From: Bacteroidales bacterium
GTDB taxonomy: Bacteria > Bacteroidota > Bacteroidia > Bacteroidales > UBA932
DNA: 32,160 nucleotides
NCBI GenBank assembly: GCA_017423025.1
Contig: JAFPGC010000002.1
Coordinates: forward strand, 1 to 32,160
Reading direction: 5' to 3'
Shown here piece after piece: positions 1-32,160 of the stretch. Each line of letters starts with the position of its first letter. The stretch's first letter is position 1. The translations under genes and the position numbers were made by a program. A model generated the notes under the pieces. It saw nothing but the letters and a program-made list of their open reading frames with translations, ran no database searches and was not told where the DNA came from.

Positions 1-673
1 ACAAGTTCTAATACTGGCTTGGACTATACTGACAGCGCCCTCTTCCGGGGGCGCTGCCTGGTATGATGTCTGGCGTTCCTTCGACGTGGATCCCCAGATA
101 GCCGAAGCTGTGGTCTGGCCGGAGATGGAGCGTTATTCCCGGCTGCAGGATGTGATGGAAACGGCTGCCAATTACGGCACCTACATTACCACGGGCGGCG
201 GACCGGATTTTTCCATCGGCATTTTCCAGATGAAGCCCTCTTTTGTTGAGGCGATGGAAAAGGCCTGGATGCGCAGCGGCCTGGCCCGGCAGTACGAACT
301 GTGGTTCGACACGGGTGACACGGTCACCGCGCGCCGCATCCGCATATCCCGTTTGCAGAAAGAGGAGTGGCAGGTGATTTATGTGGGCGTTTTCCTACGG
401 CTTCTCTATGCTACATACGGCTCTGTGAACAAGAAGGGAGAACATACCCAGGACGGCCTGGAAACGCTTCCTGTCTATGACCAGGTGCGCCTGGCCGCCA
501 CCGCCTACAACCGCGGCGTGGTATGGGCCGCCCCCGGCTACGGGGACCTTTCGGCCCTTCGCGAACACGCGCGCGAAAAGCATTTCCACTACGCCCTCAT
601 CCCCTCCAAACGCACCCGCCGCTACTGCTACGCCACCCTGGCCCTCAAACACTATAAAAAAATTGTGCAATGA
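1..673 (+). CDS. Lysozyme-like (lytic-transglycosylase-fold) secreted protein, 5' partial
   Basis: The reading frame is already open at base 2, so the gene starts upstream of the window; the GTG at 86 is not a convincing start. The first visible residues (VLILAWTILTAPSSGGAAWYD) look like the end of a signal peptide. Three signatures recall the SLT/lysozyme-like fold: a glutamate in VVWPEMERYS that could be the catalytic acid, the DFSIGIFQMKP segment (compare G-x-x-Q-x-x-P), and RLAATAYNRG (compare AAYNAG). Proteins of this fold cleave the glycan strands of peptidoglycan; activity here is inferred, not shown. The stop overlaps the next start (ATGA), indicating translational coupling. It could also be a non-catalytic lysozyme-fold protein. 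Confidence 0.6.
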   Translation, partial: QVLILAWTILTAPSSGGAAWYDVWRSFDVDPQIAEAVVWPEMERYSRLQDVMETAANYGTYITTGGGPDFSIGIFQMKPSFVEAMEKAWMRSGLARQYELWFDTGDTVTARRIRISRLQKEEWQVIYVGVFLRLLYATYGSVNKKGEHTQDGLETLPVYDQVRLAATAYNRGVVWAAPGYGDLSALREHAREKHFHYALIPSKRTRRYCYATLALKHYKKIVQ

Positions 674-1614
674 AGCTCCGTTACTTTTTGTTGACCGTTA
701 TTGCGTTTTGCGGCATTCTTCCAGCGCAGGCCCAGACGTTGGTGATTTACGATGCCCGGGACTTGTTCCCCAAGGATGCGTGGAGCCCGGCGTGCAAGGC
801 CGTTTTCACGGAGAATTATTATTACAGCCAGGAGTGGCAGGATCTGAATGACAGGATTAATACGTATCTGTTGTATCAGGAAGCCAAGGACAATCCGGAC
901 TGGATACCCCTGGCCGATGAAGAGTTCCGCCAGAAAGTGGAGACCGGGAAAAAACTGACCCCGGAAGGCCTTCGTAAGGCTATCTGTCGCCATGCCGTTG
1001 GCGGACGCATGTTCGTGGGGGCCGACTTGCAGTATATGAACCGTCTGGTGGCCGTACGGGAACAGCCCTTTACAGAGGCGGAATCGTTTGACGCTGTCAC
1101 GCCTCGTGCCAACGCCTGGGGCGTGATGAATGGCAAGGGTGAAATAATCATTCCATTCGAGTATCAGGACTTCAGTTCCAGCTGGAATTCCAATACTGGA
1201 GAATTCTTGCGTTTTATCATTGGATACAGACAAGTTTCCGGCACGGCATCGGACGGGACATTTGACGTGGTGCTGTTCCTGCCCAGCGGCAAAAAGGCTA
1301 CGGACACCAAGCTGGATTATGCCCGGATTGAAATGGGGGACGGGCCGGATGAACACCGGCTCATCGTGCGCATTCCCGGCGAAGGCTTTACCGTTATGGA
1401 CGAATACTGTAACATCCTCACGCCCAAACGGTACGACGAATTCATGCACGCCAAATTCTATGGCTGGCCCACCAATGACCAATTCTGGGCGCGCAAGGGA
1501 AAAACCTATTACCTGATGGATATCCTCACCGGCCGCGAACTGGGTACCTTCACCTTCTTCAGCCGTGACCGTGAGAACGTTTTCTCAGATGTGAAAGTCA
1601 CCTACTTCAAATAA
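670..1614 (+). CDS. Secreted WG-repeat-like protein of unknown function
   Basis: This 314-residue protein has a clear signal peptide (MKLRYFLLTVIAFCGILPAQAQ) with likely cleavage after AQA and no lipobox cysteine, so it is probably periplasmic or surface exposed. The segment NAWGVMNGKGEIIIPFEYQDF near residues 150-170 matches the pattern of WG repeats (WGvid-kGk-viPf-Yd), and a weaker unit may follow around CNILTPKRYDEF. WG-repeat proteins have no single known activity. The ATG overlaps the stop of the lysozyme-like gene by 4 bases, so the two are likely cotranslated and may act together at the envelope. No catalytic motif was recognised. Confidence 0.65.
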   Translation: MKLRYFLLTVIAFCGILPAQAQTLVIYDARDLFPKDAWSPACKAVFTENYYYSQEWQDLNDRINTYLLYQEAKDNPDWIPLADEEFRQKVETGKKLTPEGLRKAICRHAVGGRMFVGADLQYMNRLVAVREQPFTEAESFDAVTPRANAWGVMNGKGEIIIPFEYQDFSSSWNSNTGEFLRFIIGYRQVSGTASDGTFDVVLFLPSGKKATDTKLDYARIEMGDGPDEHRLIVRIPGEGFTVMDEYCNILTPKRYDEFMHAKFYGWPTNDQFWARKGKTYYLMDILTGRELGTFTFFSRDRENVFSDVKVTYFK

Positions 1615-1859
1615 TGGAACGCCTCATGACACGTTTTAGTATCACGTTTTTGACCGTTTTTGTGCTTTGCGGCGTTTTTTCGGCTGGGACGCAGGAGATG
1701 ATGTGGGAGAACATCACGGCCCTGCATTTTGCAGCTACGGGCGGAACCTCGCAGGAATCTCCCGCTATGAGCGCATCCGCGTGTCCTCCACTTTGCAGTC
1801 CTACACATTGACGCATTTGCGGCCTCGGGAGGTGGTGGTGAGGATTAAGTTTGCTATGA
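1614..1859 (+). pseudogene. Decayed secreted-protein gene remnant
   Basis: Directly after the WG-like gene (overlapping stop/start TAATG) lies a short frame with a good signal peptide (MTRFSITFLTVFVLCGVFSA from the ATG at 1626) that ends at 1811. A second forward frame covers 1667-1888 and carries plausible protein sequence (ISRYERIRVSSTLQSYTL), which suggests a frameshift. The signal-peptide DNA resembles that of the preceding gene at 670: both share a ttgaccgtt...gcgttttgcggc-like core. I infer a truncated, frameshifted tandem paralogue. It may instead be a short expressed peptide; no family was recognised. Confidence 0.35.
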
Positions 1860-3146
1860 TTAACCCTTCAGACAAGCCAAGGGAATGACGTGGACGCCGT
1901 CGGGGCGAGTATAGGCGTACTCGCCGCCGGTGATGACCATGAGGAGGTCCGGTTCGCGAAGGGGAACTTGTTTCTCTTCTTCGTTGTGTTTACGAATGAG
2001 GCCCACCAGTTCTTTGAGGTGCCCCGCACCATCATCTATCTCGGCGCTGCCCAATTTGCATTCTATGAGTGCGTAACGGCCGTCTTCCAGGTGCAGGACA
2101 ATGTCGGCCTCCAGGCCGTAGCGGTCACGGTAGTGGGAGATCTCGCCGTCGAGCGGGGCGGAATAGACCTTGAGGTCCCTCACGCACATACATTCGAAGA
2201 TGAATCCGAATGTCTTGAACTGGGTGAGTAGCTGGCCCGGGCCGAGGCCCAGGGAGGCCACGGCAACGGAGGGGTCGCAGAAACTGCGCTTCTCACCGCT
2301 GCGGATGGCGGTCTTGGAACGGATGGAAGGATTCCAGGCACCGATGTCCTGGATGACGAAGAGTTTCTCCAACGCAGCTACGTATTTGTCGAAGGTGCTG
2401 CGGGAGAGGGAATCGTTGTTGGCGGTGACATCGGCAAGGATGGTGGATTTGTCCACCATGGTGGAAACGTTGCGGGCATAGGAGCGAAGGATGGCCCGGG
2501 CAATCTTGGGGTCGAGTTTTTCCTTGGCGGCCTTGGAGATGTCTTTGTCGCAGACGGTCTTGACGTAATTCTTGGCTACGAGGAGTTTACCGCGCTCGGT
2601 TTTGGGTTGCAGAGCTGCAGGCCAGCCGCCACGGCATGCCGCGAAGATAAGGTCTTCTACGCTCATCTTCGAGCGGGCACCCAGGTCCGTCTTGGGATTG
2701 TCAAAAAGGGCCTCCAGGGAGATGTCTCCGGTGGACTCTCCGGATTCGTACAGGCTCATGGGGTACATCGTGAGGTCCGCGATACGACCGGTGCCAGTGT
2801 GGGCGGTCTCGTCCGTGTCGGCCGCAGCTGATCCGGTGAGGATGAACTGCGAGGGTTTCTGCCGGCGGTCGCAGGCTACACGGACGGCATCCCATAGAGT
2901 GGGCGCGTCCTGCCATTCGTCAATCAGTCGGGGCGTTTTACCTTCCAGCAGGAGCGATGCTTTGGTGAGAGCTGTTGCCAGGTATTCATCCCGTTTATCG
3001 GTGTCCTGCAATTCAATGATGCTGGCTGCTTTCTGCTTTGCCGAAGTGGTTTTTCCACACCATTTGGGGCCTTCTATATTGACGGCTCCGAAGGCGTCCA
3101 GGTAGTCTTGCAACTGGTCATCAATGACTCTCTTTAAGTAGTCCAT
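1860..3146 (-). CDS. AAA_14 / DUF4143 family ATPase
   Basis: This 428-residue protein has a Walker A loop (GPKWCGKTT, about residues 26-34, Lys32) and a Walker-B-like strand (RLIDEWQDA, Asp76-Glu77). An FILTGSAA sensor-like strand follows near residues 101-108. The C-terminal half carries the DUF4143 pattern, including an Arg-rich helix before SYARNVST, and ends with a nuclease-like strand (YALIECKLG). This is the usual size and order for the family, common in Bacteroidetes and often in accessory positions. Its physiological role is unknown; the restriction-nuclease-like C-terminal fold suggests nucleic-acid or defence-related functions, but this is inference. It is a single gene convergent with the remnant at 1614 and divergent from the thioredoxin-fold lipoprotein. 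Confidence 0.88.
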   Translation of the reverse strand: MDYLKRVIDDQLQDYLDAFGAVNIEGPKWCGKTTSAKQKAASIIELQDTDKRDEYLATALTKASLLLEGKTPRLIDEWQDAPTLWDAVRVACDRRQKPSQFILTGSAAADTDETAHTGTGRIADLTMYPMSLYESGESTGDISLEALFDNPKTDLGARSKMSVEDLIFAACRGGWPAALQPKTERGKLLVAKNYVKTVCDKDISKAAKEKLDPKIARAILRSYARNVSTMVDKSTILADVTANNDSLSRSTFDKYVAALEKLFVIQDIGAWNPSIRSKTAIRSGEKRSFCDPSVAVASLGLGPGQLLTQFKTFGFIFECMCVRDLKVYSAPLDGEISHYRDRYGLEADIVLHLEDGRYALIECKLGSAEIDDGAGHLKELVGLIRKHNEEEKQVPLREPDLLMVITGGEYAYTRPDGVHVIPLACLKG

Positions 3147-3168
3147 AATTGCGCTGTTTAATTCTGGC

Positions 3169-3200
3169 GCAATTTAGGCATTTTACAGCACTCTACCAAA
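3169..3200 (-). promoter_or_regulatory. Candidate promoter of the DUF4143 ATPase
   Basis: On the minus strand TTTG (3200-3197) is followed after 20 nt by TAAATTGC (3176-3169), a 6/8 match to TAnnTTTG, 22 nt before the ATG at 3146. The same TAnnTTGC variant with a 20-nt spacer precedes the lipoprotein gene at 5668. Confidence 0.4.
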
Positions 3201-3213
3201 TATTCCCGCAAAA

Positions 3214-3281
3214 ATTGACGGTAAGATTTGCGGCAATTTGGCGGTAACATTTGTGGTAAAATGGCGGTGAGATTTGTGTTG
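3214..3281 (+). repeat. Three imperfect tandem copies of a ~23-bp unit
   Basis: Copies at about 3214-3235, 3236-3258 and 3259-3281 share the core GGCGGTAAgATTTGTGGT with one to four differences each. They lie between the divergent starts at 3146 and 3331. They could be operator sites or a slipped-strand duplication. A promoter-like TAGTATTTG lies just downstream at 3291-3299, with one base too many between TA and TTTG for the consensus. Confidence 0.5.
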
Positions 3282-3330
3282 GAAAAGGCATAGTATTTGC
3301 ATTCATTTTTAATGAGTTAATTCGGCCTTT

Positions 3331-4551
3331 ATGAAACGTCTTGGTCTATTTCTGGCAATTGCAGGATGCTTTGTCTTTTGTGCGGCTTGTTCAGATGTGC
3401 CCCTAAGCGGCGCGGTAATTATGGGAGACTTGAGCGGATTCGCCCCGGATGACAGCATAACTGTTTATCTTGTTCACTATGATGGGCCAGCCGGGATGAG
3501 CATTTTGACAGACACGCTTAGGGATGGACATTTCTACTTCCGTCTGGATTCACTTTCAGGAGAGAAACGCTATGCCCTCAGTTTGATGCGGATCCATAAA
3601 GACATCGGCGCATACGATATGCTTGGTCATGGCCCTGACCTTTATTTGGAGCCCGGCGCACTTGTCCGTATAAAAGGAGAAGGCAAGTATCTGCCCATTG
3701 CCAAGGTCTCCAGCCCGGTAAAGGACCAGAAACTTAGGCAGCGCTTTATATCCAAAATGTCCCAGGAGGATTGGAAAAGGAGTCAAGATTTATTCATAGA
3801 ATATTATGCCTTGCTCAACGATTATTCCTATGGTAGTGATACAACTCGCACATATAAGGAATCACTGAAGAGGAAGATGACAGAAAACATGGCGGCAACA
3901 GACAGTGTTGGCATGCTGCTCACGGAGCAGAAACTGGAGATAATGGAAACGGAGCCTTTTGGTGAGTATGCCCTTACTGAACTCTGCTCTATTGCCAGTT
4001 TTGTTTCTTCCGGCTACAAAGACTTCCCGAAGTACCGTGAAACGGTGACCAGATTGGCGAATCGGCTGACAGAAGAGCAGAAACAAACTCGTCAGGGAAA
4101 GGAGATTCTCAGTTACCTGCAGCAAGTAACAAAGGTCTCCGTCGGTGACACTGTGCCGGGTTATGAATATGTCGATGCCGATGGAGGCAAGCATTATCTT
4201 TCCGAGCTTCGCGGCAAATGGCTATTGCTGGATTTCTGGAGTCTGGGATGTGGCCCGTGCGTAGGAGCGGCCAAGGAGCTGCGCCAGCTTTCCAATGAAA
4301 TCGGTGGCAAAAACCTACAGCTGGTGAGTATAAGCGTTGATGGTGAAGAAGGGTGGAAAGAGGCCTCTGAACTACACCGGATTACCTGGACCAACTGGCG
4401 AGACCCGATGGGACAAGCGGGAAGCATCAGGGCCTATAATCAGAACGGCATTCCCGTCTTCGTCCTGGTCGATCCGGAAGGCATAATCAAGGATATCCAA
4501 CTCGGCCATTATGATGGCCTCCTTCGCAAGCTCACGGCCGATATCGAATAA
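3331..4551 (+). CDS. Thioredoxin-fold (TlpA/AhpC-TSA-like) lipoprotein with N-terminal DUF4369-like domain
   Basis: This 406-residue protein begins with an SPII signal peptide (lipobox CAAC, Cys20), so it should be lipid anchored in the envelope. Residues ~25-125 form a beta-rich domain like the DUF4369 domain that precedes thioredoxin folds in many Bacteroidetes proteins. A helical linker follows to ~270. From ~275 a TlpA/AhpC-TSA module carries GDTVPGYEYVDADG, LLLDFWSLGCGPC (Cys307 and Cys310 as the redox CXXC) and the cis-proline strand GIPVFVLVDPEG. Such proteins reduce or isomerise disulfides of exported proteins. The redox partner is not evident. The gene stands alone between a divergent ATPase and a convergent toxin-antitoxin remnant. 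Confidence 0.9.
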   Translation: MKRLGLFLAIAGCFVFCAACSDVPLSGAVIMGDLSGFAPDDSITVYLVHYDGPAGMSILTDTLRDGHFYFRLDSLSGEKRYALSLMRIHKDIGAYDMLGHGPDLYLEPGALVRIKGEGKYLPIAKVSSPVKDQKLRQRFISKMSQEDWKRSQDLFIEYYALLNDYSYGSDTTRTYKESLKRKMTENMAATDSVGMLLTEQKLEIMETEPFGEYALTELCSIASFVSSGYKDFPKYRETVTRLANRLTEEQKQTRQGKEILSYLQQVTKVSVGDTVPGYEYVDADGGKHYLSELRGKWLLLDFWSLGCGPCVGAAKELRQLSNEIGGKNLQLVSISVDGEEGWKEASELHRITWTNWRDPMGQAGSIRAYNQNGIPVFVLVDPEGIIKDIQLGHYDGLLRKLTADIE

Positions 4552-4831
4552 TGCTTCATAAATCCCGACACGGGCCGAATCCGGGTTGTCGGGAAGTGAT
4601 ACCACCAGAGGGATTTCCCGTGCAAATAAGAGTAATGAGCAGAAGGAGCTCTGTTTCGAAGGGGGACTGGCGAAACACAATAAATAAGTTGCAGGATTCG
4701 GAAAAAGTTCGCATACTTCATCAGAAAAAAGTCCTACTCGGGAGCGAAGGCCCTGGTTCCACCAAGGCGGTTTATGTAGCTCAAGCGGGGCTTTTTTATT
4801 TTGCGGAAAGTGTGACTCAGTCCTCAAAAAC
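4552..4831. other. Intergenic stretch without an identified gene
   Basis: These 280 bases separate the thioredoxin-fold lipoprotein from the ParE fragment. Frames are open in several directions, but none shows a signal peptide, conserved motif or promoter. The segment around 4755-4800 contains a short interrupted palindrome (CCTGGTtccACCAAGG, 4751-4766) and a GGGGCTTTTTT tail. It may be a decayed gene or a dispersed noncoding repeat; I cannot decide from this window. Confidence 0.3.
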
Positions 4832-4996
4832 TTATAGGTGACGTTTGAAGTCCATTCTCTCATGCAGGATGCGAATGATTCGCACCCGTCCGTCTTGAAG
4901 TTTCCTGAAGAAGATAATATGCTTACCAGAGGGATAACCTTTAACGGCAGGTCTTACATCATCATAATGCCGCCCCAGGTTCTCCGGTTTACCCAT
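4832..4996 (-). pseudogene. ParE/RelE-superfamily toxin, N-terminally truncated (54 codons)
   Basis: A 54-codon minus-strand frame overlaps the ParD-type stop (ATGGGTAA). Its sequence fits the C-terminal half of ParE toxins: a VKGYPSGKHIIFFRKLQDG segment (the family's 'R-s-ghlifYr' strand pair) followed by VRIIRILHERMDFKRHL, the typical C-terminal strand and helix ending of ParE. Full ParE proteins are about 95-100 residues, so roughly 40 N-terminal residues, including the first two helices that hold the antitoxin, are missing. The antitoxin stop abuts the surviving part directly, which suggests a clean internal deletion. Probably no active gyrase-poisoning toxin is made. A shortened but expressed protein is less likely. 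Confidence 0.72.
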
Positions 4997-5237
4997 TTCG
5001 CCTGGCATTAAGCTCAGCTAAATTCGCCACCGGGTCAAAATCCTCATAATCACCGCTGGCCTCCCCCTCGTCAATAGCATAACGAAGTGCAGCAAGACGT
5101 GAGGCGTATTCCTGATCTTCAAGGAGTCGAAGACCAGACCGAACCACCTCGCTGGCATTGTTGTATCTGCCGGAAAGGATGCTGGCTTGTATAAAATCCT
5201 CAAAGTGTGGCCCTAATGCTACAGTCGTCGTTTTCAT
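4989..5237 (-). CDS. parD: ParD-type (ribbon-helix-helix) antitoxin
   Basis: This 82-residue protein starts at the ATG at 5237; the open frame extends further upstream, but only this start yields the conserved N-terminus MKTTTVALGPHFEDFI and sits correctly behind the promoter at 5256-5286. The N-terminal strand plus SGRYNNASEVVRSGLRLLE is the ribbon-helix-helix DNA-binding fold of ParD, which binds its own operator as a dimer. The acidic C-terminal tail (DEGEASGDYEDFDPVANLAELNARR) is the part that wraps the ParE toxin. The adjacent toxin is truncated, so this looks like an orphan antitoxin that could still autorepress or counter a related toxin elsewhere. Confidence 0.88.
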   Translation of the reverse strand: MKTTTVALGPHFEDFIQASILSGRYNNASEVVRSGLRLLEDQEYASRLAALRYAIDEGEASGDYEDFDPVANLAELNARRNG

Positions 5238-5255
5238 AAGCAATTCTATTTTCCG

Positions 5256-5286
5256 CGAAACTAAGAATATTTCATAATAATTCAAA
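5256..5286 (-). promoter_or_regulatory. Promoter of the parD-type antitoxin
   Basis: On the minus strand TTTG (5286-5283), 19 nt spacer, then TAGTTTCG (5263-5256), one mismatch from TAnnTTTG. It lies 18 nt before the ATG. The AT-rich spacer would be a natural site for ParD autoregulation. Confidence 0.6.
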
Positions 5287-5420
5287 CATAATACTGAAAA
5301 AAGAAAAGGGCATCTGACGTCCCTTTCCTCCATACAATCCATGAAAGGAGATAATTCCGCAGGCGGCACCTGCCGAAAACTGTCTCAAAGTGTCCAAAAG
5401 GTGACCAACTTTGGGGATAT

Positions 5421-5474
5421 AAAAAAATTGGGTTTTGTTTAGTGCTGATTTTCAGCATTATACAAAACCCAATT
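5421..5474 (-). terminator. Rho-independent terminator of tRNA-Leu
   Basis: Inverted repeat AATTGGGTTTTGT (5426-5438) / ACAAAACCCAATT (5462-5474) with a smaller TGCTGA/TCAGCA hairpin inside. On the minus strand it is followed by a run of seven T, starting 1-2 bases after the tRNA end. Confidence 0.85.
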
Positions 5475-5475
5475 G

Positions 5476-5560
5476 TGCCCAGAGCGGGAATCGAACCCGC
5501 ACGATATTGCTATCACAGGATTTTGAGTCCAGCGCGTCTACCAATTCCGCCATCCGGGCA
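5476..5560 (-). tRNA. tRNA-Leu (anticodon CAA)
   Basis: The minus strand folds as an 85-nt class II tRNA: acceptor arms TGCCCGG/CTGGGCA (with one G-U), D-arm containing GGCGGAATTGGTAGACGC, anticodon loop CTCAAAA with CAA, a long variable arm (TGTGATAGCAATATCGT) and T-arm GCGGG-TTCGATT-CCCGC. The long variable arm and anticodon identify leucine, reading UUG. CCA is not encoded. A consensus promoter and a strong terminator flank it. Confidence 0.97.
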
Positions 5561-5583
5561 GGGGCGTCGTTGACGACGGACTG

Positions 5584-5614
5584 CAAAAATACGCCAAATT
5601 CGGTGAACTGCAAA
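5584..5614 (-). promoter_or_regulatory. Consensus Bacteroidetes promoter for tRNA-Leu
   Basis: Minus strand TTTG (5614-5611), exactly 19 nt, TATTTTTG (5591-5584): full match to TTTG-N19-TAnnTTTG, 23 nt before the tRNA 5' end at 5560. Confidence 0.85.
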
Positions 5615-5619
5615 ATTTT

Positions 5620-5651
5620 TTTGTCTGACGCCGTTAAAATGAGTAACTTGC
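5620..5651 (+). promoter_or_regulatory. Candidate promoter for the lipoprotein at 5668
   Basis: TTTG (5620-5623), 20 nt spacer, TAACTTGC (5644-5651; 6/8 match). The predicted leader is under 15 nt. Its -33 box is only 5 bp from the -33 box of the divergent tRNA-Leu promoter, so the two are back to back. Confidence 0.5.
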
Positions 5652-5667
5652 AGCAAATCCCCTTTCC

Positions 5668-7743
5668 ATGAGACGCTGTCTTCCTTTTTTGCTTCTGTTG
5701 TTATCGGCCTGTTCTACGCCGGTGCGGGAAAATGTCAAAACTACCTTCCAGTCCAGCCAGCCTTGGCGGCCTTCCATTGACGTAAGGGCCGATGCCGTAA
5801 TGGTTTACGGCGTGAACGGAACGCTGGAAGAGCGCATTAACTCCTGGCAGGAACGGGGCTACGAGACGCATTTCATGACCGGGATTGCCTGGGGCGGCTA
5901 CCAGGACTACTTTACCGGCGCATGGGATGGGAAAACCCATCTGGACGAAGGCCAGGTGAATGCCTGGGGAGACACCCTCTGGCACGGGAAGATGGTTCCC
6001 TACATTGTTCCCACAGAAAACTATCTGAAATACTTCAAGGAGCAGATTATCAAGCGGGTGATTGATGCGGGAGTGGATCACATCTTCCTGGAAGAGCCGG
6101 AGTTTTGGAAAGCGGCCGGGTATTCCGATGCCTTCAAGCGGGAGTGGGAAGCCTATTACGGCACACCATGGCGGCCGCAGCACGAATCTCCGGAAGCCAC
6201 CTACCTCACGTCCAAGCTCAAGTATCAACTGTATTACCGCGCTCTGGATGAGGCGTTTACATACGCAAAAGAATATGGCCGGAGCCTGGGTCGGGACATT
6301 AAGTGTTACGTTCCCACCCACTCGCTTATCAATTACACGCAGTGGCAGATTGTGAGCCCGGAAGCCTCCCTGGCCTCGCTGGAAAGCGTAGACGGTTATA
6401 TTGCCCAGGTGTGGACCGGCACCTCGCGCGTACTTAATTATTATAATGGTATACGGAAGGAACGCGTGTTCGAAACCGCCTTCCTGGAATACGGCTGCAT
6501 GGCCTCCATGACGGCCCCTACCGGTCGCGCTCTCTGGTTCCTTACGGACCCTATCGAAGACGGCGTGCGCGACTGGGAAGATTACAAGCGGAACTACCAG
6601 GCCACCTTCACGGCCCAGCTCCAGTACCCGCAGGTGGCCGATTATGAGATTATGCCCTGGCCGGCGCGCATTTACGAAAAGCTGTATCCCGTGCGTCCGG
6701 GATCGGCCGAAAAGTCCAGGATTCCGGCCGATTATGCTACCATGATGCAGGTAATGACCCATTCGCTGCAGCAGATGCCCAAGGAAAACGCGCAGCCCAG
6801 CCATTACAGCGTGCTTATGGCCAATTCCCTGATGTTCCAGCGGGATTCCACCCTGTCGGATTTCTTCGGCCTGGCCATGCCGCTTCTCAAACGGGGACAA
6901 CGGGTGGGAATGGTTCATATTGAGAACCTTATGCATAAAAATGCCCTGGAGGGAGTGGGCGTGATGCTCATGACCTACTCCAACATGAAGCCGCTGGATC
7001 CGGAGGCCCATAAGTATTTGGCCGATTGGGTGCGCCGCGGCGGCAAACTCCTCTACTGCGGCACAGACAGTGACCCCTACCAGCAAGTGCAGGAATGGTG
7101 GAATACCGGAGACAACCATTACGCCGCCCCGGCCGACCATTTATTTGAACAAATGGGCATTAACGCCGGCGCCCCGGCCGGAATTTACCCGTACGGCAAG
7201 GGAACGGTGTGCGTTTTGAGGCAGGATCCGGAAACTTTCGTCAAGCAGGCCGATGGAGAAAAAACGCTCCTGGATGCCCTGGAAAGCCTGAAAGAGACGT
7301 TCCGTCCCACCAATAGGCTATACCTGGAACGCGGGCCATACCGCATCGTGGCTGTGATGGACGAGGTCGCCGGGGAGCCTTTTACCATGGAAGGCTGCTT
7401 CATAGACCTTTACGACCCCGCCCTGCCGGTTTATCACCAAAAAACCGTGCTTCCCGGTCAGCAGGCCCTCTTTTATGATGTGACCCGGGCCGGGAAAGCC
7501 CCCCAGATCCTGGCCGCCGCCAGCCGGGCCTATGATGAAACTCGTGGCAAGAGCAAATTCTTTTATACCTGCAAGGGACCAGCTGGAACCTGGAACGCCA
7601 CGCGCATCCTGCTTCCAGCCCCTCCGAAGACGGTTTTGGTAAACGGAGAAGCCTCTTCGGCCACCTGGGACGATGCCAGCAAGACCTGTTTTCTGCGCTT
7701 CCCCAACCAGCCGGACGGCGTACAGGTGGAAATAGACTGGTAA
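5668..7743 (+). CDS. Large lipoprotein with GH42-like TIM-barrel plus GATase-like layout
   Basis: This 691-residue protein has an SPII signal (LLSAC, Cys15). Residues ~40-330 read like a TIM barrel: RINSWQERGYETHFMTGIAW, then VIDAGVDHIFLEEPEFW (a strand ending in acidic residues that could be catalytic), then IKCYVPTHSL and VDGYIAQVWTG. Residues ~370-500 (GVGVMLMTYSNMKPLDP, LADWVRRGGKLLYCGTD) resemble the glutamine-amidotransferase-like trimerisation domain of GH42 beta-galactosidases. The C-terminus is beta-rich. I infer a glycoside-hydrolase-like role in the envelope, but I do not recognise the family and the catalytic residues are not established. It precedes aroB by 31 bp, yet aroB has its own promoter-like box. 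Confidence 0.6.
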   Translation: MRRCLPFLLLLLSACSTPVRENVKTTFQSSQPWRPSIDVRADAVMVYGVNGTLEERINSWQERGYETHFMTGIAWGGYQDYFTGAWDGKTHLDEGQVNAWGDTLWHGKMVPYIVPTENYLKYFKEQIIKRVIDAGVDHIFLEEPEFWKAAGYSDAFKREWEAYYGTPWRPQHESPEATYLTSKLKYQLYYRALDEAFTYAKEYGRSLGRDIKCYVPTHSLINYTQWQIVSPEASLASLESVDGYIAQVWTGTSRVLNYYNGIRKERVFETAFLEYGCMASMTAPTGRALWFLTDPIEDGVRDWEDYKRNYQATFTAQLQYPQVADYEIMPWPARIYEKLYPVRPGSAEKSRIPADYATMMQVMTHSLQQMPKENAQPSHYSVLMANSLMFQRDSTLSDFFGLAMPLLKRGQRVGMVHIENLMHKNALEGVGVMLMTYSNMKPLDPEAHKYLADWVRRGGKLLYCGTDSDPYQQVQEWWNTGDNHYAAPADHLFEQMGINAGAPAGIYPYGKGTVCVLRQDPETFVKQADGEKTLLDALESLKETFRPTNRLYLERGPYRIVAVMDEVAGEPFTMEGCFIDLYDPALPVYHQKTVLPGQQALFYDVTRAGKAPQILAAASRAYDETRGKSKFFYTCKGPAGTWNATRILLPAPPKTVLVNGEASSATWDDASKTCFLRFPNQPDGVQVEIDW

Positions 7744-7760
7744 CTGCCGATTTTTTCCCT

Positions 7761-7768
7761 TATCTTTG
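7761..7768 (+). promoter_or_regulatory. -7 element for aroB
   Basis: Perfect TATCTTTG (TAnnTTTG), 6 nt before the aroB ATG at 7775. The -33 region (about 7738-7741, TGGT) is a poor TTTG match. The spacing puts the predicted start point at or next to the ATG. Confidence 0.55.
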
Positions 7769-7774
7769 TAGTCT

Positions 7775-8755
7775 ATGATTAAGGGACTCGCCCATATTGC
7801 CGATGTCGCCGCCTTCCTGAGGGAAGAGCCGGAGCTCTATGTCGTTTATGACGAAAACGTGGCCGGAGTGGCCGAGGCTGTGCTGAAGGACCTTCCTCTG
7901 GCAAAAGCAGCCATCGGCCTGAAGACTTCCGAGGAACGGAAGACTCTGGAGACGGTGCAGGGGCTTTGCCGGCGGCTGCTGGAGGCCGGAGCTTCCCGGA
8001 ACGCCTTCCTGCTGGCCGTGGGCGGGGGTATCACCACCGATATGACCGGCTTTGCGGCCGCCATCTACAAGCGCGGCATCCGGTACGCCAACCTTCCCAC
8101 CACGCTTCTGGCGCAGGTGGACGCTGCCATCGGCGGAAAAACGGGAGTTAATCTGGACGGATACAAGAACATGCTGGGCGCCTTCCGCATGCCGGAATAC
8201 ACGTTCCTTTGCGCTGAAGTCCTGCAGACCCTTCCGCCACGGGAATATCGCGCCGGCCTGGCCGAAATGCTCAAAACCTTCCTGATAGGAGACGCCGAGG
8301 CCTACGAAGCCGCCCTCAAAGGCGTAACGCCCACCCTCATAAGCAAAGCTGCCCGCATCAAGGCCGAGATTGTAAGCCAAGACCCTCAGGAGCACGGAAT
8401 CCGCGCCAAACTGAACCTGGGGCACACCTTCGGCCACGCCATTGAGCACGAAGCGCAGAAAAGAGGGGACGACATCCATCACGGCGAGGCCGTGGCCATG
8501 GGAATGATCCTGGCAGCGCGGCTGTCGGAGCGTATCGGCCTGGCACAGAAGGGCTTGGAAAAGAAGTTAAGGGCCGATTTTGAAGCCGTGGGCCTGCCTG
8601 TCGGATGCCCTTACCCGCTGGAAAACCTGGCGGCCGCCATGGCGGTAGACAAGAAAGCCGCCGAGGGCCGCGTCAAGTGGATCCTCATAGAAGCACCCGG
8701 CCGGGTGGTAATCCAGGAAATGACCGTAAAGGAGGCAATGGATGATTTGCGTTAG
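7775..8755 (+). CDS. aroB: 3-dehydroquinate synthase
   Basis: AroB converts DAHP to 3-dehydroquinate, using NAD+ and a divalent metal in the cytosol, in step 2 of the shikimate pathway. This 326-residue protein carries the family signatures: AVGGGITTDMTGFAAA (NAD-binding glycine loop), LPTTLLAQVDAAIGGKTGVN, YRAGLAEMLKTFLI, the metal-ligand segment LNLGHTFGHAIEHE, and HHGEAVAMGM. It is somewhat shorter than the usual ~350-360 residues, mostly at the N-terminus. The gene overlaps the downstream aroD-aroA fusion by 14 bases, so coupled translation is likely. It is the first gene of a shikimate cluster. Confidence 0.97.
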   Translation: MIKGLAHIADVAAFLREEPELYVVYDENVAGVAEAVLKDLPLAKAAIGLKTSEERKTLETVQGLCRRLLEAGASRNAFLLAVGGGITTDMTGFAAAIYKRGIRYANLPTTLLAQVDAAIGGKTGVNLDGYKNMLGAFRMPEYTFLCAEVLQTLPPREYRAGLAEMLKTFLIGDAEAYEAALKGVTPTLISKAARIKAEIVSQDPQEHGIRAKLNLGHTFGHAIEHEAQKRGDDIHHGEAVAMGMILAARLSERIGLAQKGLEKKLRADFEAVGLPVGCPYPLENLAAAMAVDKKAAEGRVKWILIEAPGRVVIQEMTVKEAMDDLR

Positions 8756-10733
8756 CATTCAAAATAAGGACTTCCAGGAAATTCAGAAGATTCTGGAAAG
8801 CGTAGAGATGGCCGAAATCCGTCTGGACCGATGCGCCCTGGAAGACGATGAGATAGAGCAACTGTTTCAGGATTCGGACGTTCCGCTCATAGCGACTTGC
8901 CGCATGAGCGAGGAATCCCAGGCCCCGGAACTGCTGGAAATGGCCATCCGGGCCGGCGCCAAATATGCCGACCTGGAGATGGAGGCGCCCGCTGCGGTGG
9001 GCCGCCGCATCCGCGAGGCCTGCCGGGAATACGGAACCGTCCTCATCCGCTCCTACCACGACTTCAACGGAACGCCGCCCCTGGAAGTTCTTAAGTCGCT
9101 GGTGGAAAGGGCCCGCAACTTTGGGGGCGAAGTGGTAAAAATCGTTACTACAGCCACGTCAGAGGCCGATAACACCACCGTCCATGCCCTCTACAAAGAC
9201 GCCGCTCCCGGCTCCCTGATAGCCTTCTGTATGGGCGATGCCGGGCGCACCTCGCGCCTGGACGCCCTGCGCTGCGGCGCACCTTTCACCTACGCCTGCC
9301 TCAGCGAAGAGGAGGCCACCGCTCCGGGCCAGTGGAGCATGGAAGCCATGCAGAAAGCCGTGTATGGCGGTTTCCGTTTTGTAAAATCCTCGGCCCTCCC
9401 CATGCCTTCTTCCAAAAGTTTTGCTCAGAGGGCCATTATTGCCGCCGCTCTGGCCGAAGGAACGTCTCATTTGAGGGGTTACACACCCTGCGGAGACAAC
9501 GAAAGCGCCATTAAGGCCGCAAAAATGCTAAAAGCGGGGGTAGAAATCGAGGGTAACACCGTTGTTATACACGGAATTGGCACAGCTCCAGAGAGCCTCC
9601 ATTTGTCCGAAATTCACTGTGGAGAATCCGGCTTTTTGACCCGGTTTGTCATCCCGCTTCTCTCCGTGATTTCAGACGAACAAGTTCTGGTCACCGGAGA
9701 AAAAACCCTTCTCAACCGGCCTCTAACCAGTGCTCACGATATTATGGCGTCTTTTGGCGTCCGTTTGTATCCGGAAGGGGAAAATCAGAGGAAACAGGAT
9801 TGTTACCTGCCTTTGAGGGTTTCCGGACCCCTCATTCCGGGCCGCGCAGACGTCTCCGGAAAGGGTGGTTCGCAGCTCTTGAGCGGCTTGTTGGCGGCCC
9901 TTCCTCTTTGTGAGGGAAAATCGGCCTTATATGTCCATGAACCCAGGAGCATTCCGTACCTTTTTATCACCGTAGACGTGCTCAAAAAGTTCGGAATCCG
10001 CATGAGTTCGGAGATGGAGGGCGACGATGACTTCCTTGAAACGCAGGATTGGAGCCTTTGCACGGGCGTGAACTTCCACATCAAGGGCGGACAGCGCTAC
10101 AAGGCAGCCGATTTTGCCATCGAGGCCGACTGGTCCAGCGCCGCTCCTTTCCTGGTAGCCGGAGCCATCTTTGGAGACGTAGAGGTAGAAGGACTTGATA
10201 CAGAGAGCCTTCAGGCCGATATTTCCATCATGGACATCCTTATGGAAGCAGGTGCCAGCATGTCGCAGCTGGACAGCCCCGACGGGCCCATCCACGTGCG
10301 CCGCGCGCCGCTGAGTCCCTTCCACACAGACCTCAACAACTGTCCGGACCTCTTCCCCATAGTGGCGGTGCTGGCGGCATTCTGCCCTGGCGAAAGCCAC
10401 CTGCTGGGCGTAGAGCGCCTGCGCCACAAAGAAACCGACCGCGCGGCCGCCATTGAGGAGATGCTCCAGCAGATGGGCGTGCCCGTCCAAATAGAAGAAG
10501 ATGAGATGGTTATCTTCGGAATGGGGCTTACGCAGCGCATCCTGCAAGGAAAGCTGCTGCACGGCGGATCCTTCCGCTCCCACGCCGACCACCGCATGGT
10601 AATGGCCCTCAAAGTGGCCTCCCTGGGCGCCGACAGTCCCGTAGAGATTGACGACGTCACCTGCGTAGCCAAGTCCTTCCCCACCTTTAATGAATTGTTT
10701 GATGTAATGAGATACGCTCGGTCTGAGGCATAG
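8742..10733 (+). CDS. aroDA: Bifunctional type I 3-dehydroquinate dehydratase / EPSP synthase fusion
   Basis: Residues ~1-205 are a type I dehydroquinase: SYHDF (His106, general base) and EVVKIVTTA (Lys133, Schiff base) are 27 residues apart, as in E. coli AroD (His143/Lys170). From ~210 an EPSP synthase follows: PMPSSKSFAQRAIIAAALAEG (Lys225), the Bacteroidetes-style CGESGFLTRF loop, GKGGSQLLSG, the CPDLFPIVAVLAAF segment, RLRHKETDRAAAIEEM and HADHRMVMAL. The dehydratase makes 3-dehydroshikimate (step 3) and EPSPS makes 5-enolpyruvylshikimate-3-phosphate (step 6), so the fused steps are not consecutive. No frameshift or stop separates the halves, and total length (663) equals the sum of two complete enzymes. 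The ATG overlaps aroB. Confidence 0.95.
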   Translation: MICVSIQNKDFQEIQKILESVEMAEIRLDRCALEDDEIEQLFQDSDVPLIATCRMSEESQAPELLEMAIRAGAKYADLEMEAPAAVGRRIREACREYGTVLIRSYHDFNGTPPLEVLKSLVERARNFGGEVVKIVTTATSEADNTTVHALYKDAAPGSLIAFCMGDAGRTSRLDALRCGAPFTYACLSEEEATAPGQWSMEAMQKAVYGGFRFVKSSALPMPSSKSFAQRAIIAAALAEGTSHLRGYTPCGDNESAIKAAKMLKAGVEIEGNTVVIHGIGTAPESLHLSEIHCGESGFLTRFVIPLLSVISDEQVLVTGEKTLLNRPLTSAHDIMASFGVRLYPEGENQRKQDCYLPLRVSGPLIPGRADVSGKGGSQLLSGLLAALPLCEGKSALYVHEPRSIPYLFITVDVLKKFGIRMSSEMEGDDDFLETQDWSLCTGVNFHIKGGQRYKAADFAIEADWSSAAPFLVAGAIFGDVEVEGLDTESLQADISIMDILMEAGASMSQLDSPDGPIHVRRAPLSPFHTDLNNCPDLFPIVAVLAAFCPGESHLLGVERLRHKETDRAAAIEEMLQQMGVPVQIEEDEMVIFGMGLTQRILQGKLLHGGSFRSHADHRMVMALKVASLGADSPVEIDDVTCVAKSFPTFNELFDVMRYARSEA

Positions 10734-10772
10734 GGATGACAAATGTCATTCCGAGCGAAGCGAGAGAATCTC
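10734..10772. repeat. Short palindromic intergenic element
   Basis: The gap before aroC contains a perfect inverted repeat ATGACA-AA-TGTCAT (10736-10749) followed by TCCGAGCGAAGCGAGAGAATC. Elements of the form TGTCATTCCGAGCGAAGCGAG-GAATCT are, to my knowledge, dispersed in many Bacteroidetes genomes. Here it sits between two genes of one pathway and could stabilise or attenuate the transcript. Confidence 0.5.
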
Positions 10773-10785
10773 AAAATAGAATAAC

Positions 10786-11877
10786 ATGAACACCTTTGGT
10801 AATAAATTCAGAGTCAGCATTTTTGGCGAATCCCACGGACCGCGCATTGGCGTAACCGTGGACGGTGTCCTGCCCGGCATTCCGCTGAGCGAGGCCGATT
10901 TCGTACAGGACCTCTCCCGCCGCAAGGCCGGCGCACTGGGGACTACCCCGCGCTTGGAGGCCGATGAACCCGAGATTGTCTCCGGCGTCTACGAAGGCAA
11001 GACCACCGGCGCCCCGCTCACCATCCTGTTCAAGAACGAAAACACCCGCAGCGAGGATTACGAGCAATTCCGCAAGAATCCCCGTCCGGGGCACGCCGAT
11101 TTCACGGCGAACCTCAAATTCGGCGGGTTCAACGACCCCCGCGGAGGCGGCCATTTCAGCGGCCGGATGACCCTGGGCGTGGTTGCAGCCGGCGTCATCG
11201 CCAAGAAAATGCTCTATTTTGCCAAGTTCAACGCTAAGCTGGTGGCCGTAGGCGGCCTTTCCGACGCCAGTCAGTGGCCGGAGGCGCTGAAGGCCGCACA
11301 GGCCGAGGGAGATTCCCTGGGCGGCGTAGTGGAATGCACCGTGGAAGGGCTTCCCATCGGCCTGGGTGAACCCTTCTGGAACAGCGTTGAAAGCCAGATT
11401 TCCCATGCCGTCTTTGCCATTCCCGGCGTCAGGGGCGTCGAGTTTGGTGACGGCTTTGCCGCCAGCGCCATGAAGGGCTCCGAGCACAACGACCCCTTCC
11501 CGGAGCACCATTGCCACCATCACGAAGGAGAAGAGCATCAGTGCTGCCATGGAGAGCACGAAGAAGGCCATGAATGCGGCTGCCATCACGAAGAGGGCGA
11601 AGAGCACCACTGCTGCCATGGGGAGCACGAAGAGGGCGGCGAACACCACTGCTGTGGCCGTCACAAGCACCCCCAGCCGCCCGTGACCAACCACGCCGGC
11701 GGCGTGAACGGCGGCATCACCAACGGCAATCCCGTAGTATTCCGCGTGGCATTCAAACCCACGGCCAGCATAGCCAAGGCCGGAATTCCCGGCCGTCACG
11801 ACGTATGCTTCGCCCTGCGTACCCCCGTCATCGTAGAGGCCATGGCCGCCATCGTACTGGTAGATTTGGCCTTGTAA
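10786..11877 (+). CDS. aroC: Chorismate synthase with a His/Cys-rich insertion
   Basis: AroC removes phosphate from EPSP to give chorismate, using reduced FMN. Core motifs are present: FGESHG (His17), RPGHADF, FNDPRGGGHFSGRMT, GLGEPFW, GDGFAASAMKGSEHNDPF, NHAGGVNGGITNG, KPTASIAKAG and GRHDVCFALRTPVIVEAMAAI. The RGGGHFSGR form is the one I associate with Firmicutes/Fusobacteria-type enzymes rather than the Bacteroides RGGGRSSARET form. Between NDPF and NHAGG, where other enzymes have ~10-15 residues, residues 239-301 hold 19 His and 9 Cys with many Glu. Two other loops (after GVIAKKML and after SIAKAG) are shorter than usual, so total length (363) looks normal. Third gene of the shikimate block. 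Confidence 0.95.
   Translation: MNTFGNKFRVSIFGESHGPRIGVTVDGVLPGIPLSEADFVQDLSRRKAGALGTTPRLEADEPEIVSGVYEGKTTGAPLTILFKNENTRSEDYEQFRKNPRPGHADFTANLKFGGFNDPRGGGHFSGRMTLGVVAAGVIAKKMLYFAKFNAKLVAVGGLSDASQWPEALKAAQAEGDSLGGVVECTVEGLPIGLGEPFWNSVESQISHAVFAIPGVRGVEFGDGFAASAMKGSEHNDPFPEHHCHHHEGEEHQCCHGEHEEGHECGCHHEEGEEHHCCHGEHEEGGEHHCCGRHKHPQPPVTNHAGGVNGGITNGNPVVFRVAFKPTASIAKAGIPGRHDVCFALRTPVIVEAMAAIVLVDLAL
11518..11654 (+). repeat. Tandem repeat (period ~66 bp) coding for the His/Cys-rich insert of AroC
   Basis: Two imperfect copies start at 11518 and 11584. Each begins catcacgaag and contains gctgccatgg-gagcacgaag. They encode HHEGEEHQCCHGEHEEG and HHEEGEEHHCCHGEHEEG, the second with one extra Glu. A shorter partial unit (GEHHCC) follows. 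All changes keep the frame, consistent with in-frame expansion. Confidence 0.8.
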
Positions 11878-11896
11878 AGGCTAAGATGTATATTTG
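11865..11896 (+). promoter_or_regulatory. Promoter for the small beta-barrel gene
   Basis: TTTG (11865-11868), inside the last codons of aroC, 20 nt spacer, then perfect TATATTTG (11889-11896), 19 nt before the ATG at 11916. This gives the next gene its own transcription start. Confidence 0.7.
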
Positions 11897-11915
11897 CAAA
11901 AACTATTAAGAAGCT

Positions 11916-12401
11916 ATGAAGAAAGCTGTTATCCTGGCTATCGTGAGCCTGTTTGCGTTTGTACATGCCGCCAACGCCCAGTTTTATGTGGGCGGCTCCG
12001 TCTATGTGAGCACCCAGTTCCAAGAGACCACCGTCACCCACATCGGCCTTACTCCGGATGTGGGTTATACCTGGGGCAACTGGTGTTTCGGCTCCTCGTT
12101 CAACCTGGCCTCCACTACCGGCCGTGACAATTTCACCTTTACGGCAACCCCCTATGCAGAGTATTTCTTCTGGAGCTCCGGCCCCGTGTCCTTTTACGTG
12201 GAAGCCGGCGTGGGACTCACCTGGGGATCCCGTTTCTCCTACAATCCCTACGTCGCACCGGGTATCAGCTTTGAAATAAGCGACCACTGGGATGTGATGG
12301 GTCATATCGGCCGCCTGGCTTATGATTCCATAGACAAGACGCTGCTGTTCTCTACCACCGGCGTGGGAGCCCTCTCTCTCGGTCTCTATTACTCCTTCTA
12401 A
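11916..12401 (+). CDS. Small outer-membrane beta-barrel protein
   Basis: This 161-residue protein has a signal peptide (MKKAVILAIVSLFAFVHAANAQ, cleavage after NAQ) followed by alternating hydrophobic and aromatic strands: FYVGGSVYVST, GLTPDVGYTWGNWCFGSSF, FTATPYAEYFFWS, VSFYVEAGVGLTWGS, YVAPGISFEIS. It ends with LSLGLYYSF, the terminal aromatic typical of barrels inserted by BAM. It fits the 8-strand OmpX/OMP_b-brl group; function is unknown. It has its own promoter and a terminator shared with the convergent receptor gene. Confidence 0.85.
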   Translation: MKKAVILAIVSLFAFVHAANAQFYVGGSVYVSTQFQETTVTHIGLTPDVGYTWGNWCFGSSFNLASTTGRDNFTFTATPYAEYFFWSSGPVSFYVEAGVGLTWGSRFSYNPYVAPGISFEISDHWDVMGHIGRLAYDSIDKTLLFSTTGVGALSLGLYYSF

Positions 12402-12419
12402 CAGAAGTAGTTAAATAAG

Positions 12420-12454
12420 AAAGGGACAAGCCTGAAGGTCTGTCCCTTTTTCTT
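12420..12454. terminator. Bidirectional terminator between convergent genes
   Basis: AAAGGGACA (12420-12428) pairs with TGTCCCTTT (12441-12449) across a 12-nt loop and is followed on the plus strand by TTTTTCTT. On the minus strand the hairpin is followed by a T-rich tail. It overlaps the stop of the receptor gene at 12453. Confidence 0.85.
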
Positions 12455-14822
12455 ACATTCTGGCTTTTGCCTCTGCGCCGGCACCGGTACCGCGGTACTT
12501 GCTCTGGGTGGTGTTGAAGTTGTAACGGATAGAGAGCTTGATGCGCTGGGTATCCATCATATTGGTCTGCACGATGGTGTGGTTACCGAAGTCGGAGTCC
12601 ACGTTGTAGTGACCGCTCCGGGTGAGGTCGGAACCTTCCAGGCGGAGCACCAGGGATCCGTCCTTGAGCAGGGTCTTCTGCACGGCGGCGCTAAGATTGA
12701 AGTAAACGTTTCTCAGATACAGGTTCTGGGTATATCCCCGGCTGTGCAGCACGCCGCCCAATTCAAACTGCCATCCACCCTTGACGGTGAAGGTGTTGAA
12801 CAGCTGGGCAAAGAAGAGAGGCTTGCCGTTGAAGCTGGTCACGCGCTTGCCGCTGGCCTCGCGAGGGTCCTTCACCGTGATGCTAAGCCATTGAGGCTGA
12901 ATGCCGAAGGTATAATTGATATTCCAGGGGCCGATGGTAGGCGTCAGGTTCACATAGGCGGCCATGGTACGGAAAGGCTCTTCGATGTTGCGGGGCTTCA
13001 CCAGCACCACGCCTTCGTCGTTGTAGGGTTCGCTCCAGGTCATCATGGCGTTGTCCATGCGGGTGTAGTCCACCATGACGGTGACCCACTTGTACACGGC
13101 ACCCAGGCTTACGTTGTGCATGATGCTGGGCTGCAGTTCGGCGTTACCGCTCTGCCAGATGTAACGGCTGTTGTAGCGGATGGCGCTGGACAGGTTGGCG
13201 TAGTTGGGCCGGGTGGTCTTGGTGCTGTAATTGAGCATGAGCTGCACCGGACCGAAGACATTGGCGTAGGAGACGGAGGGGAACCAGTTGGAATACCGGC
13301 GCTGAACGGCAGCCAGGGGATTCATCTCGTCCCAATAGGAGTAGTGTACATGCTCGTAGCGCAGGCCGGCGCTGAACTGGCCCACCTTGGGAATATAGGC
13401 ACCGTAAGTGGCAAAACCGGCGATATTGTCTTCCTTCACCGTTGCTTTGGAGGACGGTACGGGAATGCCCTCCACGGAATAGTTGTCGTGCCTGCGGGAG
13501 AAGGTTTCTTCCGTTCCCACCTGCAGCTGGCCCATCCAGATGGGATAGGAGAGCACGGCCTTGGCGGCGTACAGCTTGGAATCGTTGTCGTTCAGGGAGT
13601 GGATGGAAGCGTCATGCGTCATGTCGCTGCTTTCCGTAGAGGTGGTCTGGGCCGAATCCTGGTTACCATAGTAATCCAGGTTGATGTCAATGCCCAGTTT
13701 TCCGGCCACGAGGCCATTGTAGTAGATATTGGCGCCCAGATTATAGGGAAGCTTGTCGCCCAGCACATCCACAGAGGTGGTGCTGAGCTTGTCCACCAGC
13801 ACGCCGTCTTCATACACATTGTCGTTCACCAAGGTCATGCTCTGGGGATTGAAGCGGCGGCCCCACTCCAATTTTCCACCCACAAAGTGGTTGTCGGCAA
13901 TCTGCCAGTTGACACCGGCGTTTCCGTATAGGGAGTTGCTGATGTTTTCGGCCACGAGGTCACCGTCGTTGCGGATGTGCTTGTTGATGCCGTATGTATC
14001 CTTCACCAGGTCGCTGGACTGACGGAAGGTATTGTGTGCATAGTTGATACCGCCGAAGATGTCCACGCCGCCGGTACGGTAGTTCACATTGATGGCGCCG
14101 AAGGGATCGTTGCCCTTGGCCCACTGGAACGACTGCTCGTCGGACGCGTTGAGATTGAGGCCGAAGCCCTCACCCTGGCGACGCACGGTCTTGATGCGCA
14201 CCACGGCACGTACGGAAGCATCGTACTGGGCGCCCGGGTTGGTGATAACCTCAACGCTCTGGATTTCATTACTTTGCAGGCGGGTCAATTCGGACGCATC
14301 CGTCATGCGACGGCCGTTGATATACACCAGCGGAGTGCCCTTTCCGACGACCTCCAGGCTGCCGTCCTGGCCCTTGATGACGCCCGGCGTCTTGGCCAGC
14401 ACGTCCTGGGCCGTACCCACGTTCTCCAGCACGGAGCCGTGGATGTTGGTCTGCAGGCCCTCGCCGGTGAGTTTGGTCTTGGGCATGATGGCCTGCACGG
14501 AAGCGGCCTCCAGCAGGGCGGTGTCATCGTGAAGGGTGATGACCATGCCGTCTACCGGCGTGAAATAGACCGTCTGGTAACCCAGCATGGCGACCATCAT
14601 GATCCCGTCGGTTTCGGTGGTTATTATATTAAAGGTACCGTCTTCCTCGGTGACGGCGCCGCATACCATGGTGGAATCGGCCCGGGAGAGGACTGCGACG
14701 TTGGCGTAGGCCACGGGGTCGCCTTTCTCGTCTACCACTTTTCCTTTCCAATCGCTCTTTTCCTTGGCAGCAAGCGTAAAAGCCGTCATGAGCATCATTC
14801 CAAAAACAACTAACTTCTTCAT
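12453..14822 (-). CDS. TonB-receptor-like outer-membrane protein (OMP_b-brl_3 type)
   Basis: The start is set at the ATG at 14822, giving 789 residues and a signal peptide MKKLVVFGMMLMTAFTLAAK; the frame is open 40 codons further but runs through the promoter. Residues ~24-105 form a carboxypeptidase-regulatory-like domain (WKGKVVDEKGDPVAYANVAVLS...GYQTVYFTP). A plug-like segment follows (LENVGTAQDVLAKTPGVIKGQDG, VYINGRRM, IQSVEVITNPGAQYDA), then a long barrel. The C-terminus SIRYNFNTTQSKYRGTGAG is typical of OMP_b-brl_3 proteins. No SusD-like partner lies nearby, so it is probably not a SusC glycan importer; the cargo is unknown. It has a consensus promoter with an 11-bp direct repeat upstream. 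Confidence 0.9.
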   Translation of the reverse strand: MKKLVVFGMMLMTAFTLAAKEKSDWKGKVVDEKGDPVAYANVAVLSRADSTMVCGAVTEEDGTFNIITTETDGIMMVAMLGYQTVYFTPVDGMVITLHDDTALLEAASVQAIMPKTKLTGEGLQTNIHGSVLENVGTAQDVLAKTPGVIKGQDGSLEVVGKGTPLVYINGRRMTDASELTRLQSNEIQSVEVITNPGAQYDASVRAVVRIKTVRRQGEGFGLNLNASDEQSFQWAKGNDPFGAINVNYRTGGVDIFGGINYAHNTFRQSSDLVKDTYGINKHIRNDGDLVAENISNSLYGNAGVNWQIADNHFVGGKLEWGRRFNPQSMTLVNDNVYEDGVLVDKLSTTSVDVLGDKLPYNLGANIYYNGLVAGKLGIDINLDYYGNQDSAQTTSTESSDMTHDASIHSLNDNDSKLYAAKAVLSYPIWMGQLQVGTEETFSRRHDNYSVEGIPVPSSKATVKEDNIAGFATYGAYIPKVGQFSAGLRYEHVHYSYWDEMNPLAAVQRRYSNWFPSVSYANVFGPVQLMLNYSTKTTRPNYANLSSAIRYNSRYIWQSGNAELQPSIMHNVSLGAVYKWVTVMVDYTRMDNAMMTWSEPYNDEGVVLVKPRNIEEPFRTMAAYVNLTPTIGPWNINYTFGIQPQWLSITVKDPREASGKRVTSFNGKPLFFAQLFNTFTVKGGWQFELGGVLHSRGYTQNLYLRNVYFNLSAAVQKTLLKDGSLVLRLEGSDLTRSGHYNVDSDFGNHTIVQTNMMDTQRIKLSIRYNFNTTQSKYRGTGAGAEAKARM

Positions 14823-14852
14823 GTTCTGGTGTAATAGTTTAATAGTACACCG

Positions 14853-14883
14853 CAAAGGTAAGTCAATTTTTTGGTTTTGCAAA
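14853..14883 (-). promoter_or_regulatory. Consensus promoter of the receptor gene
   Basis: Minus strand TTTG (14883-14880), 19 nt, TACCTTTG (14860-14853): full match to the Bacteroidetes consensus, about 30 nt before the ATG at 14822. Confidence 0.85.
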
Positions 14884-14900
14884 TATTTTTTAAACTTTTT

Positions 14901-14922
14901 ATGTGGACAAAATGTGGACAAA
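14901..14922. repeat. Perfect 11-bp tandem direct repeat upstream of a promoter
   Basis: ATGTGGACAAA occurs twice in direct succession (14901-14911, 14912-14922). It lies ~18-39 bp upstream of the -33 box of the receptor gene, where an activator or repressor could bind. It could be chance duplication. Confidence 0.6.
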
Positions 14923-14927
14923 TGCAC

Positions 14928-14961
14928 TCCGCCGCCAGGCAAGTGAATGCCCGGCGGCGGA
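14928..14961 (-). terminator. GC-rich hairpin after the M28 pseudogene
   Basis: TCCGCCGCCAGGC (14928-14940) and GCCCGGCGGCGGA (14949-14961) form a 13-bp stem with an 8-nt loop. On the minus strand the odd pair is G-U, so the stem is fully paired. No strong T-run follows, so termination may be partial. Confidence 0.45.
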
Positions 14962-14981
14962 AGAAATTGTAAACCAGCGGT

Positions 14982-16235
14982 TTAGTAATTCTCTATAAAA
15001 TCACGGACAAGACGGAAAACCGGCGGGTAGCTGGTGAAGATGGCGTTCTCGTAAGTGTCATAGATGGTATGATAGTACTTGAATGCGTCTCCTTCCCCGT
15101 TCTCCAGGAAGATGCAGGGGACGTGCCGGACGGCAAAGGGATAGTGATCGCTGTTGGCCGCCAGGGCGCCCCGGTTAAGGGCTTCGAAATAATGCTCTTC
15201 CTGGTTGATTTCCTCAAACAGCTCAAAGCCGGCCATGCCTTCCTCGCTCACCTCGCAGTACTGAACGGGGTTGTTGTCCCCGATCATATCAATGTTAAAC
15301 AGGTACTTGATCTGCTCCAGAGGCACTACGGGATGCTCCACAAACCAGGTAGAACCCCGCAGGTTGGCGTCTTCGCCGGAGAAAGCGATGAAATACATGT
15401 CGTACTGGGGTACGCGCTGGGCGAAGTAGGCAGCCAGGGTAACCACGGCGGCCGTACCGGAAGCGTTGTCGTTGGCTCCGGCGTATTACACGTCCTTGCC
15501 CAGGTTGCCCAGGTGGTCGTAATGGGCGGTGAAAACATAGCACTGGCTGTGGTCGCGGCCCTCGATCTTGGCAATCACGTTGAAGAGTTCGAAGTCCTTG
15601 AGGAACTTGTTTTCAATATCGGCCGATAGGGATTTGGCGTCTCTGGGGAAGCGGTGGGGCACCCAGATGATGGGCTTGTCCACCACTTTCTCGCCATAGG
15701 CCTTGTAGAATTTCATGGGCTCGTCCCAGGTGAAAAGGATGCCGGCATTGGGGGCACCGTCCTTCTTCTGGAGGCGGGCAAAATCGGCCCTGTGCTTGTA
15801 CGAGAACATGAAATCGCACACTACGAAGGCGTCCTTGTTCTCCGGCTTGGCCAGGTCCTGGAAGATTTTCTCCGAATTGTAATTGAGCGTGTCCACGTAG
15901 TACAGCGGGAAGGTTCCCCGTATGCCCGGAGAGTACTCGCGCATGGTGAAATCCACGCCCGGGGTAAGTATCTGGCCATCTACGGACAGTTCCATCTTGC
16001 CCGGGAAGGTGTTGATGTCAATGGTGAAAGGCTGCACGGTCACGTCCTTGACCCCTGCCTTTTCAAACTCTTTCTGAAGGTATTTGCCGGCCTTGTTGGC
16101 CCCGTCCTTGGCATAGCCTCGGCCCTGGAATTTGTCCGAGCTCAGCTCCTTAACAACCTGTTTGTAAAGCTCCAGATCCTGGGCATTGAGCTGGACGGCG
16201 CCCAGCGCCAGAAGAAGTATCAATAGTTTTTTCAT
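14982..16235 (-). pseudogene. M28-family zinc aminopeptidase interrupted by one in-frame TAA
   Basis: From the ATG at 16235 (signal peptide MKKLLILLLALGAVQLNAQ) one frame runs to 14982 with a single internal stop, TAA at 15488-15486 (codon 250). Before it, residues up to 249 include HYDHLG (His238, Asp240). Directly after it, YAGANDNASGTA continues in the same frame (Asp256), then SGEDANLRGS (Glu288), NIDMIGDN and NSDHYPFA. These are the five M28 zinc/catalytic positions, split one to four by the stop. No frameshift is present. Intact, this would be a 417-residue exported metallopeptidase trimming peptides. As read, translation gives a 249-residue product without an active site. A sequencing error, recent mutation, or re-start at the GTG at 15446 are alternatives. 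Confidence 0.88.
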
Positions 16236-16239
16236 GTTA

Positions 16240-16270
16240 CAAATGTAGTCTTTAATTGTCACTCATCAAA
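16240..16270 (-). promoter_or_regulatory. Consensus promoter of the M28 gene, nearly touching the ATG
   Basis: Minus strand TTTG (16270-16267), 19 nt, TACATTTG (16247-16240), then only TAAC before the ATG at 16235. The predicted transcription start falls on or beside the start codon. Confidence 0.8.
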
Positions 16271-16283
16271 GCATATCAGCGGC

Positions 16284-19184
16284 CTAGAACATGTTGAAGG
16301 TGGCATCCTGGGCCCGGCGGCTGTGCTGGGCGTTCATCTTGCCGAAGTTCCACTTGACGCCGAAGAGGAAGAACCGGCCCATCACCAAACGATAGGTGTC
16401 TTCCTGGTAGTTGGCCGTAATGTTGTGGTCCAGGTTGCGCGTCTGGTTCAGGATGTCCTTGAACTGAAGGCTCAGGTTGAAGGCGCCGATGTTCTTGGAA
16501 ATGCTGGCGTTCCACTGCAGTTCCGGCTTGTTGAAGCCCTGGGCATATCCCCAGTACTTCCTGTATCCCAGATCGGTCTGGAACTCGAATTCGTGCTTGG
16601 TGGTGTAGGAAGCCTCGGCATACACACGGGCGCTGAAGGTGTTCAAGTTGGCGGCCTGCACCTGTGAATATCGGCCGATATTGCCGAAACCATCCACGCC
16701 GGCCTGGAGAGAAAAGCGCTCCAGGTTATACCGGACGCTCGCCCCTAACTCCGGGGTGTAGGTTTGGGTCAGGGTTTCCTTAAAACCACTCTCGCCGCTG
16801 TAAAAACGGCTTCCACTGGCATCTCCCCAGAAAGAGTCCATAAACTCCGAATAATTGAACTCATCCTTGTCCAGCCCCGGGAGAACACCCTGGGCCAGGT
16901 AATTGGCTGCCCGGGAATAGGAAAAATAGCTCTTCAGGCTCAGGGTCCAAACCTTTTTGGAATCCAGGGGCGTTGTGTAATTGACCGACATCGAATAGTT
17001 TATGGCGGGCTTCTTCACATTCACCGGAATACTGTACAGGATGCCGTTTTCGTCGTACCAGTTGGCGTTGCTTACCGTATTGAGGTTAATGGTTCCGTAG
17101 GCAAACAACATGAGATTGGAGAACTTTTCCGGATTGTTCAGCGTCCAGTCGGCAAAGAGGAAGGTTCGCGTGCTGGTTTTCAGGTTCACGTTGCCCACGC
17201 TCATGCGGGAAAGGTCTGAAATGTTGAGCACGGGGAGCATTTTTCCGTTGGACGGTTTGCTGGTGGACGTGCTGGCAGAAAGCGAAAGGCGGCTGTGCCC
17301 CTTGGAATGCACGAAAACGCCGCTGGGCATCAGGAGCCAGTCCCACTCTCCCTTTCCGGCCGTCGCCTCTATGCCGTAACTCTTGGAGAAGGTTTCGTTG
17401 AGCACTCCGGCCACCTCCATTCCCAGGCCCGCCCAGGTCTCCTTAGTAAAATGATACCGCACATTCACGCCGTACTCGTGCCGGAAGTAATTGTTCCGGC
17501 TCACGGAAGAATAGTAATCGTTCTTTCCGGCGGCGTCAAAGGCATCCCGCAGATTGCCGCTCCTGGAAAAGCTGTAGCCTGCCGTAAACCGGGCGCTCCA
17601 TTTTTCACCCAAGGGCTCGTTATACATAAGCGACGCGTTGTTAGAGAACGACTGACTATTACCGTCGTAAGTAAGAGCCCGCAAATCAATGCCTTCCGGG
17701 GAGACGAGGGAAGAGTTTTCTTCACTGGCCGATGCACTGGTCTTGTAACTGACGTTGGTTCCCAGGCGCAGGCTCCTGCCCTTTTTCCCACCGATTTCCC
17801 GGATGGAAACATCGGCCCCTAAACCGGCGTTCTTTCCCGTGGTCAGACTGTGCTGCAGGCGGTCGGAGCTGTTGATTTCCAGCCCCTCCCGGAAGGTCTT
17901 CGAGGAGCCGGTGCTGGTGGCATCCGTTTTCGAGTAATTGAAGGAGGGGCGTATGTGGAACCACACTTTGCCGTTTTCCTTCTGGAATTCCAGATTGGTG
18001 CCCAGGGAATTCTCAAAACGCCGGCCGCTGTTGTCGCGGGTGGAAACCAGGTCTCCATCGGCCTGATAAGTAGTGCGTTCCGAGCGGGCACCTGTCTGCG
18101 TGTCCCCATATTTGTAATTGGCCCCGAGGGTGGTCTCCACGTTCTTGATGCGGGAGGTATTGGCGTTAACGCCTATCTGGGCGGCCGTGGAAAGGCCCCG
18201 GTCCATTAAAGTGGACGACAGTTCCTCCAAATCGTAATCGTCGTCCTCTATCCGGACGAAGACGGTGCCCTCGGAGGCCTCTACATTCTGCCCGTTGGCA
18301 ATGAAGGTGAACTGGTCTTTCTCCGTATAGGCCGATACCAGCGCATTCCCGCTGTAAAGCAGCCCGCGGTTGTCCCGCAGGGGCTCGTCCTCCTTCTTGG
18401 GAACCAGCGTGGAGCCCGCGCTCAAACCCACATTGCCAAACCAGCCTTTTTCATATTCTTTCTTGAGTGCCACGTCCAGCACTTTTTCCCGCTGGGTGTC
18501 CTGCACGCCCGTCGCCCGGGCGCTTTCGGACTCGCGGTCCACCACGCGGATTTTGTCCACGATGGAGGCGGGGAGGTTGTTCAGGGCCGTAGACTGGTCG
18601 TTGAAGAAAAAGGTGCGGCCACCCACCGTGAGCTTGTCAATCTCCTGGCCGTTGAATTTCACCTTGCCGTCTTCCGTGATTTCCATGCCCGGCATCCGCT
18701 TGATGAGGTCCTTGAGCATGTCGTTGGTGCCCACGCGGAAAGAAGAGGCGTTGAACTCCACCGTATCTTTTTTAACCACCACGGGATTGCCCACGTCCGA
18801 AACCACGGCCGCGCGGAGGAACTGCTCGTCCTGCTGCAGCCGGATGGTACCCAGGTCGGTTTCCTCCTCCCTGTAATACCGCTGTTTGATAAAGGGCTTG
18901 TAGCCCATCATTTCCACGTGAAGCACATAGTTGCCGTACGGGACATCCTCCAGTTTGGCCAGGCCCTTGTCGTCCGTAAGGGTGAAGTTGGAGATGGTGG
19001 TGTCCTTGACCGGAATTACGTAGAAGGACGCATAGGGGATGGGCTCGTTGCTGAGCGAATCCACCACGGCAGCCTTGATGGTGCTCAGGCGACCCACCAT
19101 CATGTTATCGTTGATGATGAACACCTGCGCCCGGGCCGACATGGCGGCCAGTATCACAACAAACGTTGCGAAAAGCTTTTTCAT
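16284..19184 (-). CDS. Large outer-membrane beta-barrel protein with CarboxypepD_reg-like domain
   Basis: This 966-residue protein has a signal peptide (MKKLFATFVVILAAMSARAQ). Residues ~34-110 are a regulatory-like Ig domain (IKAAVVDSLSNEPIPYASFYV...GYKPFIKQ). A plug-like segment follows at ~125-230 with VEFNASSFRVGTNDMLKDLI, RMPGMEITEDGKVKFNGQEI and VGGRTFFFNDQSTALNNLP. The rest is alternating-strand barrel, ending VKWNFGKMNAQHSRRAQDA. The RMPGmei-dG-i--nG-ei pattern is common to the Bacteroidetes outer-membrane beta-barrel family related to TonB receptors. No substrate can be assigned and no SusD-like gene is adjacent. The symporter gene ends 41 bp upstream on the same strand and no promoter was seen between them, so cotranscription is possible. 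Confidence 0.88.
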   Translation of the reverse strand: MKKLFATFVVILAAMSARAQVFIINDNMMVGRLSTIKAAVVDSLSNEPIPYASFYVIPVKDTTISNFTLTDDKGLAKLEDVPYGNYVLHVEMMGYKPFIKQRYYREEETDLGTIRLQQDEQFLRAAVVSDVGNPVVVKKDTVEFNASSFRVGTNDMLKDLIKRMPGMEITEDGKVKFNGQEIDKLTVGGRTFFFNDQSTALNNLPASIVDKIRVVDRESESARATGVQDTQREKVLDVALKKEYEKGWFGNVGLSAGSTLVPKKEDEPLRDNRGLLYSGNALVSAYTEKDQFTFIANGQNVEASEGTVFVRIEDDDYDLEELSSTLMDRGLSTAAQIGVNANTSRIKNVETTLGANYKYGDTQTGARSERTTYQADGDLVSTRDNSGRRFENSLGTNLEFQKENGKVWFHIRPSFNYSKTDATSTGSSKTFREGLEINSSDRLQHSLTTGKNAGLGADVSIREIGGKKGRSLRLGTNVSYKTSASASEENSSLVSPEGIDLRALTYDGNSQSFSNNASLMYNEPLGEKWSARFTAGYSFSRSGNLRDAFDAAGKNDYYSSVSRNNYFRHEYGVNVRYHFTKETWAGLGMEVAGVLNETFSKSYGIEATAGKGEWDWLLMPSGVFVHSKGHSRLSLSASTSTSKPSNGKMLPVLNISDLSRMSVGNVNLKTSTRTFLFADWTLNNPEKFSNLMLFAYGTINLNTVSNANWYDENGILYSIPVNVKKPAINYSMSVNYTTPLDSKKVWTLSLKSYFSYSRAANYLAQGVLPGLDKDEFNYSEFMDSFWGDASGSRFYSGESGFKETLTQTYTPELGASVRYNLERFSLQAGVDGFGNIGRYSQVQAANLNTFSARVYAEASYTTKHEFEFQTDLGYRKYWGYAQGFNKPELQWNASISKNIGAFNLSLQFKDILNQTRNLDHNITANYQEDTYRLVMGRFFLFGVKWNFGKMNAQHSRRAQDATFNMF

Positions 19185-19225
19185 GAATTGTAGTTCGTTT
19201 ATAGTTAATAGTGTATGGTCTATGG

Positions 19226-20440
19226 TTATGCTTTCCGGGCTGTCAGGCGCTGTACCAGCGTGGCGGCCACCAGGTTCCCCGTGGCGTTGATGAGCGTAGC
19301 GGGAATATCACAAAGGGTGCCGATAATCATAAGGGTGGCCGCGAAGGACGGGTCTAAGCCCAGGACCGCGCAGATGAGGAGTTCTCCCGTCATCCCGCCC
19401 ACGGGGATGGCGCCCACCACCGCACTCTGCAGCACCGCCAGGAGAATAATGAGGGCGGCGGCTCCTATTCCCTGGGGCGTAATGCCGAAGAAATAAAGCG
19501 CAAACAGAATCTTGGCCAGGGCGTTGATAACGGAGCCGTCCTTGTGCAGGTTGGTGCCCAGGGGAATGACCCCGTCGGCAATTTGTCCCTCCACTCCCAG
19601 CTTACGGGCTGCGGTCATATTTACAGGCATGCAGGCGGCGGAAGAGCAGGTGCCTACGGCCGTGGCCGAAGAGGGGATCATCTCCTTCCAGAACTTCCCA
19701 AGGGGGATATGGCAGTACAGTGCACAAAGGGTATAGAATACAAAAAACACCACCGCACAAGCGGTACTAACCACCAGGAAAATCTGCAAATAGCTCCCCA
19801 TTATCTGCCCGCCCAGCTGGCCGATGGTGTCGGCAAAATAACAGCCGATGCCGATGGGGGCCAGCTTCATGAGCAGATCCATCATCTTCATAAAGACTTC
19901 GGATCCTTCGCCCACAAACTTTTCTACCGTAGGAACTTTTTGCCCCAGAAGGGCGACGGACAGGCCGAAAAGGGAAGCAAATATAATAAGGGGAAGAAGA
20001 TGTTCGCGGGAGAGCAGAAGCGGAAAGTCGTTCACCGTAAAAGCACTCACCAGGGCATCGCCGATGTTGACTTCTTCATCCAGAAAGCCGCCGGACAAGT
20101 CAATGACTCCTCCCTGACCCAAAACAGAGGTAAAGGGATTCCAGATACTCATTAAGGCATAGGTGAATATTCCTGTTATCAGGGACATGGCCAGGAAAAC
20201 ACCCATAGCTGTTCCCAACACCTTGCCGATGACGCCATTCTTTCTCAGGACCACCATGGACTGGGCCACCGAGAAAAACACCAGCGGCACAACCAGCACA
20301 AAGATGAGATTAAGGAACAGATTGCCCACCGGGCGCAGTACAGAGGCATTTTCACCCAGGACAACCCCTAGCAAACCACCTATGATGAGGCCCGCCAGTA
20401 AAAGGAGTGTGGACCCGTAATTCTTCAGAAAGGAATTCAT
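19226..20440 (-). CDS. Dicarboxylate/amino acid:cation symporter (DAACS/SDF family)
   Basis: Start chosen at the ATG at 20440 (MNSFLKNYGSTLLLLAGLII); the longer open frame covers a hairpin repeat. The 404-residue inner-membrane protein has about eight hydrophobic segments. Family signatures are FLNLIFVLVVPLVFFSVAQSM, LLPLIIFASLFGLSVA, LMKLAPIGIGCYFAD, the first re-entrant loop IPSSATAVGTCSSAACMPVN, and the C-terminal GTLCDIPATLINATGN. It should import a dicarboxylate or acidic/neutral amino acid with Na+ or H+. The loop usually written NMDGTA reads LHKDGSV here. Substrate is unclear. The upstream region carries two GC-rich hairpins. Confidence 0.92.
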   Translation of the reverse strand: MNSFLKNYGSTLLLLAGLIIGGLLGVVLGENASVLRPVGNLFLNLIFVLVVPLVFFSVAQSMVVLRKNGVIGKVLGTAMGVFLAMSLITGIFTYALMSIWNPFTSVLGQGGVIDLSGGFLDEEVNIGDALVSAFTVNDFPLLLSREHLLPLIIFASLFGLSVALLGQKVPTVEKFVGEGSEVFMKMMDLLMKLAPIGIGCYFADTIGQLGGQIMGSYLQIFLVVSTACAVVFFVFYTLCALYCHIPLGKFWKEMIPSSATAVGTCSSAACMPVNMTAARKLGVEGQIADGVIPLGTNLHKDGSVINALAKILFALYFFGITPQGIGAAALIILLAVLQSAVVGAIPVGGMTGELLICAVLGLDPSFAATLMIIGTLCDIPATLINATGNLVAATLVQRLTARKA

Positions 20441-20496
20441 ACCATTGACACGACTTACTAACGGCCACAAATTGCAGCAAAAATCATTCCTTGCAG

Positions 20497-20527
20497 AAAA
20501 GCCCGGACTCACGCCCGGGCTTTTTTT
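20497..20527. terminator. Perfect 10-bp hairpin followed by T-run between divergent genes
   Basis: AAAAGCCCGG (20497-20506) pairs with CCGGGCTTTT (20515-20524), loop ACTCACGC, then more T. It has the form of a plus-strand terminator, although no plus-strand gene precedes it. It may end an unseen small transcript or be a repeat element. Confidence 0.5.
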
Positions 20528-20531
20528 CGGC

Positions 20532-20564
20532 AACAAAGCCCAAGCGTCACACCTGGGCTCTGTT
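20532..20564. repeat. Second hairpin, related to the one at 20497
   Basis: AACAAAGCCCA (20532-20542) and TGGGCTCTGTT (20554-20564) form an 11-bp stem with one A-C mismatch and an 11-nt loop. Both hairpins share AGCCC...CAC...GGGCT, suggesting duplication. Confidence 0.5.
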
Positions 20565-20663
20565 ACCTAACCATACTATTAACCAAAGAACTATTCGTTG
20601 TTCTAGCTGGGTGCAAAGGTAGCGTATTTATAATCGTTACATGTTATCCACTTGTGCATTCTT

Positions 20664-20694
20664 TTTATCTTTTGTTCAAAACTGCTTATCTTTG
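20664..20694 (+). promoter_or_regulatory. Promoter of the esterase lipoprotein
   Basis: TTTA (20664-20667; 3/4 match), 19 nt, perfect TATCTTTG (20687-20694), 15 nt before the ATG at 20710. This decides against the upstream in-frame ATG at 20641. Confidence 0.6.
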
Positions 20695-20709
20695 AAGAAA
20701 AAACACGAT

Positions 20710-21945
20710 ATGAGAGCCCATTTTTACCTTATCGGCCTGATTTGCCTTCTCTTGGCCTCCTGCCATTCTGCCATTGAGACACCTACCGGCACCTGCGAAC
20801 CGGACAACGGCTGGCTTTTCCTGGGGAAAGCCCCCTATTCGCTGGTCACCCGCGTGGACGCCGCGCCCGGCCCGGCCAGCTTCTGCCTGGTCACGGACCG
20901 TTCCCTCATGGGAGAGCCGGAGGTGGTGTTTGAGGCCGATGCCGTCGTTGAGGCCGACAGCACCCTCCGGGTAGAACTGGGCTCCCTGGAACCTGGCTTC
21001 TATCAGGTGCGCCTGAGGGATTCCGTACGGTTCAACATTGGCGTGCGACCCGACGCCGTGGTAAGCGCCCCCGACGCCCAGGCGGACTTTGACGACTTCT
21101 GGGAGCGCACGTTCAAGGAACTGGAGGCCATCTCCCTGGAGCCGGAGTGGGTGGAGGTTCCCGAATACTCCAACGAACTTCGCACCACTTACGACGTTTA
21201 TTACAAATCCCTTGGCGGAGTGACGGCCGGGTGCTCCATCTGCCTTCCCAACGCCCCTGGCAAGTATCCGGTATTCCTCCAATACATGGGTTATGGTTCC
21301 GAGCTTTTCCGTTTTGACCCCTCCGGCAACCCGGACCGCATCGATATTATGGTGAGCGTGCGGGGACAGGGCCTTTTCAAGAAAGCGGCCGAGAGCTGGG
21401 TAAGCCAGGGCATCGCCGACAAAGACACTTACTACTACCGCGGCGCCTTCTGCGACGTCAAGCGCTCGGTGGAGTTTGCCGCCTCCCTGGAAAAGGCCGA
21501 TCCGGACCGGATTTTCGCCCTGGGCGAGAGCCAGGGCGGAGCCTTCACCGCCATTGCCGCCGCCACGGACAAGCGCATCAGAGCCGCTTCGCTGGCGGTC
21601 CCCTTCCTGGGCGATTATCCCGACTACGCCCGCATTGTGTGGTGGCCAGTCCACGAAGTTTTTGCCCAGGCCGACCAGCAGGGAATTAGCCGGGAAGACC
21701 TTTTCCGCACCCTTTCCTATTTTGACGTGAAGAACTTCGCCCCACGGATCACCTGTCCGGTCATCATGGCCTTCGGCCTGCAGGATCCCACCTGCCCGCC
21801 GCACACCAACTTTGCCATTTACAACAATTTGGGCACGAAGGACAAGCATTTTGTCTGCATTCCCACCTGTGGCCACGCGATGTGGAAGGAGCCGGCATGG
21901 ACGCCAATAAGAGATGCATTTTTCTCGAAAAAATGTAAAAAATGA
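20710..21945 (+). CDS. Acetylxylan-esterase (AXE1)-type lipoprotein hydrolase
   Basis: The ATG at 20710 gives a lipobox (MRAHFYLIGLICLLLASC, Cys18); the longer frame from 20641 includes the promoter. The 411-residue protein has an N-terminal beta-rich domain (~25-125) and an alpha/beta hydrolase domain. AXE1/cephalosporin-C-deacetylase features are DFDDFWERTFKEL, PVFLQYMGYGS, VRGQG, the nucleophile elbow GESQGG (Ser274), FGLQDPTCPPH (Asp359) and CGHAM (His389). Known members remove acetyl groups from xylan or xylo-oligosaccharides; the substrate here is inferred only. It is followed 28 bp later by a phosphodiesterase gene on the same strand. Confidence 0.87.
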   Translation: MRAHFYLIGLICLLLASCHSAIETPTGTCEPDNGWLFLGKAPYSLVTRVDAAPGPASFCLVTDRSLMGEPEVVFEADAVVEADSTLRVELGSLEPGFYQVRLRDSVRFNIGVRPDAVVSAPDAQADFDDFWERTFKELEAISLEPEWVEVPEYSNELRTTYDVYYKSLGGVTAGCSICLPNAPGKYPVFLQYMGYGSELFRFDPSGNPDRIDIMVSVRGQGLFKKAAESWVSQGIADKDTYYYRGAFCDVKRSVEFAASLEKADPDRIFALGESQGGAFTAIAAATDKRIRAASLAVPFLGDYPDYARIVWWPVHEVFAQADQQGISREDLFRTLSYFDVKNFAPRITCPVIMAFGLQDPTCPPHTNFAIYNNLGTKDKHFVCIPTCGHAMWKEPAWTPIRDAFFSKKCKK

Positions 21946-21946
21946 T

Positions 21947-21954
21947 TAAATTTG
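21947..21954 (+). promoter_or_regulatory. Possible -7 element before the phosphodiesterase gene
   Basis: TAAATTTG matches TAnnTTTG, 19 nt before the ATG at 21974, but no TTTG is found 18-21 nt upstream. It could provide weak independent transcription within an operon. Confidence 0.35.
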
Positions 21955-21973
21955 AGGATTCAAACGAAATCCT

Positions 21974-23188
21974 ATGCGGAAAGTCCTTAGTTTTATCCTC
22001 CTGACGGCCCTCTTGGCGAGTGTCGCCTGTCAAAACCAAAGTGACACCTATACCGTAATCATTTCCCTGGACGGCAACCGGTGGGACTATCCCGACTATT
22101 ACGAGATGCCCTTCTTCGATTCCCTGGCCACGGCGGGTGTGAAGGCCCGGATGGAACCTTCGTTCCCTTCCTCCACCTTCCCCAACCACTATACCATGGC
22201 TACCGGCCTGGTCCCGGACCACCACGGACTTGTCAACAATTCTTTCTGGAATCCCGAAACCCAGCACGGGTATGCCATCCGGGACGCCGAGGCCCGTTTC
22301 GACCCGCGCTATTATCTGGGAGAACCCATCTGGGTCACGGCACAGAAGCAGGGCGTCAAGTGTGCCGCCATATACTGGGTCGGTTCGGACATTCCCATCA
22401 AGGAAACCTATCCCACCTACTACCGGCACTGGGACGAGGTGCCCCACTGGACCTTCAGCGAGCGCTGCGACGAGATTGTGCGCCTGATGAGCCTTCCGGA
22501 AAAGGAGCGCCCCCGTCTGGTAATGGGCTATTTTGACGAACCCGACCACATGGGCCACGTGTATGGCCCCATCTCTCCCGAGACCAAGGAGATGTGCGAA
22601 CAGATGGACAGCCTCATGCACAGCCTTTACCTTCGCCTGATGGCCCTTCCCTATGCCGACAAGATCAACTTTATCCTGGCCGGCGACCACGGGATGACGT
22701 CTATTTCCCGGAACCGCTGCGTGCGTGCCACCGATTACATCTCCATGGACTGGGTAGAACGCTTCGTGGGCAGCACACCTACCAGCATCTGGCCCAAGGA
22801 AGGCTATACAGACAGCCTGTATAACCACCTTTCCGGCGTAGAGCACATCAATGTCTGGAAAAAAGGAGACGTTCCGGAATACCTGCATTATGGGACCTCT
22901 GACCGCCTGGGAGAGATTCTCGTAAGCCCGGAACTGGGCTGGCAGTTCAGCCTCAACAACGGCCGGGACGGAGGCAACCACGGCTTCGACTGCAAGGAAA
23001 CCGACATGATGGTGGCCTTCCGCGCCATCGGCCCGGATTTCAAAGAAAACTACGACGCTCCCTACACCGAAGGGGAGAAGTCTTCTTTCCGCAATATTGA
23101 CCTTTATCCCCTCCTCTGCCATCTCCTGGGGGTAAAGCCGGCACCGGTAGACGGCAAACTGGAACGAATTCAAAAGATTCTCAAATAA
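21974..23188 (+). CDS. Type I phosphodiesterase / nucleotide pyrophosphatase (alkaline phosphatase superfamily)
   Basis: This 404-residue exported protein (signal MRKVLSFILLTALLASVAC, possible lipidation at Cys19 with an imperfect lipobox) has the NPP-type two-zinc site: IISLDG (Asp33), the nucleophile Thr68 in PSSTFPNHYTMATGL, YFDEPDHMGH, LAGDHGM and GGNHGFD. The PNHYxxxTGLxPxxHG pattern and GNHGFD ending closely match ectonucleotide pyrophosphatase/phosphodiesterases, which cleave nucleotide phosphodiester or pyrophosphate bonds. Length is typical for bacterial members. The NagB-like fusion starts 3 bp after the stop, so the genes are likely in one operon, perhaps releasing phosphorylated or nucleotide-linked sugars. 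Confidence 0.92.
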   Translation: MRKVLSFILLTALLASVACQNQSDTYTVIISLDGNRWDYPDYYEMPFFDSLATAGVKARMEPSFPSSTFPNHYTMATGLVPDHHGLVNNSFWNPETQHGYAIRDAEARFDPRYYLGEPIWVTAQKQGVKCAAIYWVGSDIPIKETYPTYYRHWDEVPHWTFSERCDEIVRLMSLPEKERPRLVMGYFDEPDHMGHVYGPISPETKEMCEQMDSLMHSLYLRLMALPYADKINFILAGDHGMTSISRNRCVRATDYISMDWVERFVGSTPTSIWPKEGYTDSLYNHLSGVEHINVWKKGDVPEYLHYGTSDRLGEILVSPELGWQFSLNNGRDGGNHGFDCKETDMMVAFRAIGPDFKENYDAPYTEGEKSSFRNIDLYPLLCHLLGVKPAPVDGKLERIQKILK

Positions 23189-23191
23189 ACT

Positions 23192-25117
23192 ATGAGCAAA
23201 CATTTCACGTTACCTTACGAAGGCGGGCTCATCGGCAAGAACCTGCCGGCGGGAATTCTCCACACGTATGAGAAAATCTGGACCAATGTGTATCCGGATG
23301 CCGACCCGGCCTCTTTTGCCATTGCCGATTTTATCGTAGATGCCATCAACGGCCACAAGGACGGCCTGTTCCGTCTGGGCCTGACCACCGGTTCTACGCC
23401 CAACACCCTGTATAACGAGCTTACCCGGCGCTATGAAGAGGGCAAGGTTTCGTTCAAGAATGTGGAAGTGGTTTCCATTGACGAGTATTATCCCTATTCG
23501 GCCGGAGGCGCCCAGAGCCGCAACCACCGCATCCACGAGTCCCTGCTGGACAAGGTGGACATCCTGAAGGAAAACATCCATATCCCGGACGGAACCGTTC
23601 CGCCGGAGAAACTGACGGAGTACTGCGCCCAGTTTGACAGCATCGCCCGCAATCTGGACCTGCTGGTCATCGGCGTGGGTGAGAAGGGCCAGGTCGGCTT
23701 CAACGAAGCCGGCGCCAACGAAAAGACCCGCACCCGCACCGTGCGCCTGTCCTACAACTCCCGCAAGCGCCAGTCCGTGAACTTCAACCTGGACATCATG
23801 GCCACCCCGGACAAGGCCATCACTGTAGGTATCGGCACCATGCTCACCGCCAAGAGAATCATGCTCATGGCCTGGGGCGAAGACAAGGCTCCGGCTGTCA
23901 AGGCTATTGCCGAAGGCCCCCGCACCACGGATTGCCCCGCTTCCCTCCTGCAGGAACACGACCACATCTCCTTCTATGTGGACGAGGCCGCCGCATCCCT
24001 GCTCACCCGCAGCGTAGCGCCCTGGCTGGTAGGCCCCTGCGACTGGACGCCCAAATTCATCCGCAAGGCCGTGGTTTGGCTCTGCGAGGTAACGGGCAAG
24101 CCCATCCTCAAGCTCACGGAAAAAGACTATCAGAACAACGGCCTCAGCGAACTGCTGGAAAAGGTGGCCAAATACGACAAGATCAATATCGACGTCTTCA
24201 ACGACCTCCAGCACACCATTACCGGCTGGCCCGGCGGCAAACCCAATGCCAACGATACCACCCGTCCCGTATCGGCCAATCCTTACCCCAAGACCGTGCT
24301 CATCTTCTCCCCGCACCCGGACGACGACGTCATTTCCATGGGCGGTACTTTCATCCGTCTGGCCTCCCAGGGCCACGATGTGCACGTGGCTTATGAAACC
24401 TCCGGTAACGTAGCCGTGCACGACGACGTGGTGCTCCAGCACATGGACTGCGCCTTCCAGCTGGGCTTTGCCGATAAATTCGAGGAAGTGAAGAAGCTGG
24501 TGGAGAGCAAGGTTCCCGGTGAACCGGAACCCCGCGCCCTGCTGGAGATGAAGGGAGCCATCCGCCGCAGCGAAGCCCGCGGTGCCGTGCGCTCCTTCGG
24601 CCTCAACGACAACACCAACGCCCACTTCCTGAACCTTCCGTTCTACGAGAGCGGCGGCATCAAGAAGAATCCGCGCACCCAGGCCGATGTGGACATTATC
24701 AAGGACCTGATCAAGAAACTCAAACCCCACATGATCTTCATGGCCGGAGACCTGGCCGACCCTCACGGAACGCACCGCGTATGCACCGAGGCCGCCCTGG
24801 AAGCCATGGAGCAAATCAAGGAAGAAGGGGCCGCCTGGGCCAACCAGACCCACGTGTGGCTGTACCGCGGAGCCTGGATGGAGTGGGAGCTGGGCCGCGT
24901 GGACATGGCCGTTCCGCTAAGCCCGGACGAGGTGGTGATGAAGCGTCACGCCATTTTCCGTCACCTGTCCCAGAAGGACATCGTTCCTTTCCCCGGCGAA
25001 GATCCGCGCGAGTTCTGGCAGAGGGCCGAGGAGCGTACCTCCAACACCGCCAAACTCTACGACCAGCTGGGTATGGCCGAATATCAGGCAATCGAAGTCT
25101 TCTTAAAACTGTACTAA
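23192..25117 (+). CDS. NagB-like domain fused to PIG-L (LmbE-like) deacetylase domain
   Basis: Residues ~25-290 resemble glucosamine-6-phosphate deaminase (LGLTTGSTP, VVSIDEYYP, NEAGAN), but the catalytic stretch GVGEDGHIAFNEP reads GVGEKGQVGFNEA: the Asp and His of the NagB triad become Lys165 and Gln167, while Glu172 remains. Residues ~368-600 are a PIG-L-type zinc deacetylase: FSPHPDDDVISMGG (His375, Asp377-Asp379) and DPHGTHR (His525, His528). PIG-L enzymes remove N-acetyl groups from GlcNAc-containing substrates. The fusion suggests sensing or binding of an amino-sugar phosphate next to deacetylation. Similar long NagB-like proteins occur in Bacteroides. It lies 4 bp upstream of a canonical nagB. 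Confidence 0.88.
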   Translation: MSKHFTLPYEGGLIGKNLPAGILHTYEKIWTNVYPDADPASFAIADFIVDAINGHKDGLFRLGLTTGSTPNTLYNELTRRYEEGKVSFKNVEVVSIDEYYPYSAGGAQSRNHRIHESLLDKVDILKENIHIPDGTVPPEKLTEYCAQFDSIARNLDLLVIGVGEKGQVGFNEAGANEKTRTRTVRLSYNSRKRQSVNFNLDIMATPDKAITVGIGTMLTAKRIMLMAWGEDKAPAVKAIAEGPRTTDCPASLLQEHDHISFYVDEAAASLLTRSVAPWLVGPCDWTPKFIRKAVVWLCEVTGKPILKLTEKDYQNNGLSELLEKVAKYDKINIDVFNDLQHTITGWPGGKPNANDTTRPVSANPYPKTVLIFSPHPDDDVISMGGTFIRLASQGHDVHVAYETSGNVAVHDDVVLQHMDCAFQLGFADKFEEVKKLVESKVPGEPEPRALLEMKGAIRRSEARGAVRSFGLNDNTNAHFLNLPFYESGGIKKNPRTQADVDIIKDLIKKLKPHMIFMAGDLADPHGTHRVCTEAALEAMEQIKEEGAAWANQTHVWLYRGAWMEWELGRVDMAVPLSPDEVVMKRHAIFRHLSQKDIVPFPGEDPREFWQRAEERTSNTAKLYDQLGMAEYQAIEVFLKLY

Positions 25118-25121
25118 TACT

Positions 25122-25913
25122 ATGAGAATTATTATCCGCGACAACTCCAAGGAAGGCTCCCTGTGGGCCGCCCACTACATTGCAGCCAAGATCAAGGAGA
25201 AGGCCGCCCGCACCAGCGAGCCCTTCGTCCTGGGTCTGCCCACCGGCTCCACCCCTCTGGGAACCTATGCCGAATTCATCCGCATGGTCAAGGCCGGAGA
25301 ACTTTCCTTCAAGAATGTGATCACCTTCAACATGGACGAATATGTGGCCCTGCCCCGCGAGCATCCGGAGAGCTATTGGAGCTTCATGCACCACAACCTC
25401 TTTGACCACATCGACATCAAGAAGGAGAACGTGCACATCCTCAACGGCAACGCTCCCGACCTGGCCGCCGAATGCGCCGCTTATGAGAAAGCCATTGTGG
25501 CAGCCGGCGGCATCGACCTGTTCCTGGGCGGCGTGGGCGAAGACGGCCACATTGCCTTCAACGAGCCCTTCTCTTCCCTGAGCAGCCGCACCCGCGTGGT
25601 AACCCTGACCCAGGATACGCTGGAAGTGAACAGCCGCTTCTTCGGCGGAGACCCGAACGCCGTGCCCAAGCAGGCCATGACCGTGGGCGTGGGCACCGTC
25701 CTGGATTCCAAGGAAGTGCTTATCCTGGCTTTCGGCAGCAAGAAGGCACGCGCCCTCCAGGCCGCCATCGAAGGCCCCATGAGCCACTATTGCACCCTGA
25801 GCGGACTACAGAACCATCCCGCCGGAACCATCGTCTGCGACGAGGATTCCATCGGCGAGGTGAAGGTAAGCAGCTATCGCTATTTCAAAGCTGTAGAAGC
25901 CGCCGAGAAGTAA
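25122..25913 (+). CDS. nagB: Glucosamine-6-phosphate deaminase
   Basis: NagB converts glucosamine-6-phosphate to fructose-6-phosphate and ammonia in the cytosol. This 263-residue protein has the family length and all catalytic positions at E. coli numbering: Asp72 (FNMDEY), Asp141, His143 and Glu148 in GVGEDGHIAFNEP. The phosphate loop GLPTGSTPLGTY and the lid SSLSSRTRVVTL are also present. It begins 4 bp after the NagB-like/PIG-L fusion and is followed by a strong terminator, so it probably ends the operon beginning near 20710 or 21974. Its intact site contrasts with the altered site of its neighbour. Confidence 0.97.
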   Translation: MRIIIRDNSKEGSLWAAHYIAAKIKEKAARTSEPFVLGLPTGSTPLGTYAEFIRMVKAGELSFKNVITFNMDEYVALPREHPESYWSFMHHNLFDHIDIKKENVHILNGNAPDLAAECAAYEKAIVAAGGIDLFLGGVGEDGHIAFNEPFSSLSSRTRVVTLTQDTLEVNSRFFGGDPNAVPKQAMTVGVGTVLDSKEVLILAFGSKKARALQAAIEGPMSHYCTLSGLQNHPAGTIVCDEDSIGEVKVSSYRYFKAVEAAEK

Positions 25914-25945
25914 GCTTCCCGCGGGCGCAAACTGCTGAATATTAA

Positions 25946-25983
25946 TTTTTCCCCCAGGCTTTATCGGCCCGGGGGAATTTTTT
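25946..25983 (+). terminator. Rho-independent terminator after nagB
   Basis: TTCCCCC (25949-25955) pairs with GGGGGAA (25971-25977); an inner GGC/GCC pair extends the stem after an A-C mismatch. TTTTTT follows directly. Confidence 0.85.
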
Positions 25984-26007
25984 CCACGCAAGTTTTTCTT
26001 ATCTTTG
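25978..26007 (+). promoter_or_regulatory. Promoter of the first transglutaminase-core lipoprotein
   Basis: Perfect TATCTTTG (26000-26007) 19 nt before the ATG at 26027. The best -33 candidate is TTTT at 25978-25981 with an 18-nt spacer, overlapping the T-run of the preceding terminator. Confidence 0.55.
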
Positions 26008-26026
26008 TAAGATAAACCCAAAAAGT

Positions 26027-28531
26027 ATGAAAAGACTGTTATTCGGAGCCTTAGCTTGTCTGCTGGCACTGACGGCCTGCGGACAGGGCGACCTCGAGGA
26101 TTATACCCTGCGCATGCAGGCCTATGACGGTGCCCTGAAGCCCTTTATGACGCTGCCGGAGGGAATATCGGCCCAGGAGCGCGAAGCGCTGCAATTCCTG
26201 TATGCCTATATGCCGCTGGCCGATGTGACGGACTACCCGGCCGAGTTTTACCTGGCCAATGTGCGCAAGTCTTTCCAGGCGCGCGAGGAATTGCCCTGGA
26301 AGGTGCCGGAGCGCGAATTCCGCCACTTTGTGCTGCCGCTGCGCACCAACAACGAAGACCTGGACAGCGCCCGGCTGGTCTTTTATGACGAGCTCAAGCC
26401 CCGCGTGGAAAAGCTTTCCATGAAGGACGCCATCCTGGAAGTGAACCACTGGTGCCACGAGAAAATGACGTATCAGCCCTCTGACGGCCGTACGCACGCC
26501 CCGCTGGCCTCTGTGAAGAATGCCCTGGGCCGATGCGGCGAGGAATCCACCTTCACGGTGGCTGCCCTGCGCAGCGTAGGCATCCCCGCCCGGCAGGTTT
26601 ACACCCCTCGCTGGGCCCATACGGAAAGCAACCATGCCTGGGTAGAGGCCTGGGCCGACGGTCAGTGGTACTTCATTGGCGCCTGCGAGCCCGAGGCCGT
26701 CCTCAATCTGGGCTGGTTCAACGCCCCCGCCTCCCGGGCCATGCTCACCCACACCAAGGTTTTCGGCCATTATGACGGCCCCGAAGAGGTGGTTTTGGAG
26801 ACGCCCAACTACACGGAAATCAACCTTATCGAGAACTACGCCAAGGCCGCCAAGGCGCACATTACCGTGCTTTCGGCCGATGGAACCCCTGTGGAGGGTG
26901 CCCGCGTAGACTTCTGCATCTACAATTCTTCCCAGTTCTTCCCGGCTGTGTCCAAGTATACGGACCGCCAAGGCGGCACCGCCTTGAGCGCCGGCCTGGG
27001 AGACATGCTGGTGTGGGCTGCGAAGGATGGCGAATACGGCTTTACCAAATGCCGTTTTGGCCAGGATACGGAGCTTTCCATAACCCTGAACTCTCCGGTG
27101 GGGAATCCCATCAGCAGTGAACTGTTCTTTATGGTTCCTCCGCCGGAAGAGGTGACCCTGCCGGAAGTGACGCCGGAGCAGCGCGCAGAGAATGACCGCC
27201 GCATGGCCTATGAAGACTCCGTGCGCAAGGCCTATATGGCCGGCTTCCCGGACCGGATGGCCGCCGAGGCCTTCGTAGCACAGAACGGACTGCCCGCCGA
27301 GGCCGCCCGCCTGGTGGAAGCATCGGCCGGTAACCACGCGGTTATCAAGGACTTCCTCGCCAAGGCCGAAGATAAGGAAAGGGCCGTACAGCTTTTGCAG
27401 AGCCTGAGCCGCAAAGACCTCTCGGATGTGCCTGCCGCCATTCTCTGGGACAGCTACAACGCCAAGGAGAGCCTCCTGCCCGTGCGTATCGAGAGCGAGT
27501 TCCTGTCCCCCTATAAAGGCTGGTTCCTGCAGAATGTTCCCGCAGAACTTGAGGCAGAATTCCGGGGAAACGCCCAGGCTATTATGGACTGGGTTAACCA
27601 GAATATTATTGTAGATGACAATCCGCTCTTCTGGGACATTCCCATGTCGCCCGTGGGCGTATGGAAAGCCGGCGTGGCCAATCCGCGTTCCAGAGATCTT
27701 CTGACCGTAGCGCTGGGCCGTACGTTTGGCGCAGAGATTCGCCGGAACCGCTTCTCCGGCTCTCTCCAGGCAGGGGAAGGCAAGATGGCGACCGGCGAGG
27801 TGGAGCTTACCTTCACGCCCGTGGAGGGGGTGGAGCGTCCTCAGTTCGGCCAGCACTTTACGCTCAGTAAAATAGAGAACGGCGGCCTGAGGATGATGTT
27901 CCTGGGGATGGGCGGCCGTCCCGGCCCCGGTGGCCCCCGTATCCCGCGCGGCACCAGCGGGGAGCTGCCGGAAGGTGACTACCTCCTGGCCAGCGGCAAC
28001 CGCCTCTCGGACGGCAGTACGCCCGTTACGGTGACGCTGTTCCACGTAACGGCCGGAGAGAAGCTCCAGGTGCCCCTTATCATTGAAACCGTGCCGGAAG
28101 AAGTGACCGTGATAGGCTCCTTCGAGGCCGACAAGCTCCCGGAACAGCCCGGAAAGGGCTATTATGCCGCCGCCGTCCTGGATGTGGGAATGGAACCCAC
28201 CAACCACGTCCTGCACGACCTGGCCGAGGAGCGCAGCGCCCTGGAAAAATGGGGCCGGCCCATCTACCTTCTTACCACCAGCCAGGCGCAGATGGACCGC
28301 CTGAAGGAAGAGATTCAGCAGGGGCGCTACGGCACTCTGCCTTCTACCGCCGTCCTGGCCATCGACACGGACGGCCGTGTGCTCAAGGGCATCACCGAGA
28401 GCCTGCAACTGCGTGAAAACCAGCTTCCTGTGGTCTTTATGGCCAATACGGACGGCGAGGTGATCTTTGTCTCCCAAGGATATACTATCGGCATGGGCGC
28501 CCAGTTGGAGGCCCTGGCCAAAAAACTGTAA
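26027..28531 (+). CDS. Transglutaminase-core lipoprotein, copy 1
   Basis: This 834-residue protein has an SPII signal (LTAC, Cys18). Residues ~60-230 form a transglutaminase-like cysteine-protease fold: NALGRCGEEST (Cys170), IPARQVYTPRWAHTESNHAWVEAW (His203) and DGQWYFIGACEPE, where the usual third-residue aspartate appears as Glu. Residues ~285-350 look like a carboxypeptidase-regulatory Ig domain (VEGARVDFCIYN...GDMLVWAAKDGEYGF). The C-terminal ~130 residues (GRPIYLLTTS, PVVFMANTDGEVIFVSQGYTIGMG) recall a thioredoxin fold without its CXXC. Bacterial members are usually peptidases or amidases; the substrate is unknown. A paralogue starts 5 bp after its stop. Confidence 0.82.
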   Translation: MKRLLFGALACLLALTACGQGDLEDYTLRMQAYDGALKPFMTLPEGISAQEREALQFLYAYMPLADVTDYPAEFYLANVRKSFQAREELPWKVPEREFRHFVLPLRTNNEDLDSARLVFYDELKPRVEKLSMKDAILEVNHWCHEKMTYQPSDGRTHAPLASVKNALGRCGEESTFTVAALRSVGIPARQVYTPRWAHTESNHAWVEAWADGQWYFIGACEPEAVLNLGWFNAPASRAMLTHTKVFGHYDGPEEVVLETPNYTEINLIENYAKAAKAHITVLSADGTPVEGARVDFCIYNSSQFFPAVSKYTDRQGGTALSAGLGDMLVWAAKDGEYGFTKCRFGQDTELSITLNSPVGNPISSELFFMVPPPEEVTLPEVTPEQRAENDRRMAYEDSVRKAYMAGFPDRMAAEAFVAQNGLPAEAARLVEASAGNHAVIKDFLAKAEDKERAVQLLQSLSRKDLSDVPAAILWDSYNAKESLLPVRIESEFLSPYKGWFLQNVPAELEAEFRGNAQAIMDWVNQNIIVDDNPLFWDIPMSPVGVWKAGVANPRSRDLLTVALGRTFGAEIRRNRFSGSLQAGEGKMATGEVELTFTPVEGVERPQFGQHFTLSKIENGGLRMMFLGMGGRPGPGGPRIPRGTSGELPEGDYLLASGNRLSDGSTPVTVTLFHVTAGEKLQVPLIIETVPEEVTVIGSFEADKLPEQPGKGYYAAAVLDVGMEPTNHVLHDLAEERSALEKWGRPIYLLTTSQAQMDRLKEEIQQGRYGTLPSTAVLAIDTDGRVLKGITESLQLRENQLPVVFMANTDGEVIFVSQGYTIGMGAQLEALAKKL

Positions 28532-28536
28532 TAATT

Positions 28537-31071
28537 ATGAAAAAACTGCTGTTCTTCCTTTGCACGGCCGGCCTGCTGCTTTCCTGCACGGACCAGAAGT
28601 ATTATGTCAAGGATTATCAGGACCGGATGGAAGCCCACCAGGGAGCCCTGGCTCCGTTCATGGCCCTGCCCAAGGGCATATCGGCCCAGGAAAAAGACGC
28701 TCTGGAGTTCCTCTATGCCTATATGCCCGTGGCCGATGTAACGGACTACCCGGCCGAATTCTACCTCCAGAACGTGCGGGCGGCCCTGGATACCCGCAAC
28801 CGATGGAACGTTCCGGAGCGGGAGTTCCGCCATTTTGTGCTACCCCTCCGCGTAAATAACGAAAGCCTGGACAGCTCCCGCGTGGTGTTCCAGCGGGAAC
28901 TGATGCCCCGGATCGAGGGACTCTCGATGGAAGAGGCCATCCTGGAAGTGAACCACTGGTGCCACGAGAAAGTGACCTACCAGCCCTCCGACGCCCGTAC
29001 TTCCTCGCCGCTGAATCTGGTGAAGAATGCCTTGGGCCGATGCGGAGAGCAGTCCACCTTCTGCGTGGCGGCCCTGCGCAGCGTTGGCATCCCCGCCCGC
29101 CAGGTGTATACCCCCCGCTGGGCCCACACCGACGACAATCACGCCTGGGTAGAGGCCTGGGCCGACGGGGAATGGCATTTCCTGGGCGCCTGCGAGCCCG
29201 AGCCCGTCCTGGATCTGGGTTGGTTCAACTCCCCGGCCTCCCGTGCCATGCTCATGCACACCAAGGTTTTCGGCAAGTATGACGGCCCCGAAGAGGTGGT
29301 TCTGGAAAGCCCCAACTACACCGAGGTGAACCTCATTGACAATTACGCCAAGATCGCCCGCATCGATTTCCAGGTGGTCTGGTCTCCGGACGCCCCCAAT
29401 AAAGACGCCGGCAAGCCCGTGGAAGGCGCCCGCGTAGACTTCTGCATCTACAATTATGCCGAGTTCTATCCCGCCGTTTCCAAGTATACGGACGCCGAGG
29501 GCCGCACTTTCACCAGCGCCGGCCTGGGAGATATGCTGGTATGGGCTTCCAAGGGCCATTCCTTTGGCTTTACCAAGGTGAGCTTCGGCAAGGATAAGGA
29601 AGCGACCATCGTGCTCCAGTACTATGCCGGGGATAAGTATGCCTCTCCTGTAGGCGTCAAGAAGGCCTTTGATATTGTGCCTCCGCCGGAGAACGTAAAA
29701 CTTCCCGAGGTCACTCCCGAGCAGCGCGCCGCCAACGACAAGCGCTTTGCCTATGAAGACTCCCTCCGCCACGCCTACGAAGCCACATTCCCCACGGCCG
29801 CAGAAGCCCTGGCCTTTGTGCGGGAGCAGGGTTACAATGACCAAATGGCCTCCTATCTTGTCCGTGCCAGGGGAAATGCCCAGACTCTGAAAGACTTTTT
29901 GGCCGCAAACGGCAACTTCGAGCGCCGCGAAAAAGTATTGGAATCCTTGAGCACCAAGGATTTACACGACATCACGCCCGAACTGCTGCAGGCCTATTAC
30001 ACGGCCGAACCGTTCTTCGGAACCCGGGTAGAGAATGAGTTCCTTACGGATTATTACAGCTTCTTCCAGGCCGGTGCCGGCGCAGACGCCACCCAGCACG
30101 GTATTATGGTCCTCAAGGACCCTACCGCATGGAACATTCCCATGTCTCCGGAAGCCGTATGGAAGAGCAAACTGGCCGACCCCCGTTCGCTGGATATCTA
30201 TACCGTTTCGCTGCTGCGTGCCCGCGGTAAGGAAGCCCGCAAGAACCCGGTGACCGGTGTGCTGGAGGTACGGGAACAGGGCGGCGACTGGAAGTCCCTC
30301 CAGGCCGCACCCGGAAAAGAAGACCCCAAGGGAACCCTCAAGCTTACTTACACGCCCACCAAAGCCGTGGAGAATCCCCAGTATTATACCCATTTCACCC
30401 TTTCCAAGATTGTGGACGGCCGTCCGCAGCTCCTTTCCTTCGATGAAGGGGAGGTGGACATGGGCGGCGGAACCGACTGGGCCCACACCTTCAAGAACGG
30501 CTGTAAGCTGGACGAAGGCACCTATCTGCTGGTCTCCGGCAACCGTCTTTCCGACGGCTCAGTACCGGTTTCCATGTGCTTCCTGCTCATTGAGGAAGGA
30601 AAGGAGACCGTGGAGAAACTCCAGATTAACGAGGACGCCGGCAGCCTGCCGGTCATTGGCAGCTTTGATGCCGAGAGCAAGATTACGGTGAACGGCGAAC
30701 AGGTTTCCGTCCTGTCCCAGGTAGGCCGCGGCTTCTACGTGCTGGCCCTGCTGGAACCCGGCAAAGAGCCCACCAACCACGCCCTGCGCGACCTTGCCGC
30801 CGCCCGCGAACAGCTGGAGGCCTGGGGAAGACCCATCGTGCTGCTCTGCACCTCTGAAAAGGCCCTCCAGCAGCTTCAAAAGGAAGAACGGGAAGGCCGA
30901 TACGGGAAACTGCCCACGACGGTCATCTTCGGCATTGCGCCCGAGGAGCTTCTCACGGGAGCCCGCCCGGTGGTGCTGGTGGCCGACAGTTTCAACCGCG
31001 TATTCTTCCGCAGCGAAGGCTATACCATCGGCCTGGGTAACCAGATTGCCGGAATGGTCGTCAAGCTCTAA
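28537..31071 (+). CDS. Transglutaminase-core lipoprotein, copy 2 (tandem paralogue)
   Basis: This 844-residue lipoprotein (LLSC, Cys17) shares architecture and long stretches with the preceding gene: ISAQEKDALEFLYAYMPVAD, ILEVNHWCHEKVTYQPSDAR, the catalytic NALGRCGEQSTF (Cys169), DDNHAWVEAW (His202) and FLGACEPEPVLDLGWFN. The Ig-like region is slightly longer than in copy 1 (extra SPDAPNKDAGK). The C-terminal thioredoxin-like domain again lacks cysteines. Only 5 bp separate the genes, so they form an operon under the promoter at 26000. The domains differ most in the middle linker, suggesting divergence after tandem duplication, perhaps for different peptide substrates. Confidence 0.82.
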   Translation: MKKLLFFLCTAGLLLSCTDQKYYVKDYQDRMEAHQGALAPFMALPKGISAQEKDALEFLYAYMPVADVTDYPAEFYLQNVRAALDTRNRWNVPEREFRHFVLPLRVNNESLDSSRVVFQRELMPRIEGLSMEEAILEVNHWCHEKVTYQPSDARTSSPLNLVKNALGRCGEQSTFCVAALRSVGIPARQVYTPRWAHTDDNHAWVEAWADGEWHFLGACEPEPVLDLGWFNSPASRAMLMHTKVFGKYDGPEEVVLESPNYTEVNLIDNYAKIARIDFQVVWSPDAPNKDAGKPVEGARVDFCIYNYAEFYPAVSKYTDAEGRTFTSAGLGDMLVWASKGHSFGFTKVSFGKDKEATIVLQYYAGDKYASPVGVKKAFDIVPPPENVKLPEVTPEQRAANDKRFAYEDSLRHAYEATFPTAAEALAFVREQGYNDQMASYLVRARGNAQTLKDFLAANGNFERREKVLESLSTKDLHDITPELLQAYYTAEPFFGTRVENEFLTDYYSFFQAGAGADATQHGIMVLKDPTAWNIPMSPEAVWKSKLADPRSLDIYTVSLLRARGKEARKNPVTGVLEVREQGGDWKSLQAAPGKEDPKGTLKLTYTPTKAVENPQYYTHFTLSKIVDGRPQLLSFDEGEVDMGGGTDWAHTFKNGCKLDEGTYLLVSGNRLSDGSVPVSMCFLLIEEGKETVEKLQINEDAGSLPVIGSFDAESKITVNGEQVSVLSQVGRGFYVLALLEPGKEPTNHALRDLAAAREQLEAWGRPIVLLCTSEKALQQLQKEEREGRYGKLPTTVIFGIAPEELLTGARPVVLVADSFNRVFFRSEGYTIGLGNQIAGMVVKL

Positions 31072-31089
31072 GCTGCTTCCTATAGGCAC

Positions 31090-31127
31090 AAAAAAGCCCC
31101 CTCCGGTGCTCGGAGGGGGCTTTTTGA
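31090..31127. terminator. Strong bidirectional terminator between convergent genes
   Basis: AAAAAGCCCCCTCCG pairs with CGGAGGGGGCTTTTT around a 5-nt loop. Both strands show hairpin followed by T-run, serving the lipoprotein operon and the EF-G-like gene. Confidence 0.95.
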
Positions 31128-31140
31128 TGGGTTGAGGGAA

Positions 31141-32160
31141 TTAATCCTCTTCATCTTCCTGGGCAGCGTACTCGGCCAGGAGTTTGGTCTGGACGTCGGC
31201 GGGAACCTGGACGTACTCGGCAAACTTCATCTGGAAGGTAGCGGAGCCACCGGTGAGGGAGCTCAGGATGGTGGAGTAGCGGTAGAGCTCGGCGAGCGGA
31301 ACGCGGGCGTGCAGCACGGTGAAGCCCTTCTCCATATCCTGGTTCATGATCATACCGCGACGGGTGTTGAGGTCGCTCATGCAGGGGCCTACATACTCGT
31401 TGGGAGTGAAGATGTCCACATTGTAGATGGGTTCGAGGATCTTCGGGCCGGCCTGGCGGAAAGCCTCCTTGAAGGCGTTACGACCGGCGATGATGAAGGC
31501 TATTTCCTTGGAGTCTACCGGGTGCATCTTACCGTCGTAAACATAGACGCGGATGTCACGGGCGTAGGAACCGGTGAGAGGGCCTTCCTCCATCTTGCTC
31601 TTGATACCCTTGAGGATGGCGGGCATGAAAGAGAGGTCGATGGAACCACCCACAACGCAGTTGTAGAATTCCAGTTTGCCACCCCACTCGAGGTCCGTGA
31701 TATCCTGGCTCTTGAAGTTGAAGACCACGTCCTTGCCGTCGATCTTGAAGTTCTTGGGAGCTTCCTGACCTTCTACGTAAGGGCATACCAGCAGGTGAAC
31801 CTCACCGAACTGACCGGCGCCGCCGGACTGCTTCTTGTGACGGTACTGGGCGGTAGCGATCTTGGTGATGGTCTCACGGTAGGGCACCTTGGGAGCGTAG
31901 AGTTCGATGTTCTGCTTGAACTCGTTGTTCACTCTCCACTTCACATAGTTGATGTGCTGCTCACCCATACCGGAAAGGATGGTCTGACGCAGTTCCTTGG
32001 AATATTCCACGCCGATGGTAGGATCCTGGGCTGCGATCTTGTTGAGGGCGTCGCCCACCTTGGCCTCGTCGTTCTTGTCCACGGCCTTGACGGCGCAGCG
32101 GTACTTGGCATCCGGGAACACCATGTGCTTGATGGCCTCCACACCGGCCTGGGCCAGGGT
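31141..32160 (-). CDS. Elongation factor G-like protein (paralogue), C-terminal part
   Basis: The frame is open to the right edge, so only the last ~340 residues (domains III-V) are seen. EF-G signatures are present: LSGMGEQHINYVKWRV, PKVPYRETI, the domain IV start QYRHKKQSGGAGQFGEVHL, VVGGSIDLSFMPAILKGI, MHPVDSKEIAFIIAGRNAFKEA and the domain V GRNA-to-LNTRRGMI segment. Canonical bacterial EF-G has a shorter stretch after QFGEVHL; the extra PYVEGQEAPKNFKIDGKDVVFNF segment and the acidic tail AAQEDEED fit the second EF-G of Bacteroidetes (EF-G2-like). EF-G2 of B. thetaiotaomicron is reported to act without GTP hydrolysis. The G domain lies outside the window, so its state is unknown. Confidence 0.85.
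   Translation of the reverse strand, partial: TLAQAGVEAIKHMVFPDAKYRCAVKAVDKNDEAKVGDALNKIAAQDPTIGVEYSKELRQTILSGMGEQHINYVKWRVNNEFKQNIELYAPKVPYRETITKIATAQYRHKKQSGGAGQFGEVHLLVCPYVEGQEAPKNFKIDGKDVVFNFKSQDITDLEWGGKLEFYNCVVGGSIDLSFMPAILKGIKSKMEEGPLTGSYARDIRVYVYDGKMHPVDSKEIAFIIAGRNAFKEAFRQAGPKILEPIYNVDIFTPNEYVGPCMSDLNTRRGMIMNQDMEKGFTVLHARVPLAELYRYSTILSSLTGGSATFQMKFAEYVQVPADVQTKLLAEYAAQEDEED

Follow-up and report, generated by a model that had tools for sequence, protein, structure and literature searches.

A selected, putatively metal-binding His/Cys-rich loop in the chorismate synthase of Candidatus Cryptobacteroides

What a long run of histidine and cysteine might be doing inside chorismate synthase is the question raised by aroC in the window, the whole stretch of 32,160 nucleotides from a Bacteroidales draft genome that was analysed here. 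The gene (positions 10786..11877, plus strand; 363 amino acids) was assigned from Pfam and from matches to solved structures. PF01264 covers residues 8-363 (profile positions 1-327 of 327, E 3.7e-99), a whole-length family match, and 11 distinct solved chorismate synthase sequences were matched. Residues G14-G18, R45, R46, R100-H103 and G336-D339 are invariant among 54 aligned proteins, so that the GESHG, RR, RPGH and GRHD segments, which we take to have a catalytic role, are present. Judged by its sequence, the open reading frame is a full-length and otherwise normal chorismate synthase. The draft genome (2.39 Mb, 87% complete) gave one aroC match. Upstream and codirectional lies an aroD-aroA fusion of type I dehydroquinase and EPSP synthase (8742..10733, plus strand; PF01487 and PF00275), which overlaps by 14 bp with aroB, encoding 3-dehydroquinate synthase (7775..8755, plus strand; PF01761 and PF24621).

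The insert occupies AroC residues 239-301 (11500..11688, plus strand) and reads PEHHCHHHEGEEHQCCHGEHEEGHECGCHHEEGEEHHCCHGEHEEGGEHHCCGRHKHPQPPVT. A recount returned the same 19 His and 9 Cys in 63 residues as a sequence-only reading of this DNA had given, and no 63-residue stretch of the 19 other predicted genes in the window exceeds 8 His and Cys combined. The same reading had placed the insert between conserved segments, and the 54-protein alignment agrees: its flanks, H234-N235-D236 on one side and N302, G305 and G306 on the other, are nearly invariant. An imperfect tandem repeat of about 66 bp had also been proposed. The repeat is real, imperfect and frame-keeping; its period was wrong, the best self-match being at a shift of 69 bp (54% over 123 nt, against 37% at 66 bp), a match attained in 1 of 2000 codon shuffles when in-frame shifts of 30-90 are considered. 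The unit found by TRF is 30 bp long and present in 3.2 copies with 63% matches (11530..11634, plus strand). Five His-x-Cys pairs, proposed here as metal-binding knuckles, stand 10-13 residues apart (11506..11655, plus strand; H241/C243, H251/C253, H262/C264, H274/C276 and H287/C289). With overlapping matches and HCC counted, the insert holds 7 such motifs versus 2.6 in shuffles (p 0.002). Its C-terminal end, GRHKHPQPPVT (11656..11688, plus strand), is by eye the best-kept part among the listed loops of near relatives. Two further AroC loops had been called short. This is clearly so for residues 326-336, a loop of 11 residues in 30 of 132 relatives and 25 in 102; the second, of 37 residues in the window, falls within the 34-38 found in 89 of 132 relatives (up to 89) and is shorter than its counterpart in the three solved structures with alignments listed.

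Compared on its own with solved structures, the insert had no match at E up to 10. Nor did the draft genome yield a second His/Cys stretch at the same limit, although such a search may be blunt for biased sequence; there is thus no sign of a wider metal-storage programme. Chorismate synthases of apicomplexans also carry long internal extensions, but to our knowledge none is His/Cys-rich. A literature search judged by titles found no paper on a His-rich insert in chorismate synthase, and the phrase 'histidine-rich insertion' had no match. The portions of published chorismate synthase models available to us give substrate-binding residues and nothing on this loop.

Is the insert an isolated expansion? 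AroC hits were obtained in 143 of 151 genomes of the genus Candidatus Cryptobacteroides, and the protein was examined in 30 of the loci and in 100 retrieved stretches. The genus follows from exact matches between some of its loci and named records: L214, from the same-genus genome G088, is contained in L076, a contig of Candidatus Cryptobacteroides caccocaballi. Leaving out L236 (too short) and L230 and L234 (which end before the loop), 127 proteins span the site. Nineteen of them carry a His/Cys loop, defined as at least 25 residues with more than 25% His and Cys, 4 carry other long inserts and 104 have 0-22 residues, counts that depend on the alignment. The sequence-only reading had named absence from all close relatives as the refuting outcome; the insert is instead shared with many of them. 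A further 13 genus hits lie outside the 127, seven of which (L034, L035, L037, L039, L042, L051 and L052) have loops of 7-13 residues. Two records, L096 and L117, gave no open reading frame and L100 is incomplete. When one relative's loop was used as query, 31 of 400 genus genomes matched, and 29 of the 30 matches opened were the AroC loop. Among 393 genomes drawn from the order, the sole match was the window's own; the absence from other genera is provisional, because this query is blunt: the genus sample has 19 genomes with a loop, and in a draw of 400 the query matched 12 of these (G003 is a listed non-match). Seven named records, all metagenome assemblies, carry the loop; six (L056-L061) have 'RUG' names, which presumably stand for rumen uncultured genome, and the remaining one is L063 (UBA4230). 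Its loop is interrupted by a run of N, and L063, while within the set of 132 relatives, was left out of the trees and loop tests. The loop carriers are a group of gut bacteria, many from rumen samples. One relative, L296 (G447:C16:9054-9239), has an in-frame stop inside its His/Cys loop and represents either a truncated gene or possibly an assembly error.

The length of the site ranges among relatives from complete absence to 93 residues, and in part of the genus it is occupied by a sequence of His, Cys, Glu and Gly. The loop is wholly missing in L024/L078 (one genome), L026, L086 and L123, and these proteins, together with the 104 of 127 with 0-22 residues, count against a metal-binding role. 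The proteins wholly without the loop are minimal enzymes of 292-295 residues that also lack the otherwise nearly invariant flanking residues. Relatives without the loop also bear on a second explanation, in which the loop acts as a gate responding to metal or redox state: an ion bound in the loop, or oxidation of its Cys, would shift FMN-contacting neighbours and switch chorismate synthesis, and selection would act through regulation of the enzyme. AroC requires reduced FMN, and the two nearly invariant segments that bracket the insert are presumably close in sequence to FMN-contacting residues and near the FMN/EPSP site. Metal is also reported to inhibit the isomerase SlyD reversibly (PMC7055735). 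However, a range of 28-92 residues in 34 loops and complete absence in relatives are ill-suited to a precise switch, and the existence of relatives without a loop here weakens the idea, raised by the sequence-only reading, that metal or redox state might control the enzyme's activity. We regard such a gate as unlikely.

If the loop were a passenger, its sequence should drift, and mismatches should be even over the three codon positions. Loop DNA was compared between species without gaps, on every diagonal and ignoring codons. The L016 group was left out of this set, as was L296 except in the count of 34 loops. Among 21 loops without a recognisable palindrome, each of the 171 matching segments keeps the frame, with 157/115/1223 mismatches at codon positions 1/2/3; among 33 loops, the figures are 332 of 332 and 359/301/2154, the pairs in each case being drawn among kin and hence not independent. 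An earlier comparison of 20 loops that included L016 gave 70 of 70 segments in frame and mismatches of 79/70/448. Sixty upstream codons of the enzyme body, treated in the same way, show 1242/569/4471 (20 sequences), so the loop is at least as codon-asymmetric as the enzyme body. Over the first 140 codons, the difference at fourfold sites between L001 and eight relatives amounts to 45-58%. We simulated drift of the window loop, in which about a quarter of the random base draws leave the base unchanged. At 0.5 draws per site, His and Cys fall to a mean of 20% and the frame stays open in 12% of 1000 runs; the values are 31% and 32% at 0.2 draws and 12% and 6% at 1.0. The 34 observed loops, of 28-92 residues, contain 33-46% His and Cys. 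The His-x-Cys motif occurs 118 times in 21 loops versus 44.6 ± 5.4 after shuffling, 2.6 times commoner, the highest of 2000 shuffles being 64, and 46 of 59 spacings in 19 loops are 9-13 residues (steps of 1 left out). The L016 group is an exception, with CC and CH clusters and no His-x-Cys pair. The loop amino acids and the His-x-Cys pairs are kept by selection at the protein level. At the same time, the His/Cys loops differ between species in length and order and change fast; ligand order is not conserved and therefore no single site is.

A third explanation takes the loop as a functionless, tolerated insertion hot spot on the enzyme surface where repeats expand and contract. In four relatives from other lineages (L020, L021, L028 and L187), the position of the His/Cys loop is taken by long inserts that are not rich in His and Cys. 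The aroC loops of L021 and L020 each contain one copy of a second dispersed repeat, found at 11, 9 and 3 places in G072, G017 and G049 (0 in the reversed control). By eye, the L028 loop resembles the reverse strand of this repeat, to which it is unmatched. These unrelated inserts, the copies of the second repeat and the fact that the site can be absent indicate that the loop site is a tolerant point, a hot spot with repeated insertions. Tolerance of the point does not account for the codon-position asymmetry, the constant frame and the kept His/Cys content of the His/Cys loops, and we consider a functionless loop distinctly unlikely. Since the loop is present in many close relatives and its coding is under protein-level selection, a metal-binding loop is favoured over a tolerated accident. 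The explanation we find reasonably probable from the sequences is that the insert is a lineage-specific, selected, multi-site putative metal-binding loop in an otherwise normal chorismate synthase. Selection on its make-up could also reflect another property, for example solubility.

Metal-holding arms of His and Cys occur in chaperones and transporters. A selected and quickly remodelled arm of this kind in a core enzyme of biosynthesis would extend metal handling to a new location, and it would make a natural test case for the evolution of disordered, ligand-rich loops. The SlyD tail of Escherichia coli and Helicobacter pylori is described as unstructured, variable between species, rich in His, Cys, Asp and Glu, with a capacity of up to 7 Ni(II) for each protein; its affinity for the several Ni(II) or Zn(II) ions that it binds is micromolar, and it is nickel that reversibly inhibits the isomerase (PMC7055735). 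Like that tail, the window's AroC loop is a species-variable, ligand-rich stretch, its metal binding being putative from composition. Unlike SlyD, an FKBP-type isomerase with a terminal tail, AroC carries the stretch as an internal loop of a biosynthetic flavoenzyme. PF01264 is the sole Pfam domain in the window AroC (E up to 0.001), and the FKBP and IF isomerase domains of SlyD are absent. Thus the loop may work like the SlyD tail, while the protein itself is not a SlyD. On our best reading, the loop is probably disordered and a candidate metal binder that works as the His/Cys tail of SlyD does. Without metal it would be disordered, and each His-x-Cys(-Cys/His) cluster with a neighbouring Glu could coordinate Zn(II), Cu(I) or Ni(II). 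An AroC homotetramer would present four such arms. The most likely use would be the holding or buffering of metal ions, as is thought for the SlyD tail. Feedback of bound metal on AroC activity would be possible and secondary, and is not needed to explain the data.

The internal repeats suggest that the loop grew by tandem duplication. Trees of the enzyme body were built from 106 of the 132 rows and from 49 rows, duplicates and distant rows being left out; in the 49-row tree, loop-bearing rows fall in two lineages. A single clade of the 22 loop rows was rejected on that tree (AU p 4.4e-6). The loop DNA of L014 (first lineage) is related to that of L016 (second lineage), scoring 100 versus 30 ± 6 in codon shuffles. 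L001, L005, L009 and some others also score above shuffles against the L016 loop, and L003, L008, L013, L019, L031 and L058 do not. The history may consist of one gain and several losses, or of loop transfer between species.

Several relatives appear to have extended the loop further by taking up copies of a dispersed palindromic repeat. This repeat is near TGTCATTCTGAGCGNAGCGAAGAATCTCA and reads CHSERSEES, with a variant that reads CHTERSERI. It occurs at 66, 59, 88 and 70 places in G028, G125, G124 and G038 (0 in the reversed control), and in the window's genome at 2 places with the same consensus and at 13 with a second consensus, allowing up to 3 mismatches (control 1). One intergenic copy lies in the window 13 bp upstream of the aroC start (10745..10772, plus strand) and belongs to the same family as the copies inside relatives' aroC loops. 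An in-frame, sometimes altered, copy is present in 12 of the 34 distinct first-lineage loops. The scores of those in L002, L005, L007 and L008 were reached by none of 300 codon shuffles, and the copies in L015, L057, L289, L290, L292, L294, L305 and L309 were read from the codons. All are in a single frame and supply Cys; His comes with it except in one copy. L290 (CHSEHGEES) and L007 (CHSEDGEES) keep the repeat's flanking codons and differ at the tip. Six aroC-loop contexts all use the CHSER/CHTER frame, versus 2 of 10 Pfam-recognised host genes elsewhere (Fisher p 0.007); this frame preference is no more than suggestive, because contexts were grouped by eye and the ten genes hand-chosen.

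The window's own loop gives no detectable copy, scoring 15 against the repeat versus 15.8 ± 2.2 in 300 codon shuffles, and its derivation from the repeat is unsupported (local alignment versus codon shuffles, p 0.66). The lone low score among loops without an evident copy was that of L006 on the minus strand with the second repeat form (p 0.010, among many scores). These results bear on a fourth explanation, in which the whole His/Cys loop consists of old, remodelled palindromic repeats, with CHSERSEESHEC passing to CHSEHGEESHEC and finally to CHGEHEEGHEC under selection for His and Gly. The relatives do form a series, with near-perfect copies (L289, L294) at one end, tips changed to His-Gly (L290) or Asp-Gly (L007) in between and the ordinary units at the other end, and every recognised copy is in one frame. 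However, when 14 loops were aligned to the repeat (L014, L015, L019, L057, L058 and L016 left out, L011 cut too long), 10, all without an evident copy, matched it on the plus strand no better than codon shuffles, and the repeats may simply have landed in a pre-existing loop. An origin of the entire loop from such repeats is very unlikely in our estimate. A narrower proposal, which we put forward tentatively and with some doubt, is that a selected metal-binding loop was built in part from dispersed palindromic repeats as its raw material: the repeats would have entered in a Cys-His-Ser-Glu frame, some being then altered towards His and Gly (CHSERSEES to CHSEHGEES), and would have given a central enzyme a new metal-holding arm.

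Short dispersed palindromes fused in frame into conserved genes are described for Rickettsia palindromic elements (RPE) and for other intragenic REP/MITE sequences (PMC2229807, PMC3733652). RPEs measure 105-146 bp, and the single insert put to the test was considered neutral or mildly deleterious (PMC2229807). The CHSERSEES copies in relatives' aroC are likewise dispersed palindromes in frame in a conserved gene. They differ from RPEs in measuring about 29 bp, in lying within a ligand-rich loop and in being altered, in some cases, towards the make-up of that loop; unlike in RPE-bearing genes, no copy is detectable in the loop of the window's aroC. If the recruitment proposal is true, a mobile repeat has added function to a conserved enzyme. 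As of a 2007 review, a mobile repeat improving a conserved protein's function had not been shown (PMC2229807). The palindromic copies in aroC make it directly testable whether mobile repeats improve conserved proteins, and relatives that carry the repeat can readily be compared with others that lack it, as can relatives with a loop with those that have none. A literature search found the repeat's 11-letter core in 12 papers and did not find the longer repeat string or CHSERSEE.

Outside aroC, the repeat is in frame in long open reading frames of the window's genome that encode DnaX, a FakA-like protein, MiaA, HydF, a class I tRNA synthetase, ATP synthase subunit a and B12-dependent methionine synthase (loci L137, L138, L139, L140, L141, L143 and L146), and in relatives in TilS, TruB and a DsbD-like protein (L154, L161 and L164), all names being inferred from Pfam domains. 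Eight of ten copies in these housekeeping genes read VIPSEAS-like or VILSEAK, an RPE-like phenomenon in Bacteroidales. Elsewhere in the window, a 23-bp tandem repeat in 2.9 copies (3212-3278) lies between the open reading frames 1860-3146 and 3331-4551, and the adjacent, codirectional open reading frames 26027-28531 (834 amino acids) and 28537-31071 (844 amino acids) are similar to each other by eye.
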